Assembly: GCA_025353165.1 (NCBI GenBank)
Contig: JANXRE010000113.1
Location: 1 to 61,816, forward strand
DNA: 61,816 nucleotides
Direction: 5' to 3'
From: Acidobacteriota bacterium
Lineage (GTDB): Bacteria > Acidobacteriota > Terriglobia > Bryobacterales > Bryobacteraceae
A model generated the notes under the pieces. The model worked only from the letters and a program-made list of their open reading frames with translations. It was not told the DNA's origin and ran no database searches. The translations under genes and the position numbers were made by a program. Below are positions 1-61,816 of this stretch, one piece after another (the stretch's first letter is position 1; every line of letters starts with the position of its first letter).

Positions 1-31
1 AATGGCAGTCGTCACTCCCGTCCCGTAACCA

Positions 32-784
32 GTGCACGAAATTGCCCGGGACGTCGCCATCGTCCCGATGTTGATCGCGAACGCCTATCTGGTTGGCGAC
101 GCCGGGGCCTGGGTGCTTATCGATGCCGGAATCCCCGGCAATGAGCGGAGGATCCGGCGGGCGGCTGAAAGGCGCTTCGGACCTGGCGCGAAGCCTCGCG
201 GCATTCTGCTGACTCACGGCCACTTCGATCACGCCGGTTCTGCTGCGGGGCTGGCCGATGCCTGGCAAGTGGCGACCTACGCCCACCGGCTGGAGTTCCC
301 GTTTCTCACGGGTGAGTGCGACTATCCGCCGCTCGATTCGACTCCGCCCGGTTTCTTCTCGAAGTTGAGCCAGTTCTTCCCGTCGAGTACGGTGAACCTG
401 GGCGGCCGACTTTCCGAGCTACAGGAAACGGGCCTGCCGGAGTGGGAATGCATTCACACACCGGGACATTCGCCCGGTCACGTGGCGTTCTTCCGCCGCG
501 CGGACGGCGCGCTCATTGCCGGCGACGCGGTCACGACGATGAATCTCGACAGCCTGATCGGAACCCTCATGAAAAGGCCGGAGCTTTGCCGGCCTCCGGT
601 TCCGGCCACCACGAACTGGCCGCTGGCGCACGAATCGGTGCGGCGGCTCGCCGCCCTCCGGCCGAGCCTCATCGCGGCGGGGCATGGGCCGCCGCTGCGC
701 GGAGCAGAAGAGCAGTTGCAGGCGCTCGCGGATAATTTTCCGATTCCCGTTCGCGGCCGGTACGTGTTTGAACCAGTCCCGTAG
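32..784 (+). CDS. MBL-fold metallo-hydrolase
   Basis: Predicted soluble metal-dependent hydrolase of the metallo-beta-lactamase superfamily, glyoxalase II-like group. The signature THGHFDH lies at residues 61-67, followed by HTPGHSPGH near residue 142, AGDAV near residue 166 and a late AAGHGP near residue 218; together these supply the usual His/Asp metal ligands. The length of 250 aa fits the fold. The GTG at 32 is chosen because an in-frame TAA at 26-28 rules out a longer form. The substrate cannot be read from the sequence. The gene stands alone: seven bases after its stop a palindromic repeat begins, then valS. Bases 1-31 show nothing recognisable. Confidence 0.85.
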   Translation: MHEIARDVAIVPMLIANAYLVGDAGAWVLIDAGIPGNERRIRRAAERRFGPGAKPRGILLTHGHFDHAGSAAGLADAWQVATYAHRLEFPFLTGECDYPPLDSTPPGFFSKLSQFFPSSTVNLGGRLSELQETGLPEWECIHTPGHSPGHVAFFRRADGALIAGDAVTTMNLDSLIGTLMKRPELCRPPVPATTNWPLAHESVRRLAALRPSLIAAGHGPPLRGAEEQLQALADNFPIPVRGRYVFEPVP

Positions 785-790
785 AGCAGA

Positions 791-837
791 GGCGTCGCCA
801 GGAGTGGCGACGCGGCACGCAAGAGTGCGTGCGCCAC
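791..837 (-). repeat. Dispersed palindromic repeat, copy A
   Basis: 47-bp element made of two adjacent hairpins: GCGTCGCCA/TGGCGACGC with a GGAG loop, then GCACGCA/TGCGTGC with an AGAG loop. Its reverse complement is identical over all 47 bases to the copy at 46272-46318, 45 kb away. It sits directly after the stop of the metallo-hydrolase gene and about 55 bp before valS. REP-like by structure; it may also act as a terminator or mRNA stabiliser (inference). Confidence 0.8.
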
Positions 838-892
838 GGATTAAATTATCCCGGCCGAGACGGTAAAATAGGGATTCGCGTCTTTGTTCCCT

Positions 893-3565
893 ATGCAAAT
901 TGATAAAGTCTATGAGCCCCAACGGTTTGAACCCCATTGGGCCCAATGGTGGATCGACAGTGGTATTTTCCACGCCGTACCTCGTCCGGGGCGCCACTTC
1001 TCGCTCGTCATTCCGCCGCCCAACGTAACCGGCTCGCTCCACATGGGACACATGCTGGAGCATTCGCTCATCGACATGGCTGTCCGGTGGCATCGGATGC
1101 GCGGCGAAAACACGCTGTGGCTGCCCGGCACCGACCACGCCAGCATTGCAACCCAGATGCTGGTGGAGCGCGAACTCGCCAAGGAGGGCACCAATCGCTG
1201 GGAACTCGGGCGGGAGAAATTCCTGGAGCGCGCCTGGCAGTGGAAAGACCTCCAGCAGGGGCGCATCGAAGAGCAGATGAAGCGCCTGGGCTCCTCCTGC
1301 GACTGGACGCGCAATCGCTTCACCCTGGATCCCGAGCTCAACCACGCGGTGCGCGAAGCCTTCGTGCGCCTGTACGAGAAGGGGCTTATCTACCGCGGCG
1401 AATACCTGGTGAACTGGTGCCCGGGCTGCCACACGGCAATCTCGGACCTGGAAACCATTCACGAGGACACGCCCGGTCATCTCTGGCACATCCGGTACCC
1501 GGTGGTGGGCGACCCGGGGACGTTTATCACAGTCGCGACGACGCGCCCGGAGACGATGCTCGGCGACACCGCCGTCGCCGTCCATCCTTCCGATACCCGC
1601 TACACGGAGATGATGGGCAAGACGGTGCGCCTGCCGCTGATGGACCGCGACATCCCATTCATCGCCGACGAACTGGTGGATCCCAAGTTCGGCACCGGCG
1701 TGGTGAAGGTGACGCCGGCCCACGACGCCAACGACTTCGAAGCGGGGAAGCGGCACAAGCTGCCGTTCGTCAAGGTCATCGACGAAAACGCAAAAATGAC
1801 TGCCGCCGCGGGCCGCTGGGCCGGGCTCGACCGGTTCGAGGCGCGGAAGCAGATCGTGGCCGAACTGGAAGCCCAGGGCTTGCTCGAAAAAGTCGAGCCC
1901 TACGCGCTGAGCCTGGCGCGATGCCAGCGCTGCAGGACGGCGGTCGAGCCGCTCGTGTCCACCCAGTGGTTCGTCCGGACGCAACCGCTCGCCGGACCCG
2001 CTATCGCCGCCGTCGACGACGGCCGGATCCAGTTCGTTCCCTCCAACTGGGTGAAGACCTACCACGAGTGGATGGACAACATCCGCGACTGGTGCATCTC
2101 CCGCCAGCTTTGGTGGGGCCACCGGATTCCTGCCTGGCATTGCGGCAACTGCCAGCAGATGACCATCGCGCGCGAGGATCCGTCGCGCTGCGTGCATTGC
2201 GGTTCGGAAGACATTCATCAGGACAACGACGTTCTGGACACGTGGTTCAGCTCGGGCCTCTGGCCGTTTTCGACGCTGGGCTGGCCGGACCACACGGATG
2301 ACCTCGCGCATTTTTATCCGACGTCGCTGATGATCACGGGTTTCGACATCCTCTTTTTCTGGGTGGCGCGCATGATCATGCTCGGCATCGAGATGACCGG
2401 GGATATTCCGTTCCGGCAAGTCCACATCCATGGACTGGTGCGCGACGCGGACCGCCAGAAGATGTCGAAGACCAAGGGCAACACGGTCGACCCGCTGACG
2501 GTCAACGAGCAGTACGGCACCGACGCCACGCGCCTCGCGCTGGTGCTCGGCGCGGCCAGCGGCATGGATATCGCGTTCACTCCGGAGCGCCTGGATGCCT
2601 CCCGCGCCTTCGCCAACAAGATCTGGAATGCCGCCCGGTTTCTGTTTACGAAGATGGAAGCCGCCGGCGTCGATCCCTGGATGGAACCCGGGAGCGATCG
2701 CTGCGTGCCCGAACCGGAGCCGACCACCCTTGAAGCCCCGCTCGAGGACCGCTGGATTTTCAGCCGCCTGGACACGGCCGCCGAAGCGGTGAACCGCGCT
2801 CTCGAACAGCACCGGTATCACGAGGCGGCGGACACGCTGTGGCATTTCTTCTGGGACGAGTTCTGCGATTGGTACATCGAGCTCAAGAAACTCAAACTGG
2901 TGGAGAACACCGGGCTGAACGTGCACTGGCGAAACATCCTGAGCGTGTTCGAGCGGTCGCTCCGTCTGCTTCACCCGATCATGCCGTTCCTCACCGAGGA
3001 GCTATGGCAACGGCTCGCGGTCAACTACCCGGATCGGCCGAAATCGATCGCGCTCGCCCGGTATCCCCGGTACCACCCCGATGCTCACGACCTGAAGGCC
3101 GAGATCGAGGTTCAGATACTTCAGGACATCGTCACGGCCGCACGCGGGCTTCGGGCCGATCACAAGGTCGATAAAAAGCTTCACTTGCATGCAACTTTGT
3201 ATACGATGCACCCTAGGACATTTGAAATTGCCAGCCGGGAGAGGGAGCCGATCGAGCGGCTGGCGAATATCAAGGTTGAGCTGAAGAACGACGCCGCCCC
3301 GAAATTGAAGGGCGCGGTTCGTTCGACGCCGCAGTTCGATCTGTTCCTCCAGTTGCCGGAGACCGATACCGGCGCCGTAAGGATCAGACTCACCAAGGAA
3401 ATTGAGCAACTCGAAAAGCTGATAGCCAACTCCGAGCGGCAGTTGGGCAACGAGGAGTTCGTGGAGAAGGCGCCGGAGAAGGTGGTCGCGCAGATTCGCG
3501 AAAAGATGGCCGGGTATCAAGTCCAGGCCGGGAAAAGCAAGGCCACCCTGAGCGCGCTGGAATGA
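893..3565 (+). CDS. valS: Valine--tRNA ligase
   Basis: Class I aminoacyl-tRNA synthetase that charges tRNA(Val) with valine in the cytoplasm. The HIGH-type motif appears as HMGH at residues 50-53 after PPNVTGSL, and the KMSKS-type motif as KMSKTKGN near residue 523. Between them lies the editing (CP1) domain with TTRPETMLGDTAVAVHP. The C-terminal region is the anticodon-binding domain followed by a charged coiled coil (EIEQLEKLIANSERQL) typical of ValRS. The length of about 890 aa is normal. The ATG at 893 is preferred; an in-frame TTG at 884 would add three residues. The stop overlaps the nadC start in ATGA, so the two are probably translated together. Confidence 0.97.
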   Translation: MQIDKVYEPQRFEPHWAQWWIDSGIFHAVPRPGRHFSLVIPPPNVTGSLHMGHMLEHSLIDMAVRWHRMRGENTLWLPGTDHASIATQMLVERELAKEGTNRWELGREKFLERAWQWKDLQQGRIEEQMKRLGSSCDWTRNRFTLDPELNHAVREAFVRLYEKGLIYRGEYLVNWCPGCHTAISDLETIHEDTPGHLWHIRYPVVGDPGTFITVATTRPETMLGDTAVAVHPSDTRYTEMMGKTVRLPLMDRDIPFIADELVDPKFGTGVVKVTPAHDANDFEAGKRHKLPFVKVIDENAKMTAAAGRWAGLDRFEARKQIVAELEAQGLLEKVEPYALSLARCQRCRTAVEPLVSTQWFVRTQPLAGPAIAAVDDGRIQFVPSNWVKTYHEWMDNIRDWCISRQLWWGHRIPAWHCGNCQQMTIAREDPSRCVHCGSEDIHQDNDVLDTWFSSGLWPFSTLGWPDHTDDLAHFYPTSLMITGFDILFFWVARMIMLGIEMTGDIPFRQVHIHGLVRDADRQKMSKTKGNTVDPLTVNEQYGTDATRLALVLGAASGMDIAFTPERLDASRAFANKIWNAARFLFTKMEAAGVDPWMEPGSDRCVPEPEPTTLEAPLEDRWIFSRLDTAAEAVNRALEQHRYHEAADTLWHFFWDEFCDWYIELKKLKLVENTGLNVHWRNILSVFERSLRLLHPIMPFLTEELWQRLAVNYPDRPKSIALARYPRYHPDAHDLKAEIEVQILQDIVTAARGLRADHKVDKKLHLHATLYTMHPRTFEIASREREPIERLANIKVELKNDAAPKLKGAVRSTPQFDLFLQLPETDTGAVRIRLTKEIEQLEKLIANSERQLGNEEFVEKAPEKVVAQIREKMAGYQVQAGKSKATLSALE

Positions 3566-4374
3566 TGAACATCGATCACCCCGAGGTGGTGGACGCCGTC
3601 CGCCGCGCGCTGCATGAGGATGTCGGCACGGGGGACGTAACCACCGAGGCCTGTATCCCCGCGGACCTCATGGCGGCAGGCCGGTTTTACGCGAGACAGC
3701 AAATGGTGGTCGCCGGAACGGAGTTGCTGCACCTGATGTTCGACGAGGCGAGAATCGAGCGGCACTCGGGCGACCCGGCCGCTGATGGCGAGGTCATTGC
3801 GACGGTGCGCGGTCCTGCGCGGATGCTCCTTACGCGCGAGCGGGTGTCGCTGAATTTTCTTCAGCGCCTCAGCGGCATTGCGACGCTAACCCGGCGGTAC
3901 GTCGACGCGGTCCAGGGCACCGGCTGCCAGATCCTCGATACACGCAAGACCACGCCGGGCTTGCGGCGCCTGGAGAAGATGGCGGCGGCGGCCGGCGGCG
4001 CAACCAATCACCGCATGGGTCTGTTCGACGCGGTTCTGATCAAGAACAACCACATCGCGCTCGCCGGGGGGATCGCGCGGGCTCTGAGCCGCGACCGTAA
4101 GGGAGCGGTGGAACTGGAAGTGCGTACCCGCGAAGAAATCGACGAAGCGCTGAACCTTGGCGTCCGGCATTTACTGCTCGACAACATGACCCCCGATCAA
4201 GCGCGGGAAGAGATCCGTCACATCGCCGGCCGCGCCAAAGTCGAGTTGTCAGGCGGAATCCAACTCGATAACGTCCGCGCCTACGCCGAAGCCGGGCCGG
4301 ACTTCATCTCGGTGGGCGCCATCACGCATTCAGCGGTCGCGGTGGACATCAATTTCCGCATCGAGCCGCTCTAA
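3562..4374 (+). CDS. nadC: Nicotinate-nucleotide pyrophosphorylase (carboxylating)
   Basis: Quinolinate phosphoribosyltransferase: converts quinolinate and PRPP to nicotinate mononucleotide, CO2 and pyrophosphate in de novo NAD synthesis. The N-terminal domain carries the HEDVGTGDVTTEA segment; the barrel carries DTRKTTPGLR near residue 133, then GGATNHRMGLFDAVLIKNNH, which form the phosphate and quinolinate sites, and ends with the VELSGGI and ISVGAITHS phosphate-binding loops. The length of 270 aa is typical. Start and valS stop share ATGA, so it is likely co-transcribed with valS. A repeat pair follows 43 bp after the stop. nadA and nadB are not in this window. Confidence 0.96.
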   Translation: MMNIDHPEVVDAVRRALHEDVGTGDVTTEACIPADLMAAGRFYARQQMVVAGTELLHLMFDEARIERHSGDPAADGEVIATVRGPARMLLTRERVSLNFLQRLSGIATLTRRYVDAVQGTGCQILDTRKTTPGLRRLEKMAAAAGGATNHRMGLFDAVLIKNNHIALAGGIARALSRDRKGAVELEVRTREEIDEALNLGVRHLLLDNMTPDQAREEIRHIAGRAKVELSGGIQLDNVRAYAEAGPDFISVGAITHSAVAVDINFRIEPL

Positions 4375-4416
4375 ATGTCTGTCCAGATCCAGCATTGCCA
4401 ATTTGGTAGGATTTGC

Positions 4417-4462
4417 GTGGCGCACGCACACGTGCGTGCCGCGTCGGCACCCCTGCCGACGC
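4417..4462 (+). repeat. Dispersed palindromic repeat, copy B
   Basis: Diverged copy of the same element as at 46272, in the same orientation. It begins GTGGCGCACGCAC, has the hairpin GCACGCACACGTGCGTGC, and then a second hairpin GCGTCGGCA/TGCCGACGC with loop CCCC. It lies between nadC and birA and faces copy C, so the 4417-4530 block begins and ends with inverted GTGGCGCACGCA ends. Confidence 0.75.
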
Positions 4463-4485
4463 TCGGCGAGGCGCGCGGAAAATTG

Positions 4486-4530
4486 TGTCGCGAGGAGTCG
4501 CGACACGGCATGCACGAGTGCGTGCGCCAC
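4486..4530 (-). repeat. Dispersed palindromic repeat, copy C
   Basis: Diverged inverted copy of the element: hairpin TGTCGCG/CGCGACA with loop AGGAGT, followed by GCATGCACGAGTGCGTGC and the end GCGCCAC. With copy B it makes a 114-bp unit with perfect 12-bp terminal inverted repeats, like a REP pair or a very short MITE. Confidence 0.7.
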
Positions 4531-4566
4531 GTCGGACTGGCAAGGTTAGTTCAGGACGGGTCCTAA

Positions 4567-5247
4567 GTGATTCACCGCTACCGCGTGCTCCCCTCCACCA
4601 TGATTGAAGCCGCGCGGCTCGCATCGCAGGGCGCGCCGTCGGGGACCGCGGTCGTCGCGGACGAACAGACGGCGGGGCAGGGCAGGCTCGGGAGAACGTG
4701 GCACAGCGCGCCCGGCGACGGCCTGTATGTTACGGTCGTCCTGCGGGTGCCGGAGCTCAAGCCGGCCATCACCATGGCTCTCGGGGTAGCGGTGGCCGAC
4801 GCCATTGAGGAAGTTTCCGGCGTGAAAGCGGACCTGCGCTGGCCGAACGACATCCTGATCGGCGACCGCAAGCTCGCGGGCATCCTCACGCAGTATGAGC
4901 ATGGGGCTGTGCTGGCGGGCATCGGCGTCAATGTGAACCACCTCGAATTTTCCGGTGAGATGCGAGCCATCGCCACTTCCCTTCGGATTGCCACTGGCCT
5001 GGAGCATGATCGCGAAAGGCTACTCGAAGCGATTCTGCGGCGCGTTCCGACGGCGAATCCGGAAACGGCCATCCGCGATTTCGCCGCCCGCTCGTCGTAT
5101 GTTTACAGCCGACGCGTATCCGTGGACCTGGGCCACGGAAAGGTGTATGGTACGACTGCCGGACTGAACGACGCCGGTTTTCTGATATTAAGGAAGGACG
5201 ACGGCAGCGAGATAACGATCTTCGCGGGCGGAGTCCGCCCGGCCTGA
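4567..5247 (+). CDS. birA: Biotin--[acetyl-CoA carboxylase] ligase
   Basis: Biotin protein ligase: activates biotin with ATP and transfers it to the lysine of the biotin carrier domain of acetyl-CoA carboxylase and related enzymes. The biotin/AMP loop is seen as QTAGQGRLGRTWHS near residues 36-49, followed by LRWPNDIL and KLAGILTQ, and the C-terminal SH3-like subdomain ends the protein. At 226 aa it lacks the N-terminal DNA-binding helix-turn-helix, so it is a class I enzyme that should not repress biotin genes. The start is GTG at 4567. coaX follows 7 bp later, so the two are probably co-transcribed. Confidence 0.94.
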   Translation: MIHRYRVLPSTMIEAARLASQGAPSGTAVVADEQTAGQGRLGRTWHSAPGDGLYVTVVLRVPELKPAITMALGVAVADAIEEVSGVKADLRWPNDILIGDRKLAGILTQYEHGAVLAGIGVNVNHLEFSGEMRAIATSLRIATGLEHDRERLLEAILRRVPTANPETAIRDFAARSSYVYSRRVSVDLGHGKVYGTTAGLNDAGFLILRKDDGSEITIFAGGVRPA

Positions 5248-5254
5248 CACCTAT

Positions 5255-6022
5255 ATGCTCCTTGCACTAGACGCTGGAAACACCAACATCACGATCGGCG
5301 CTTTCGAGAAGGAAAAACTGCACGGCCGGTGGCGCTTGCGCACCATCCGCGAGCAGACAGCCGACGAATGGGGCATCCTGCTCCGGAACATTTTTTCATT
5401 ATGGAAGCTGGACCTCGCCGCCGTGGATGGGATGATCATCTCCAGCGTGGTGCCGGCGGTGGATCAGCCGTTGACGTCGATGTGTGAGCGCTACTTCCAC
5501 ACGCAGCCGCTGTTCGTGACAGCCACCACGGACATCGGCCTGACGATCCGCTACGACAGCCCCCGCGAAGTGGGCGCGGACCGGCTGGTCAACGCGGCCG
5601 CGGCCTGGTTCAAGTATGGCGGTCCGGCCGTGGTGGTGGATCTCGGGACGACGATTAACTTCGACTGCGTGTCGGCGGACGGCGCGTTTTGCGGCGGCCT
5701 GATTTGTCCCGGCATCGCAATGTCCATCGGCGGGTTGTTCGCGCAGACGGCGCGGCTGCCGATGGTCGATTTCCGCGAACCGGTGCAGCTTATCGGCACC
5801 AACACCATCGGCGCAATGCAGTCCGGCCTGTACTACGGCTTCACGGGAATGATCGACGGCATCGTCGAGCGGGTATTCGCGGAACTGGGGCCAGGCGCCA
5901 AGGCCGTTGCGACCGGGGGGCACGGCCACTTGATCGCAAGATCCTCGCGGATCGTGAAAATCGCCGATGAGAATTTGACGCTGGACGGGCTCCGCATCAT
6001 CTGGGAGCGCAGCCACGCGTGA
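5255..6022 (+). CDS. coaX: Type III pantothenate kinase
   Basis: First enzyme of coenzyme A synthesis: phosphorylates pantothenate with ATP. It belongs to the acetate/sugar kinase/Hsp70 fold. Signature segments are DAGNTN at residues 6-11 (phosphate-1 loop), VGADRLVNA near residue 107, VVDLGTTINFD near residue 127 and ATGGHG near residue 220. The length of 255 aa is normal. The final codons overlap the next gene start in GTGA, so the unknown gene downstream is likely translationally coupled to it. Confidence 0.96.
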   Translation: MLLALDAGNTNITIGAFEKEKLHGRWRLRTIREQTADEWGILLRNIFSLWKLDLAAVDGMIISSVVPAVDQPLTSMCERYFHTQPLFVTATTDIGLTIRYDSPREVGADRLVNAAAAWFKYGGPAVVVDLGTTINFDCVSADGAFCGGLICPGIAMSIGGLFAQTARLPMVDFREPVQLIGTNTIGAMQSGLYYGFTGMIDGIVERVFAELGPGAKAVATGGHGHLIARSSRIVKIADENLTLDGLRIIWERSHA

Positions 6023-6705
6023 GCGAGTTTCGCGACGAGTTTCGGGATTACTTTAACTACTTCACCGAAGTGGAAGAGCACTTCCAGCACGCCCGGGGCA
6101 CGGGGCTTTTCCTCATGTCGCCGCTCGACTGGGCGCTGGTTGAGAGTTGGAAAAACGGCGGCGTGCCGCGGGAAGCGGTCCTGCGCGGCATCGATCTTGC
6201 GTTCGCGAAATGGCGCGCGAAGAAGAGCCGGACGCAGGCGGTGAACTCGGTGGCGTATTGCACCCAGGCGATTGCGACCGAGGCCGCGGCGATGGCCAAC
6301 ACCGGCGTGGGGTCTTCCGCAAAGAAGGACGCGGCCCCCCCCTTCACGCTGGACGAGATGCGCGATTACCTCCAACAAAACGCCGCCGCCTACCGCAAGG
6401 CGGGTCAGGACCAGGTCGCCGATTCCCTGGAGCGCATGGCGGAGGAGGCGGAAGCGCATTTCGCCGATATCGAGGCGCTGGAGCAGCGGTTGACCGGGCT
6501 GGAGGACAAGCTGCTCGGGCAACTCCGGTCGGCTCTGAACGAAGAGGAACTATTCGAGGCGCGGCGCGAGCTCGATTCGCAGCTTCGCCCGTACCGCAGC
6601 AAGATGACGGCGGCCCAGCTTTCGATGCTGGAGAAGCAATACCTCGACCGGCGATTGCTGGAGCACGCCAAACTGCCGCGCCTCAGTCTGTTCTACATGC
6701 GTTGA
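6019..6705 (+). CDS. Unknown protein coupled to coaX
   Basis: I do not recognise a named family. The 228-aa product has no signal peptide or membrane segment. The N-terminal 85 residues look globular (SPLDWALVESWKNGG, then GIDLAFAKWRAKK). The middle (about 105-200) is strongly charged and rich in Glu, Ala, Leu and Arg, as in an alpha-helical or coiled-coil region, and the tail is basic. The GTG start overlaps the coaX stop in GTGA. Coding is supported by the coupling and the coherent amino-acid make-up. The position suggests expression with birA-coaX but gives no function; the N-terminal region could be a DnaD- or winged-helix-like fold (speculative). Confidence 0.8.
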   Translation: MSEFRDEFRDYFNYFTEVEEHFQHARGTGLFLMSPLDWALVESWKNGGVPREAVLRGIDLAFAKWRAKKSRTQAVNSVAYCTQAIATEAAAMANTGVGSSAKKDAAPPFTLDEMRDYLQQNAAAYRKAGQDQVADSLERMAEEAEAHFADIEALEQRLTGLEDKLLGQLRSALNEEELFEARRELDSQLRPYRSKMTAAQLSMLEKQYLDRRLLEHAKLPRLSLFYMR

Positions 6706-6721
6706 ACCCGAGGGCCGCAAT

Positions 6722-7879
6722 TTGACGCACGAGGGCGGCAGCCATCATGGTGTGGGTATGGGGACATGCCTGTTGGTGCTGAGCTGGTCGCCGGCCAGAG
6801 CTGGCGGCGTGAACGGGGTAGTTCTCGCCCTCGCGCGTGAACTGCAGGCCGGCGAGAGTTACCGGCCGTTGATCGCCGTGGCCTCGTGGAGTGCCATGGA
6901 ACTCCCCGAGCGCGTCCAGGGTATTCCGGTAATTGGCGTGCGCCTGCACGACGGATACGGTCAAGGCGCTCCCGCGACGCTCAAGAGCGCCGCGTTCCTG
7001 CCTTCGGATCTGGCGGGGCTGGCGCGAGTTCTTTGCGAACAGAACGTGCGAATTGTGAATCCGCACTTCGTGGGCATCGGGGGAGCCGCTTTCGTTCTGC
7101 TGCGCAAACTGGGGCTATACGACGGTAAGATCGCACTATCGTTTCACGGCGCCGACGTCACCGAGATCGAGGGCTCCAGTCCGGTGGTCCGCGCGTGCTG
7201 GCGCAAGTACATTGAGGCGGTGGACGTCGTCTTCGCGTGTTCGAAAGCTCTGGGAGCGAAGGTGCTCAAGCTGGCTCCGAAAGCGAAACTCGAGATTCTC
7301 TATAATGGCGCCGACATGGAGATTTTCGAGGTCGAGCGGAAGCCCGGCACGGGGCCGAAGAGGATTCTCCACATTGGGGCATACGAGCACAAAAAGGCGC
7401 AGGATATTCTCCTGCTGGCATTTCAGCAGTTGCTGGACCGCGGCATGGACGCGCGGCTCACAATGATTGGAAACGCCGGCCCGAAGACGGACGAAATACG
7501 CCGGTTGAGCGTGCCGTTTGGCGGCCGCGTGCGCATGCTCACCGACGTTCCCCACGAGCAGATCCCAGAGTATTTGGCCGACGCCGACGTGTTTGTGCTT
7601 CCTTCGCGTTCGGAGCCGTTCGGCATCGTGCTGGTGGAAGCCGGCGCGGCCGGCGTGCCGGTGGTGGCGACGAGAGTGGGCGGCATCCCCGAGCTCATCA
7701 CGCACGGGCGGAGCGGACTGCTGGTTGAGCCGGACGATCCGCGCGGGCTCGCGGATGCGATGGCGTCGGTGCTCACGGATGACGCCGTGGCGCACATGCT
7801 GGCATCCGCGTGGAGCCGGGAGGCCCACGAGTTCACTTGGCGGAGAACCGCGGAGAATTATCTCGCGGCGATTTCATAA
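6722..7879 (+). CDS. Glycosyltransferase family 4 protein
   Basis: Predicted GT-B fold glycosyltransferase that adds a sugar from an activated donor to a cell-surface or small-molecule acceptor. The N-terminal domain has the SPARAGGVNGVV glycine loop and later FHGADVTE; the C-terminal donor domain has ILHIGAYEHKKAQDILL and the GT4 signature SEPFGIVLVEAGAAGVPVVAT near residues 299-318. The length of 385 aa is typical. The TTG at 6722 has a GAGGG 8 bases upstream; an ATG at 6758 without a clear ribosome-binding site is the alternative. The 3' end overlaps the convergent methyltransferase gene by 22 bp. Donor and acceptor are unknown. Confidence 0.88.
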   Translation: MTHEGGSHHGVGMGTCLLVLSWSPARAGGVNGVVLALARELQAGESYRPLIAVASWSAMELPERVQGIPVIGVRLHDGYGQGAPATLKSAAFLPSDLAGLARVLCEQNVRIVNPHFVGIGGAAFVLLRKLGLYDGKIALSFHGADVTEIEGSSPVVRACWRKYIEAVDVVFACSKALGAKVLKLAPKAKLEILYNGADMEIFEVERKPGTGPKRILHIGAYEHKKAQDILLLAFQQLLDRGMDARLTMIGNAGPKTDEIRRLSVPFGGRVRMLTDVPHEQIPEYLADADVFVLPSRSEPFGIVLVEAGAAGVPVVATRVGGIPELITHGRSGLLVEPDDPRGLADAMASVLTDDAVAHMLASAWSREAHEFTWRRTAENYLAAIS

Positions 7880-8559
7880 ATGAAGAAGTCGGCGAAGGAC
7901 CCCTGCGTGTAGTCCCCCTGGTACGGATAGCGGTTGGGGATGTGCCGGACGAGTTTCCACTGGGGCAGGTTTGCATCCACCCACCGGGTAAACTTCCGGT
8001 GCCAAACATGAGTGCCGGCGTATCCCTCGTTTTCATCAGTGTCGCTGGAGTATACGATCACGTACCGCCGCGAGGCGCCAAACAGGGTTCGCATGTAGCT
8101 TTCGAAGACGGCATCTTCCACGAGGTGGAAAATGACGTCGAGAGACAGGGCCAGATCCGCGGTCTCGCCCGCATACTCGCGGGCTTCGCGGAAGTCCTTC
8201 GACCGATCCGCCGCGAACCGCGCGCGGCACATCGCCACCGCCGTGGCGCTCACGTCGTAGCCCGTGTATTTCGGATACCGCGCCAGGCTGAGCTGGTTAC
8301 CGTCCCCGCAGCCGAACTCGATGACAGTGGAGATGCCTTGCGCCCGCACGAAGTCGTTCAGCGTTTCGGCCTTGAACTTCGCGAACTTGTCGTACGACCC
8401 CACCCCGCTGTTGCCGCCCGCGGCATACCGCGCCTCCCAGTAGTGGCCGGAGTTGTCGAACGGGACCGCCGGCTCGGGCGGGGGCGGAGGCTGAATCTTC
8501 CGGGAGAGATACCGTGCGAGATCGCCGACGACGGGAATGCTCTTGATGAACGCCTTCAT
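7858..8559 (-). CDS. Class I SAM-dependent methyltransferase
   Basis: Small-molecule-type methyltransferase with a Rossmann fold. Motif I is VIEFGCGDGNQLS, followed by YTGYDVSATAV (acidic ribose-binding Asp) and DLALSLDVIFHLVED (motif IV region). A short basic leader and a proline run precede the fold. The ATG at 8559 overlaps the upstream gene's TGA in ATGA; an in-frame ATG at 8574 would add five residues. The gene probably forms a two-gene unit with the secreted protein at 8556-10253. The phrase YPKYTGYDVS is like methyltransferases of polysaccharide clusters, but the substrate is not inferable. Its 3' end runs 22 bp into the convergent glycosyltransferase gene. Confidence 0.87.
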   Translation of the reverse strand: MKAFIKSIPVVGDLARYLSRKIQPPPPPEPAVPFDNSGHYWEARYAAGGNSGVGSYDKFAKFKAETLNDFVRAQGISTVIEFGCGDGNQLSLARYPKYTGYDVSATAVAMCRARFAADRSKDFREAREYAGETADLALSLDVIFHLVEDAVFESYMRTLFGASRRYVIVYSSDTDENEGYAGTHVWHRKFTRWVDANLPQWKLVRHIPNRYPYQGDYTQGSFADFFIYEIAAR

Positions 8560-10253
8560 CGACCGCTGCGCCATTTCACGTAATCGAAGCTCCAGCGGTA
8601 GGTCTGGGAGAACTGCTTGCCGGAGTAAATCTCCTCGTCGAGATTGTGCGAGAACAGATCATCGCCGCGTTGCAGGTAGGTATCGTCTCCGGTCAGCTTC
8701 CAGTACCAGGCGAACGCGGGGGCGACCAGATCGTTCAGTCCCTGGTGATTGTTCTGGCCGCAACCGCCGCCCGGGTCAGAGTTAAACCATGCGGGGGCCT
8801 GGCCACACTTGGCAGGGTCCACATCGGCGTCGTACATCAGCGCATGGGTCTTCTGGTCGTAGCGGGCCCAGATATCGTCCAGCATCCGTTTCACGATGAA
8901 CGGCACGCGCGCATCGTGGGTCAGATCCCAATATCCGATAAGTGCTTCCATCGCCAACCCGCACATGAAACTCTGATACTGCGCGTACCGCCCGGTGCCC
9001 TCCGTGTAGTAAAGGAGGAGCCCCGTCACGATATCCGCCGTGTTCGTCAGGTTCTTATGAGGTTGCCCGAAGACCTTCTGCTGGACGACTTCGAGGCCCA
9101 GGCTGTAGGACATTTCACGGATTCGGTCGTCCTGCGGAACCCCGGACTCGTTTGCGTAGGCATTCGCGTCGATCATCGCCCGCAGGGCGGCGCCGTACCC
9201 CGGATCGCAGGACGGGCACATCGACAGGGCGAGGCCATGAGGAAACACACGCCAGGCCTGTACATTTCCTTTCGAGGCCAGGACGCGGTCGCGGTATTGC
9301 GAGGCAATGTTGCGCGCGCAGTTGACCCATTCGCGATCGCCGGTGTAGTCGGCGATCTGATAGTAGACCCGCGCTCCGTCGTAGTACCACACCTGGCCCT
9401 CGTAGCCGAACGCCATCTTTTCGGTCGGATTGGCCTTATCGGCACACCAGCGCGCGCCCCCGGTGTCCTTCGAGACCATGTTTTTCTCCCACCGGTCGAG
9501 CCCGGGTATGGGCGGGGCGGCCGCCCAATCGATGCTCTTAGTTTTCAGCGGAGGAAGATGGACGACGGTGATCGGGAATTCCAAAACGGTGGAGTTGGTT
9601 CCGTCCGGGCTCTCCGAGAACGTGATCGAGGCGGTGTAGTCGCCCGCCGGAGTGTCGGGCGGCGCGTATACCTGCAGGCAGAACCGCTCGCTGGCCACGC
9701 GGTCATAAAGAGTGGAACCTTCTACTCGCGCCTTGGCCACACTGCAGCCGATGAGCTGGCGCCACCAGGTGAGTTGCGCCCCGGCCGGGAACCCGCTCAC
9801 GGCGGTGACATAAATATTCTTGGGGTAGGCCTTGTCGGGATACCGGAAAGCGATGAACTGGGACCCCGTCCCGGGAGTGGTGAACGTCTCGACCTGTCCC
9901 GAGCAATCCTTACGCCGAAGAGCAAACGTGGTGCCCTGAACGTCGCAGACCGCGTAGGGCGCCCAGATGGTCGCGTACAGCGACCAGATACCCTGCGGGG
10001 GAGTTCCCGTGCTGTAAAACTGCACGATTTCGCCCCCGGCGAAAGGGGTGTCGCCGGAGTTGCACCGGGAAGACGCCGGATCGCAGGTGACGGGAACCAT
10101 CCATTCGTCCCAAAAGAAATACCAGGAACTGTAGCCGGCAATTACCGTTCGTGGTCCGCGCCACTGGCGAGCCGCGGACGGGACGGGCTTCGCGGCCGCG
10201 ATGGAAGCGAGAGCCAACAGTAAGATGAGTGACCAGCGAAAGAGTCTCAGCAT
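8556..10253 (-). CDS. Large secreted protein of unknown function
   Basis: The 565-aa product begins with a clear signal peptide (MLRLFRWSLILLLALASIAAA). The first 250 residues look beta-rich (repeated aromatic, Gly and Pro, and a YTASITFSES strand pair typical of Ig-like sandwiches) and contain several Cys pairs suited to disulphides. From about residue 260 the composition changes to helices rich in Trp and Tyr (YEGQVWYYDGARVYYQIADY, AFAWYWKLTGDDTYLQRGDD), resembling an alpha/alpha toroid of the six-hairpin glycosidase or lyase type. That fold call is inference. The ATG at 10253 has GGAGA a few bases upstream, and an unbroken frame beyond it to 10841 is not coding. It is divergent from the matrixin gene, with 111 bp between. 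Confidence 0.8.
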   Translation of the reverse strand: MLRLFRWSLILLLALASIAAAKPVPSAARQWRGPRTVIAGYSSWYFFWDEWMVPVTCDPASSRCNSGDTPFAGGEIVQFYSTGTPPQGIWSLYATIWAPYAVCDVQGTTFALRRKDCSGQVETFTTPGTGSQFIAFRYPDKAYPKNIYVTAVSGFPAGAQLTWWRQLIGCSVAKARVEGSTLYDRVASERFCLQVYAPPDTPAGDYTASITFSESPDGTNSTVLEFPITVVHLPPLKTKSIDWAAAPPIPGLDRWEKNMVSKDTGGARWCADKANPTEKMAFGYEGQVWYYDGARVYYQIADYTGDREWVNCARNIASQYRDRVLASKGNVQAWRVFPHGLALSMCPSCDPGYGAALRAMIDANAYANESGVPQDDRIREMSYSLGLEVVQQKVFGQPHKNLTNTADIVTGLLLYYTEGTGRYAQYQSFMCGLAMEALIGYWDLTHDARVPFIVKRMLDDIWARYDQKTHALMYDADVDPAKCGQAPAWFNSDPGGGCGQNNHQGLNDLVAPAFAWYWKLTGDDTYLQRGDDLFSHNLDEEIYSGKQFSQTYRWSFDYVKWRSGR

Positions 10254-10364
10254 CAAGTCTCCGAGGCGAGGTGACTCCAGTTTACCTCTCTCATAGGGTG
10301 AACACCCCAGCGCTCTAAGAGTGAATCGCGCCGAAGCGGGCCTACCCGCGCCGATGAGCGAATC

Positions 10365-12114
10365 ATGCACGGAGTCTGGCTCGTCCTCCCGGTCCTGCTC
10401 TATGCCGTATCGTTCGCGGGTCCGGCGATAAAGCTCAAGACGCGGCAGATTGAAGCCGCGGCCTCGCCCGCGGGCGAAGGCCGGGGCGGTATTCCCGCCG
10501 GCGGCCGCCGCGAAGCGATGCATGTGCTGGTTCAATTCGCCGCGCCGCCCGGCGCCGCCGAGGTCCGCGCATTGGAGGACCGGGGCATTCGCGTCCTGCA
10601 ATATGTTCCGGATAACGCTTTCCTGGTGCTGCTGGATCGCGACGCTTCCCTGGACGGTCTCGGTCTGGCGTGGGCCGGACCGCTGGCGTATAGCGACAAG
10701 ATCAGCCCGGACTGGAACACCGCCGCCGATAGCACCGCCGTCGTGGAGTTCCATCCGGATATCGGCGGGATTGAACAGCGTTGGATATTCCTGCGGAACG
10801 GGATTGAAGCCGTGGAGAATCCGGACCTGGCGCCGAATCACCTTCTGGCACGAGTGCGGCCCGGCGACCTCGAACGTTTGTCCAATGAGGACGGGGTGGC
10901 GTACATCTTTCCCGCGTCTTCGGATCTTTCGGGCGGCCGGCCCGTCCGTCCGTGCCTGAGCGCGCTGACCGGAGTCGGAAGAGCCGCGCAGTTTATCCCG
11001 GTGATCGGCGAGGGCTGGGATGGGCCGGGTTTGGGTGAGGCGTCGTTGAAGTACGTCTTTTCAAGCGTGACGAATCGCCTGCCCGCGGATTCGGCCAAGA
11101 CCGAAATTTTGCGGGCGTACACCATTTGGTCCAAGTACGTGAAAGTGGATTTCCAGCCGGGAACGGATCCCAACGGAACCCATACGTTGAATATCCTTTT
11201 CGCATCGCGGGCGCATGGCGACGGGTACCCGTTCGACGGGCCGGGTGGCATTCTGGCGCATACGTTCTACCCGTCTCCTCCCAATCCCGAGCCGATCGCG
11301 GGAGACATGCATTTCGACGCGGACGAGAGGTGGCATATCGGCGTGGATGTGGATCTGTTCAGTGTGGCGCTGCACGAAACGGGGCACGCGCTGGGGCTCG
11401 GCCACTCCGACCGGCCGGGCGATGTGATGTACCCGTACTACAGCATTACGTCCGACCTCACCGCGCACGACGTGGCCGCGGTGCGTAGGCTCTACGCAGC
11501 TCGGGACGCTGATACGTCCGCTCCGCCGCCAACGAACCCGGGAACTCCCACGCCGCCTCCCGCCTCCCCGCCTATCGCGATCTCAATCACCATTCCCGTT
11601 GCTCCGGTAGCCCAGCAGCGGTATACGTTCTTCGGGACGACGTCAGGGGGAACGGGGAGCGTTCAGGTGACGTGGACCGCCAACGGCGCATCCGGCACAG
11701 CCACTGGAAGCAGTCAATGGACGGCAACCGTTCCGCTGGTCGCGGGCCTAAATCAGATCGCTTTTCAAGCGACGGACGGAAATAAGAAGACGGCGGCGAA
11801 GACCGTCACGGTCATGCGGTCACAACTGCAGCCCAATCCTCCGTCGCCCGACACCACCGCTCCGTCGCTGACCATCACCAGCCCCAGTTCCGCGGTGGTC
11901 GCCACTTCGGAAAAATCCATCGTCCTGAGCGGCACCGCGTCAGACAGCGTCGGCGTGGCCGCCGTGACGTGGACCACGGCCTTCGGCGATTATGGCACGG
12001 CCACCGGTACCGATAAATGGCAGACCGGGCCGGTCGCCCTGTTTACCGGAGTGAACACGATCCTGGTGCAAGCGGCCGACGCGGCCGGTAATAAAGCGTG
12101 GAGGACGGTGATGG

Positions 12115-12128
<14 letters not shown>
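10365..12128 (+). CDS. Secreted matrixin-like (M10A) metalloprotease
   Basis: Predicted exported zinc protease. An N-terminal hydrophobic leader (residues 1-19) precedes a propeptide-like region of about 190 residues. The catalytic domain holds the metzincin motif HETGHALGLGHSD at residues 337-349, followed by the Met-turn region DVMYPYYS. After a Pro/Thr linker (about 385-405) come two Ig-like repeats, each with a WTA/WTT...TATG-type strand, ending in a basic TRR. Such tails usually sit the enzyme on a surface or a polymer (inference). Length is 587 aa. The 3' end overlaps the convergent DUF7009 gene by 14 bp. Confidence 0.88.
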
Positions 12129-13883
<1,755 letters not shown>

Positions 13884-13889
13884 GTGGGT

Positions 13890-14105
13890 ATCACTGAAAA
13901 AGGAGGTGGTTCAGTCTAGAATATGGAACCCAGTAGTATTTCTAAACCCACGCGTGAGGTGGCCGACTGTTGAGTCGACCGCTCTAACGTTCAGGCTTTG
14001 CACCAGTGGCGAGCCGCTGTTCCTGTGGACCGGCCCCTCGCGCGAGTAAGTTCTGACAGTGTTACCGAAATCCCCGCTGCGCCGCAAGGCATGGCGGGGA
14101 TTTTC
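13890..14105 (+). ncRNA. Structured RNA or short-ORF transcript between purA and rpmE
   Basis: About 215-nt predicted transcript running from a consensus promoter to an intrinsic terminator. It starts with a near-perfect anti-16S complement (AAGGAGGT at 13900-13907). Local hairpins visible are GGTTC/GAACC, CGACT/AGTCG around 13963-13978, CAGTGG/CCGCTG with a CGAG loop, and the palindrome CTCGCGCGAG. Two short frames exist: ATG 13923 to TGA 13971 (16 codons, MEPSSISKPTREVADC) and GTG 13906 to TAA 14047-14049 (47 codons). I do not recognise the RNA; Acido-1 and Acido-Lenti-1 are the Rfam families to test first. It could be a small RNA, a leader peptide unit or a very small protein gene. Confidence 0.55.
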
Positions 14106-14108
14106 GTT
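14069..14108 (+). terminator. Intrinsic terminator before rpmE
   Basis: Perfect 9-bp stem AATCCCCGC (14069-14077) and GCGGGGATT (14094-14102), with a loop that can pair further (TGC/GCA), followed by a T-rich tract TTCGTTGTT. It ends the transcript that starts near 13890. rpmE then has its own TATACT-like box near 14117. Confidence 0.75.
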
Positions 14109-14160
14109 GTTCCCGTGATATACTTAGAGATCGTACCTACCTGAAAGGAATCACCCCCAG

Positions 14161-14421
14161 ATGAAAGCAGGGATCCACCCGCAATACGAGGAAGTCAGTG
14201 TGACCTGCGCGTGCGGAAACAAGTTCCGTACCCGCTCGACTCACAAAGGCGACATCCGAGTGGAAATATGTTCCGCCTGCCACCCGTTTTATACCGGCCG
14301 GCAGCGCGTCGTGGACACCGAGGGCCGCGTAGATCGGTTCCAGAAGAAGTACGCGAAGGTGCGCGAAGCCCAGGCGGCGGAGAAGGCCGCGAAGAAGAAA
14401 CAGCCTCAGCCGACGGCGTAA
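14161..14421 (+). CDS. rpmE: 50S ribosomal protein L31
   Basis: Large-subunit ribosomal protein, zinc-binding (C+) type. The four-Cys ribbon is present: CAC near residues 16-18 and CSAC near residues 38-41, with the family motif [20 protein letters not shown] following. The C-terminus has an extension rich in Lys, Ala and Gln beyond the usual 70 residues. The start ATG has GAAAGGA upstream. The gene appears monocistronic, preceded by the terminator at 14069-14108. Confidence 0.96.
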
Positions 14422-14496
14422 ACCGCACACCGCTCGCTAACGCGCGCGACTCGGAAATGCCGATACTGAGCCACGACCGTGAGGGAGTGGTTGCAC

Positions 14497-14901
14497 TTAC
14501 AGGCCAGTCCCGGATTTCGCGTGTTGCTTTTCGTGTTCCTCTCGCTCGCGCCGCATTTTGTCATATTCCGGACGCTGGCTTTCGGACAGCATGGATCGAA
14601 TTTTCTCGACCTGCTCCCTTCGGATCCGCTCCATCTCCGGCCGCAAGCGTTCGCGCGCTTCACTGAACCGGCCGCGAGTCTCATCCAGGATTTCGTTCAG
14701 CTTGCGCGATTGCTCGGGGGCCAGGTGGAGGCGGCTCTGCATTTCCGCCGTGTACCGCTTGCGCCATTCCGCCGGATCGTGCGCGGTGTTGGCGTTCCCC
14801 GACTTCACCGTGTAAAGCCGGAACCCGAAGGCGCCAACGGCAAGACCGCTCACGAAAATCAGGAGGGCATACAAGGAAACGGCGATGCGGGAGAGTTTCA
14901 T
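14497..14901 (-). CDS. Spy/CpxP-like periplasmic protein
   Basis: 134-aa protein with one N-terminal membrane segment or uncleaved signal (residues 7-27), followed by a highly charged all-helical domain. The core LHLAPEQSRKLNEILDETRGRF and the repeated ExxRRExxE pattern resemble the LTxxQ-type periplasmic chaperones and heavy-metal-sensor proteins. It probably sits in the periplasm tethered to the inner membrane and may sense or shield misfolded protein or metal (inference from family). It is the third gene of a sigma/anti-sigma operon; its start overlaps the anti-sigma stop in ATGA. Confidence 0.75.
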   Translation of the reverse strand: MKLSRIAVSLYALLIFVSGLAVGAFGFRLYTVKSGNANTAHDPAEWRKRYTAEMQSRLHLAPEQSRKLNEILDETRGRFSEARERLRPEMERIRREQVEKIRSMLSESQRPEYDKMRREREEHEKQHAKSGTGL

Positions 14902-15191
14902 CGGACGGGCGGCGCCTCGGCCAGCTCGCCGGCGTGTTCATTTTCGAGCACGTCCACGTAAGATGCGCTGTACACCGGGGCCGTCTGAAGCCGCGGTATC
15001 AGCACGGTGGCGATGAACAAGACGGTAACCGCCGCCAGCACGGCGAAAGCGTGAGCGAAGGCGCGGAGCACCCTTACTGGCGAACGCCGGGCGTCGATTC
15101 GCGCCCACAGCCCGGGCATGAAGCTCTCTCCGGGTTCCGGATCGGGCACTGCCTCCCGGTACGCCGCCAACACTCCCGTCAATTCGTCCAT
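14898..15191 (-). CDS. Putative membrane anti-sigma factor
   Basis: 97-aa protein with a short cytoplasmic N-terminus (DELTGVLAAYREAVPDPEPG), one membrane span at about residues 46-66 and a short periplasmic tail. It lacks the HxxxCxxC zinc site of classic anti-sigma domains, so the role rests mainly on gene order: it lies directly downstream of an ECF sigma gene and shares ATGA with the Spy-like gene. The ATG at 15191 has GAGG upstream; a GTG at 15203 would add four residues. Confidence 0.7.
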   Translation of the reverse strand: MDELTGVLAAYREAVPDPEPGESFMPGLWARIDARRSPVRVLRAFAHAFAVLAAVTVLFIATVLIPRLQTAPVYSASYVDVLENEHAGELAEAPPVR

Positions 15192-15232
15192 CCTTGACCT
15201 CACACCAATATAACGGGCGAAGGAGACCTTGT

Positions 15233-15814
15233 TCAGGTTACTTCACCGGTCGTTTTTGCCAGCGCATCGAAGGCCTTCATAACCCGCTGTCGCGCCCGGA
15301 ACAGGCGCACCTTCAGGGTGTTCTCGCTAACGTGGTATACCTGCTCCAGCTCACGCAGCGACAAACCTTCAACTTCCTTTAACGTTAACAAGATGCGGTC
15401 TTCCGGCGATACTGAACCGAGGAGCGCCTCGACGGTCTCGCGCACCCTCCGGCGGTATTCCTCGTCTTCGCTGCGCTTGCCGCCAGCCGCGGCATCCGCC
15501 ATCGTCACCTGCTGCTCGCTGAGGTCGGACATGCGCGACTCGTGGCGCCTGCGCTGGCGCCGGAGGTAGTCGTAGGCCGCGTTGACGGTCAACCGGTACA
15601 GCCATGGCTCGAATACCTCCGGCGTGCGGAGCTGGCCGAGGGAGAAGTACAAGCGCAGGAAAACCTCCTGCCCTACGTCCTCGACGTCCTCCGGTCGGTT
15701 AATGAGACGCGCAATCGTCCCGAGGATGCGCTTCCGGTAGGCTCGCACGATGGCGTTGAACGCTGCCTCGTTTCCGCCGCGGGCTTGCTCGAGGACATCG
15801 AATTCAACGAGCAT
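15233..15814 (-). CDS. ECF RNA polymerase sigma factor
   Basis: Sigma-70 family factor of the extracytoplasmic-function group with regions 2 and 4 only. Region 2 spans about residues 20-90 (ARLINRPEDVEDVGQEVFLRLYFSL, WLYRLTVNAAYDYLRR); region 4 spans about 130-185 with the helix-turn-helix LSLRELEQVYHVSENTLKVRLFRAR. The linker contains a short acidic and Ala/Gly stretch. It leads an operon with the anti-sigma and Spy-like genes, so it probably controls an envelope-stress response. The ATG at 15814 is chosen over an upstream TTG at 15826. Confidence 0.92.
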   Translation of the reverse strand: MLVEFDVLEQARGGNEAAFNAIVRAYRKRILGTIARLINRPEDVEDVGQEVFLRLYFSLGQLRTPEVFEPWLYRLTVNAAYDYLRRQRRRHESRMSDLSEQQVTMADAAAGGKRSEDEEYRRRVRETVEALLGSVSPEDRILLTLKEVEGLSLRELEQVYHVSENTLKVRLFRARQRVMKAFDALAKTTGEVT

Positions 15815-15896
15815 CCCAACCGCCAAGGCCGCGGGCGCGGATATTTACCGGCAAACAGTCAGATTACTAAGGAGTGGCGTCAAAAGCAAAAATACT

Positions 15897-16079
15897 CTAT
15901 ACCGCCCTGCTTCTGCCTATCGGGACGACGCTCATGGGACGCTTCTTTGCATTACCTCTCAAGGATGCATAGTGTTTCAGATCGGCTATCAACTGCTCGA
16001 CGGCGGCGCGGCGGGCGTACAGCGTCGGCAAATCGGCATGGAGCGGATCTGGAATGCGGGGGGAGGGAAGGCTTACCAT
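15897..16079 (-). CDS. Possible small helical protein upstream of the ECF sigma gene
   Basis: A 60-codon frame in the 405-bp gap 15815-16219 with a coherent amphipathic helix (LPTLYARRAAVEQLIADLKHY) followed by a basic tail. This helix type is seen in short hypothetical proteins of related genomes (from memory, not verified). No clear ribosome-binding site precedes the ATG, and base composition here is lower in GC than its neighbours. It would be the first gene of the sigma operon, 82 bp upstream. The rest of the gap holds nothing I can name. Confidence 0.3.
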   Translation of the reverse strand: MVSLPSPRIPDPLHADLPTLYARRAAVEQLIADLKHYASLRGNAKKRPMSVVPIGRSRAV

Positions 16080-16219
16080 GCATCATTACTATTCCACTTA
16101 AGGTACTAATTGCAATACCTAAAACTGCGGGGGCCACCTTACGGAACTACTACCCCTGGTACCTCCCGCAGGGGGGTGTATTTCGGGCTTTCAGAACCGC
16201 GTTGCTAGACTGGAGTCAG

Positions 16220-18529
16220 GTGGACTTTCTCAAGGGGCTCAACCCCCAACAAAAAGAAGCGGTTGCGCACGTCGAAGGTCCGCTGTTGTTGCTCGCCGGA
16301 GCGGGTAGCGGCAAGACCCGCGTGATTACGCATAGGATTGCGCACATCATCAGCGAACATCACGTTCCCGGCCCCTGCGTGCTGGCCGTCACATTCACCA
16401 ACAAAGCGGCGGGGGAAATGCGCGAGCGAGTGCAGCGTCTGCTGGGCGACCCCTCCACCATGCACAGCCCGGTGGTATCCACGTTCCACTCGTTTTGCGT
16501 GCGTCTTCTGAGGCGGGACGGCAAGGCGTTAGCGGACGTAAGGCATGGGTTCACGCCGCGGTTCAATATTTACGACAACGACGATCAGATCGGGATCGTC
16601 AAGTCCATTTACCGTCAGCTCGGGCTGGACGAGAAGACTTTCATGCAGTACCGGGCAGCCCTATCCCGCATTAGCCACGCAAAGAACAAGGATGAAGGCC
16701 CGGAGGACATGCATAAGGCCGGCACCGATCCGATCACGTCGCGGTTGGCCGTAACCTTTGAGCGGTACGAGGCGGCGCTCCGGCAGGCCAACGCGCTGGA
16801 TTTCGACGACCTGTTGCTGCAATCCGTGCGCCTGCTCCGGCACGACGGCGAGACGCGGAGCAAGTACAATCGGCAGTTCGAGTTTCTGATGATCGACGAG
16901 TATCAGGACACGAACCGCACGCAGTACCAGTTGATGCGGCTGCTGAGCGAGGCGCGGCCGAACGTCTGCGTGGTGGGAGACGAGGACCAGTCCATCTACG
17001 GATGGCGCGGGGCCGATATCCGGAACATACTCGATTTCGAGCGGGATTATCCCAATGCCAAGGTGATCCGGCTGGAGCAGAATTACCGCTCGACGAAGAA
17101 CATCCTAGATGCGGCGAGTGCCGTCGTCGCCAACAACAAACAGCGCAAGGGGAAATGGCTGTGGACCGAGCACGGCGCGGGCGACGCGATCCGGGTTTAC
17201 GAGGCCATGGATGGGGAGAACGAAGCGCTGTTCATCGCCGACACCATCGAGCGGAGCCTGCGGCAGGAACCCAAGGACCGGGTCGCGGTACTGTACCGAA
17301 CCAATTTCCAATCGCGGCAGATCGAGGAAGCCCTGCGGCGGTCCAACCGGAAATACCTGGTGGTAGGAGGCTTCAGCTACTACCAGCGCGCCGAGGTGAA
17401 GGACATTCTCGCGTACGTGAAGGCGCTGCTCAATCCGGACGATTCTATCGGCCTGCTGCGCATCGTCAACATTCCGGCCCGGGGCATCGGCAAGACTACC
17501 ATCGAGCAAGTCGAGCGATTCGCGGCAGACAACGCCGTGAGCGCCTGGGCGGCGATGGGACAGATGATCGAGGAGCGCCTTCTGTCGGGCCGTGCGGAGC
17601 TGGCGTTGAGTACATTCCACCGCATGATGGAGGAACTGCGCGAGGGAATCCAAGAGCGGCCGCTGCCGGCGATTCTGCGCGCCATCCTCGACCGCACGGG
17701 TTATCAGCGCGTGCTCGAAAACGATAATACTCCGGAAGCCGAAAGCCGGCTGGGCAACGTTCAGGAACTGGTGAACGCGGCCGCCGACGCCGCCGAGCGC
17801 GGCGAGACGGTTGCGGATTTTCTGGACCATGCGGCTCTGGTGGCCGACGCGGACGGGCTAGACGAGCAGGCGCAAGTATCGCTGCTCACCATGCACAACG
17901 CCAAAGGCCTCGAGTTTCCCGTGGTGTTCATCGCCGGAATGGAAGAGGGGCTGTTCCCGCACAGCCGGAGCCACAACTCGGAGTCGGAGCTGGAGGAAGA
18001 ACGCCGCCTCTGCTACGTCGCCATGACGCGGGCGGAGAAAAAGCTGCACATGAGCTGGGCGCGGTATCGCCGCCGGTACCCGGGCGCAGCGGCGGAGAAG
18101 TCGATCCCTTCGCGCTTCCTGGCGGAAGTCCCGAACCAACTGGTCCAGCGCGGTGGAGCGAAGGCGGCAGCGCCCCAGGTGGACCTTTTCGCGGAGCGCC
18201 ACGAGGTGCGCGAGTCGGCAAAGAAGAATCTGTACACCGGAAAGACGTATAATTCGGTAGATAACATCAAACAGTATTTCTCCGAGCGGGGAGTGCCGGC
18301 GCCGAGGGGGATTGCGGCGCCCCAACCGGTCCCTCCTCCAGCCCGTCCGGCTGGAAAACCGAAAGCGCCTTTCGGCCCCGGGGCCAGTATCCGGCACCCG
18401 AGATACGGCCAGGGCATTGTGCTGCGGCGCGAGGGCGAGGGCGACGAAGCGAAATTGACGGTGCAGTTTGCGGGGCACGGCTTGAAAAAGCTGATACAAA
18501 AATACGCAGGAATCAAAGTAGAAGAATGA
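16220..18529 (+). CDS. pcrA: UvrD/PcrA-type ATP-dependent DNA helicase
   Basis: Superfamily 1A 3'-5' DNA helicase for repair and replication restart. The Walker A loop LLAGAGSGKTRV lies near residue 25; motif Ia TFTNKAAGEMRERV, motif II LMIDEYQDTNRTQYQL, motif III VVGDEDQSIYGWRGAD, motif IV LEQNYRSTKNIL and motif VI YVAMTRAEKKLHMSWARYR are all present. The C-terminal 120 residues are the Pro-rich linker and Tudor-like domain (RHPRYGQGIVLRREGEGDEAKLTVQF) that binds RNA polymerase in PcrA. The GTG at 16220 has GGAG just upstream; the frame is open further 5' but is not coding. The stop shares ATGA with a tiny basic gene. Confidence 0.94.
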   Translation: MDFLKGLNPQQKEAVAHVEGPLLLLAGAGSGKTRVITHRIAHIISEHHVPGPCVLAVTFTNKAAGEMRERVQRLLGDPSTMHSPVVSTFHSFCVRLLRRDGKALADVRHGFTPRFNIYDNDDQIGIVKSIYRQLGLDEKTFMQYRAALSRISHAKNKDEGPEDMHKAGTDPITSRLAVTFERYEAALRQANALDFDDLLLQSVRLLRHDGETRSKYNRQFEFLMIDEYQDTNRTQYQLMRLLSEARPNVCVVGDEDQSIYGWRGADIRNILDFERDYPNAKVIRLEQNYRSTKNILDAASAVVANNKQRKGKWLWTEHGAGDAIRVYEAMDGENEALFIADTIERSLRQEPKDRVAVLYRTNFQSRQIEEALRRSNRKYLVVGGFSYYQRAEVKDILAYVKALLNPDDSIGLLRIVNIPARGIGKTTIEQVERFAADNAVSAWAAMGQMIEERLLSGRAELALSTFHRMMEELREGIQERPLPAILRAILDRTGYQRVLENDNTPEAESRLGNVQELVNAAADAAERGETVADFLDHAALVADADGLDEQAQVSLLTMHNAKGLEFPVVFIAGMEEGLFPHSRSHNSESELEEERRLCYVAMTRAEKKLHMSWARYRRRYPGAAAEKSIPSRFLAEVPNQLVQRGGAKAAAPQVDLFAERHEVRESAKKNLYTGKTYNSVDNIKQYFSERGVPAPRGIAAPQPVPPPARPAGKPKAPFGPGASIRHPRYGQGIVLRREGEGDEAKLTVQFAGHGLKKLIQKYAGIKVEE

Positions 18530-18684
18530 ACACGAAGCAGATCGAGAACAAAGAAGAGCGAAAGACAGCAAAACGCGTGGCGCGCAAAAAAGCGGCCCCG
18601 AAAGCAAAGCGCGCGTCCGGAGTCGCGCGCGGCTCCATGAAAAAGAAAGTACGGGTGATGGCGAAGGGCCAGCGCAAGCGCTAA
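18526..18684 (+). CDS. 52-aa highly basic peptide coupled to pcrA
   Basis: Short gene whose ATG overlaps the pcrA stop in ATGA. The product starts MNTKQIENKEERKTAKRVA and is dominated by Lys and Arg (more than a third of residues) with Ala; it has no hydrophobic core and should be unstructured and nucleic-acid binding. It ends KGQRKR. I do not recognise a named family. Possible roles are an RNA- or DNA-binding accessory to the helicase or a ribosome-associated peptide; both are guesses. A palindromic repeat begins three bases after its TAA. Confidence 0.65.
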   Translation: MNTKQIENKEERKTAKRVARKKAAPKAKRASGVARGSMKKKVRVMAKGQRKR

Positions 18685-18687
18685 GAC

Positions 18688-18715
18688 GTGGCGCACGCAA
18701 AAGTGCGTGCGCGAC
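18688..18715 (+). repeat. Dispersed palindromic repeat, half copy D
   Basis: Only the first hairpin of the dispersed element: GTGGCGCACGCA, then a 9-bp perfect stem GCGCACGCA/TGCGTGCGC with an AAAG loop. The second hairpin is replaced by unrelated sequence. It lies directly after the 52-aa gene and 55 bp before the permease start; it could serve as a terminator without a T-tract. Confidence 0.65.
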
Positions 18716-18769
18716 GACCCCTCGGCGAGCGATGAGGCTGCCGGGCTATATTCAATAGCACGCGCCAAA

Positions 18770-20275
18770 ATGAACCGACTCTTCCGCACCAAGAGCATCG
18801 ACGCGCTCATCGCCGCGTCCGAGGAACCGGGCCACCGCCTGAAGAAGACGCTCGGCCCGTGGAGCCTGACGGCGCTCGGCATTGGGGCGGTGATCGGCTC
18901 CGGGATATTTACCGTGACGGGAACGGCCGCGGCCGGCAAGACGCTGGCGGTGCGGTCGATTCTCGACGCCACGGTCTTCGATCTGCTGGTGCATGGCGTG
19001 TCGGCGGGCTCTAAAATGGGCCGGCCGGGCGCCGGGCCCGCGATCACGCTGTCGTTCCTGCTGGTAGCGGTGGCCTGCGCGTTCGCGGGACTCTGCTACG
19101 CCGAACTCGCGTCCATGATTCCGATTGCCGGCAGCGCGTACACCTACGCCTACGCCGTGCTGGGCGAGATTTTTGCATGGATCATCGGGTGGGATCTGAT
19201 CCTGGAGTACGCCGTGTCGAACATGTCGGTGGCAGTCGGGTTCTCGGCGTACCTGCAGGACCTGTTCGACAATGTGTTCGGCTTCCATTTGCCGGCCCAA
19301 CTCGCGTACCCGCCTTTTCCGGTGGCGGGATCGCCGGCCGGATGGTTCAATCTGCCGGCGCTCCTCATCACCATGGGCGTCACCTGGATTCTGGTGCGGG
19401 GCGTGAAGGAAAGCGCGAATGCGAACACGACGATGGTCGCCATCAAGCTGATCGCGATTTTGGTGTTCTGCATCGGGGCTTCGCGTGCGGTGAACACCGC
19501 CAACTGGCATCCATTTTTCCCGCACGGATTTCCCGGCGTGCTCACTGGCGCGTCCATCATTTTCTTCAGCTACATCGGATTCGACTCCGTGTCCACGGCG
19601 GCGGAGGAATGCAAAAAGCCGCAGCGCGATCTGCCCATCGGGATTATCGCGACGCTGGTGGTGTGCACCGTCCTGTATGCGTTGGTGGCGCTGGTCCTGA
19701 CCGGCATCATGCCCTGGCAGAAGCTGGGCACCGATTCGCCGGTCGCCGACGCGCTGAAGGCGCTGGGGATGAACCGGCTGCGAATCGTCGTGACCGCCGG
19801 CGCCCTGATGGGGATGATGTCGTCCCTGCTGGTTTACCAGTACGGGCAGGCGCGCATCTGGTTTGCGATGTCTCGCGACGGCCTGCTGCCACGCTTCTTT
19901 TCGATCGTGCACGCGAAGTTCAAGACGCCGCACGTCAGCACCTGGATTGCCGGCTTCGTGGTCGGATTGCCCGCCGGGATCTGGGACATCGACACGTTCG
20001 CGGAGCTGTCCAACATCGGGACGCTGTTTGCGTTCGTGCTGGTCTCGGTCGCGGTAATCGTTCTCCGCAAGAAGCAGCCCGACCGGCCCCGCGGTTTCCG
20101 GGTGCCGCTGGTTCCGTTCCTGCCCCTGATCTCGATCGTGTCTTGCGTGGTGTTGATGGCGGGGCTGCCTCTACTCACCTGGCTGCGGTTCTTTGCCTGG
20201 CTGATTATCGGACTGGCGATCTATTTTCTGTATAGCCGGAAGAAGATCGACCTCGCCTGGATCCACGGCGCCTGA
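18770..20275 (+). CDS. APC-family amino acid permease
   Basis: 501-aa inner-membrane transporter with about 12 predicted membrane spans, of the amino acid-polyamine-organocation family, closest in feel to the cationic amino acid transporter (CAT/YfnA) group. TM1 carries the substrate-binding glycines (TALGIGAVIGSGIFTVTG). FFSYIGFDSVSTAAEECKKPQRDLPIGI is the TM6 region typical of CAT-like permeases. The N-terminal cytoplasmic stretch RTKSIDALIAASEEPGHRLKKTLG is also family-like. The substrate is likely an amino acid, but which one is unclear. The ATG at 18770 is used; a frame from 18707 lies in the repeat. Confidence 0.92.
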   Translation: MNRLFRTKSIDALIAASEEPGHRLKKTLGPWSLTALGIGAVIGSGIFTVTGTAAAGKTLAVRSILDATVFDLLVHGVSAGSKMGRPGAGPAITLSFLLVAVACAFAGLCYAELASMIPIAGSAYTYAYAVLGEIFAWIIGWDLILEYAVSNMSVAVGFSAYLQDLFDNVFGFHLPAQLAYPPFPVAGSPAGWFNLPALLITMGVTWILVRGVKESANANTTMVAIKLIAILVFCIGASRAVNTANWHPFFPHGFPGVLTGASIIFFSYIGFDSVSTAAEECKKPQRDLPIGIIATLVVCTVLYALVALVLTGIMPWQKLGTDSPVADALKALGMNRLRIVVTAGALMGMMSSLLVYQYGQARIWFAMSRDGLLPRFFSIVHAKFKTPHVSTWIAGFVVGLPAGIWDIDTFAELSNIGTLFAFVLVSVAVIVLRKKQPDRPRGFRVPLVPFLPLISIVSCVVLMAGLPLLTWLRFFAWLIIGLAIYFLYSRKKIDLAWIHGA

Positions 20276-20317
20276 AGCAAAACCACCTCCTCACGGTCGG
20301 GGCTCGGAAGCCGCGGT

Positions 20318-20785
20318 TCAATACCGCCAGCCCAGCCGGTTCCAGTGTTGGAGCCAGGCAATCGTTCCGATGGCCCGCCGCGCACACCAGCGTCAGGCAT
20401 AACCGCCCAGCCAGAGGCGCCACCAGGAACGGCGCCAGGCGAGCACGGTGTAGGCTGCGAGGATGAGCGACAATACGGCTCCGGCCACTCACAGGCCGAA
20501 GCCGGCCAGCAGCGCGAGGCTCGCCAGCCAGGCCGTGCCGCGGGCGGTCGTCGAACCCGAACGCTGCGGCTGCCGCCGTTGCAGTAAGGCGGTAATGGGA
20601 AACGCGACGACCGCCAGGGCGAGAATAACCAGGCAGACCGCCAGCCATCCCAATTGGACGGCGCTACTCTCCCATGCCGGCATCTTCTTGAGAACGGCGA
20701 CGCAGATTGGCGCGCTGCACGCGTCGGCGATCCGCCCCTTTTCGTCCTCGCGAAAAGCCAAGCGCCGCTTGCCATCCACTCCAGC
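20318..20785 (-). pseudogene. Remnant of a beta-lactamase-family serine hydrolase (C-terminal membrane part)
   Basis: Read on the minus strand in one frame from about 20785 to the TGA at 20318-20320, the sequence shows the usual C-terminus of large acidobacterial beta-lactamase-family proteins: VDGKRRLAFREDEKGR, then KKMPAWESSAVQLGWLA, two membrane segments, and a final WLQHWNRLGWRY. Two in-frame TGA codons interrupt it (at 20489-20491 and near 20400) and the catalytic N-terminal part is missing. It is therefore a decayed fragment. It lies convergent to the permease gene, 43 bp from its stop. Confidence 0.6.
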
Positions 20786-21108
20786 CCCAATCCTTCGAGA
20801 GGATGGCGAAACGCCGGTTGCCGGCAGTGTCGATCATCGCCTCGGAGCCGTCGTCGAACTGCATCGCCGCGAGGCCGCCGTTAAAATCGGCCAGTCGCTC
20901 CTGGATTCGCGAACTCTCGGAGGGTATGACGATCGCGCCTCGCGCATCGATAAAGCCCCCACCACTTTCCGGAGTGGTAGGGAAATAGCGGAGTGTCAAA
21001 TTCGAGGAACTTCGGTACGGATTCCGAACCTGCGTTGAACGCTCGGCCGGCGGCGGCGCACCCGAAAAGCAGCAGGTCGCGGCGGCGGACAGACCTAGCT
21101 GAGTCTAC
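20786..21108 (-). pseudogene. Remnant of a secreted WG-repeat protein
   Basis: Minus-strand pieces in two frames: first an RRDLLLFGCAAAGRAFN leader (Tat or lipoprotein type) with KFLEFDTPLFPYHSGKWWG, then after a frame change GFIDARGAIVIPSESSRIQE and GLAAMQFDDGSEAMIDTAGN, which is the WG (KWG) repeat pattern. The frame changes again at about 20790 where the beta-lactamase-family remnant begins. Either two decayed genes abut or one composite gene has broken; no start codon with a ribosome-binding site is evident. Confidence 0.5.
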
Positions 21109-21123
21109 CGCCGCCGCAAGCGA

Positions 21124-22602
21124 TCAGCCGAGCGCCACGGTCACCGTCTTGACCTCGGTGTACTGCTGGAGTCCGTACTCGCCGAGCTCACGGCCGATGC
21201 CGGATTGCTTGAAGCCGCCGAAGGGCGCGCCGGCGTCGAACACGTCGTAGCAGTTCACCCACACCGTCCCCGCCCGCACCGCGCCGGCGATCGCGTGGGC
21301 CTTGGTGATGTCCTGGGTCCACACGGCCGCCGCCAGGCCGTATATCGTGTTGTTCGCGCGCTCGACCACCTCGTCCAGGCTGTCGAACGGGATGATGCTC
21401 ATGACCGGACCGAAGATCTCCTCCTGCGCGATCTTCATGTTGTCCTGCACATCCGCAAAGACGGTGGGCGCGACGAAGTACCCGCGATCGCCGACGCGGG
21501 AGCCTCCGCACAAAAGCGAGGCGCCCTCGCGCTTGCCCGCGTCGATGTAGGACATCACTTTGTTGAACTGATCCTGATCGACCTGCGGCCCTTGTTCGGT
21601 ATCGGGGCTGAACGGGTCGCCGACCGTTCGGCGCTTTGCGCGGTCCACGCTGCGCTCGACAAACTGGTCGTAGGCTTTACGCTCCACGAACGTTCGCGAC
21701 CCGGCGCAGCAGCACTGGCCCTGGTTGAAGAACAGCGCGAAGTGCGAGCCCTCGATGGCTTTATCCATGTCGGCGTCGGCGAATACGATATTCGGGCTCT
21801 TTCCGCCCAGTTCGAGCGTCACCCGCTTGAGGTTGGTCTGCGCCGCCGCTTCCATGATGAGGTGGCCCACTTCGGTGGATCCGGTGAACGCGACCTTGTC
21901 CACGTCCATGTGGCGCGCGATGGCCTGGCCCGCCGTCGGCCCGTAGCCCGGAAGCAGATTCACGACTCCTTCCGGGAAACCCGCCTCGAGCAGCAGCTCG
22001 CCGATCCGCAGCGCCGTCAGCGGCGTCTGCTCCGCCGGCTTCATCACCACCGTGTTGCCGCAGGCCAGCGCCGGCCCGAGCTTCCAGGCCTGCATCAGCA
22101 GCGGAAAATTCCAGGGAATGATCTGCCCGACCACGCCCACCGGCTCCAGGCGGGTGTAGCAGAAATAATTGCCGGCGACGGGGATGGTCTTGCCCTGGAT
22201 CTTGTCGGCCCACCCGGCGTAGTACCGGAAGCACGCGATGGTGAGAGGGAGATCCGCCGCAAGAGCGACCTGGTACGGCTTGCCGTTGTCGAGAGACTCG
22301 AGTTGCGCGATCTCGTCGGCGTTCTTCTCGATCAGGTCCGCCAGCTTATTGAGCAGGCGGCCGCGCTCCGAGGCGCCCATCCTGCGCCATGGCCCCCGCT
22401 CGAACGCCGTTCGCGCGGCCTTGACGGCGGCATTCACGTCGGCGGCGCCGGCTTCGGCAACCTGGCAGATCTCCTCGCCGGTGGCCGGGTTGATAGTCGG
22501 GAATGTCTTGCCGGAAGCCGCGTTGACCCAGCGATTATTGATCAGGAGCTGCGTGGCTGTGATGGGGATGGCCCGCTGCGGGGCTAAAGTGGCTGTACTC
22601 AT
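21124..22602 (-). CDS. NAD(P)-dependent aldehyde dehydrogenase
   Basis: Oxidises an aldehyde to the carboxylic acid. The 492-aa protein shows the catalytic Glu in [14 protein letters not shown] near residue 265 and the catalytic Cys in [16 protein letters not shown] near residue 300; [21 protein letters not shown] and FTGSTEVG are the NAD-binding segments. The sequence resembles the broad-specificity ALDH1/2 (betaine/retinal-like) group more than succinate-semialdehyde enzymes, so the substrate is uncertain. It seems monocistronic, with its promoter in 22603-22662 next to the end of the HigA-like gene. Confidence 0.94.
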
Positions 22603-22662
22603 AAGTCCTCCCAGGTCCGGGCGCTCGTGGCCCGGATGGGGACAAGTATAACTCCGGGGCGC

Positions 22663-23088
22663 TCAATCGAGAAAGAGTTTGTGGGGCGCCTGGAAGAAGT
22701 TCGCCAGCAGGCGGGCCTGACCGCGGGTGACGCGGCGGGCGCCGGAGAGAGCCTCCCGGCAGGCGGCGGGATTGCCGAAGAAATGCTCAATGTCCGAGGG
22801 CTCCAGGCCGCGTGCTTCCAGCAGGCGCTTCAGGGTGTCATGGGGCAGAGCCTGGACGGGCTCGGGTTGGTCGTCGTCGTCTTCCTCCTCGGATGCGAGG
22901 ACGCTATCTTCGAAGGACTTGATCAGGAACACGAGGAGTTCCAGGACTCGTTGTTCTTCCGGCGCAAGATCCGCGCCCTTCTCCATCAGCTCCTCGGCGG
23001 CGTTGAGCAGGCGGTCGTGTTCCGCCGGGCTGTCGATCAGCGCGGGCCGGATGGCGGCCAGAAGTTGTCCGTAGCGGGTATCGTCCAT
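22663..23088 (-). CDS. HigA-like antitoxin / helix-turn-helix regulator (orphan)
   Basis: 141-aa cytoplasmic protein of the COG5499 HigA type: an N-terminal helical domain (RPALIDSPAEHDRLLNAAEE), a central EEERVLELLVF-like helix and an acidic run (EEEDDDD), then a C-terminal Cro-like helix-turn-helix (LPHDTLKRLLEARGLEPSDI, RRVTRGQARLLANFF). The ATG at 23088 has AGAGAG just upstream; a longer frame to 23148 lacks support. The usual HigB toxin is not found in the 117 bp upstream nor downstream, so it is an orphan, next to ParDE debris on the opposite strand. Confidence 0.7.
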   Translation of the reverse strand: MDDTRYGQLLAAIRPALIDSPAEHDRLLNAAEELMEKGADLAPEEQRVLELLVFLIKSFEDSVLASEEEDDDDQPEPVQALPHDTLKRLLEARGLEPSDIEHFFGNPAACREALSGARRVTRGQARLLANFFQAPHKLFLD

Positions 23089-23205
23089 CTCTCTATACGA
23101 TGGCGCGAAATGGAGGCGGAAGGGAAGTGGCGCGATCAAAACTGGCAATCCTTGCTAATCCCGGTATCTTGGTTCGCGGACGCGCCCGATCAGGAGAAAA
23201 TTGCC

Positions 23206-23415
23206 ATGTTCACCCGCAACCTTAACTTGACCGACGAACTGGACCGCTTCGTACTGGACAGGGTCGAAAGCGGCCGCTACGAGAATGCCAGGACTACGAG
23301 GCGAAGATTGCCGCCCTGCGGTCGGCAATCGATGAAGGCGATGCCTCCGGCGTTGCCGAACGTGATGTTTTTTCGCGAGTCCGGGAGACGCTGAATCTAA
23401 GCGCGGCGGTAGACC
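23206..23415 (+). pseudogene. parD antitoxin remnant
   Basis: Starts well (AGGAG nine bases before the ATG; RNLNLTDELDRFVLDRVESG is the ParD ribbon-helix-helix), but after YENA the frame changes and the product resumes in the next frame as QDYEAKIAALRSAIDEGDAS and RDVFSRVRETLNL. About 18 codons expected between the two parts (the second RHH helix) are missing, so a frame-disrupting deletion occurred. The ParE remnant follows. Confidence 0.7.
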
Positions 23416-23665
23416 GTGGCTCTTTTTCGTTTTTCGCGTCGGGCCCCAGCAGACCTATTGAACATTGCCGCATATAGCCTTCAGACGGGGGCGAAGATCG
23501 AGCGGTCCTCTACGTCGACAATCTTGAAGCGTGTCGCCAGTAGCCTGCGCTGGCTCGATCTTGCGACGTTCGCCCGGGTCTGGGAAGGTTGAAAAGCTGC
23601 CAAGCCTCGTCGAGCCCTACCCGCTGTGCCGGTAGTATCTCGACCTGTCCGCTTTTATTCACACG
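23416..23665 (+). pseudogene. parE toxin remnant
   Basis: A GTG at 23416 opens LFRFSRRAPADLLNIAAYSL, a ParE/RelE-type start. It then shifts frame near 23485 (GEDRAVLYVDNLEACRQ appears one frame over, followed by a stop and PALARSCDVRPGLGR). The normal ParE C-terminus (RILHxRM) is absent. At least one frameshift and one stop make it non-functional. Together with the parD remnant this is a dead toxin-antitoxin module. Confidence 0.65.
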
Positions 23666-23792
23666 TGATCTGTCAGGTTTAGGTGGTTAGACCCGCTGGC
23701 CCTCTTCCGGCTCTCAGATCGGGGTTTTCGGATCTCAATGGGCAACGGGGAACTCGCCCTCGTGGCGGTAGAAGAGCGTACAAGACTTGCGG

Positions 23793-23821
23793 TTGACAAC
23801 CTGTTCAGGGTCCGGTATAGT
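23793..23821 (+). promoter_or_regulatory. Consensus promoter upstream of rpsA
   Basis: TTGACA at 23793-23798, 17-bp spacer, TATAGT at 23816-23821. The predicted transcription start is near 23828, about 210 bases before the rpsA start codon. Nothing between it and rpsA looks protein-coding. Confidence 0.7.
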
Positions 23822-23827
23822 TCGGAA

Positions 23828-24024
23828 GTACTGATGTATCAACGGTTTGTCGAGAAACATTCGTCAGCCAAGCCATGCAATGCTCGTAAGTGAGGGCCTG
23901 ATTGTATAGGAACCCAGACGCTTTCCGATCCGCCTTCCCTATTGAGTCCCTGCCTGCCTTGGACGTAGTCGAGAGTGATCTGAACCGGGATAGCGCGCCG
24001 TTGCGGTAACGGCGCGGGTTTTTT
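23828..24024 (+). ncRNA. rpsA 5' leader with terminator (attenuator candidate)
   Basis: About 197 nt from a consensus promoter to the T-tract of an intrinsic terminator that ends one base before the rpsA ribosome-binding site. CAACGG at 23840-23845 can pair with CCGTTG at 23998-24003 inside the terminator stem, a possible antiterminator. No short reading frame with a good ribosome-binding site is evident. It may be an attenuation leader controlling S1 synthesis or a small RNA that overlaps the rpsA region; I do not recognise a known family. Confidence 0.5.
23994..24024 (+). terminator. Intrinsic terminator abutting the rpsA ribosome-binding site
   Basis: Perfect 9-bp GC-rich stem CGCGCCGTT (23994-24002) / AACGGCGCG (24008-24016), loop GCGGT, then GG and six T (24019-24024). 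The next bases, AGGAG at 24025-24029, are the ribosome-binding site of rpsA. Confidence 0.8.
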
Positions 24025-24039
24025 AGGAGCATGGGGTCC

Positions 24040-25761
24040 ATGGCGAGCAACCCGGACGAGCCTAATTTGGAAGGGCAAATCTCCAACGAGAGCGACTATG
24101 AGCATCTCCTGGAGGACTACAGCCATCTTGCGCCACCCGCCGAAGGGGAGCTGCTCCAGGGCACGGTCGTTAAAATCACCGCCAAAGAAGTAATCGTAGA
24201 CTTCGGATACAAGCACGAAGGCATGGTGCCGATCGAGCAGGTGACGGGGCCCGACGGCGAGGTGCACTTACGTCCCGGCGATCCGATTGACGTAATGGTG
24301 GACCGGCACGGGCCGCAACCCGAGGGCTACGCCCTGCTGTCGCATTCGAAAGCCGCGCGCATCCGATCCTGGGACACGCTGGAGAAAGCTCAGCGCGAAG
24401 GCTTGCTGGTCTCCGGCCGCGTGATGGAGCGGGTGAAAGGCGGACTTTCGGTGGACGTGGGCGTCCTGGCCTTCATGCCGGGTTCGCAAGTGGACACTCG
24501 CCCGTTGCACAATCTGGACAGCTTCGTGGGCCAGGACATCCCGGTCAAGATTCTCAAGCTGAACCGGCGCCGCGGCAATGTCGTAGTGTCGCGCAAAGCG
24601 GCGATGGAAGATGAGATCGTCACGCGCAAAACGGAAGCCTTGCAGGTTCTGGGCGAGGGCGCCGAGGTCGCCGGCGTGGTCAAGAACCTGACCGAGTACG
24701 GCGCGTTCGTGGATCTCGGAGGCATCGACGGCCTGCTGCACGTGAGCGACATGTCCTACGGCCGGGTGACGCATCCGTCGGAAGTCATAAACGTCGGCGA
24801 CACGATCACCGTCAAGGTCCTGAAATTCGATCGCGACAAGGAGCGCATCTCGCTCGGCTTGAAGCAGCTCGCGCCGGACCCCTGGTCCACCGTGGAGGAG
24901 CGTTACCCGCGCGGCGGGAAAGTGGAGGGGCGTGTCGTCAGCGTCACGGATTACGGGGCGTTCGTCGAGCTGGAGGCCGGCGTCGAGGGCCTGATCCACA
25001 TTTCCGAAATGACGTGGAGCCGCCGGATGAAACATCCGAGCAAAGTGGTCCGGACCGGCGATCACGTGGAGTCCGTGGTGCTCGAGGTGAAGCCGAGGGA
25101 GCGCCGGATTTCGCTCGGCATCAAGCAGCTCGAGGCGGACCCGTGGACTACCGTGGCCGAGCGCTACAGTATCGGGAGCGTGGTGGAAGGCCGGGTGCGC
25201 AAGCTGACCGAGTTCGGCGCGTTCATCGAGATAGAGGAAGGCATCGACGGTTTAGTCCACGTCTCGGACATCTCGTGGTTGAAGCGGATCAAGCATCCGT
25301 CCGAGGCGCTCAAGAAAGGGCAAATCGTTCAAGCCGTCATCCTGAACATCGACGCGCCGAACCGGCGATTGTCGCTGGGGATCAAGCAGCTTCAGCCGGA
25401 CGCCTGGGAGACGTTCTTCCGCACGCACCAGGTCGGCGATATCGTGCGAGGAAAGGTCTGCCGCGCGGCCGCCTTCGGAGTATTCGTCGAACTTGCTCCG
25501 GGCGTCGAGGGTTTGACGCACAGGTCCGAGATTCCGGGCCTGCACGACAAGAAGGGCGAAGAAGCCATCCTTCCGGTCAACGAGGAGATGGATTTCAAGA
25601 TTATCAAAATGAACGAGGCCGAGAAGAAGATCGGCCTGAGCATTCGCGCGCTGGCGGACGATGAGGAACGGGGGCGGCTGGACGATTACCAGCGGCAGGC
25701 CGCCGCCGCGACTGTGACCATGGAAGAGGCGATGAAACTGCGGGGCAGGGACGAAGGCTGA
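24040..25761 (+). CDS. rpsA: 30S ribosomal protein S1
   Basis: RNA-binding ribosomal protein that helps recruit mRNA to the small subunit. It consists of an acidic N-terminus and six S1 (OB-fold) repeats. The later four are the best preserved, each with a [KR]xLTEYGAFV[DE]L..[IV][DE]GL[LIV]H[IV]S[DE]M pattern and a closing RISLG[IL]KQL. The first two are more diverged, as in other S1 proteins. Length is 573 aa. The ATG at 24040 is preferred because AGGAG (24025-24029) is 10 bases upstream; the ATG at 24031 is too close to it. The HU/IHF-like gene follows 46 bp later, the same order as rpsA-ihfB in Proteobacteria. Confidence 0.96.
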   Translation: MASNPDEPNLEGQISNESDYEHLLEDYSHLAPPAEGELLQGTVVKITAKEVIVDFGYKHEGMVPIEQVTGPDGEVHLRPGDPIDVMVDRHGPQPEGYALLSHSKAARIRSWDTLEKAQREGLLVSGRVMERVKGGLSVDVGVLAFMPGSQVDTRPLHNLDSFVGQDIPVKILKLNRRRGNVVVSRKAAMEDEIVTRKTEALQVLGEGAEVAGVVKNLTEYGAFVDLGGIDGLLHVSDMSYGRVTHPSEVINVGDTITVKVLKFDRDKERISLGLKQLAPDPWSTVEERYPRGGKVEGRVVSVTDYGAFVELEAGVEGLIHISEMTWSRRMKHPSKVVRTGDHVESVVLEVKPRERRISLGIKQLEADPWTTVAERYSIGSVVEGRVRKLTEFGAFIEIEEGIDGLVHVSDISWLKRIKHPSEALKKGQIVQAVILNIDAPNRRLSLGIKQLQPDAWETFFRTHQVGDIVRGKVCRAAAFGVFVELAPGVEGLTHRSEIPGLHDKKGEEAILPVNEEMDFKIIKMNEAEKKIGLSIRALADDEERGRLDDYQRQAAAATVTMEEAMKLRGRDEG

Positions 25762-25807
25762 TCCCCGTTGCGTTTAGCGGAAATCGGAATAGGAGAGTTT
25801 CTGAATT

Positions 25808-26131
25808 ATGACCAAGGCGGAGTTGATCGAGGAAGTCTCACGAGTCGTCGAAATGACGCGCAAGGACTCAGAGGTTATCGTCGAGGCGATCTTCGATAGC
25901 ATCGTCCGCTCGTTGCGAACGGGGGACAAGATTGAGATCCGCGGCTTCGGCAGCTTTCGCACGCGGCAGCGGCAACCCCGGGTCGGGCGCAATCCGAAGA
26001 CCGGAACGCGGGTCGAGGTGCCCGCCAAGCGAATCCCGTATTTCAAGCCGAGCAAGGAGCTCAAGGATCTGGTGAACGGCTCCGAGAGCCAGCCGGTGAC
26101 CGCCAGCGCGCCCGACGTCCCGGCGGCCTAG
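25808..26131 (+). CDS. HU/IHF-family DNA-binding protein
   Basis: Histone-like dimeric DNA-bending protein of 107 aa. MTKAELIEEVSRVVEMTRKDSE is the N-terminal helical part; IEIRGFGSFRTRQRQPRVGRNPKTG holds the conserved GFGSF turn and the DNA-embracing beta arm with the Arg-Asn-Pro tip; IPYFKPSKELKDLVN closes the fold. A 17-residue tail rich in Ser, Pro and Ala is extra. AGGAG lies upstream of the ATG. Synteny with rpsA favours an IHF-beta-like role, but sequence alone does not separate HU from IHF here. Confidence 0.94.
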   Translation: MTKAELIEEVSRVVEMTRKDSEVIVEAIFDSIVRSLRTGDKIEIRGFGSFRTRQRQPRVGRNPKTGTRVEVPAKRIPYFKPSKELKDLVNGSESQPVTASAPDVPAA

Positions 26132-26166
26132 GGCAGAATTGCACCGCCCAGTCAGGACAATCTGAT

Positions 26167-26652
26167 ATGGACCGTCTCTGGAGTCCGTGGCGGTATCAGT
26201 ACATCCAGCGGGCGAGCCCGGACGACGATTGCATTTTCTGCTCAAAATCGCGCGAAGACAGCGACGCCGAGAACTACATCGTGTACCGGGCCGAGTTCAA
26301 TTTCGTGCTGCTGAATCTCTACCCGTACACCAGCGGGCATCTGATGATCGCTCCGTACGAGCACGTCGCCACGCTGGAAGACGCCGCGCCCGGTACGCTG
26401 GCTGAAATGATGCGGCTGACGCAGGCCGCCGAGCGGCATCTGCGCGCGGTCTACCGGCCGGATGGCGTAAACATCGGAATGAACATCGGCGCGGCCGCCG
26501 GCGCAGGCGTGACGGGCCACATTCACATGCACGCGCTTCCCCGGTGGGTGGGGGACGCCAACTTCATGACCACGGCCTGCGAAACGCGCGTGCTGCCGGA
26601 AGACCTCGACGTCACCTACGCCCGCCTTCGGAAAACGTTCGCGCAACCGTAG
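26167..26652 (+). CDS. HIT family hydrolase
   Basis: Histidine-triad nucleotide hydrolase or transferase. The triad is HIHMHALPRW near residues 119-128, preceded by GMNIGAAAGAGVTGH. A CxxC-type pair (CIFCS near residue 21) may bind zinc. YTSGHLMIAPYEHVATLED is the other conserved block. The length of 161 aa and the C-terminal DVTYARLRKTF region match the branch of bacterial HIT proteins related to AP4A phosphorylase. The natural substrate is unclear. It lies 35 bp after the HU/IHF gene and 18 bp before the aquaglyceroporin gene. Confidence 0.92.
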   Translation: MDRLWSPWRYQYIQRASPDDDCIFCSKSREDSDAENYIVYRAEFNFVLLNLYPYTSGHLMIAPYEHVATLEDAAPGTLAEMMRLTQAAERHLRAVYRPDGVNIGMNIGAAAGAGVTGHIHMHALPRWVGDANFMTTACETRVLPEDLDVTYARLRKTFAQP

Positions 26653-26670
26653 TACAATCGCCCTGAATCC

Positions 26671-27447
26671 ATGGAAAGATCAAACGTCACAGCGGAACTG
26701 ATCGCGGAGTTCCTCGGCACGGCTGTTCTGCTAGCTTTCGGCAACGGCGTGGTGGCGATGGTGCAGTTGTTCGGGCACGGCGTTCCCGGCGAAGTGGTGA
26801 ACGGCGGGTTTACGAACATCACCCTCGCATGGGGCTTGGCGGTGACGATGGGCATCTATATCGCGGGACGAATCAGCGGCGCGCACCTGAATCCGGCCGT
26901 GACCCTGGCGCTGGCCGCGTTTCGTGGATTCCCCTGGCGGAAAGTAGTCCCGTATATGGTGGTTCAGACCGCGGGAGCGTTCCTCGGCGCCGGGCTTGTG
27001 TTCTGGAACTACCGGCCGGCTTTTCTAAAGATGGATCCGCTGCTGGATCACACCGCCGGGATATTTACGACTTTTCCGGCGTTTCCCGAGTTGCTCTCTT
27101 CGGGATTCCTGGACCAGACGATCGGGACCGCGCTGCTGCTGCTCATGGTCTTCGCGATCACGGACGAGCGAAACCAACCGCCTGGCAACCTCGGACCGAT
27201 AATGGTCGGCCTGGTGGTAGTGGCAGTCGGCATGGCGTTCGGCGGGATGCACGGGTACGCCATCAACCCCGCGCGCGATTTCGGCCCGCGTCTGTTCACG
27301 GTGGCGGCCGGCTTCAAGAACAACGGACTGACGGACGGCGCGCCGGTGTGGTGGGTGCCGGTCGCCGGACCTCTGCTGGGCGGGCTGATTGGCGGGGCAA
27401 TCTACGAATACGGAGTTCGCCGCTTCCTGCCGGCCGAGGCGCGGTGA
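26671..27447 (+). CDS. MIP-family aquaglyceroporin
   Basis: Inner-membrane channel of the aquaporin/glycerol-facilitator family with six spans and two half-helices. The NPA boxes are both present: GAHLNPAVTLALAAFRGF near residue 70 and AINPARDFGPRLF near residue 191. The Asp after the second box (NPARD) and the longer loops place it with glycerol facilitators (GlpF group) rather than water-only channels. Length is 258 aa. No glpK or glpD lies nearby. It ends directly against the convergent gene at 27448. Confidence 0.93.
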   Translation: MERSNVTAELIAEFLGTAVLLAFGNGVVAMVQLFGHGVPGEVVNGGFTNITLAWGLAVTMGIYIAGRISGAHLNPAVTLALAAFRGFPWRKVVPYMVVQTAGAFLGAGLVFWNYRPAFLKMDPLLDHTAGIFTTFPAFPELLSSGFLDQTIGTALLLLMVFAITDERNQPPGNLGPIMVGLVVVAVGMAFGGMHGYAINPARDFGPRLFTVAAGFKNNGLTDGAPVWWVPVAGPLLGGLIGGAIYEYGVRRFLPAEAR

Positions 27448-27807
27448 TTACTTTCGATTGGCCTTGAAAGTGCCCTTGTACTCGCCGAAATCCCAGTTGC
27501 CGGTGATGCTGTCCCCGTCGACCTTGCCCTTTACCGTGAGCGTGCCTTTCTCGCCGGTCTCCTCGGGTGTGATCTCGAAGCTCAACGAGAGGTCGTTGTC
27601 GGCGAAGGTGCCCTTGACGTCGTCTTTGTCCCACTTCCCGGAGACCTGATCGCCGTCCACGTTTAAGACAACATCGGTTTCCCGATCGCCGCCGGGCGTA
27701 TCCAAGACAAAGCGCCACCGGCCATCCAGGTTCGATTGGGCGTCAGCCCGAGCGGGCGCGAACACGGCCAGCGCAATCGCAGCACAGAGGAGAAGTAGTC
27801 GAGTCAT
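27448..27807 (-). CDS. Secreted beta-rich small protein (paralogue 1)
   Basis: 119-aa protein with a signal peptide (about 23 residues, RLLLLCAAIALAVFAPARA). The mature part is a set of alternating strands: LDGRWRFVLDTPGG, VSGKWDKDDVKGTF, GTLTVKGKVDGDSITGNWDF and EYKGTFKANRK, with no Cys. It is clearly related to the product at 28875-29225. Function unknown; the repeated G.W/G.Y strands suggest a lipocalin-like or OB-type barrel. It is the last gene of the relA operon; its ATG overlaps the DUF4126 stop (ATGA). Confidence 0.8.
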   Translation of the reverse strand: MTRLLLLCAAIALAVFAPARADAQSNLDGRWRFVLDTPGGDRETDVVLNVDGDQVSGKWDKDDVKGTFADNDLSLSFEITPEETGEKGTLTVKGKVDGDSITGNWDFGEYKGTFKANRK

Positions 27808-28400
27808 CGCCTGTTTATTCTACCGGAAAACATATGTCGCAATGCGCGCCCAGCGGCGCGCACGGAAAACGCGATCAGGATCATCAGAACGACGACCACG
27901 CACAGCGTGATCGCCGGGTGAGCCGTCGCGAGCCAGACTCCCGCCGGGACCGCCGCATCCTCCGCGAAGCTGAGAGCGATATTCGAGAAAGGTTCCGGCG
28001 AGTGGTTCACCAGTACGCGCGTGGCAGCCTTTCCCGAATGGCTGGCCAGCGCGACTCCGCCAATCAAAACCGCGAGGCACGCGCGGATTGCGGGGTCCAT
28101 GCCCTCGAGCGCGGCCGCGGCCAGCACCGCCGCGCCGACGGGACGTATGAACGTATGGAGGGCATCCCACGCGCTATCGACATAGGGTATTTTGTCGGCA
28201 AAGAATTCGGCCAGGAACGCAACGCCGGCAATCGTCAGCACCCGCCAGTCCGCCAAAACTTCGAGGCCCTGCAAACCCGGCCGGAGGTGCAGCAGATGGA
28301 AGCGGACGGCCAGCCCCAGCGCGAGCACGGTCGCGTACAGACGGATGCCCGCGAGGAATCCGAGGCCGATCGCCGATCCGAGCAGTCCGATGCTATCCAA
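27804..28400 (-). CDS. DUF4126 family membrane protein
   Basis: 198-aa integral membrane protein with about five spans. The opening IGLLGSAIGLGFLAGIRLYATVLALGLA and the FFADKIPYVDSAWDALHTFIRP segment are typical of DUF4126, whose function is unknown. HSGKAATRVLVNHSPEPFSNI is a conserved cytoplasmic loop. It lies between the DinB-like gene (8-bp overlap) and the secreted small protein gene (4-bp overlap), so it is translated as part of the operon. Confidence 0.85.
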   Translation of the reverse strand: MDSIGLLGSAIGLGFLAGIRLYATVLALGLAVRFHLLHLRPGLQGLEVLADWRVLTIAGVAFLAEFFADKIPYVDSAWDALHTFIRPVGAAVLAAAALEGMDPAIRACLAVLIGGVALASHSGKAATRVLVNHSPEPFSNIALSFAEDAAVPAGVWLATAHPAITLCVVVVLMILIAFSVRAAGRALRHMFSGRINRR

Positions 28401-28878
28401 ACGCTCCCTTCACCTCGCGCGACCGCGAACCCCACTCCCACATCCCGAATTCCACTGTCTTCGGCAGCGGATGTCCGAGCCGCTTGGCCAGCGAGGCGAT
28501 CTGTCCGCGGTGGTGCGACTCGTGGCTCACCAGGTACGCAAAGAAGGACACTGCGTCGGGCGAGAATCCTTTGACCTTTCCCTTGGGCAGCGCTTCCCGG
28601 AGAACGTCCTCCAGCATCCGATGACTCTGGCCCAACGCTCGGAGCGTGTCGGTCCGGGTGCAGGAATCCTTGTCTAATTGGGGCGGCAGCGTCGCGCCCT
28701 TGAGGATCGTCTTGAGCCACAGCAGCCGTACGTTGTGCATGTGGGCCGCGATCGCCCGGACGGTGCGGCCTTTGCCGCCGGGCGTTCCGGCGGACCACGC
28801 CTCATCGGTAAGACCCTCGATCATGTATTGGTTGATGCGCTCGTGCGTGGCGAACGCGCTCAAGAGCGCGTCGGTCAT
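28393..28878 (-). CDS. DinB-family putative metal-dependent protein
   Basis: 161-aa four-helix-bundle protein of the DinB/YfiT-like family. Three likely metal-binding His are visible: IAAHMHNVRLLW near residue 47 and SHESHHRGQIASLAKRLG near residues 120-125. Members act as thiol-dependent S-transferases or metalloenzymes of small-molecule detoxification, but this one has no assigned reaction. Start and the preceding gene's stop share ATGA, and its end overlaps the DUF4126 start by 8 bp. Confidence 0.87.
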   Translation of the reverse strand: MTDALLSAFATHERINQYMIEGLTDEAWSAGTPGGKGRTVRAIAAHMHNVRLLWLKTILKGATLPPQLDKDSCTRTDTLRALGQSHRMLEDVLREALPKGKVKGFSPDAVSFFAYLVSHESHHRGQIASLAKRLGHPLPKTVEFGMWEWGSRSREVKGAFG

Positions 28879-29225
28879 CGCTCCTTCTCCGCGGTGAAGG
28901 TTCCTTTCGCGAGGGCGCCGAGATCGACCGATCCTTTCATTTTCTTGTCGCCGTCCAGCTTGCCGGTGTACTTGACGGTGAGCTTTTCGCCGGTAGGGGC
29001 AGCCTCGAATGAGAACTCGACGTCGTCGCCTTTTACCGTGCCCGTTACTGGCGCCTCGCCCAGTTGGCCGCTGTAAGTGCCGCTAAGTTTTTCGCCGTCC
29101 TGTTTGAGAACGATCGTGGGCGAGCCCGATCCAGCGTCGGTCTCCACCTGAAATCGCCACTTGCCCGTCATGTCGGCCGCGAGCCCGAGCGCGGCCATGA
29201 GTAGAAACAGCATTGCTATCCGCAT
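28875..29225 (-). CDS. Secreted beta-rich small protein (paralogue 2)
   Basis: 116-aa protein with a signal peptide (MRIAMLFLLMAALGLAA). The mature part repeats the strand pattern of the protein at 27448: TGKWRFQVETDAGSG, KLSGTYSGQLGEAPVTGTV, EFSFEAAPTGEKLTVKYTG, AKGTFTAEKER. The two paralogues flank the DinB and DUF4126 genes in one operon. The ATG at 29225 is chosen because the signal peptide begins there; a longer frame to 29321 enters DUF971 coding sequence. Function unknown; probably periplasmic or exported. Confidence 0.8.
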   Translation of the reverse strand: MRIAMLFLLMAALGLAADMTGKWRFQVETDAGSGSPTIVLKQDGEKLSGTYSGQLGEAPVTGTVKGDDVEFSFEAAPTGEKLTVKYTGKLDGDKKMKGSVDLGALAKGTFTAEKER

Positions 29226-29244
29226 CGGACAGAGGATAGCACCT

Positions 29245-29616
29245 TTATTGCGTGGCTGTGCCCGTCTTCGCGCGCGCCAACTGGCATTCGGCGCAAGAGC
29301 AGATGTCGCGCAGACGTTCAAAGGAGTAAATCCCGGTGTTGTGCCCGTCGCTCCAGTAGATGCGCACGGCGTAGTGGCCGACCGGCTCGACGTTCAACAT
29401 CTTTAGCACCGGCTTGAACTGGGGAAAGGGGTCGTTCGCGCCTTTCGAGTGGCTGGTCTTTTGCGGTTCCGTTCCGTGCACACCCGTGCAGGAGGCGCAG
29501 GGGCACTCGTCGCGAAGATACGCCAACGAGTAGTCGCTGCGATGGCCGTCTTTCCAGTCGATCTTGATGCCCTTCGATTTCGAGATGGCGATGTGTTCGG
29601 GGTCGATATGGGCCAT
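29245..29616 (-). CDS. DUF971 (GBBH-like N-terminal) domain protein
   Basis: 123-aa protein of the DUF971 / gamma-butyrobetaine-hydroxylase-like N-terminal family. The typical core is present: IKIDWKDGHRSDYSLAYLRD, then CPCASCTG and near the end CSCAECQ, giving two Cys clusters suitable for metal, and YAVRIYWSDGHNTGIYSFERL between. Family members are linked to Fe-S cluster handling or apbC/mrp contexts, but the role is unsettled. The gene begins 3 bp after the relA stop, so it is co-transcribed with it. Confidence 0.85.
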   Translation of the reverse strand: MAHIDPEHIAISKSKGIKIDWKDGHRSDYSLAYLRDECPCASCTGVHGTEPQKTSHSKGANDPFPQFKPVLKMLNVEPVGHYAVRIYWSDGHNTGIYSFERLRDICSCAECQLARAKTGTATQ

Positions 29617-29619
29617 GGG

Positions 29620-31809
29620 TTACTGGACTCGCTCGACGTCGCGCACGCCGGAGATGCGGCGGAGGGCTGAGACGATGCGCTCGAGCTGCTTCTTGTCGCG
29701 GATCTCCGCGGTGAACTCGACCATCGCGCCGTCGCCGGTCTTGTCGTCGTTGCCGCGCGCCTCGAGGTTTCGAATATTGCTCTGCTCGGTGAACAGAACG
29801 TTGGTCACCTGATTCAACATCCCGGGACGGTCGTCGGTGCGGATGGTCAGCTTGATGGGGAACAATTCGGTGGTGCTGCGGGCCCATTCCACTTCGATCC
29901 TGCGATCGATTTCGTACATCAGGTTCTGCACGTTGGTGCAGTTCACCGAATGGACTGCGACGCCTTTGCCGCGCGTGATGTATCCGACGATGCCCTCGCC
30001 CTTAATCGGGTTGCAGCACTTTGCGCGATACACGAGCAGATCGTCGATGCCCCGCACCTTGATGACCAGGTCGGCGTCGTGAGGCGCGGGCTGGCCGGGA
30101 GTGTGCGGCTGCGGCGCTGCCGGTTTCGGCGGCTCCTCCGGCTGAACCGAATCCGGCGCGAGCTTCTGAAGCACCTGCCGGGGGGAGAACTTGCCGTATC
30201 CGAGCGCCGCGTGAAGGTCCTCGATCTTCCCGTAGCCGTACTCGCTGGCGACCGCCTCCAGATCCGCCTTGGTCGCTTTGTTCAGCGACACGCCCAGCCT
30301 TCGAGCTTCCTTCTCCAGGTACTTCTGCCCGATCTCGACCGCTTTCGCGCGCTCAGTGGTGTTGATCTCGTGCCTGATCTTGTTGCGCGCGCGCTGGGTC
30401 TTGACCAGCGCCAGCCAGTCCTTGCTCGGCATGTGGCCGGGCTGCGTCAGGATCTCTACCACGTCTCCATTGCGGAGGTTGTACTTGAGCGGGACGATGC
30501 GGCCGTTCACCTTCGCGCCGACGCAGGTGTTGCCGACGTCCGAGTGAATGGCATACGCGAAGTCGATGGAGGTCGCATCGCGCGGCAGCACGATCACCCT
30601 GCCCCGCGGCGTGAAGGTGTACACCTCTTCCGGATACAGCTCCACCTTGAGACCCGACATGAACTCCGTGGAGTCGCGCACCTCATGCTGCCACTCCACC
30701 AGTTGCCGGAGCCACGTGATCCGCCGGTCGTCGTCGGCGTGGCCTTTCTTGCCCTCTTTGTACTTCCAGTGGGCCGCGATGCCCTCTTCGGCTACCTTGT
30801 GCATCTCCTCGGTGCGGATCTGCACCTCGAAGGATTGACCGCCTGGGCCGATGACCGAGGTGTGGAGGGACTGGTACAGGTTGGGCCGGGGAATCGCGAT
30901 AAAATCCTTGATGCGGCCGGGGATGGGGTGCCACTCGTTGTGAATGACGCCTAGCGCGGCGTAGCAGTTCTTGACGGAGTCGGTGATGATCCGCAGCGCG
31001 AGCAGATCGTACACCTGATCCAGGCTGATCTTCTGGCGTTTCAGCTTCTGAAACACGGAGAACGCGCGCTTCACGCGGCCGTCGACACGGGCGGGAACGC
31101 CCTCGCGCGCGAGCTGCAGCTCCACCATCTTCCGGATCTCCATTAGAAATCCTTCGTTGGCCTCGCGCTTGGTATCGATCTCGCGCTTCAGCTCCGCCCA
31201 GGCGTCGGGCTCCACGTACTCGAACGCCAGATCCTCGAGCTCGCCGCGGATTTTTCCCATGCCGAGGCGGTGCGCGATGGGCGCGTAGATTTCGAGCGTC
31301 TCCAGGGCGATGCGCTCCTGGCGTTCTCTCGGAAGCGCCGCCAGCGTCTGCATATTGTGCAGGCGATCGGCTAGCTTCACGATGATGACGCGAATGTCGT
31401 TCACCATCGCCAGCAGCATCTTGCGTACGCTTTCGGCCTGCTGCTCCTCGCGCGAGTAGAAGTTGACCTTGTTTAACTTGGTCACGCCGTCCACGCAGCG
31501 CGCGACTTCGTCGCCGAATAAACGCCGGACGTCCTCCACCGTCGCCCCCGTATCCTCGACGACATCGTGCAGAAGCCCGGTTTGCAGGCAGACCATGTCC
31601 ATTTGCATGCCGGCCAGCACCTGTGTCACGTGCAGCGGATGGGTCATGTACGGGCTGCCGTCGCGGCGCTTCTGGGCGCCGTGACGCTCGCGCGCGTACC
31701 GGTAGGTTTTTTCGAGAACGCCGATGTCGTCCTTCGGGCGGGCGGTCGTTACCTTGGCTTCGAGCTGCCGGTACAGCGACTCGACCGCGTCCTGCTCGAG
31801 CGATAGCAC
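29620..31809 (-). CDS. RelA/SpoT-family (p)ppGpp synthetase/hydrolase
   Basis: Bifunctional stringent-response enzyme. The HD hydrolase domain is intact (MTHPLHVTQVLAG, LLHDVVEDTGAT), the synthetase domain follows (KDFIAIPRPNLYQSLHTSVIGPGG, EVQIRTEEMHKVAEEGIAAHWKYKEG), then TGS (EVYTFTPRGRVIVLPRDATSIDFAYAIH) and a C-terminal ACT domain (IRTDDRPGMLNQVTNVLF). An intact HD motif implies hydrolase activity as in SpoT/Rel. A GTG at 31809 gives the usual short N-terminus; a TTG at 31866 would add 19 residues. It heads a minus-strand operon of six genes ending at 27448 and is divergent from deoC. Confidence 0.95.
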   Translation of the reverse strand: MLSLEQDAVESLYRQLEAKVTTARPKDDIGVLEKTYRYARERHGAQKRRDGSPYMTHPLHVTQVLAGMQMDMVCLQTGLLHDVVEDTGATVEDVRRLFGDEVARCVDGVTKLNKVNFYSREEQQAESVRKMLLAMVNDIRVIIVKLADRLHNMQTLAALPRERQERIALETLEIYAPIAHRLGMGKIRGELEDLAFEYVEPDAWAELKREIDTKREANEGFLMEIRKMVELQLAREGVPARVDGRVKRAFSVFQKLKRQKISLDQVYDLLALRIITDSVKNCYAALGVIHNEWHPIPGRIKDFIAIPRPNLYQSLHTSVIGPGGQSFEVQIRTEEMHKVAEEGIAAHWKYKEGKKGHADDDRRITWLRQLVEWQHEVRDSTEFMSGLKVELYPEEVYTFTPRGRVIVLPRDATSIDFAYAIHSDVGNTCVGAKVNGRIVPLKYNLRNGDVVEILTQPGHMPSKDWLALVKTQRARNKIRHEINTTERAKAVEIGQKYLEKEARRLGVSLNKATKADLEAVASEYGYGKIEDLHAALGYGKFSPRQVLQKLAPDSVQPEEPPKPAAPQPHTPGQPAPHDADLVIKVRGIDDLLVYRAKCCNPIKGEGIVGYITRGKGVAVHSVNCTNVQNLMYEIDRRIEVEWARSTTELFPIKLTIRTDDRPGMLNQVTNVLFTEQSNIRNLEARGNDDKTGDGAMVEFTAEIRDKKQLERIVSALRRISGVRDVERVQ

Positions 31810-31913
31810 ACTTATAATGCCTGATGCCGGCTCTGGGCGGCGGTCTCCGATGTCAAGCGTTCCCAACTACTTTCAGTGTAACGTCGGTTTGCTATCGTGG
31901 GGACTTAAACCTT

Positions 31914-32636
31914 ATGGAATTCACCTATCTCGATGTAGCGAAGATGATCGACCACTCGCTGCTCAACCCGACTCTAAAGACAGATGAGCTGGAGGCCGGG
32001 ATCGACCTCGCCCTGCTGTACGGAACGGCGAGTGTCTGCATCATGCCCTTTGCTTTGCGCCGTTGCGCGGAGCGGCTCCGCGGCAGCGATGTTCGGGCCA
32101 GCACGACCATCGGCTTCCCGCACGGCGTACACTCCACGGCGAGCAAAGTATCGGAAGCCCGCGAGGCCCTGACATCCGGCGGCGAGGAACTCGACATGGT
32201 GGTGAACATCAGCAAGGTGCTGAGCGGCGACTGGAACTATGTGCGCGACGACCTTGCGGCAGTGATCGAGGAGACTCACGCGGCGGGTCAAAAGGCGAAG
32301 GTAATCTTCGAGAACTGCTACCTCAACGATGGCCAGAAGATCCGGCTGTGCGAGATCTGCTCGGAGTTGAATGCCGACTGGGTCAAAACCTCCACGGGTT
32401 ACGGCTCGGGGGGCGCGACCATCGAAGACCTGACGTTGATGCGGAAGCACGCCGCTCCGCATGTGCAGGTGAAGGCCGCTGGAGGCGTCCGCGATCTGGA
32501 TGCCTTGCTGCGGGTACGGGCGATCGGCGTGACCCGCTGCGGCGCGACCCGGACCGCGGCTATGCTCGAGGATGCGTGCAAGCGCCTCGGGCTTCAGCCG
32601 ATTGCTGAAGCGGCGGCAGCGCCTGCGGGATACTAA
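31914..32636 (+). CDS. deoC: Deoxyribose-phosphate aldolase
   Basis: Class I aldolase cleaving 2-deoxyribose 5-phosphate to glyceraldehyde 3-phosphate and acetaldehyde in nucleoside catabolism. The Schiff-base Lys lies in VKTSTGYGSGGATIED near residue 157 and the second active Lys in VKAAGGVRDLDA near residue 186; IDHSLLNPTLKTDELEAGID and TTIGFPHG are the other signatures. Length is 240 aa. The ATG at 31914 is used; the frame from 31824 overlaps the relA promoter region. The isomerase-like gene follows after 6 bp, suggesting joint sugar catabolism. Confidence 0.95.
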   Translation: MEFTYLDVAKMIDHSLLNPTLKTDELEAGIDLALLYGTASVCIMPFALRRCAERLRGSDVRASTTIGFPHGVHSTASKVSEAREALTSGGEELDMVVNISKVLSGDWNYVRDDLAAVIEETHAAGQKAKVIFENCYLNDGQKIRLCEICSELNADWVKTSTGYGSGGATIEDLTLMRKHAAPHVQVKAAGGVRDLDALLRVRAIGVTRCGATRTAAMLEDACKRLGLQPIAEAAAAPAGY

Positions 32637-32642
32637 CTTCGT

Positions 32643-33575
32643 ATGATGAAACTCGGTTTTGTAAGCGCCATCCTTCCGGATCTGTCGCTCGACGAAGTCG
32701 CGCGGTTTGCGTCCTCGGCGGGCTTCGAGTGCGTTGAGTTGATGTGCTGGCCGAAAGGCAAGGCGGAACGGAGGTATGCGGGCATAACGCATGTCGATGT
32801 CGCGGGCTTCGGCCCGGATGAGGCCAAACAGGTTCAAGACACGATGTCGAAGAACGGGTTGGCCATCAGCGGTCTGGGCTATTACCCGAATCCGCTCGCC
32901 GCGGATCTCGCCGAAGCGCGTGTTTACTCCGATCACATACAGGCGGTGATCCAGGCGGCCGCGCAACTGAACGTGCCGGTTGTGAACACGTTCATCGGCC
33001 GCGACCACACGAAGACCTTCGACGAGAACTGGCCGCGGTTTCTCGAGACGTGGCGCCCGATTATCAAGGTCGCGGAAGACAACGGCGTCAAGATCGGCAT
33101 CGAGAATTGTCCGATGCTCTTCACCCGCGACGAGTGGCCCAGCGGCAAGAACCTCATGACATCGCCCGCGATCTGGCGCAGGATGTTCAACGACATCCCG
33201 TCGGACAACTTCGGCCTCAACTTCGATCCCTCGCATTTCATCCTGCAGATGATGGATTACTGCAAAGCCATCCGCGAATTCGCTCCGAAGTTCTTCCACG
33301 TGCACGCCAAGGACGCGACCATCGATCGCGAGCGGCTCGACGAGGTCGGCGTATTCGCGTTTCCGAACCAGTGGCACACGCCAAAGCTGCCGGGCCTCGG
33401 CGACGTCAACTGGGGCCGGTTCTTCGCCACGCTGTCGGGCGCGGGTTACCAGGGGCCGGTGTGCATCGAGGTGGAAGACCGGGCCTATGAAGGCTCTTTG
33501 GAAGCGCGCAAAGCGGCGCTTGTTCAGAGCGGGCGTTATCTGCGGCAGTACATCCCCGTCACGAAATGCGTTTGA
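32643..33575 (+). CDS. Sugar phosphate isomerase/epimerase (TIM barrel)
   Basis: 310-aa cytoplasmic xylose-isomerase-like TIM barrel. Typical strand ends with metal-ligand residues are visible: GIENCPMLF (Glu), NFDPSHFI (Asp/His), FFHVHAKDA (His) and [11 protein letters not shown] (Glu). No leader peptide. The exact substrate is not evident; deoC upstream argues for sugar-phosphate or polyol catabolism. The 3' end overlaps the convergent TPR gene by 17 bp. Confidence 0.87.
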
Positions 33576-34491
33576 GTTTGGCGATGGTGGCGCGCATCTT
33601 CGGAGCGTCCGGCCAATCGGGGTGGTGCTTGAGGAATTCCTCCATCTGTGCGGCGGATTCCGCGAACCGCTTCTCACGAAGATAGATTTCGGCCAGCAGC
33701 AACTGCGGGTGGGAGAAGTGCGCGGGGTCGAGCCGGCGCGCCTCGAGCAGGTATTTCTCAGCGAGTTGCAGCTTGCCCAAGCCCAGATACGTCATGCCAA
33801 ACTGCGAGTTCGAGAGTGGGTCGTTGGGACGGCGTAACACCGCGTTCAGGTTAAAGGTGTACGCTTCATCGAGGTTGCCCAGGTTGATCAGCACTCCGCC
33901 GAGGTTAACGAGCGGTTCATAAGCCGAGGGATCGGCGGCCAGGGCGCGCTGGAAATAGGCCGCCGCATCGGGGAAGCGCTGCTGGTGATAGGCGATGGTG
34001 CCGAGATTGTTCCATGCCTGCGCGAACTGCGGCGCGATCTCGACGGCACGCTTCAGGTGTTCGATCGCTTTCGCGGTATCGCGTTTCCCGAGGACCTTCT
34101 GAGCGCGCCGGTACTCACTTTGCGCACTCTCGGGGATCGATAAATTGCGGGCAGAGACGGTCCCCGGATCCGGCGTCGCGCGGGCATCGTCGAAGGCGAC
34201 CTCGATCTCGACGCGGCCTTTTTCGTTCGCGGTTCCCGGACCGACATCGAGGGTGCGGCGGATTTCGCCGCGTGCCGGCACGAACACGATCAACGTATAC
34301 GAGGCGGGCAGCAAGCCCGGGAAGCGGAAACGCCCGTGAGCGTCGGCCAGCGTGGAACCGGCGAACGCCGTGGTCGCGCCGTGCAGGGATACGGAGGCGC
34401 CCAACTCCGGCGTGATCCTGCCCGCAAGCTCGAAGGTTCGCTCGGCTCCGAACAGCGAGATCGCCAGGCTAGCGGCCAGCGCCGTCCGCAT
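33559..34491 (-). CDS. Exported TPR protein with carboxypeptidase-regulatory-like domain
   Basis: 310-aa protein with a signal peptide ([16 protein letters not shown]), an N-terminal beta-sandwich of the carboxypeptidase-regulatory type ([37 protein letters not shown]) and four to five tetratricopeptide repeats from about residue 125 ([22 protein letters not shown] and following). Likely a periplasmic protein-protein scaffold. Its start overlaps the truA end by 23 bp, so the two are co-transcribed although functionally unrelated. Confidence 0.85.
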
Positions 34492-35242
34492 ACTTCACCT
34501 GCTCCAGAAACAATCCCGATGCGGGCGCCGTCCAGGCTGCTACATCGAGCCTCGGATGGCACTCGGCGTTGAGCAACTTCTGCCAATCCTCGATGTTTAC
34601 CTCACGTTTGCCGAGTTTGACCAACACCCCGACGACGCGGCGAATCATGCGCCAAAGAAAATGGGACGCCTCGATGCGGAAGACGATGAGGCCTTCCTCG
34701 GCTTCGATGGCGGCGGACTCCACAACCACGATGGTAGACTCATCGGGCCGGGATGGGTCCGCGGCGCGGAAGCAAACGAAATCATGGCGGCCGGCGAGCA
34801 TTCTGGCGGCGCTGCTCATCAGCGGCACGTCGAGCGGCTCCTTGATCCACCAGACATATCTCTTCGAGAACGCGCTCTTGCGCGTCGCGATCTGGTAGAC
34901 GTACGTGCGTGCGAGCGCGTCGTGGCGCGCGTGGAAGCGGCTGGACACGGGCTCGACGGCAAGCACGGCCACCTCCGCGGGCAGCCGGTCGTTCAGTCCG
35001 CGAAGAATGCGATCGGCGTTGAGCCCAGGGGCCGTTGGCGCGCGAAGATGGGCCACCTGCCCGCTCGCGTGAACGCCGGCGTCGGTGCGGCCCGAGCCGT
35101 GGAGGTCTACCTTGCAGGCGAATACGTCCTCGGCGGCCTGGCGTAGCTCGCCCATGACGGTGCGGGCATTACGCTGTTCCTGCCAGCCGCGGTATTTCGA
35201 GCCGTCGTATTCGAGCGTAATCTTCCAGGTCTTCACAGACAA
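34469..35242 (-). CDS. truA: tRNA pseudouridine synthase A
   Basis: Converts uridines 38-40 of tRNA anticodon arms to pseudouridine. The catalytic Asp is in GSGRTDAGVHASGQVAHL near residue 52, the start KITLEYDGSKYRGWQEQRNARTV is the canonical N-terminus, and FHARHDALARTYVYQI and ASHFLWRMIRRVVGVLVKLG are the RNA-binding segments. Length is 257 aa. The 80-bp gap to the divergent AbrB/Doc module holds the promoters of both. Confidence 0.96.
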   Translation of the reverse strand: MSVKTWKITLEYDGSKYRGWQEQRNARTVMGELRQAAEDVFACKVDLHGSGRTDAGVHASGQVAHLRAPTAPGLNADRILRGLNDRLPAEVAVLAVEPVSSRFHARHDALARTYVYQIATRKSAFSKRYVWWIKEPLDVPLMSSAARMLAGRHDFVCFRAADPSRPDESTIVVVESAAIEAEEGLIVFRIEASHFLWRMIRRVVGVLVKLGKREVNIEDWQKLLNAECHPRLDVAAWTAPASGLFLEQVKYADGAGR

Positions 35243-35322
35243 TAGTGTACGTACCGCGCGTTGCTGCTTGCCAAGGGGCGCAAGAAGTTCTTACAATAAT
35301 AATAACGTAGGGGAGGTGAGCC

Positions 35323-35550
35323 ATGGTCCAACTCAAAGTGCGTAAATTCGGCAATTCGCTCGGAGTTATTCTGCCGAAAGAGGTTATTAACCGTCTACAG
35401 ACTGGCGACGGTGGACCTTTGTTCCTGATCGAGGCCTCCGACGGCGGCTACCGGCTCACGCCATATGATCCTGCCTTCGAGAAGAAGATGAAGAAAGCGG
35501 ACGACATCATAAGCCGGTACCGAAACACGTTGCACGTACTCGCCAAATGA
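35323..35550 (+). CDS. AbrB/MazE-type antitoxin
   Basis: 75-aa DNA-binding antitoxin with the swapped-hairpin AbrB fold: VQLKVRKFGNSLGVILPKEVINRL near the N-terminus and a C-terminal helical tail (FEKKMKKADDIISRYRNTL) that should wrap the toxin. A strong GGGGAGGTG ribosome-binding site precedes the ATG, and a TACAAT-like -10 lies at about 35293. The stop overlaps the doc-like start in ATGA. It probably represses its own operon together with Doc. Confidence 0.92.
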   Translation: MVQLKVRKFGNSLGVILPKEVINRLQTGDGGPLFLIEASDGGYRLTPYDPAFEKKMKKADDIISRYRNTLHVLAK

Positions 35551-35942
35551 AGGAACCAGTCTGGATCGAGGAGCGCGACGCGCTGGCGCTCCACGATCGC
35601 CTGGTCGCGCTGCACGGCGGGGCGCCTGGGTTGCGTGACGGCGGTTTGCTCAAATCCGCGCTCGCCCGGCCGCAGCAGATCTACGCCTACGGCGAGTCGC
35701 CCGATCTCATGGACATGGCGGCCGCCTATACCTCTGGCATCGTGGGCAACCATCCCTTTGTAGATGGCGCCAAGCGCACGGGCTTTGTGGTCGGAATTTT
35801 GTTTCTCGAAATCAACGGCCATCGCTTTACGGCGAGCGAGGAGGACGCCGCGCGTGCCGTCCTGGCGATGGCTGCCGGAGATCTACACGAAGCGGGGTAC
35901 GGCGCTTTTCTGCGCGCCTATGTGACGCGTGGAAGACGATAG
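35547..35942 (+). CDS. doc: Death-on-curing (Doc/Fic) family toxin
   Basis: 131-aa Fic-fold toxin. The active motif appears as NHPFVDGAKRTGFVVGILFL near residues 72-91, matching the Doc form of the Fic motif with catalytic His; in P1 Doc the enzyme phosphorylates EF-Tu using ATP. GLRDGGLLKSALARPQQIYAYG is the typical N-terminal Doc block. The position-specific Asn-to-Ala change in DGAKRTG is common in Doc homologues of this kind (from memory). Paired with an AbrB-type antitoxin. The operon looks intact. Confidence 0.92.
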   Translation: MKEPVWIEERDALALHDRLVALHGGAPGLRDGGLLKSALARPQQIYAYGESPDLMDMAAAYTSGIVGNHPFVDGAKRTGFVVGILFLEINGHRFTASEEDAARAVLAMAAGDLHEAGYGAFLRAYVTRGRR

Positions 35943-35949
35943 CGGCCCA

Positions 35950-37239
35950 TCACCCGTGGAGGGAATCCCACAGCATGACGGCCGTCAGCGCCACCATGAT
36001 CACGCTGGTTGCTCCGGCGATTACGTTGGCGAGGACCGTATTCCGCATGCTGCCCATCAGTTTTTTCTTGTTTACCAGCAGCAGCATGAACACAAGTACA
36101 AAGGGGATCAGCACGCCGTTGGCGACCTGCGACCACAGGATCAGCTTCAGCAAAGGCACTCGCGGGAGTAATACGAGGCCCGCGCCGAGCGCGATCAGCG
36201 CCGTGTACAACCCATAGAACACCGGCGCTTGCCCGAAGCGGCGATCCACTCCCGATTCGAACCCAAGCCCCTCGCACACGTTGTACGCCGTCGCCAGCGG
36301 CAGTATGGCCGCGGAGAGCAGGGAAGCGTTAATCAGGCCGATGCCGAACAACATCGTGGCGAATTGTCCCGCGAACGGTTTGAGCGCCATCGCCGCTTCC
36401 GCCGGGTCGGTGATGTCGCGATGGCCGGACTGGTAGAGCGTTGCGGCGCACGCGACCACGATGAAGAACGCAATCACGTCGGTTACGATGCATCCGAGAA
36501 TCACGTCCCAGCGGGACAGCCGGTAGTCCTTGATCGAGATGCCCTTCTCCACGATGGAGGCTTGCAGGTAAAACTGCATCCACGGCGTGATGGTGGTTCC
36601 GATCAGTCCGACCATCAGCGTGATGTACTCGGGCTCGGGCCGGAGCTGCGGGATGAGCGTGTTGCGCAGCGCTTCGTGCCAATCCGGTTTGGCGAGAAAG
36701 GCGGAAACCGGGTACGCGAAGTACAGCAGCGAGAACAAAATCAGAATGCGCTCGACCGGCTTGTAAGAGCCTTTCACGATGACGAACCAGACGATTGCGG
36801 CGCCGGCGGGAACCGCGAGGTACTTGGTGACGCCAAAAATCCCCATTCCGGAGGCGAGGCCCGCGAACTCGGCGCAAATGTTGCCGAGATCCGCGATCGT
36901 GAGCACCAGCATGGTGAAGAACGTGACGCGCATCCCGAATTCCTCGCGGATGAGGTCGGACAAGCCTTTGCCGGTGGCGACGCCCATGCGGGCCGCCATT
37001 TCCTGAACTACGATGAGGGCGATGGTAGTGGGGATCAGCGTCCAAAGCAGCGCGTACCCGTACTTTGCTCCAGCCTGCGAGTACGTGAGGATGCCGCCGG
37101 GGTCGTTGTCTACGTTCGCGGTGATAAAGCCGGGGCCGAGAATCGCTAAAAAACCCAGCAGGCGATAGCGCAGCAGCCCCATGCCACTGCGGCGGCGCGG
37201 GCGTTTGTGCGCGATGTCACGACCAGTTCTTCCCTTCAT
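35950..37239 (-). CDS. NRAMP-related divalent metal transporter
   Basis: 429-aa membrane protein with 11 predicted spans of the LeuT-fold NRAMP family. TM1 has NVDNDPGGILTYSQAG where classic NRAMPs have DPGN; TM6 has GTTITPWMQFYLQASIVEKG where they have an MPH-type motif. Both metal-coordinating spots are thus altered, as reported for NRAMP-related magnesium transporters (NRMT), so Mg2+ or another ion is as plausible as Mn2+. The ATG at 37239 has AGGTCGG upstream; a GTG at 37263 would add eight residues. It converges on doc, 7 bp from its stop. Confidence 0.88.
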   Translation of the reverse strand: MKGRTGRDIAHKRPRRRSGMGLLRYRLLGFLAILGPGFITANVDNDPGGILTYSQAGAKYGYALLWTLIPTTIALIVVQEMAARMGVATGKGLSDLIREEFGMRVTFFTMLVLTIADLGNICAEFAGLASGMGIFGVTKYLAVPAGAAIVWFVIVKGSYKPVERILILFSLLYFAYPVSAFLAKPDWHEALRNTLIPQLRPEPEYITLMVGLIGTTITPWMQFYLQASIVEKGISIKDYRLSRWDVILGCIVTDVIAFFIVVACAATLYQSGHRDITDPAEAAMALKPFAGQFATMLFGIGLINASLLSAAILPLATAYNVCEGLGFESGVDRRFGQAPVFYGLYTALIALGAGLVLLPRVPLLKLILWSQVANGVLIPFVLVFMLLLVNKKKLMGSMRNTVLANVIAGATSVIMVALTAVMLWDSLHG

Positions 37240-37334
37240 TCCGACCTGGACGAAGATTAGCACGATCTGTTTTGCCGTCCGTTACGATTCCGTTTCTATG
37301 ACGAAACAGGCGTATTCTGAGATCCTGGAGTCCG

Positions 37335-39371
37335 ATGAGATATTCTCTACCGCTATGCTTGGCGACGGCAGCATTCCTGTGCGCGCAGGATGTGAAGCCG
37401 ATCTCCGAACTGCCCTATTCGCCGAGCCTGGACGTGACGTCTTTGAACGCGGCCGTCAACCCGTGCGAAGACTTCTATCAATTCACGTGCGGCAACTGGA
37501 TTGAAAAGAATCCAATCCCCCCGGACCAGCCGGCGTGGAGCGTCTACGCGAAGCTGACTTTCGATAACCAGCGCTTCCTTTGGGGCATTCTCGAAAAAGA
37601 ATCCAAGCCCGCGCCGAACCGGACGCCAGCCGAACAAAAGATCGGCGATTACTACCACGCGTGCATGGACGAGAGCGCGATCGAGAAGGCCGGCACGCGT
37701 CCGATCCAGTCTCAGCTTAAGGAAATCGCCGCCATTCAGGACTTGGTCGGCCTGTCCCGCTTCGTGACCAGCGAGCACCGTCTGGGCGTGGAAACCAGTC
37801 TCGTGTTCGGTTTCGGCTCCAACCAGGATTTCGAGGATTCCCAGAGTGTCATAGCTTTCGCCATGCGGGGAGACCTCGGATTGCCGGACCGTGATTACTA
37901 CACCAAGACCGATCCGAAGTCCGTCGAGATACGCGCCAAGTACGTCGAGCATGTGAAGCAGATGTTCGGAATGGTCGGCGACGCTCCGGCCGCCGCGCAG
38001 GCGCACGCCAACCAGGCGATGGCGATTGAGACGGAACTCGCCAAGTCGATGTTGACCCGCGTGGAGATGAGAAACCCCCACAACCTCCTACACAAAATGA
38101 GCCGGGCGCAACTGAAAACTCTTACGCCGGCGGTGGATTGGGACTCATTCCTGCGCGCGTTGGGCGAGGACAAGGTAGAGACGATCAACGTGATGGAGCC
38201 GGCGTTTTATCAAGCGCTGGAAAAGCAACTCCACGCGAGAAGTATCGACGAATGGAAGAGCTTTCTCCGCTGGAACGTAATCCGCGACTATTCGAACTAC
38301 CTGTCATCCCCGTTCGTGGAGGCTCATTTCGCTTTTTACGGCAAGTATTTGCGTGGCGTTCCGGAACTGCAGCCACGGTGGCGCCGGTGCGTGCAGTGGG
38401 TGGACCGCGATCTCGGCGAAGCCCTCGGGCAGGTGTTCGTCGAAAAGACGTTCACTCCGGAGACCAAGGCGCGTACGGTCGCGATGACGAAAGAGATCGA
38501 GAGGGCCATGAAGGAGGATCTCAAGGCGCTTCCGTGGATGGGCGAGGAGACGCGAAAGCAGGCGCTTCTAAAGCTGCACTCCATCATTAACAAAGTCGGG
38601 TATCCGGACAAATGGCGCGATTACAGCCCGGTCGACATCCGGAGCGCGGATCTGGCCGGAGATGTGGAACGCGCCCAGCGATTCGAATACCACCGGCAAC
38701 TGGCTAAAATCGGTAAGCCGCTCGACCGGGGTGAATGGAACATGACCCCGCCGACCGTGAATGCGTATTACGACGCGCAGATGAACGACATCAACTTTCC
38801 GGCCGGCGTGTTGCAGCCGCCGCTGTTCGACCCGAAGTTAGACGATGCGCCCAACTACGGCAATACCGGGGCTACCATCGGGCACGAGTTGACGCATGGA
38901 TTCGACGACGAAGGACGGCAGTTCGACGCGAAGGGCAACCTGAAGGACTGGTGGACTCCGAAAGACGGGGAGGAATTCGAGCGCCGCGCCAAGTGCGTTT
39001 CCGACCAATACTCCCAGTACCCGATAGTAGACGACCTCAAGATCAACGGGAAGCTGACGATGGGAGAAGACGTGGCGGACCTCGGCGGAACGCTGCTGGC
39101 TTACATCGCCTGGAAGCACGCCACCCAAGGGCAGGACCTCAAGGCGGTTGACGGATTTACCCCGGACCAGCGATTCTTCATCGGCATGGCGCAGTGGGCC
39201 TGCGGCGACATGCGCCCGGAGATGAAGCGCGAGATGGCGCTGACGAATCCGCATTCTCCGGAGCAGTACCGGATCAACGGCGTGGTCTCGAACCTACCGG
39301 AATTCGCGCGAGCGTTCTCGTGCAAGGCGGGTCAGAGAATGGTGCGCGAGAACGCGTGCCGCGTGTGGTGA
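37335..39371 (+). CDS. Exported M13-family (neprilysin/PepO-like) metallopeptidase
   Basis: 678-aa zinc endopeptidase with a signal peptide (SLPLCLATAAFLCAQ). The N-terminal signature NPCEDFYQFTCGNW and the substrate-binding VNAYYDAQMNDINFPAGVLQ are seen. The catalytic motif is GHELTHGFDDEGRQFD near residue 518, with the third zinc ligand in GEDVADLGG near residue 577 and the conserved C-terminus NACRVW. Likely periplasmic or surface oligopeptide degradation. GGAG lies 5 bases before the ATG. Confidence 0.95.
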   Translation: MRYSLPLCLATAAFLCAQDVKPISELPYSPSLDVTSLNAAVNPCEDFYQFTCGNWIEKNPIPPDQPAWSVYAKLTFDNQRFLWGILEKESKPAPNRTPAEQKIGDYYHACMDESAIEKAGTRPIQSQLKEIAAIQDLVGLSRFVTSEHRLGVETSLVFGFGSNQDFEDSQSVIAFAMRGDLGLPDRDYYTKTDPKSVEIRAKYVEHVKQMFGMVGDAPAAAQAHANQAMAIETELAKSMLTRVEMRNPHNLLHKMSRAQLKTLTPAVDWDSFLRALGEDKVETINVMEPAFYQALEKQLHARSIDEWKSFLRWNVIRDYSNYLSSPFVEAHFAFYGKYLRGVPELQPRWRRCVQWVDRDLGEALGQVFVEKTFTPETKARTVAMTKEIERAMKEDLKALPWMGEETRKQALLKLHSIINKVGYPDKWRDYSPVDIRSADLAGDVERAQRFEYHRQLAKIGKPLDRGEWNMTPPTVNAYYDAQMNDINFPAGVLQPPLFDPKLDDAPNYGNTGATIGHELTHGFDDEGRQFDAKGNLKDWWTPKDGEEFERRAKCVSDQYSQYPIVDDLKINGKLTMGEDVADLGGTLLAYIAWKHATQGQDLKAVDGFTPDQRFFIGMAQWACGDMRPEMKREMALTNPHSPEQYRINGVVSNLPEFARAFSCKAGQRMVRENACRVW

Positions 39372-39409
39372 GGCGGGCAGCCCCCCTATACTCGTACCGA
39401 GGTCACGGC

Positions 39410-40018
39410 ATGCGCTGGGCAGTTATTTTGGTGTTCGTCGCGGCGCTCCACGCGGAGCAGGCTCCCATCGGCATTGTCCGCGGAGACATGGTCAAGTGGA
39501 GCGGGTCGCCGGATCTCGGACAACTCACCCTGAGCAACCCGACCGGCGAATACAGTTGTACCTTCGACGCTAAGACGTACATGGAGCGCGATGGACAAAT
39601 GGTGGCCATCCGCGCGTTTGCCGCCGGCGACCGCATCGAGCTGGTCACCGATCGCAGGCCGGGATCGGAGGTCTGCTACGCGCGAACTTTGCACTCCGTG
39701 GAAGCGCAGGCGCAACGGCGGCCGCCGCTGCGGCGCGGTCCGAGTCCCACCGAAACGTGGGCCCCTCGGGGAGACCTGACGTTTTCCGGAATGGTCGTTC
39801 GCGTATCGCCGGACATCCTGATCTTACGAACCCGCAGCGAGCCGCGAAAGACCATTCAGCTTCGGCAGGACACGCGCTATCTGTCTGACGGCCAGCGGGT
39901 GGATGCGGAGGAGCTGAAGGTGAACACGCACGTATTTGTTCGTGGCGGGCGCAATCTCGAAGACGAGATCGAGGCCTACCAAGTGATCTGGGGCGGGATC
40001 GTCCACCCCGAATTTTAG
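39410..40018 (+). CDS. Exported protein with DUF5666-like beta domain
   Basis: 202-aa protein with a signal peptide (RWAVILVFVAALHA). Two short beta barrels seem present: residues 20-95 (LGQLTLSNPTGEYSCTFDAK, FAAGDRIELVTDRR) and 125-200 (GDLTFSGMVVRVSPDILILR, AEELKVNTHVFVRGGR), the second resembling DUF5666. A Pro/Arg-rich linker separates them. Function unknown; likely periplasmic. GAGGT precedes the ATG at 39410. It converges on the aldo/keto reductase gene with 4 bp overlap. Confidence 0.8.
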   Translation: MRWAVILVFVAALHAEQAPIGIVRGDMVKWSGSPDLGQLTLSNPTGEYSCTFDAKTYMERDGQMVAIRAFAAGDRIELVTDRRPGSEVCYARTLHSVEAQAQRRPPLRRGPSPTETWAPRGDLTFSGMVVRVSPDILILRTRSEPRKTIQLRQDTRYLSDGQRVDAEELKVNTHVFVRGGRNLEDEIEAYQVIWGGIVHPEF

Positions 40019-40977
40019 CAATCGACGTGATCGGAGAAGAACCGGTCGATGCTCGCCTTTTGCGGCGCGAGATCGCCGGATAATTCGTACATCTGTTCTT
40101 TCGGCATCGGCGTGAAGGCTTTTGCGATGGCGATGTTCTGTTCGATGAACTCCGGCTTTGGCATTCCTATCACCGCGGCGGTGACCGGCAGCGAGAGCGA
40201 GTACGAAATCAGCTTCTCGACCGGAGCTTTTCCGCTGAGCTTCTCCTGCGCGAAAATCTTCATCGCGATCACGCCCATCTTCTTGTTGTTAGCGATGGGA
40301 AGCGCCAGCGATTCGAAGCTGGTGGTCGCGCCAGGGTCGCTGCTCGGACTCGCCATGCCTACGCGCGCGGCGTTCAGCGCCATCTGGGTGCAGTCGAAAT
40401 CGTGCCGTTCAAGCGCCTTCCGCAGCACCGCCGGATCGGTATGGGAGGTTATACCGATGGCGCGCGTGACCTTCTGCTCCCGCAGCTTGTAGAGGAGCTG
40501 CAGAACGCCATCGTGCGCCTCGATCGCCTTGAGGTCGTCCTCGCCGGCGAGGCTATGGATATGGATGAGGTCCACTTTTTGCGTCTGGAGGCGTTTCAGG
40601 CTTCCCTCAATAATGCGCTTGGCTTCCTCCGCTTTGCGAGGGATCACCTTCGTCGCCAGCCAGACCTCCTTGCGGCGCGTCTTCATGACGCCGCCGACCC
40701 AGGTCTCGCTTTTGCCGTCGCCGTAGCCGTAGGCGGTATCGAAATAGGTGATGCCCAAGTCCAGCGCCTTATTTAACGCGGCGTGCGCTTTCTCCTCGTC
40801 TCCATAGGCGAGAAACCGGCTGCCGCATCCGAAGGCGAGAATCGATACTCGCGCTCCGGTGCGCCCCAGCACGCGCATTGGCATACCGGTTTTCGCATCC
40901 GTATCCGCATTTAGCAGCGTTGAGGCCGCCCCTGCAAGCGCCGCCGATTCCAGAAACCTACGTCGGGATAAACTCAT
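40015..40977 (-). CDS. Tat-exported aldo/keto reductase
   Basis: 320-aa protein with a twin-arginine leader (SRRRFLESAALAGAAST) and an AKR barrel: RTGARVSILAFGCGSRF, the catalytic Asp/Tyr in ITYFDTAYGYGDGKSE, Lys in WLATKVIP and His in VDLIHIHSL. The cofactor loop at the C-terminus is shorter than in soluble NADPH-dependent members. Export of a nicotinamide-type reductase is unusual but common in this leader class among acidobacteria and planctomycetes (inference); the substrate is unknown. The ATG at 40977 is used because the Tat motif starts there. Confidence 0.88.
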   Translation of the reverse strand: MSLSRRRFLESAALAGAASTLLNADTDAKTGMPMRVLGRTGARVSILAFGCGSRFLAYGDEEKAHAALNKALDLGITYFDTAYGYGDGKSETWVGGVMKTRRKEVWLATKVIPRKAEEAKRIIEGSLKRLQTQKVDLIHIHSLAGEDDLKAIEAHDGVLQLLYKLREQKVTRAIGITSHTDPAVLRKALERHDFDCTQMALNAARVGMASPSSDPGATTSFESLALPIANNKKMGVIAMKIFAQEKLSGKAPVEKLISYSLSLPVTAAVIGMPKPEFIEQNIAIAKAFTPMPKEQMYELSGDLAPQKASIDRFFSDHVDC

Positions 40978-41029
40978 TACGCCATCATACTGCTGTCGCG
41001 GGTTCGCTGTTTCGGGGATAATAGGGATC

Positions 41030-41611
41030 GTGTCCCGGTATAAGGAAATCGAGGCTCGACTTGAGCGCACGGAGGCGCAGCTTCGTGTTTTTCAAAGCAT
41101 CAGCCGGATGATGGTGCGGGAGATGAGCCTGGCCGAAGTTCTGCACGGAATTGTGGAACTGGTGGGCGACTTCATGGCGTGCGATTCGTGCCTGGTGTAC
41201 CTGCTGAACAACGACCAGCTTGTGTTATGCGCCTCGAATCCGTCCCACCCGGCGATGATTGGCAAGGTCCGCCTGAAAATGAATGAGGGGTTGACGGGAT
41301 GGGTGGCGCAAGAACGGCGGCTGCTCGCGATTTCCCGCGAGGCGTACAGCGACCCGCGATTCAAGAACTTCAGCGACCTGCCCGAGGATACGTTTCAATC
41401 CTTCCTGTCGGCGCCGATCATCGCGCGCAACCGGGTGGTCGGCGTGATTAACGTCCAGCACCGGCTGGCGCATATGCACACGGGAATAGAACTGGAACTG
41501 CTGAACACGGTCGCCGAGCAGGTGGGATGCCTGCTGGTGCTGTCGCGTCTGGCTGCGGCCACCGTGGAAGAAGCGAATCACGTCGAACTCGTTCTTTCGT
41601 CGCTCGCCTGA
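41030..41611 (+). CDS. GAF-domain signalling protein
   Basis: 193-aa cytoplasmic protein with a short N-terminal coiled coil (EIEARLERTEAQLRVFQSI) and one GAF domain covering most of the rest: LAEVLHGIVELVGDFMACDSCLVYLL, GLTGWVAQERRLLAIS, FLSAPIIARNRVVGVINVQH. No output domain follows, so it probably signals through another protein. The GTG at 41030 has GGGA upstream; the frame extends further 5' across the divergent reductase promoter but is not coding there. The Ycf48-like gene starts 7 bp after. Confidence 0.85.
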   Translation: MSRYKEIEARLERTEAQLRVFQSISRMMVREMSLAEVLHGIVELVGDFMACDSCLVYLLNNDQLVLCASNPSHPAMIGKVRLKMNEGLTGWVAQERRLLAISREAYSDPRFKNFSDLPEDTFQSFLSAPIIARNRVVGVINVQHRLAHMHTGIELELLNTVAEQVGCLLVLSRLAAATVEEANHVELVLSSLA

Positions 41612-41618
41612 GGCGTCC

Positions 41619-42734
41619 ATGCGTGCAGTCATTGTTCTTCTGTCCGCGATTGCGGCGGCCGCTCAACCGTCCGCCGGATCCGGCTCCTGGAAAATCCAAT
41701 ACCAGTTTGGCAAAGACCGGCAATCGTTCTCGATCGATGACCTGATGTTCGTGTCGCGCGACCGGGGAATCGCCGTCGGCACCTTGAGCAGGGTGGATAA
41801 GAAACCAGAAGGGCTGGTGTTGGTGACGCGCGACGGCGGCGCAACTTGGACCTCCGTTCCGATCAAGGAACCTGTGGGCGCCGTGTTCCTGGTCAACGAG
41901 TCGGTCGGTTATATGGCGACCCAGAGCGGCATCTGGAAGACCCAGGAATCTGGCCTTTCCTGGCGGAAGGTGCGGAACGCCAAGGATGTCGAAGGGGTGT
42001 ACTTCGTGGACGAAAAGCACGGATGGGCGTTCGGGGCGCAGAAGTTGCTGATCGAAACCAAGGACGGCGGAAACACATGGGCGGAGGTTCCGGCCGCGGC
42101 CGAGGTGAAGTCCAACCCGCAGTACACCGTCTATCGCTGGATGCAATTCGTGAGTCCGTCCCGAGGCATGGCGGGCGGGACGGCGATACCGCCGCGCCTT
42201 GCGGACTTTCGTGCCGACGCGCCCGCATGGGCCGATCCGGAGAGCGCCTCGAAACGCCGCGAGTGGCCAACCCTGTCGATCGGGTTGGATACTTCCGATG
42301 GCGGCAGCACATGGAAGTTGCAGACCGCGCCTACGTTTGGCATTTCCGTGCGGCTTAGGTTCGCCGGTGAAACGCGCGGCCTGGGCTTGATCCGATTCGA
42401 AAACGCTTTCGATTATCCGTCCGAGGTGTACCTGATCGCGCCGAAGACCGGAAAGAGCGTGCGCGCGTATCGCGAGAAAAAGCGGATCGTCGCGGATGTC
42501 GGCTGGTTGACCCCGGAGCGCGCGGTGGTGGTGGTCATCGAGCCGCCGGGATCTCCGCTGCTGCCTGTTCCTGGCCGTCTGCATGTTTTAGAAAGCGAAA
42601 ACTATACCGAGTGGACCGAAATGCCGGTGGCTTGGAAAGCATACGCCAAGGAGGCGGTGCTGACCGTCTCCGGAGATCGGGCGTGGATTGGCACCGACAC
42701 CGGAATGATCCTCACGCTGGTTCACGAACCCTAG
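41619..42734 (+). CDS. Exported Ycf48/HCF136-like (BNR-repeat) protein
   Basis: 371-aa protein with a signal peptide (RAVIVLLSAIAAAAQ) and several repeats of the sialidase/Ycf48 propeller type, each with a DGG.TW turn: VTRDGGATWTSV, KTQESGLSWRKV, ETKDGGNTWAEV, DTSDGGSTWKLQ. Conserved GYMATQSGIWKTQ and GWAFG spacers support a beta-propeller. Such proteins bind ligands or assist assembly outside photosynthesis; the role here is unknown. GAGG lies upstream of the ATG. The structured RNA region begins about 150 bp after its stop. Confidence 0.85.
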   Translation: MRAVIVLLSAIAAAAQPSAGSGSWKIQYQFGKDRQSFSIDDLMFVSRDRGIAVGTLSRVDKKPEGLVLVTRDGGATWTSVPIKEPVGAVFLVNESVGYMATQSGIWKTQESGLSWRKVRNAKDVEGVYFVDEKHGWAFGAQKLLIETKDGGNTWAEVPAAAEVKSNPQYTVYRWMQFVSPSRGMAGGTAIPPRLADFRADAPAWADPESASKRREWPTLSIGLDTSDGGSTWKLQTAPTFGISVRLRFAGETRGLGLIRFENAFDYPSEVYLIAPKTGKSVRAYREKKRIVADVGWLTPERAVVVVIEPPGSPLLPVPGRLHVLESENYTEWTEMPVAWKAYAKEAVLTVSGDRAWIGTDTGMILTLVHEP

Positions 42735-42886
42735 TCCAACAACATTTTTTGTAAGTACTGTTTTATCCACACGCCATCCACCCGGAAATCTCTGCAATCG
42801 CATGAAAACAGGGCAAATAATTTACGAGGAAATCGTTACAATCCGATCACTTTTTGATTGACGCGAAGCGGTCTTAGGTACATCAT

Positions 42887-43500
42887 GGGGATGGTTCCAA
42901 GAGGTTCGACGGATAAGTTAACCTCGCGGACGGTAGCGGACCTGGAACGATGATCCGCTGGCAAAAGTAAATTCATATAACAGACGCCAGCGGGGAGCGA
43001 AGGGAAATCGGGCCGGACGCAAGGTAAGCTTCGGTAAACGAAGGCTGACCGGGCGCTACGAGCCGAAGGGGTGAAAGCCCCGACGGGGAGCGGCGGTTAG
43101 TCGATCGGAGGCCGGGTTCCGGGAGCGGAACCGGAAACGGGTTTCTGGCGAAGATCTTCCCCGGCATCGAGAGATGCGGAGGAAGGGAGCCGGAAGCCGA
43201 ACGGACCGGGGAAGCTTACCGGAAGGGTATCGAAGATGTAGGCCAGGAGCTCCGACCCCGCCGGGGCGGTCATCGAAAGGTGGCAGTCCATGCGGGCGAG
43301 CGAAAGGCCGCATCGAGAAACCAGCTTCGGTTGAGATCAGTAAGCGGACGGCGCTTCGGAGCGTTGATCCATCGCGGGCGTAAAGCCGGCGGCGGGGAGC
43401 GAAGAAGCAAAAGTCACAACTGGCTTCGATCGCCGGGTTCAGACCGGGCTAGACGGTCGGTGAACGGGCTACTTCGAAGGGTCACTTGGAACCATCTTCT
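42887..43500 (+). ncRNA. Large structured non-coding RNA candidate (about 610 nt)
   Basis: No convincing coding frame on either strand; the plus strand is purine-rich. The ends pair perfectly: GATGGTTCCAAG (42890-42901) with CTTGGAACCATC (43485-43496), followed by TTCTTTT. Inside are many short perfect stems, for example GAGGTT/AACCTC (42901-42925), CGCTGGC/GCCAGCG (42956-42992), GGGG-TGAAAG-CCCC (43068-43081), GGTTCC/GGAACC (43115-43132), CTTCC-GCATC-GAGA-GATGC-GGAAG (43156-43185), ATGCGG/CCGCAT (43290-43313), GATCA...CGCT-TCGG-AGCG...TGATC (43335-43369) and GTTC/GAAC (43437-43465). GNRA- and UNCG-like loops occur on the plus strand, which sets the direction. A weak promoter (TTGACG at 42858) may precede it. 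Bases 42735-42886 are AT-rich with nothing else evident. Family not recognised. Confidence 0.65.
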
Positions 43501-43559
43501 TTTGGGTAGTATCCCACCCTGATGAACGCCCCCGCGGCTTGATATGCTGGCCACGTCAC

Positions 43560-46262
43560 ATGCTCCGGCTATTCGTTCTCCTGTCGGTCTCAAGCATACT
43601 TGCCGGCGCCGCGAATTTGCGCGTTCTGGTGCGCGACCCCAAGGGCGAGGCTGTCGCCGGCGCCGAAATTGCTGTTCGCGATTCCGGCGGCGCGTTGACC
43701 GCATCCTCGCCCGCCAGTGGCGCGGCCACGTTCGAAATCCCGAACATCGCCAAAGGCCAGTACGCGATCAGCGTACAAAAAAAGGGATTCGCCCCCGCCA
43801 CTAAGAGCATCACGGTGGAGGACAAAGATCTCGAGGTCGTCATCGATCTCAAAATCGCCGTTGTCGAAACCGTAATCGAAGTGGAGGGAAAGGGCTCGCG
43901 CTTCGCGAACTCGGATCCCAACTATCGCTCCCTTCGCAGCGCGTCCATCGCTTCCACGTGCCGCGTTCAGAATCTCGCCATCACCCGCGACGTGGGGACG
44001 CTGACTCTCCGCGAAGGCCAGGTCTCGCTATTGGCGCCGGTCCTCGGCAAGACGGTGATGGCCGTGTTCACAGGGTCGGGATCCTTTCACCTGCAGCCCG
44101 CCATCGACCTCGAACGCAGGTACCTGACCACCATTCTCGACAAGGAAACAGTCGACGAGGATTTCGATTCGGCGGTATTCGCATTCACCGACGCGACCGC
44201 GGAGGAGATTCGAGCGAAGGGCCAGCCGATGGACGATGCAGGCCGAGCGAGCGATGGCTTAAAGCAGTTCCGGTCGCACATGCGCCACCGGGTCACCCAG
44301 CCGCGCAGCTTCACCGAGGCGCTGCTGTTCAGCGGCGACGTCCCGAATCTCGACGCCGAGTTGCTGGCGGAGTTGTACAACCCTGCCCGGGCTGGATCCT
44401 TCCGCGCGTTCCTTCACGGGCGAAAGCACAACGACCTTCGGTTTCTGGTGAAGCCGCGCGGCGCGGTGCCGTCGCTGTCGCCCGAGGAAGTGGCAGTCAT
44501 CGCAGTCGAGCCGCTCGGGAAGACGGACGGCATCTGGTATCTGACCCATTTCGCCTCCGAGTGGCAGAAGCGCGTCGCGTCGTCGGACGAAAAGAAGCAC
44601 ACCGTTGCGCCGGAGCACTATCGCATCGAGACCATCGTGGGCAAGAACCGCCACCTCACGGCGGTTGCGGACATCACGTTCCGGGCGCTCGAAAGCGGCG
44701 ACCGCGTCATTCCGTTCGGGTTGCTTCAGACCCTGCGGGTGACACGGGTTAGCGCCGGGGACAAGGAGATCCCCTACATTCAGGAGAGCCGGAAAGAAGA
44801 TGGTTCCTTCTACGTTGTACTCCCGGAGCCCGTGGTCCAAGGAAAGCCGTATACGCTCAAGATCGAATACGAAGGCGACAAGGTGATCGAGGATTGGGGC
44901 GGCGGGAACTACGCCGTCGGCGCACGGGAAAGTTGGTATCCGAGCATGAACTCGTTCCAGCAGCAGGCCACTTACGATCTGATCTTCAAGGTTCCTCACA
45001 ACCTGACCCTGGTCAGCGTGGGCAAGCCGATCCGGCATTCCCGCGAGGGTGGCTTCGCGGTTACGGAATGGAAATCCGATACGCCGATGGCGGTGGCTGG
45101 TTTTAATTACGGCGACTTCAAGCGGAAGCAGGTGACCGACGCAGAGACGCACTATGACATCGAGGCCTACGCGACCACCGACCTGCCCGATTTTCTGCGT
45201 GACGCTGGGCAGTCGATGAGCCTGACGCCGAGCGCCATGGCGGACAGCGCGCTCGCGGTCGCGCAGAACTCGATCCGGCTTTTCTCCCTATACTTCGGCG
45301 CGGCTCCCTACGGGCGAATTGCGATTACTCAGCAGCCGCAATTCAACTTTGGACAGTCCTGGCCCACGCTCGTGTACCTGCCCGTCAGCGCGTTCCTGGA
45401 CGGAACGCAGCGTTGGCGCCTCATGGGCCAGCAGGCTTTCAAGTTCGCCGAGTTCATTCAGGAAGTCACGCCGCACGAGATCGCTCATCAGTGGTGGGGG
45501 CACATGGTGGGCTGGTCGTCCTATCACGACCAGTGGCTGTCGGAAGGGTTCGCCGATTTTTCGGCGGGACTGTATCTTCAAGCGACCGAAAAGAGCCCGG
45601 ACAAATACCGGCAGTACTGGGAGCACGCCCGCAAGGCGATCCTCGAGAAGAACGAGTACGGCCGGTCGGCGAACGAGGCGGGGCCGCTGTGGATGGGGCT
45701 GCGCCTGAACACCGAAAGAAACGGGCGGGCTTACAGCCGCCTGGTCTATCCCAAGGGCGGCTACGCTCTGCACATGATCCGGTCGCTGATGTGGGAACCG
45801 AAGACCGGCGACGCCGACTTCATCGCGATGATGAAGGACTTCGTGCAATCGAACCTTTACAAGACGGCCTCGTCCGAGACCTTCCAGGCCGCCGTGCAGA
45901 AACACATGAAACCCTCCATGGACCTGGAGGGCAACGGGAGCATCGGCTGGTTCTTCCGGCAGTGGGTGCTGGGAACGGAGGTCCCGAGGTACGAGTTCGA
46001 ATACTCCGTGAAGCAGGACGGCGATGGCTGGCTGCTGAGCGGGAAGCTCACGCAAAGCGAGGTCGGGGACAACTTCGTCATGCGAGTGCCGGTGTACGTG
46101 GAATTCGACAGCGGCCTGATGCGGCTGGGTTCGGTAAAGATCCAGGGGAACCGTACCGTCGACGCGATGAAGGCATTTCGGCTTCCGAAGAAGCCGAAAT
46201 GCGTGCTGATCAACGGGAACTACGACGTCCTGGCATCCGAAAGCAAGTCGAAAGAAATCTAA
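43560..46262 (+). CDS. Exported M1-family metallopeptidase with N-terminal regulatory-fold domain
   Basis: 900-aa protein: signal peptide (LRLFVLLSVSSILAGA), a carboxypeptidase-regulatory-like sandwich at about residues 20-105 (LRVLVRDPKGEAVAGAEIAV), a long unassigned domain, an M1 N-terminal beta domain (HYRIETIVGKNRHLTAVADI) and the catalytic domain with HEIAHQWWGHMVGW near residue 642 and the downstream Glu in WLSEGFADFSAGLYL. The GAMEN exopeptidase motif is replaced by QQPQFNFGQSWPTLV, so specificity may differ from classic aminopeptidases. The ATG at 43560 begins the leader peptide. A palindromic repeat follows 9 bp after the stop. Confidence 0.9.
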   Translation: MLRLFVLLSVSSILAGAANLRVLVRDPKGEAVAGAEIAVRDSGGALTASSPASGAATFEIPNIAKGQYAISVQKKGFAPATKSITVEDKDLEVVIDLKIAVVETVIEVEGKGSRFANSDPNYRSLRSASIASTCRVQNLAITRDVGTLTLREGQVSLLAPVLGKTVMAVFTGSGSFHLQPAIDLERRYLTTILDKETVDEDFDSAVFAFTDATAEEIRAKGQPMDDAGRASDGLKQFRSHMRHRVTQPRSFTEALLFSGDVPNLDAELLAELYNPARAGSFRAFLHGRKHNDLRFLVKPRGAVPSLSPEEVAVIAVEPLGKTDGIWYLTHFASEWQKRVASSDEKKHTVAPEHYRIETIVGKNRHLTAVADITFRALESGDRVIPFGLLQTLRVTRVSAGDKEIPYIQESRKEDGSFYVVLPEPVVQGKPYTLKIEYEGDKVIEDWGGGNYAVGARESWYPSMNSFQQQATYDLIFKVPHNLTLVSVGKPIRHSREGGFAVTEWKSDTPMAVAGFNYGDFKRKQVTDAETHYDIEAYATTDLPDFLRDAGQSMSLTPSAMADSALAVAQNSIRLFSLYFGAAPYGRIAITQQPQFNFGQSWPTLVYLPVSAFLDGTQRWRLMGQQAFKFAEFIQEVTPHEIAHQWWGHMVGWSSYHDQWLSEGFADFSAGLYLQATEKSPDKYRQYWEHARKAILEKNEYGRSANEAGPLWMGLRLNTERNGRAYSRLVYPKGGYALHMIRSLMWEPKTGDADFIAMMKDFVQSNLYKTASSETFQAAVQKHMKPSMDLEGNGSIGWFFRQWVLGTEVPRYEFEYSVKQDGDGWLLSGKLTQSEVGDNFVMRVPVYVEFDSGLMRLGSVKIQGNRTVDAMKAFRLPKKPKCVLINGNYDVLASESKSKEI

Positions 46263-46271
46263 GTTCACGAC

Positions 46272-46318
46272 GTGGCGCACGCACTCTTGCGTGCCGCGTC
46301 GCCACTCCTGGCGACGCC
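46272..46318 (+). repeat. Dispersed palindromic repeat, copy E
   Basis: 47-bp element, identical in reverse complement to copy A at 791-837: hairpin GCACGCA/TGCGTGC, then GCGTCGCCA/TGGCGACGC. It fills the 63-bp space between the convergent ends of the M1 peptidase and epimerase genes, the place where a bidirectional terminator would sit. Confidence 0.8.
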
Positions 46319-46325
46319 TGTCCAA

Positions 46326-47264
46326 TTAATTCGCAGCCCGATACCACTCCAGAGTGCGCCGCAGTCCGTCTTCGATCGTGAACGCGGGCGCGTGCCCGAG
46401 TTCCCGAACGGCGGTTGTGGTGTCGGCCTGCGAGTCGCGCACGTCCCCGGCGCGCGAGGGGCCGTACAGGGGAGGAATGTTCACGCCCTCAAATCCCTGG
46501 AGAATCGACCAGATCCGGTTTAAAGAGTACCGCCCGCCGTTGCCCGCGTTGTAGACCTTACCCGCCGTACCGGGCGCGCGCGAGGCCTGGATCACCAGCG
46601 ACACCACATCCTCGACGTAAGTGAAGTCGCGGGTCTGCTCGCCGTCCCCGTGAATAGTCGGCGGCCGCCGCTCCAGCAGACACCGCATGAAAAGTGACAG
46701 CACTCCCGAGTACGGGCTATCCGGGTCCTGCCGTGGCCCATACACATTGAAGAAACGCAGCGAGGTAGCGTCCAGGCCGAAGCAACTCGAGAAAACCCCG
46801 CAATAGTATTCCCCCAATAGCTTCTGGGCGGCGTACGGCGATTTCGGATTCGGCGGCATCGTTTCGACTTTCGGCAACACGTCGGTGTCGCCGTAAGCGG
46901 CCGAGGAAGCCGCGTAAACCAACTTGCGGGCCTTGCCTTCGGCGCTCGCGCGGAGAACGTTGAAAGTCCCGTCGATGTTCACCTCGTGCGAGGGCACCGG
47001 GTCTGTAATGGATCGGGGCACCGACGGGATCGCCGCCAGGTGGAACACGGTGTCGGCGCCGGCAATCACCCCGGCGATGGCTGTGTAATCGCGGATGTCG
47101 ATCTCGTGCAGAACGACTCGCGATGCCACTTCGGCGAGATTCGACTTCTTTCCGGTAAGCAGGTTGTCAATGACTTCGACCGCGCCATCTTTCCGCGCCA
47201 GCAATGCCCGGACCAGCGCAGAGCCGATGAATCCCGCTCCACCCGTCACAACGTATTTCTTCAT
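46326..47264 (-). CDS. NAD-dependent epimerase/dehydratase (GalE/WbpP-like SDR)
   Basis: 312-aa extended short-chain dehydrogenase acting on a nucleotide sugar. TGGAGFIGSALVRAL is the NAD loop; DIRDYTAIAGV and FHLAAIPSVPRSITDP follow; the active Tyr-Lys is in SPYAAQKLLGEYY near residue 146 with AASSAAYGD supplying Ser; RFFNVYGPRQ and DFTYVEDVV are typical of UDP-sugar 4-epimerases. Substrate probably UDP-glucose/GlcNAc type. Its ATG overlaps the next upstream gene stop (ATGA). It is the last gene of a minus-strand operon and runs into a palindromic repeat. Confidence 0.92.
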   Translation of the reverse strand: MKKYVVTGGAGFIGSALVRALLARKDGAVEVIDNLLTGKKSNLAEVASRVVLHEIDIRDYTAIAGVIAGADTVFHLAAIPSVPRSITDPVPSHEVNIDGTFNVLRASAEGKARKLVYAASSAAYGDTDVLPKVETMPPNPKSPYAAQKLLGEYYCGVFSSCFGLDATSLRFFNVYGPRQDPDSPYSGVLSLFMRCLLERRPPTIHGDGEQTRDFTYVEDVVSLVIQASRAPGTAGKVYNAGNGGRYSLNRIWSILQGFEGVNIPPLYGPSRAGDVRDSQADTTTAVRELGHAPAFTIEDGLRRTLEWYRAAN

Positions 47265-48088
47265 GCTCCTTCTTCCGCTATGGATTTCAGATAAGACAGC
47301 GATTCTCGCGCGATGTTTTCCGCTCCGGCCGAGAAATCGAAAACCTCGAGCGAAACCCAGCCCGCATAGTTCCGCCGCCGGAGAAGGTCGAGGACCGCGC
47401 GGAAATCGTACGCGCCGGTTCCAGGATGCCTGCCGTCGAGCTCGTTCACGTGAACGTGCCGGATGTACTCGAAGTAGTGGTCGATCAGTTCGGCGTGAGG
47501 TTCGGTTTCGTCGCTGGCGTTATGCGTGTCGAACATCGTCCGGACGCCCGGGCTGCCGATTTCCCGCACGATACGCGTGGCCTCCTCGAGCGTCCGTACC
47601 ACGTCGCACTGCGAGCTGGGAAGCGCCTCCAGCAGGATAGTCACGCCGCGCTCCATGGCGTGGCCCGACACGCCGGCGAGCCCGTCCTGCATTCGCTTCG
47701 TCGCCTCTTCCACGGACGAGCCGCAGGTTGTGGAACGCTGCTTCGGCGAGCCGAAAACCATCACTCCGTTGTCGCCGAGATCGGCGCAAAGATCGATCAG
47801 GTCGCGGATGTGCTGCCAGCTTCGCGCGCGGAGGTCCGGGTCGGGCGTGGTGACGTGCAGCCCCTTGGGCGCGACCATCAGCCAGTGAAGTCCGGCGAAG
47901 CAAAGTCCCTCCGAATTCATGATCTCGCGATACTGTTTGCGCTGGGCCGGCGGAATCGAGGCCGGGAATTCGGCGAGCGTAAACGGCGCGATCTCGATAG
48001 CGTCGTAACCTATGCTTCGGACCGCCCGGCACGCCTGGTGGAATGGGACCCCTTCAAAAATCTCGTTACAGATGGAATATCGAGTCAT
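47261..48088 (-). CDS. Sugar phosphate isomerase/epimerase (tagatose/psicose 3-epimerase-like)
   Basis: 275-aa cytoplasmic TIM-barrel protein. Metal-ligand strand ends seen are TILLEALPSSQCD (Glu), TMFDTHNASDE (Asp/His), HVHVNELDGRHPGTG (His) and VSLEVFDFSAG (Glu), the arrangement of hexulose 3-epimerases and hydroxypyruvate-isomerase-like enzymes. No leader. Both ends share ATGA with neighbours, so it is coupled to the nucleoside hydrolase upstream and the SDR epimerase downstream. Substrate unknown, likely a ketohexose or related sugar. Confidence 0.87.
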   Translation of the reverse strand: MTRYSICNEIFEGVPFHQACRAVRSIGYDAIEIAPFTLAEFPASIPPAQRKQYREIMNSEGLCFAGLHWLMVAPKGLHVTTPDPDLRARSWQHIRDLIDLCADLGDNGVMVFGSPKQRSTTCGSSVEEATKRMQDGLAGVSGHAMERGVTILLEALPSSQCDVVRTLEEATRIVREIGSPGVRTMFDTHNASDETEPHAELIDHYFEYIRHVHVNELDGRHPGTGAYDFRAVLDLLRRRNYAGWVSLEVFDFSAGAENIARESLSYLKSIAEEGA

Positions 48089-49050
48089 TGCGCTCTGCGG
48101 GGCGGCGCGGCGAGACGCTCGATGAACATATCCAGGAACTCACGCACGTTCACAGTGCGCGCCACCTGGGTGGTGGCCGCGCCTCGCACACGATCCGCCG
48201 GGGTGAACATCGTGATGCCGTACGTCAACGGGCTGGCCGTTTCGACGGCCACCGAGCCTAGCTGCGTCTCGATGACATGGGGGCGGACGACGGACGCGAC
48301 CGCCAAAGGATCGTGCAACGTCGGAAATTGATTCGGATGCCCGTCCTGCCAGAGTTCGATGAGGTGGAACAAAAACCGCGAGGCCGGATTGTCCGCGGCG
48401 CGCAATCGTTCGAGATCGCGTCCTTCCAGCTTGCACTTGGTGGTGACGTCCAGTCCGACCGCCGTGATGGGGACGCCCGAGCTGAAAACAATCTCCGCTG
48501 CGACGCGATCTCGCATAATATTGTACTCGGGGTACAGCATGGTGAACGCCCCGCCCATCAGGACGATGCGTTCGATCTTCTGCTTAATTCCCGGTTCCAG
48601 CTTCAGTGCGAGCGCGATGTTGGTCAATGGCCCCACCGGGATCACGGTGATCTTCTCGCGCGAATTCAGCAGCGTCTCGACAATGACTTCGGCCGCTCGC
48701 CGGTTGGCTGCAGCGGGAGCGACGTCGGCGGGAGTCAGCACCTCGAATTGCCGGGCGCGCATCGGGTGCACCGGGTCCAGGAACGGTTCATCACTGCCGG
48801 TCCCGAGTGTCACGTCGCGACGGCCGTAGAGGCCCAGCTCCTTCCAGGCGAGCCGGGTCCGGTCTGTGGTGCGGTCGATCACGGTCGTAACGGCGCGCAC
48901 GTCGAGTTCCGGCGACTGCAGGGCCAGCGCCAGCGCGAGAGCGTCGTCGATGTCGTCGCCGATGTCCGTATCGAACAGGACCGGAATTGGCTTCGTTTGG
49001 CACGTGGCCATGGCCGAGGCCAGTAAGATAGCGCAGGCAATCCGCCGCAT
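48085..49050 (-). CDS. Exported nucleoside hydrolase (IUNH family)
   Basis: 321-aa protein with a signal peptide (RRIACAILLASAMATCQ), possibly a lipoprotein because a Cys lies at the cleavage site. The Ca2+-binding DTDIGDDIDDALALALAL motif begins near residue 27 and PVGPLTNIALAL, LMGGAF and FPTLHDPLAVASVV (His/Asp) complete the active site of inosine-uridine hydrolases, which free ribose from nucleosides. The ATG at 49050 forms TAATG with the stop of the gene before it; a longer start at 49062 is less likely. Export suggests scavenging of extracellular nucleosides, feeding the sugar-isomerising genes of the operon (inference). Confidence 0.9.
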   Translation of the reverse strand: MRRIACAILLASAMATCQTKPIPVLFDTDIGDDIDDALALALALQSPELDVRAVTTVIDRTTDRTRLAWKELGLYGRRDVTLGTGSDEPFLDPVHPMRARQFEVLTPADVAPAAANRRAAEVIVETLLNSREKITVIPVGPLTNIALALKLEPGIKQKIERIVLMGGAFTMLYPEYNIMRDRVAAEIVFSSGVPITAVGLDVTTKCKLEGRDLERLRAADNPASRFLFHLIELWQDGHPNQFPTLHDPLAVASVVRPHVIETQLGSVAVETASPLTYGITMFTPADRVRGAATTQVARTVNVREFLDMFIERLAAPPRRAQ

Positions 49051-50132
49051 TATGCGCGCCACCTCACGCCGAGGTCGAGTGTCTTCTTCGCGTATTCCAT
49101 GCTCCGCTCCATATGTTCACGCTGCTGGTACTGAATCGCCGCAACGAACGCCTCGGGCGTTTTCCGGCCCGGCAGATCCTCGATCACCATGTGGTTCTCG
49201 TATGGCCGTCCCAGTTTCGCGAGCGCCACAAAGCGCGCGAGATCCGCCGCGCGCGCCCTGGGGTAACGCTCCCAGAATGCGGGCTCCAGATAAGGAATTA
49301 CCGCCGGGGGCCGTCCGGTGATCGGTTTGATGTAGACGTAAACCGGCGGGCAGAGCTCGCGCATGCGCGCCACGAACTTCTTGAAGTCAACCACGCCCTC
49401 GCCCAGCGGAACCCACTGCACGGCCGCGCCGCGCGGGTGCTCGTAGACAGCGGAGTCGCGCAGGTGGACGGTCAGTGCGTAAGGCCCCAGCACTTCGAGC
49501 GTTGTCATGGGATCTTCCATGACGAAGACCGGGTTGCCGGTGTCCAGGAGCGAGCCGGTGAAATCCTTCCCGGCCGCTTCGATTAGTTCGCGCATCTCCC
49601 ACGCCTGCAAATCCTTGTGGTTCTCAATGGCGATCTTGACGGCGGCATCCATCGCTTGCGGCTTCACCGCCTTAAGAACCCGGGCCGCGGTCTCGATGTG
49701 CCGCTCAACCGCTCCGGGCGGCAGGTGCTCGCGATCGGCGGCGAGCACGCACCGGCAGAGGGGCGACCCCATGGCGGATGCCATCTCGATGCCCCGGCGC
49801 AGACTCGCAACGATGGGCTCAAAATCGGCGGCTGTTTTCGGCAGAATCGCGCCGATCCCCGTTTCGATGCGCAGCCCCGCAGCCTTGGCGCGCCGCCCGA
49901 CGTCCCGCCAGTGCGTGGCATTCGTCGCGTCGGGATCGAGCGAGTCCTGAAGAAAAACCGCGTCGAGCTTCTGCGACGAAGTGTACTCGATCAACTGAGC
50001 GTCCGGCCAGCGCATTGCGCGAAGGCAGTACGTGTTCAGGCCGATGGGAATGCGAGCGGCCTGCTCGACGGCGAGCAGGTCGCTGGCCACAACGGGTCCA
50101 AGGCTGGATAAGAGGAACTGCCGGCGGTTCAA
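49050..50132 (-). CDS. Tat-leader sugar phosphate isomerase/epimerase
   Basis: 360-aa protein with a twin-arginine-like leader (NRRQFLLSSLGPVVAS) and a TIM barrel: IAIENHKDLQAWEMRELIEA (Glu), SLLDTGNPVFVMEDP (Asp), ALTVHLRDSAVYE (His). The C-terminal 60 residues are longer than in cytoplasmic homologues. It is first in the operon 50132 to 46326, which joins two isomerase-like proteins, a nucleoside hydrolase and an SDR epimerase. Substrate not evident. Its stop overlaps the nucleoside hydrolase start in TAATG. Confidence 0.86.
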   Translation of the reverse strand: MNRRQFLLSSLGPVVASDLLAVEQAARIPIGLNTYCLRAMRWPDAQLIEYTSSQKLDAVFLQDSLDPDATNATHWRDVGRRAKAAGLRIETGIGAILPKTAADFEPIVASLRRGIEMASAMGSPLCRCVLAADREHLPPGAVERHIETAARVLKAVKPQAMDAAVKIAIENHKDLQAWEMRELIEAAGKDFTGSLLDTGNPVFVMEDPMTTLEVLGPYALTVHLRDSAVYEHPRGAAVQWVPLGEGVVDFKKFVARMRELCPPVYVYIKPITGRPPAVIPYLEPAFWERYPRARAADLARFVALAKLGRPYENHMVIEDLPGRKTPEAFVAAIQYQQREHMERSMEYAKKTLDLGVRWRA

Positions 50133-50437
50133 GAGGGCTCCCGAACCCGAATCGTATCACGGTCCCGGGAGCAGCGTGGTGTTTACGGCGGGCTTCTGCG
50201 ACCCGTTGTGTACCAGGAGACCTGCACTCGGGGCACACGATAGACGCCTGGCTGGTGAACCCCTCCGGTTTCGCCAGCCAGGAACGCGATTAGGCGATAC
50301 CCTTCGGCCGTCATCGTGCGCTTACCTTGATGGGTACAACGTAGGAATATCGGGAAAGGTTGAGCCATCCTCGCTTTTTTACAACTTATTTACACTTTAG
50401 CGGTTACTTCCTACGGCGATCTCTCTAGCATTGGGTG
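50133..50437 (+). other. Divergent promoter region with a long hairpin; no clear gene
   Basis: Separates the minus-strand sugar operon from the plus-strand sigma operon. It holds a perfect 9-bp inverted repeat CCTGGCTGG (50247-50255) / CCAGCCAGG (50274-50282) and an AT-rich stretch (50370-50402) where the promoter of the sigma gene should be. A 43-codon minus-strand frame (50183-50314) has a faint AAGG upstream but no convincing protein character. Confidence 0.4.
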
Positions 50438-51064
50438 ATGCGAGCGGAAGATTTCCCCGATAGCGTGCGCGTCTTGAGCGACGAACAAGTGGTAGCGCGT
50501 TTGCGGGAAGCGCCGGCTTCTTCAATGGCCCCCGACCTGTACCGGGAGCTCTTCCAGCGGCACCATCAGCGGGTCGCGGCCTGGTGTCTTCGCTTTACGG
50601 GTGAAAGAGAGTCGGCCCTTGACCTCGCCCAGGAGGTTTTCATCAAAGCTTACCGCCGCCTGGACGCCTTTCGCGGCGAATCCAGGTTCTCCACGTGGCT
50701 CTACACGATCGCCCGAAACCACTGCCTCACCGCGGTAAAGAGATGGGCCACCGAACCCGCACGCATGGGCCATTCCTTGTCTCCGTACCTTCCCGACCTT
50801 CAATCCACGAGCGTTCAAGACACCCTCGAACGCGAGCAACTTTTGAAGTCGATGCGAAAGTTGGTGGCGGAATCGCTGGACGAGACCGAGGCGCAGGTTG
50901 TGAACCTGCACTACTGCCAGGAGGTTCCGTTGGACGCGATCACGCGGTTGCTCGACTTAAGCAATCCGAGCGGCGCCAAGGCGTACGTCGTAAGCGCGAG
51001 GCGTAAGCTGAGCGCCGCCGCGCAGCGCTGGAAGCAGCGGCCGGTGAACACGGTAACCGCATAG
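50438..51064 (+). CDS. ECF RNA polymerase sigma factor heading the surface-system operon
   Basis: 208-aa sigma-70 family factor. Region 2: FQRHHQRVAAWCLRFTGERE and SALDLAQEVFIKAYRRLDAF, then FSTWLYTIARNHCLTAVKRW. Region 4: AQVVNLHYCQEVPLDAITRL and the recognition helix NPSGAKAYVVSARRKLS, which is less regular than usual. There is no anti-sigma gene next to it. It starts only 2 bp before the glycosyltransferase gene and leads a six-gene run to 59993, so it may autoregulate that operon. The ATG at 50438 directly follows a GTG that could also serve. Confidence 0.9.
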   Translation: MRAEDFPDSVRVLSDEQVVARLREAPASSMAPDLYRELFQRHHQRVAAWCLRFTGERESALDLAQEVFIKAYRRLDAFRGESRFSTWLYTIARNHCLTAVKRWATEPARMGHSLSPYLPDLQSTSVQDTLEREQLLKSMRKLVAESLDETEAQVVNLHYCQEVPLDAITRLLDLSNPSGAKAYVVSARRKLSAAAQRWKQRPVNTVTA

Positions 51065-51066
51065 GT

Positions 51067-52242
51067 ATGAGAGTCGCCATCGTCCACTACTGGCTGCTCG
51101 GCATGCGTGGCGGCGAGAAAGTACTGCAAGCGATTTGCGACCTGTTTCCCCAGGCGGAAATCTTCACGTTGTTCTACGATCCCGATCGTGTGTCGCCGTC
51201 CCTGAGGGCGCGCAAGATCCACGTCTCCGGTTTGAATCCGTTGCGAAGGTTTTACCGGAGCCTTCTGCCGCTCATGCCGCTGGCGCTGGAGAGTTTCGAT
51301 CTGCGCGGGTACGACCTGGTAATCAGCAGCGAGTCCGGCCCCGCTAAGGGCGTGATTGTACCTTCCAGCGCACGGCACATCTGCTATTGCCACACGCCCA
51401 TGCGCTACCTCTGGGATCTCTACCCGCTTTATCGAAACGAGGTCACCCGCTCGTCCGTGCGGCGCGCGCTGATGGCGCCCATCGCGAACTATTTGCGCTT
51501 GTGGGATTACGCGTCCGCCGCCCGGGTGGACCGGTTCGTCGCAAACAGCGAGAACGTTCGCCGCCGCATCCGGCGAGCGTACGGCAGGGAAGCCGACGTG
51601 GTCTATCCACCGGTGCCGGTCGACGATTTCCGATGGCGGGATGCGGAGGATTACTACCTGATCGTTTCCGAGATGACTCCCTACAAGCGTCTCGACTATG
51701 CCGTGCGGGCGTTTTCGCGTAGCGGACGCAGATTGCAAATCGTGGGCGACGGCCCGCAATATAAGGGCCTGCGCGCGCTTGCCGCCGGTAACGTCGAATT
51801 CCTCGGCCGTGTGTCCGACGAGGAACTGCGCGACCTGTATTCCCGGTCGCAGGCTCTGATCATGCCGGGCGAGGAAGATTTCGGCATCACCATGGTCGAA
51901 TCCCTTGCCAGCGGCAAGCCGGTGATCGCGCTGGGACGTGGCGGCGCGGTCGAGATTGTGAAGGAAGATTGTGGCATTCTTTACCAGGACGCCGGCGAGG
52001 AGTTTCTGGAACGCGCCATCCGGCAGTTGGAGTCGGCAGGCCGGCAATTCGATCCCATCCGGCTGCGAAGCGAAGCCGGGCGATATTCGCTCGAGGCATT
52101 CACGCGTGGTCTTCGCGCTGCGGTCCAAATTGAACCGGCCCATTCTGATCGACGCGGTGGTCATTTCCGCGCTGACGATAGCGGTGAAGGTGGCGAGCGC
52201 GGCGAAGGTTATCGTCAGTGGCCAGTTTTTCGGCGCAGGTGA
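51067..52242 (+). CDS. Glycosyltransferase family 4 protein
   Basis: 391-aa GT-B enzyme. MRVAIVHYWLLGMRGGEKVL is the acceptor-domain Gly loop, HICYCHTPMRYLWDLYPLY is typical of mannosyl/rhamnosyl transferases of exopolysaccharide loci, and SQALIMPGEEDFGITMVESL with SGKPVIALGRGG is the donor site. The last ~45 residues (from EPAHSDRRGG on) are unlike the family and overlap the flippase gene for 137 bp, so the true end is doubtful: either a frameshift has removed the original stop or the tail is dispensable. It is the second gene of the operon. Confidence 0.88.
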   Translation: MRVAIVHYWLLGMRGGEKVLQAICDLFPQAEIFTLFYDPDRVSPSLRARKIHVSGLNPLRRFYRSLLPLMPLALESFDLRGYDLVISSESGPAKGVIVPSSARHICYCHTPMRYLWDLYPLYRNEVTRSSVRRALMAPIANYLRLWDYASAARVDRFVANSENVRRRIRRAYGREADVVYPPVPVDDFRWRDAEDYYLIVSEMTPYKRLDYAVRAFSRSGRRLQIVGDGPQYKGLRALAAGNVEFLGRVSDEELRDLYSRSQALIMPGEEDFGITMVESLASGKPVIALGRGGAVEIVKEDCGILYQDAGEEFLERAIRQLESAGRQFDPIRLRSEAGRYSLEAFTRGLRAAVQIEPAHSDRRGGHFRADDSGEGGERGEGYRQWPVFRRR

Positions 52243-53460
52243 TGCGCTGGATGCGTACCTGATCGCATTCCTCATTCCTTCCTTCCTCGGCGACGTTTTC
52301 GCGGGAGCGTTGAATCCGGCTCTGATACCGGCGTACATGGAAGCGCGCCATCGGGAAGGTACCAGCGCGGCGGTTTCCGTCTATGCTCGTGTGCTGTATC
52401 CATCGGTCGCGCTGTTCTCGGTCGCGGCCGCGATTCTGCTTATTCTCGCCAATCCGGTTCTGAAGATACTCGCGTCCGGGTTTTCTCCGGCGAAGCTGGC
52501 TCTCAGCCGGTCGTTGCTCGGGTACGTGATCGTGCTGCTGCCGTTCAGCGCTCTCAGCGTTGTCTGGAGGAGCATCTTCAACGCGAATCAACGGTTCGCC
52601 GCTGCCGCGATCGCTCCGCTGATGACTCCACTAGTGACGATCGCCGCTGTGATCGGAGGTGGACGTTTCATCGGAGTCTCGGCGCTCGCCGCCGGAACAG
52701 CCGTGGGCGCGCTGGCCGAGTTGGCCGTGCTCGCGCTATGGCTGCGCCACCTGCGCATCCCGGTGTTCCCGCGATGGAACTGGAAGACGGCGCCTTCAAC
52801 GGGGGTGTTCCGGCAGTACTGCCCCATTGTGGCGAACAACGTGGTGATGGGCGGATCGACCATCGTGGATCAAACGATGGCCGCGATGCTCGGGCCGGGA
52901 AGCGTTTCGGTGTTGAATTTCGGCACGCGGGCAGCGGGAGTGCTGCTTGCGATCGGGCCCACCGCCTTGAGCACCGCGATCTTCCCGCGATTGTCGGCGA
53001 TGGCGGCGCGCAACGAGTGGGGAAACCTGCGTAAAACCCTAATCCACTATTTGTGGTTCAGCGCGGCCATCACCGTGCCCGTCGCCGTAACGCTCGCATA
53101 TTTTCCGCGCCGATCGCGCGGATCGTGTTCCAGCGTGGAGCGTTCACGGCGGCGGACACGCGCATTGTCGCGGCGGTTCAGGCCTTCTCTCTACTACAGT
53201 TGCCCTTGTCGGTGATACTCGCCTTGCTGATCCGCGCGATCGCTTCCCTGCGCGCGAACAACTTGCTGCTCCGAACATCGGCGATCGCGCTGGTCGCGAA
53301 CGGCTTGCTGAACCTTGCTCTGATGCGGCGGATAGGTGTGGCGGGAATCGCGCTGTCGACGACTCTCGTTCAAGTGCTGTTGCTGGCGCTCGTCGGGTTC
53401 CTGGTGTTCCACCGGCTCCGCAAAATGGTCCAACAAGATGAGCAACATGATGGTCACTGA
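52106..53460 (+). pseudogene. murJ: MurJ/Wzx-like flippase, interrupted by a frameshift
   Basis: Integral membrane lipid flippase of the MviN/MurJ family: ILIDAVVISALTIAVKVASA, GDALDAYLIAFLIPSFLG, FAGALNPALIPAYMEAR and, further on, GTRAAGVLLAIGPTALSTAI. The frame breaks at about 53103: after LAYF the protein resumes one frame over as SAPIARIVFQRGAFTAADTR and ends at 53460. Adding one T to the TTTT run restores it, so it may be a 1-base deletion, a read error or a slippage site. The GTG at 52106 has GAGG upstream. Likely substrate is a lipid-linked glycan of this locus or lipid II. Confidence 0.75.
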
Positions 53461-54427
53461 TCCCACCCAGACAGGTGCCGCGCTTTTCGACCCCTTCTGC
53501 TACGGCGTCGCGTTGCCGCTAGAAACCACCGTCAACGCACACGGATTTCCCATGCGCGTCATCACGAATTCTCCGGACGTTATCCAGACAACCGAAGAAT
53601 CCTGGGCTGGATTCCCGCGGCTCTTTACCGATCATTCGCTCGAATTCCGGGTTGTGGTTTCCGATCATGAGCAGGCCCGGCGTCCGTCGGACGTATTCAG
53701 AAGAGCGCAGAGACACCTCATCACAATCACCACGGATGAAGAGGATTTCTCCGTCGGCGATCTCGACCGGGGCATCGCGTCCTTCTGGATATGCCCGGCC
53801 AGCGCCCGCGACCACGAGTTCTTTCGCAACTACCATCTGAATCACGTCATGTACATCATGCTCTGGCACGCGCACATGACGAAGGTCCACGCTGCCTGCG
53901 TGGCTCGCAATGGCCGCGGCGTGCTGTTGTGCGGCGAGTCGGGCGCGGGAAAGAGCTGCCTGTCGTTTGCCTGCGCGCGCCGGGGCTGGACGTTTATCAC
54001 GGACGACGGCGTGTCACTGGCGCGCCGCTCTAAAGCGCGAATGGTAGTGGGCACTCCCCGCGACATGCACTTTCGCCCGACCGCGCTCGAAGTCTTGCCC
54101 GAGCTGGAGGGACATCTGACGCCGATCAAACCCTGGGGCAAACTGTTGTTCCAACCTTCGACGACCGCATTTCCGGATTTCCGGCGCGAGCTTTACACAT
54201 TCGCGGAGGCCGTGGTCTTTCTGAACCGTTCCGCAGGGGGGCCGGCGAGCCTGGAGCCTTTGTCCTCCCAAGAGGCTTTCGCGCGGCTGGACCGGGAATT
54301 GCCGCTGATGGAACAGATCGAAGATCAGCGGGCCTCGCTGCGGAATCTCGTCGAAGGCCGCTCATACGAGCTCCGCTACACGGACTTGTCTTCCGCCGTT
54401 CATGCTCTGGAATCACTGGTCTCATGA
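53438..54427 (+). CDS. HPr-kinase-like P-loop protein
   Basis: 329-aa protein related to the C-terminal catalytic domain of HPr kinase/phosphorylase. The P-loop is GRGVLLCGESGAGKSCLSF near residue 166, followed by WTFITDDGVSLARR with the catalytic Asp pair. The N-terminal 130 residues are not HprK-like. HPr itself is not nearby. In lasso-peptide and related clusters such kinases phosphorylate a peptide Ser together with a nucleotidyltransferase partner, and one occurs here two genes downstream (established analogy, role inferred). The start overlaps the flippase end by 23 bp, and the stop shares ATGA with the TonB receptor gene. Confidence 0.82.
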   Translation: MSNMMVTDPTQTGAALFDPFCYGVALPLETTVNAHGFPMRVITNSPDVIQTTEESWAGFPRLFTDHSLEFRVVVSDHEQARRPSDVFRRAQRHLITITTDEEDFSVGDLDRGIASFWICPASARDHEFFRNYHLNHVMYIMLWHAHMTKVHAACVARNGRGVLLCGESGAGKSCLSFACARRGWTFITDDGVSLARRSKARMVVGTPRDMHFRPTALEVLPELEGHLTPIKPWGKLLFQPSTTAFPDFRRELYTFAEAVVFLNRSAGGPASLEPLSSQEAFARLDRELPLMEQIEDQRASLRNLVEGRSYELRYTDLSSAVHALESLVS

Positions 54428-57400
54428 AAAATGCCGTCTGTATTCTGCTATTGACCTTCACGGGCGCCGCGGGAACCGTCTGTGCGCAGGTTGCCTCGGC
54501 CACGCTGCTGGGCGAGATCCGGGATGAGTCCTCCGCCGTCGCGCCCGGTGTTGTCGTCACCGCCCGCAACACCGCTACGGGATTTACAAGCACCGCGGTA
54601 ACGAATGCGCAAGGCACTTACCGTATGGATGCGCTGTTGCCCGGAGCCTACGCCGTCACGGCCGTGAAGGCGGGCTTCCGGCCCGCCGGCGCCGAAGGCC
54701 TGTCGCTGGAAGTCAACCAGAAGGCCCGGCTCGATCTTGTTCTCACGATTGGCGCGGGGCAAGACAGCCTCACCGTTCACGGATCGATCTCGCGGGTGCA
54801 AACTGGCGATCCTTCCGCCGGTTATCGCTTCGAGTCCGGCGAAATCGACTCCCTGCCTTTGGATCAGCGCAGTGTGGCGGCGCTGATCACCCTCGGCCCC
54901 GGCGCAGTCCCGCGCCAGTTGGGAGGTTTCACGCATGACGTGGTCAATGACCTCCAGGAGAGTCGCGGCGCGGTCGCGCTGAACACGCCCATCAACGGCG
55001 CGCGCTCCTACATGAACACCATGACGATCGACGGCGCTTCCGATACCGACCGGAACACCTTCTCCATCGCGGTTATGCCGCCCATGGACTCGGTGCAGGA
55101 GTTCCGCATTCAATCGTCGCTCGCCTCGGCGGAATTCTCGCAGGCCGCCGGTGGGGTTGTCGATATCGTTACCAAGTCTGGATCCCTTGCCTGGCACGGG
55201 AGCGCATTCGAATACTTCCGCAATGAAGCCCTGGACGCGCACAATTTCTTCGACAACCCTGCCTTGCCGCGTCCCATCTTTCGGCAGAGCCAGCATGGCG
55301 CTTCGTTGGGCGGCCCCGCGCCGAAACTCAAAAACACATTCTTCTTCTTCACCTATGAAGGGGTGCGTGGCAAGTCCGCTACCCCGTCTGTAAGCCTCGT
55401 CCCCGACGCTACCGTGCGTTCCGGCGATTTCTCCGGCCGGAACCCGATTTTCGATCCCCTCAACTTCGACTCGGGGGGTTCCCGGCTGCCATTCTCCAAC
55501 AACCAGGTTCCGTCCTCGCGAATGGACCCCATCGCCACCAAGTACCTGGCGATGTTTGAACCGCTGCCCAATCAAACGGGCGCCAACAACTACCTGGACA
55601 CCACTCCGAACCAAAACCACGCCGACAGCGGCTCCGGCCGCATCGACCACGAGTTTCACAATCACAGCCGGATTTTCGGCCGCTACACCCTCAACGACGA
55701 GCGCAATCTGCTGGCCGGCGGCTTCCCTCTGCTGCCCACCGACGAAACCCTGCGCGCCCAGCAGGCAGCGGTCGGCTATACTCTTGCCGGCGCGTCCTGG
55801 CTGAATCAAGCCCGTCTCTCCTTTACCCGGCTCAAAGTATTCGGCACGCCGGAAAGCGCCTTCCGCACCGACATCGCTCGCGAGCTGGGGATCCACGACC
55901 TGCCCGCCGATCCCGCTTCCTTCGGCCTGCCCTACTTTGTGGTCAGCGACTTTTCTACCGTCACCGACTCGCCCTCGCTGCCTCAGTTGCAGCGCGACAA
56001 CCTCTGGCAGATCTCCGACGGCTTCTCGTCAACCCGCGGCCGCCACACGCTCAAAGCGGGCTTGCAGTGGATTCACTACCAGGTAAATTATGAACGGAGC
56101 AACACGCCTCGCGGCCAGTACACTTTCACCGGGGCATTTACCGGAGATGGGTTTGCCGATTTTCTTCTCGGATTTCCGCAGTTCACATCGCGAACTGTCG
56201 GCTTTTCGCAGGCCTATCTGCGCCAGAAGAATTACGCGGGCTACCTGCAGGACGACTGGCGCGTATCCCGCAGCCTCACCGTCAATCTCGGAGTCCGCTA
56301 CGAATACTACGCCCCTTTCACGGAAGCCCGGCATCACTTGTTGAACCTCGATTACTCAAATCTTCCGCATGCGCCCGCGCTCGTTACCGTCGCGACCGCG
56401 GGCTTGCCAAACCACAAAGACTTCGCCCCGCGCGTGGGCCTCGCCTGGACGCCTTCTGTATCCGCGTGGCGCGGAAAGACGATGGTCGTTCGCGCCGGCT
56501 ATGGCCTTTATTACAGCCCAGAAATCACGCTGGAGGCCTACGACCTGGCGCTCAACGGAGTCCGCAATGAAAACAACTCCACCGATGGCACGACGCCCTT
56601 GCTGACTCTCGCCAACGGGTTCTCGGTCACTGCCACGACCGGTTTCGCCACCGAGTACGGCCTCGACGTGCATGCCCGCACTCCCTACATGCAGCAGTGG
56701 AACGTAAGCATTCAGCAGGAGCTGCCGGCGGGGGTGCTGCTCGAAGCCGCCTACATTGGTTCGAAAGGAACCCATCTCGGACAGTTCCGCCACTTCAACA
56801 CTCCGGCCCACGTCGAAACCGGCGAGAACCTCCCGCCCCGGCCCGGCGATCTGCAATCACTCCGTACATTCCCACAACTGGGTGCCATCATCCAGGTCCA
56901 GCACATCGGAAATTCCAGCTACAATTCGTTGCAAATCAAGGCGGAAAAACGCATGGGCGCGCGGCTTTCGCTGCTGGCGAGCTTTGTCTGGTCCAAATCC
57001 ATCGACGATGCCGACACCATTATTCCTGGGTTCTACGATTCCGTCGGCGCGCAGGACGAGCGCAATCTGCGGCTGGAGCGCGCTCTTTCATCCTTCAACG
57101 TCGGTCGGCGGATCAGCGCGGGCCTCGTCTACAATCTCCCCAACCGCGGCTTCCTGAACCCGGTATTCGGCCACTGGCAGACCAGCGGCATTGTCACCCT
57201 GCAGGACGGGACCCCGGTCACTCCCATCTATGCGGCCTACGACGGCGCCAATGCCGGCGTCACAAACCGGCCCAATGTGGTCCCCGGCCAAAGCATCGCG
57301 TTGCCGCGCGACCAACGCACCACCACCCAGTGGTACAACACCAACGCCTTAAGCACGCCGGCGCCCTTCACCTTCGGCAATGCCGGCCGCAACATCATCA

Positions 57401-57618
57401 TCGGGCCGGGCGACATCGTGTTCGACCTGGCGCTCGACCGCCGCTTCGCCGCTACCGAACGAAGCCATTTCGAATTTCGCTCCGAGTTCTTCAATACTTT
57501 CAACCACCCCAACTGGGGCATTCCTGGAACTTACGCGGACTTCCCGCCCTTTTTCGGCAACATCCTCGGCAGTGGCCCGCCGCGCCGCATTCAGTTGGCA
57601 CTGAGATTTGAGTTCTAG
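54424..57618 (+). CDS. Oar-like TonB-dependent outer-membrane receptor
   Basis: 1064-aa protein: signal peptide (CILLLTFTGAAGTVCAQ), carboxypeptidase-regulatory-like domain at about residues 27-112 (GVVVTARNTATGFTSTAVTN), a plug with NGARSYMNTMTIDGASDTDR, then a beta-barrel ending in LALRFEF with the terminal Phe expected for BamA recognition. No obvious TonB box. The family is greatly expanded in acidobacteria and may take up polymers or act as adhesion/secretion pores. Unusually it sits inside a kinase-nucleotidyltransferase operon: ATGA with the kinase gene before, 2 bp before the fusion gene after. Confidence 0.92.
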   Translation: MKNAVCILLLTFTGAAGTVCAQVASATLLGEIRDESSAVAPGVVVTARNTATGFTSTAVTNAQGTYRMDALLPGAYAVTAVKAGFRPAGAEGLSLEVNQKARLDLVLTIGAGQDSLTVHGSISRVQTGDPSAGYRFESGEIDSLPLDQRSVAALITLGPGAVPRQLGGFTHDVVNDLQESRGAVALNTPINGARSYMNTMTIDGASDTDRNTFSIAVMPPMDSVQEFRIQSSLASAEFSQAAGGVVDIVTKSGSLAWHGSAFEYFRNEALDAHNFFDNPALPRPIFRQSQHGASLGGPAPKLKNTFFFFTYEGVRGKSATPSVSLVPDATVRSGDFSGRNPIFDPLNFDSGGSRLPFSNNQVPSSRMDPIATKYLAMFEPLPNQTGANNYLDTTPNQNHADSGSGRIDHEFHNHSRIFGRYTLNDERNLLAGGFPLLPTDETLRAQQAAVGYTLAGASWLNQARLSFTRLKVFGTPESAFRTDIARELGIHDLPADPASFGLPYFVVSDFSTVTDSPSLPQLQRDNLWQISDGFSSTRGRHTLKAGLQWIHYQVNYERSNTPRGQYTFTGAFTGDGFADFLLGFPQFTSRTVGFSQAYLRQKNYAGYLQDDWRVSRSLTVNLGVRYEYYAPFTEARHHLLNLDYSNLPHAPALVTVATAGLPNHKDFAPRVGLAWTPSVSAWRGKTMVVRAGYGLYYSPEITLEAYDLALNGVRNENNSTDGTTPLLTLANGFSVTATTGFATEYGLDVHARTPYMQQWNVSIQQELPAGVLLEAAYIGSKGTHLGQFRHFNTPAHVETGENLPPRPGDLQSLRTFPQLGAIIQVQHIGNSSYNSLQIKAEKRMGARLSLLASFVWSKSIDDADTIIPGFYDSVGAQDERNLRLERALSSFNVGRRISAGLVYNLPNRGFLNPVFGHWQTSGIVTLQDGTPVTPIYAAYDGANAGVTNRPNVVPGQSIALPRDQRTTTQWYNTNALSTPAPFTFGNAGRNIIIGPGDIVFDLALDRRFAATERSHFEFRSEFFNTFNHPNWGIPGTYADFPPFFGNILGSGPPRRIQLALRFEF

Positions 57619-57620
57619 CG

Positions 57621-59993
57621 GTGACCGCCCGCATTCCCCGCAAAGTCGCTGCATTGATGGCAGCGTTGAGCTTTTCCGAGGACTCCCGCCAAGCGGGTCA
57701 CGGGATTCTTCGGAACCTGTCCGACTCCGAGTGGGAGAAGCTACTCGACTTCACCAATTCCGGGGGCATCACCCTGGTGGCTGGCACGCTCTGCCGCGAT
57801 GATCTACCGCCCCGCTTGCGCCAGCGGATCGATCGCGACATTTCACGGAACCGGGAACGCTTGCGGCGTCTGCGGTCCGAGTTGATGGCTGTTTCGCAGC
57901 GGCTGGAGACGGAACGAACCCAATTTCTACTTCTCAAAGGGTTTTCGCTGGGGCACGAGTACATCTTCGATCCAGGGCTCCGCATGCACTTCGACATCGA
58001 TTTGTTCGTTCCCCCGGACTCGGTCCAGCAAGCCAATCGCGCCGTGCTGTCGATGGGTTACGAGCCGTCTCCGGGCGACGGCACCTTGCCCGCGGATCAC
58101 CTGCCAACGCTGACGCGCAAGACCTCGTGGCGCTGGCAGGGCGACTTTTTCGATCCTGAGATACCTCCCGCGGTCGAGCTACACTTTCGATTCTGGGATG
58201 CGGAGACCGAGTGTATTTCAGCGCCGGGCGTCGAGGAATTCTGGCAACGCCGGGTCTCGCAGGACGGTCTCCCCGTGCTTCATCCGGCCGATCGATTGGC
58301 CTACGCGACGCTCCATCTGCTCCGTCATCTCTTTCGCGGCCGCGTACATCTGAATCACATCCACGAGGTGGCGCGCTCTCTGGACACCCAGGCAGACAAC
58401 GATGGGTTTTGGGCTACCTGGCGAGATCTTCATCCCGATCCTCTCCGGCGCCTCCAGGCCCTCGCATTCCGGCTGGCTGTCGAATGGTTCGGATGCCGCA
58501 TCGCGCCCCAGCCCGCTGAAGAAATCGAGCGGCTCGCGGGCGACATCCCCGCCTGGTTCGACAAGTACGCCGCCGCGCCGCTGGAGGCCATGTTTCATCC
58601 GAACAAGCATGAATTGTGGCTGCACCTCGCCCTGGTCGAGTCCGCGCGGGATCGCCGGAAGATTCTGGTCCGGAGGATTCTCCCCCTCACGGTGCCGGCA
58701 GGCTTTGGCCCCGACCAGCGGATCCGCTACGCAGCTTACCTTGCTTCGCGCATGACTTACCACGCGCGGAGCCTTCCGGCCGTGCTCTGGCATGGGATGT
58801 CGTGGATGAGTGGCACCTCCGGGCTGAAGGCTCCGTTCTGGTGGTTCACCATCGGCGGCGCGATCTATGCCTTCGGCTTTTTCGTGTTTTACCTGCTGTA
58901 CAACCTCCTTCTGCTGGATCGCGGCTATCGCGAGGACGCGCTTGGATTGATCGCCGGCGCCTTGACCGCGGGGAGCATCGCGGGCGTGCTGCCGGCCGCG
59001 CGCTTTGTGCGTCTGGTCGGGCTGGCGCCGGCGCTCAAGATCGCTTCTCTCGCGATCCCGGTGGCCTTTGCTTTCCGCTGCGTATTCTCAGGCGAACCGG
59101 CATTAGTCGCTTCCGCGTTTGTCGCCGGAGCGGCCGGTTCGTTGTGGGCCGTGGCCTTTTCTCCCGCGGTTGCCGCGCTAACCAGCGAACGGTCCCGGCC
59201 TATTGGTTTCAGCATCACTCACAGCTCAGGAATCGGAGTGGGGATACTGGCGGGGCTCATCGGCGCCCGGGTTCCACGCTGGGTCCTAGAAGCGCATCTG
59301 GTTCCCGATGCCCTGCACGCCAAGCAATTCGCGCTCCTGGCATCGGTCGCCTTTGCCGCGCTGGCATTCTGGCCGCTGAGTAAACTGCGGTTGGAATCTG
59401 CCGAACCGGAAGAATCGCGCACCTATCCTCGCGGCCCGTTTATCTACAAGTTCCTGGCGGCCATCGGTGTCTGGAGCCTGGCGACCGGCGCTTTCAACCC
59501 ACTGTTCAACGCCTACTTCGAGCGCCGGTTTCACATGCCGCTCGAAAGCATCGGTATCGTCTTTACGTTTTCGCAGCTGGGCCAGGTCGGGACCATTCTG
59601 CTGTCACCGCTCTTGTTGCGAAGGCTAGGGTTGGTGCGTGGCGTGGCATGCACGCAACTAGTCACGGCGCTCGCGCTGGGGTCCATGGGGGCCAGCCCTT
59701 CGGCGTTCGCGGCTGCCGCTCTCTACGTAGCCTACATGAGCTTTCAGTACATGGGCGACCCGGGGATCAATTCTCTGCTGATGAATCGTGTAGACTCCAC
59801 CCAGCGCGGCGGCGCGGCCGCCCTCTATTTTCTGGTAGCGTTCCTGGGTCAGGCGCTCGCCGCTTCCGTCGCCGGAGCCGTCGTCTCGCGCTTTGGTTAT
59901 CCGCCCATGCTGGTCGGCGCCGCGGTGCTCGCTGTCGTCGCAGCCTTGCTGTTCTGGCGGGTTGAAAGCAGCGCGACAATGTTTTCGCGATAA
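57621..59993 (+). CDS. Nucleotidyltransferase-MFS transporter fusion protein
   Basis: 790-aa two-part protein. Residues 1-395 are an uncharacterised nucleotidyltransferase (NTP_transf_5 type): LLKGFSLGHEY, MHFDIDLFVPPDSVQQANRA with the catalytic Asp-x-Asp, AVELHFRFWD and HPADRLAYATLHLLRHLF. Residues about 400-790 form about 11-12 membrane spans of a major facilitator (FGFFVFYLLYNLLLLDRGY, then GVLPAARFVRLVGLAPALKI, and the second half from SLATGAFNPLFNAYFE). The frame is unbroken and starts with GTG at 57621. Fusion of these two is unusual. The 3' end overlaps a convergent glycosyltransferase by 97 bp. Confidence 0.85.
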   Translation: MTARIPRKVAALMAALSFSEDSRQAGHGILRNLSDSEWEKLLDFTNSGGITLVAGTLCRDDLPPRLRQRIDRDISRNRERLRRLRSELMAVSQRLETERTQFLLLKGFSLGHEYIFDPGLRMHFDIDLFVPPDSVQQANRAVLSMGYEPSPGDGTLPADHLPTLTRKTSWRWQGDFFDPEIPPAVELHFRFWDAETECISAPGVEEFWQRRVSQDGLPVLHPADRLAYATLHLLRHLFRGRVHLNHIHEVARSLDTQADNDGFWATWRDLHPDPLRRLQALAFRLAVEWFGCRIAPQPAEEIERLAGDIPAWFDKYAAAPLEAMFHPNKHELWLHLALVESARDRRKILVRRILPLTVPAGFGPDQRIRYAAYLASRMTYHARSLPAVLWHGMSWMSGTSGLKAPFWWFTIGGAIYAFGFFVFYLLYNLLLLDRGYREDALGLIAGALTAGSIAGVLPAARFVRLVGLAPALKIASLAIPVAFAFRCVFSGEPALVASAFVAGAAGSLWAVAFSPAVAALTSERSRPIGFSITHSSGIGVGILAGLIGARVPRWVLEAHLVPDALHAKQFALLASVAFAALAFWPLSKLRLESAEPEESRTYPRGPFIYKFLAAIGVWSLATGAFNPLFNAYFERRFHMPLESIGIVFTFSQLGQVGTILLSPLLLRRLGLVRGVACTQLVTALALGSMGASPSAFAAAALYVAYMSFQYMGDPGINSLLMNRVDSTQRGGAAALYFLVAFLGQALAASVAGAVVSRFGYPPMLVGAAVLAVVAALLFWRVESSATMFSR

Positions 59994-60934
59994 CTCTCGA
60001 GCCGAAAGCGCCGCGCCCAAGCGCGTCGTCCGGCGATCGACAAGGCGTGCATTCGCTCGGGATCGGCCAGCAGGCCGACGATGGTTTCAGCCAACGTTTG
60101 AGTCACCACAACGCCGCCGTCCGAGGCGAGCTCTGGAATTCCGCCGGACGGGTAGGCAACTACCGGCACACCGGCCGAGAAGGCCTCCAGGATTACGCGA
60201 GGCGCGGCGTCGTGAGCCGCCGAAGGGACCGCCAGAATATCCAACGAGTGCAGCACGGGGCCGATATCCGCCTGCCAGCCCATGAATTCCACCGGAGCAC
60301 CGCGCGCCTCGGCGCGGATTTGTTCGGCGTAGTTCGCATCCGAGAAGAGAGGCGCTCCGCAGATGACGAACTTGGAATGCCCGACCATGCGGGCAGCTTG
60401 GACAAAATCCAGATGGCCTTTCTCCCGCGCGATGCGCCCAACCATTCCGATGCGGAACGGACCCGGGCACCGGCTTTGGCGAACGCCGTAGTCCGGCACG
60501 CCGTTGTAGATGACGCGGATTCGACTGTCCGGTACGAACCGGCGCCACGAAGCAGCCGCATATTCCGAGACGGCAATCACTTCGGCCTGCGTGGTCCGTA
60601 GCGCGATGCCCGCAAGAGTTCGCGCGTAGCGATCTTGCGGTACGCTGTGAGCGTGAAAAATGACAGGCCGCCCGCAGCACGTGGCGGCCGGCAAGAGGCG
60701 CGGTCCGTTCACGTATACAAGGTCAATCGACAAACTGCTGACGAGGCGACGGAGGTGGAGCGGTGTGCGGTGGCACGGGATTCCCATCGCACGTAGCGAA
60801 TCGATGAGTGGTCCGTCTCCGGGCGCGGCGACGTGAGCCTGCCATCCTCGTTCCAGAATTGCCGGCATCAGGTCGAGCAGGCACTGCTGCGCGCCCCCCA
60901 GTTCGCTGTACTGGTCAACGAACAGGATGTTCAT
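59897..60934 (-). CDS. Glycosyltransferase family 4 protein
   Basis: 345-aa GT-B enzyme. MNILFVDQYSELGGAQQCLL is the N-terminal Gly loop; the donor domain has FRIGMVGRIAREKGHLDFVQ and the EX7E-type segment APRVILEAFSAGVPVVAYPS. The last 22 residues are low-complexity (Ala/Thr/Ser) and overlap the convergent fusion gene by 97 bp. The ATG at 60934 lies inside the end of the O-antigen-ligase-like gene, so the two are coupled. Presumably builds the same surface polysaccharide as the genes beyond the right edge. Confidence 0.9.
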   Translation of the reverse strand: MNILFVDQYSELGGAQQCLLDLMPAILERGWQAHVAAPGDGPLIDSLRAMGIPCHRTPLHLRRLVSSLSIDLVYVNGPRLLPAATCCGRPVIFHAHSVPQDRYARTLAGIALRTTQAEVIAVSEYAAASWRRFVPDSRIRVIYNGVPDYGVRQSRCPGPFRIGMVGRIAREKGHLDFVQAARMVGHSKFVICGAPLFSDANYAEQIRAEARGAPVEFMGWQADIGPVLHSLDILAVPSAAHDAAPRVILEAFSAGVPVVAYPSGGIPELASDGGVVVTQTLAETIVGLLADPERMHALSIAGRRAWARRFRLESYRENIVALLSTRQNSKAATTASTAAPTSMGG

Positions 60935-61816
60935 ACGCTTCGCCAACCGCGACGCCCAGCACCCAAAAATACAAAGGCAACACGCGCCAGTATGTGATCA
61001 GGTCTCCCGAGAACATCTGCACAACCTGCCCGGTCCAGAAGCAGAATATCCAGGTTCCGAAAAATGCCGCGCGCGGCTGCAATGAGCGCGCCGCGCGCAA
61101 CGCCGCGCGCAGGATCGCGAAGTTCAAGGCCAGAAACGCGGACAGTCCGACCACACCCGTTTCTATCAGCAGGCTCAAGTAGGTGTTATCGGCGATGATG
61201 CGCGCCCCGGCGTATTCCGAATACGGAAGCGTCTTGTAGCCAATGCCAAGGATTGCCTGCCACGGTTCCCTCTCCAGGAAGTTCAGCAGTGCCGTCCAGC
61301 TTGCGACTCGTCCCGAGAGAACGCCGTTGGGCTCCGACCAGAAATATGCCGTGGACCTGGACAGCCGCACCCAGTAGTTCTGGGCGAATTCCGGGAATGC
61401 GACATACATGAGAAGCGCCACGCCGGCTGCGCCAATCGCCGCCGCCCCCAGGATCCGCGACATGCGCAGCTTGCGAAGATAGGCCAGCGCGGCCAGAGCT
61501 GCGATCACATTTAACAGGGACGCTCGAGAATAGGACAAGACAAGCGCGGCCGAGAACACCATGCCGCCGGCAATGAGGGCGGGCCGGGAACACGGTCGAT
61601 CGTTGCGCGGCAGGAATAGAGCTACAGCGACCATCACGATAAAGAACGCGCAGAAGTTTCCCAGGGTGCTGGCTTCATAGAAGAATCCTTGAGCGCGGCG
61701 AAAGACACCGGAATCCAGCCAGACGAATTGAGGACCGTAACCCGCCGGCGCCGGGAATTGAAAATAGAAGTCGACGCAAGCGAAGGCCGCCGCAATCACC
61801 GCGATCCGGAAGAGCG
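60915..61816 (-). CDS. O-antigen ligase/polymerase-like membrane protein (5' end outside the window)
   Basis: At least 299 residues of a multi-span inner-membrane protein in the O-antigen ligase/Wzy group. The conserved periplasmic block is present: SYSRASLLNVI, then GRVASWTALLNFLEREPWQA and ILGIGYKTLPYSEYAG, followed by DNTYLSLLIETGVVGLSAFL, which is the ligase signature region. The reading frame is open through the window edge, so the N-terminal spans are missing. It probably polymerises or ligates the glycan of a cluster lying to the right. Confidence 0.88.
   Translation of the reverse strand, partial: LFRIAVIAAAFACVDFYFQFPAPAGYGPQFVWLDSGVFRRAQGFFYEASTLGNFCAFFIVMVAVALFLPRNDRPCSRPALIAGGMVFSAALVLSYSRASLLNVIAALAALAYLRKLRMSRILGAAAIGAAGVALLMYVAFPEFAQNYWVRLSRSTAYFWSEPNGVLSGRVASWTALLNFLEREPWQAILGIGYKTLPYSEYAGARIIADNTYLSLLIETGVVGLSAFLALNFAILRAALRAARSLQPRAAFFGTWIFCFWTGQVVQMFSGDLITYWRVLPLYFWVLGVAVGEAYEHPVR

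Follow-up and report, generated by a model that had tools for sequence, protein, structure and literature searches.

The window, i.e., the whole stretch of 61,816 nucleotides that was analysed, contains at 42889–43503 what we interpret as the gene of a large structured RNA, flanked by a YCF48-like open reading frame (41619–42734) and by one for an M1 peptidase (43539–46262). The ends of this gene are inferred from a promoter, from a helix closing the molecule and from the span over which copies within a genome agree with each other. The features used below are as follows:

40964–41611, plus strand: gene of a GAF-domain protein (PF01590, searched with the longer open reading frame 40859–41608), preceding the YCF48-like gene; start codon approximate
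41619–42734, plus strand: gene of a YCF48-like (PSII_BNR) protein (Pfam PF14870), a recurrent upstream neighbour (locus A) and not part of the RNA
42858–42886, plus strand: sigma-70-type promoter (-35 TTGACG at 42858–42863, 17-nt spacer, -10 CATCAT at 42881–42886)
42889–43503, plus strand: large structured RNA gene, about 600–615 nt, resting on 128 distinct full-length homologues, covariation and the identity span of paired copies
42890–42901, plus strand: 5' strand of the closing helix, GATGGTTCCAAG; this helix (helix 1) is paired in 98.9% of cells
42921–43025, plus strand: 5' domain, an irregular hairpin with helices 42921–42963 / 42985–43025, within covariance model R1
43026–43327, plus strand: central domain, closed by 43026–43030 / 43323–43327, with three arms
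43031–43115, 43117–43224 and 43226–43322, plus strand: arms of the central domain, with GA modules 2, 3 and 4; the third is the basis of model R2
43331–43429, plus strand: arm of the 3' domain, with GA module 5 and helices 43331–43378 / 43386–43429
43442–43458, plus strand: last hairpin, GACCG-GGCTAGA-CGGTC, with a palindromic loop whose core is CUAG here and GCAUGC in most homologues
43485–43496, plus strand: 3' strand of the closing helix, CTTGGAACCATC, based on the inverted repeat and the covariation count
43497–43503, plus strand: T-tract, TTCTTTT, directly 3' of the closing helix

Proposed transcript ends, coding potential and known families

The promoter is the sole promoter-like site in 42735–43560, where shuffled sequences contain 0.3 on average. 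Among the 126 homologues with enough upstream DNA its TTGAC is exact in 120, carries one mismatch in four and is absent in two, and its distance to the GG(TTCC) of the closing helix is 35 nt in 103 homologues, 36 nt in 16 and 37 nt in one; the homologous -10 consensus is CATANT. The site lies just outside the interval delimited by the initial annotation and is absent from its account. At the other end, the T-tract which that annotation had pointed out proved to be a general feature: 114 of 126 homologues have at least seven T among the 13 nt that follow the helix. A conventional terminator with a local hairpin was not detected in 42735–43560. The T-tract is probably a terminator in which the long-range closing helix replaces the local hairpin, a role that is inferred.

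A protein-coding gene is unlikely here, as had been claimed from the outset: open reading frames of at least 60 aa lying wholly inside the region are only 64–85 aa long. In 102 non-redundant homologues the longest plus-strand frame has a median length of 67 aa (maximum 134) with scattered starts, and 34 of 530 gap runs are divisible by three (alignment columns with at least 50% gaps excluded), so that by frame lengths, starts and gap runs no conserved reading frame was found on the plus strand. Minus-strand frames in the same homologues are longer (median 105 aa, maximum 200), the conservation of these frames not having been assessed. What is expected of a stand-alone non-coding RNA gene, namely its own promoter and end, a conserved structure and no conserved frame, is thus present in the form of sequence patterns.

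Searches against Rfam 15, which includes OLE, ROOL, GOLLD, HEARO, group II introns and RNase P, gave no match at the gathering score across the whole window and none in 20 homologous loci, which is the negative outcome of the check that the initial annotation had proposed. At E ≤10 the interval 42700–43600 has a single match, to Methylosinus-1, with 10.5 bits against a cut-off of 145.1 (E 7.9). A diverged member of a known large RNA class (OLE, ROOL, GOLLD, group II intron, RNase P or 6S) would account for a size and loop signature resembling those of OLE and GOLLD, but the absence of any Rfam 15 match in the window and in the 20 homologous loci speaks against it, as does the fact that RNase P and 6S matches above cut-off are found elsewhere in the genome, and we consider it improbable. 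Replacement of a housekeeping RNA was also considered and rejected, 6S RNA (47.1 bits, barely above the cut-off) and RNase P RNA both being encoded elsewhere in the genome of the window. No description of this RNA was found among the literature matches listed, which is weak evidence of absence.

A covarying fold and a palindrome-switching loop

The plus strand of the region folds at -292 kcal/mol (z -9.1) and the minus strand reaches z -3.8; in neither case did any of 20 shuffled sequences equal the value. The terminal pairing reported in the initial annotation is exact: GATGGTTCCAAG at 42890–42901 and CTTGGAACCATC at 43485–43496 form a perfect 12-bp inverted repeat with a spacing of 583 nt, the closing helix extends inwards beyond a single unpaired base, and its part GGUUCCAAG is paired in each of the 29 homologues aligned, with C-G in place of one U-A pair in two of them. 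The loop types claimed at the same time were borne out only in part, since GAGA and GAAA tetraloops occur in the minimum-energy fold, but the UUCG at 43355–43358, probably one of the UNCG loops meant (no positions had been given), does not form a hairpin loop in the consensus fold.

RNAalifold applied to 29 homologues gave 140 consensus pairs, with 90.8% of the cells in the alignment paired. A compensatory double change is seen in 103 of these pairs, compared with a mean of 77.5 in shuffles and 67–79 when the partners are slid, and the covariation score is 0.551 as against 0.219 for column shuffles and at most 0.131 with slid partners. For 102 RNAs below 90% identity the structure comprises 187 pairs, 158 of them with a double change, and 87.7% of cells are paired. 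Both structures were derived from the alignments used for counting, and the pair counts are therefore biased in their favour. The compensatory changes whose search in homologues had been proposed are thus numerous in both sets, and the initial inference of a large undescribed structured RNA is supported by covarying homologues and by the lack of an Rfam 15 family, though a transcript has not been shown.

In overall architecture, the terminal helix closes the molecule and encloses the 5' domain, the central three-arm domain, the 3' arm and the last hairpin. These domains share a recurrent module rich in G and A, of the form GGA..CG.UGA.CC / GG.GAGCGAA, in about five copies, of which, by inspection, three are complete and two shorter; the first, in the 5' domain, has the conserved internal loops CC.GGAACG.TGATCCG / CGGGGAGCGAAGG. 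The motif GGNGAGY occurs on average 4.57 times per RNA versus 1.09 times in mononucleotide shuffles, and models R1 and R2 weakly match each other's domain in diverged homologues.

About 7 nt make up the loop of the last hairpin, and a hexamer could be assigned there in 124 of 128 RNAs: GCATGC in 95, GCTAGC in 9, GCTAGA in 4, GCATGA and GTATGC in 3 each, GTATAC, TCTAGA and TCATGA in 2 each, and GCGCGC, GTTAAC, GCATGT and ACATGT in 1 each. Hexamers were assigned at alignment-anchored positions from the list of these 12 states, with L195 set by hand, L252 left out owing to a misplaced 3' end, and L050, L241 and L248 scored as having none. Eight of the 12 states are perfect palindromes (GCAUGC, GCUAGC, GUAUAC, GCGCGC, GUUAAC, UCUAGA, UCAUGA and ACAUGU). 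By Watson-Crick pairing alone the core tetranucleotide reads as a palindrome in 121 of 124 RNAs, and with G-U pairs included it is self-complementary in all 124; in 2000 independent column shuffles these counts averaged 88 and 93 and never exceeded 98 and 103, respectively. Six-nucleotide palindromes are present at the last hairpin in 90 of 102 RNAs, as opposed to 0–8 of 102 in five other apical loops.

By parsimony on the 124 RNAs the hexamer changed 18 times, and its two adjacent central bases changed 9 times each, always jointly (9 with L050, L241 and L248 pruned, 11 if changes to 'none' are counted; several branches of the underlying tree are weakly supported). Such joint change cannot reflect pairing of the two bases with one another inside the molecule, because chain neighbours cannot pair together. 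No other column of the RNA tracks the switch between CATG and CTAG, the best reaching 0.24 bits versus 0.55 and 0.30 for the central loop columns, and the hexamer occurs only once in 119 of 124 RNAs and twice in the remaining five; the absence of a co-switching column and the rarity of repeats together make an intramolecular partner unlikely.

The requirement applied to large ornate homo-oligomeric RNAs, a symmetric kissing loop that covaries between palindromes, is met here. In PMC12286853 the switch between palindromes serves as evidence for the homo-oligomer contacts of OLE (L9.3) and GOLLD (L21a): OLE forms a dimer (stoichiometry 2) through a symmetric kissing loop in which a tetranucleotide switches between palindromes, and in the symmetric kissing loop L21a of GOLLD a dinucleotide switches between GC and CG. 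From the switching, the missing internal partner and this precedent, a homodimer or homo-oligomer contact is predicted, and the RNA very probably dimerises through a symmetric kissing loop, although this is a prediction from sequence and no dimer has been shown.

Dimerisation is perhaps weaker or absent in some members, given that L050 and L241 have GUCAAA loops, L248 has a rearranged GC-rich hairpin whose loop could not be assigned, and the loop of the window itself, GGCUAGA, is palindromic over only 4 nt (CUAG). L050, L241 and L248, the last two being sisters on the tree, are natural candidates for a loss of self-pairing.

The most serious competitor is a monomeric large structured RNA acting within a ribonucleoprotein, its palindromic loop being a protein site or pairing with another RNA. 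Such monomers exist, raiA RNA, which is also large, being monomeric (PMC12286853); a GGNGAGY frequency of 4.6 per RNA against 1.1 in shuffles is what repeated protein sites would give, and three RNAs lack a recognised palindrome. A site for a protein or a foreign RNA, however, has no cause to exchange one palindrome for another, joint changes of adjacent bases included, and no second site in the RNA switches in step. We regard the monomeric alternative as possible but rather unlikely, and retain self-pairing of the loop as the preferred reading.

Distribution, neighbours and duplicate copies

When 151 genomes, that of the window and its relatives, were searched at the DNA level, 63 proved to contain matches; those of greater length are 65–70% identical. 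A pattern scan returned 66 loci, 65 of which are in records of Acidobacteria (mostly Bryobacterales, Bryobacteraceae and Solibacter) and one in a record titled Acidimicrobiia. The latter locus (L082, VFZE01000005.1) has the RNA together with GAF and YCF48 neighbours, and its RNA is that of G031:C5, a genome of the window's family, so the Acidimicrobiia title is probably wrong. In all, 128 distinct full-length homologues were collected, most of 570–630 nt (range 492–689); this number leaves out 30 loci in which no full-length RNA was recognised, of which at least 12 are truncated at the end of a contig. Three loci of genus g41 outside the 128 (L254, L255 and L256) are diverged homologues matching R1 with 45–58 bits and R2 with 74–84 bits; their closing-helix motif was not recognised and they may constitute a subfamily.

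Wider sampling relied on R1, the covariance model of the 5' domain, and on R2, the one based on the third central arm (L024 and L050 were excluded from R1 and L050 from R2, as were near-identical RNAs). R1 detected the RNA in 142 of the 250 genomes drawn from the window's order, Bryobacterales, covering 61 of 84 genera; in the class draw it matched 42 of 299 genomes, all 42 from the window's own family, and in the phylum draw 2 of 396, both from that family. Across these three draws no R1 match fell outside the order, in which two carriers (G091 and G093) belong to a second family. As the draws overlap and the filters were stricter, the counts are lower bounds. Two weak R2 hits (29.2 and 25.4 bits) among the 396 phylum genomes lie outside the order, in other families; they have no R1 support and were dismissed as chance.

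Under the same stricter filters R1 failed to match 108 of the 250 genomes sampled from the order, and because such genomes are many, the RNA seems dispensable; within genera g25 and g41, genomes with and without a match coexist. This patchy presence suggests a conditional rather than essential role.

Around the RNA, two settings recur. Among 71 distinct loci, 36 have a same-strand YCF48-like gene at most 400 nt upstream, usually preceded by a GAF gene (locus A), 11 have a divergent glycosyltransferase-9 (GT9) gene (PF01075) 171–181 nt upstream (locus B), 22 could not be assigned and 2 are situated at the end of a contig. On the opposite strand, the gene of a class IV aminotransferase (PF01063) is often found downstream. 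Among the 128 RNAs, 66 have an A-type neighbour, 15 a B-type one and 47 none that could be assigned, many of them having short flanks; L195 and L214 are A-type, yet have a GT9 gene upstream as well.

The linkage to GAF and YCF48 is recurrent but by itself hardly functional, since the gene pair is kept without the RNA and is missing at some RNA loci. Thus 16 loci from genomes without an R1 match retain the GAF gene, followed in 14 by YCF48, and contain no RNA (R1 gave nothing at E ≤1 there, and the best R2 match had 11.2 bits), and in four chosen carriers (L173–L176) the RNA is missing beside the GAF-YCF48 pair and is located elsewhere in the genome. No partner gene was found in this examination of the GAF/YCF48 linkage, which was not accompanied by a wider co-occurrence test. 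In four RNA-less loci (L160–L163) a small Cys-rich frame is apparent by eye on the opposite strand, between the GAF/YCF48 genes and the class IV aminotransferase gene.

These neighbours also bear on whether the region might be a cis-acting leader or a 3' UTR element of an adjacent gene. It starts only about 155 nt 3' of the YCF48-like frame, the commonest upstream neighbour of the family, but the RNA's own promoter sits between the two and a T-tract marks its end; moreover, the nearest downstream frames occur in both orientations (26 minus and 20 plus, from crude calls), and at the second locus the neighbour is the unrelated GT9 gene. A cis-acting element is accordingly given very little credence by us.

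Genomes contain one to three copies of the RNA, that of the window having one. In eight within-genome pairs (L081/L186, L039/L088, L022/L202, L029/L054, L064/L193, L213/L233, L042/L079 and L038/L067) the RNA body is 86–98% identical, the 36-nt promoter 47–100% and the flanks 20–55%; seven of these pairs compare an A locus with a B locus and one a B locus with an unassigned one, and not all two-copy genomes are covered. The confinement of identity to the span of the RNA supports the proposed ends. Seven of the eight pairs are sister tips in the tree. The pattern looks like concerted evolution that halts at the transcript ends, but sampling is sparse and repeated recent duplication is not excluded, and seven other within-genome pairs (in G230, G090, G205, G289, G281, G265 and G204) are just 63–73% identical, which weakens the case for concerted evolution as a general rule. 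The tract of identity coincides with the transcript, and gene conversion or an RNA-templated process are both possible. Near-identical copies may confuse assembly, and copy numbers in draft genomes are therefore perhaps underestimates; the contigs of L030, L106, L178, L181, L221 and L231 end inside the RNA.

A perfect terminal inverted repeat, and a second locus that in some genomes holds a near-identical copy, could be the marks of a transposon-like element (MITE) that is bounded by inverted repeats of 12 bp and owes its structure merely to chance. Such an element fits poorly with a single copy in the window's own genome and one to three in others, with neighbours that recur across the family in place of dispersed unrelated sites, with a conserved promoter lying outside the repeat and with strong compensatory change, and no match to the RNA was found in plasmid or phage collections; of all the alternatives we find this one the least credible. 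The 5' motif likewise occurs in no viral contig. A phage link by way of the 3' motif, found in three viral contigs, was rejected as chance, there being no R2 match and a single R1 match of 8.5 bits (E 0.8).

Relation to other large RNAs and proposed role

OLE is about 600 nt long. The new RNA resembles OLE in being large, ornate and bacterial and in having a palindrome-switching loop (for OLE, PMC12286853), and differs from it in the lack of an Rfam match and in its hosts; OLE occurs in many Gram-positive extremophiles and binds at least six proteins, whereas none is known for the new RNA. With GOLLD it shares large size, ornate structure and a switching symmetric loop (for GOLLD, again PMC12286853). 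Many GOLLD RNAs exceed 800 nt and are described as residing in phages and prophages, often by tRNA islands, in contrast with the new RNA, which has no match in phage collections and has recurrent neighbours of chromosomal type. ROOL is of similar size (659 nt in one example), ornate and without a known protein partner; it is an RNA-only homo-oligomer, as is predicted but not shown for the new RNA, but it is found in phages and prophages, and the new RNA has no Rfam match. The conserved sequence and secondary structure of OLE, ROOL and GOLLD were not recognised, as judged through the Rfam models alone, nor was the phage or prophage location of ROOL and GOLLD in searches of phages, plasmids and viral contigs (tRNA proximity being outside their scope). 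The raiA motif RNA (ModT) is another large structured bacterial RNA, differing in that it is monomeric (PMC12286853) and conserved in more than 2,500 species, and in the absence of an Rfam match for the RNA described here. Two further candidate motifs, Solibacter-1 from Solibacter usitatus and Soil-1 from soil, are listed without Rfam accession in Table 1 of a 2010 survey (PMC2864571), and each is marked '?' as to being RNA.

We conclude that the RNA represents a new family among the large ornate, probably homo-oligomeric RNAs of bacteria and does not belong to OLE, ROOL or GOLLD, Solibacter-1 and Soil-1 remaining uncompared. Taken as a whole, the best explanation, to which we assign a probability of roughly 0.8, is a promoter-driven RNA of about 600 nt with a covarying fold that assembles with itself through a kissing loop and serves in trans as a scaffold.

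The proposed course of events is the following. A sigma-70 promoter, recognised as a sequence pattern, would drive synthesis of a non-coding RNA from the 5' strand of the closing helix onwards, transcription itself being inferred. The RNA of about 600 nt would then adopt the closed multi-domain fold with about five GA-rich internal-loop modules, the step that covariation supports, and its last strand would close the molecule and, together with the T-tract, probably terminate transcription, which is again an inference. The hairpin near the 3' end is predicted to bring two molecules together by pairing of their identical loops, so that a homodimer, or one contact within a larger homo-oligomer, would result. 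The assembled RNA may act in trans as a structural scaffold, either alone or with proteins bound to the repeated modules, and this scaffold may be needed under some condition and not in all lineages. The role of scaffold is our best guess, and no function has been shown.

A more specific version, in which the Acidobacteria possess a family of RNA-only or RNA-scaffolded homo-oligomers, has the odds about evenly balanced and is not excluded; it would draw together the few recurrent loci, the five GA-rich modules, the switching palindromic kissing loop and the duplicates of one clade, homogenised up to the transcript ends as expected of assembly subunits.

The RNA is found across a single order of free-living soil bacteria, which has cultured members; as one genus can include both carriers and non-carriers, a comparison is feasible. 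If the proposal is true, a further, unrelated family whose self-pairing is backed by evolutionary evidence of its own would point to homo-oligomers of RNA as a device that recurs among bacteria.
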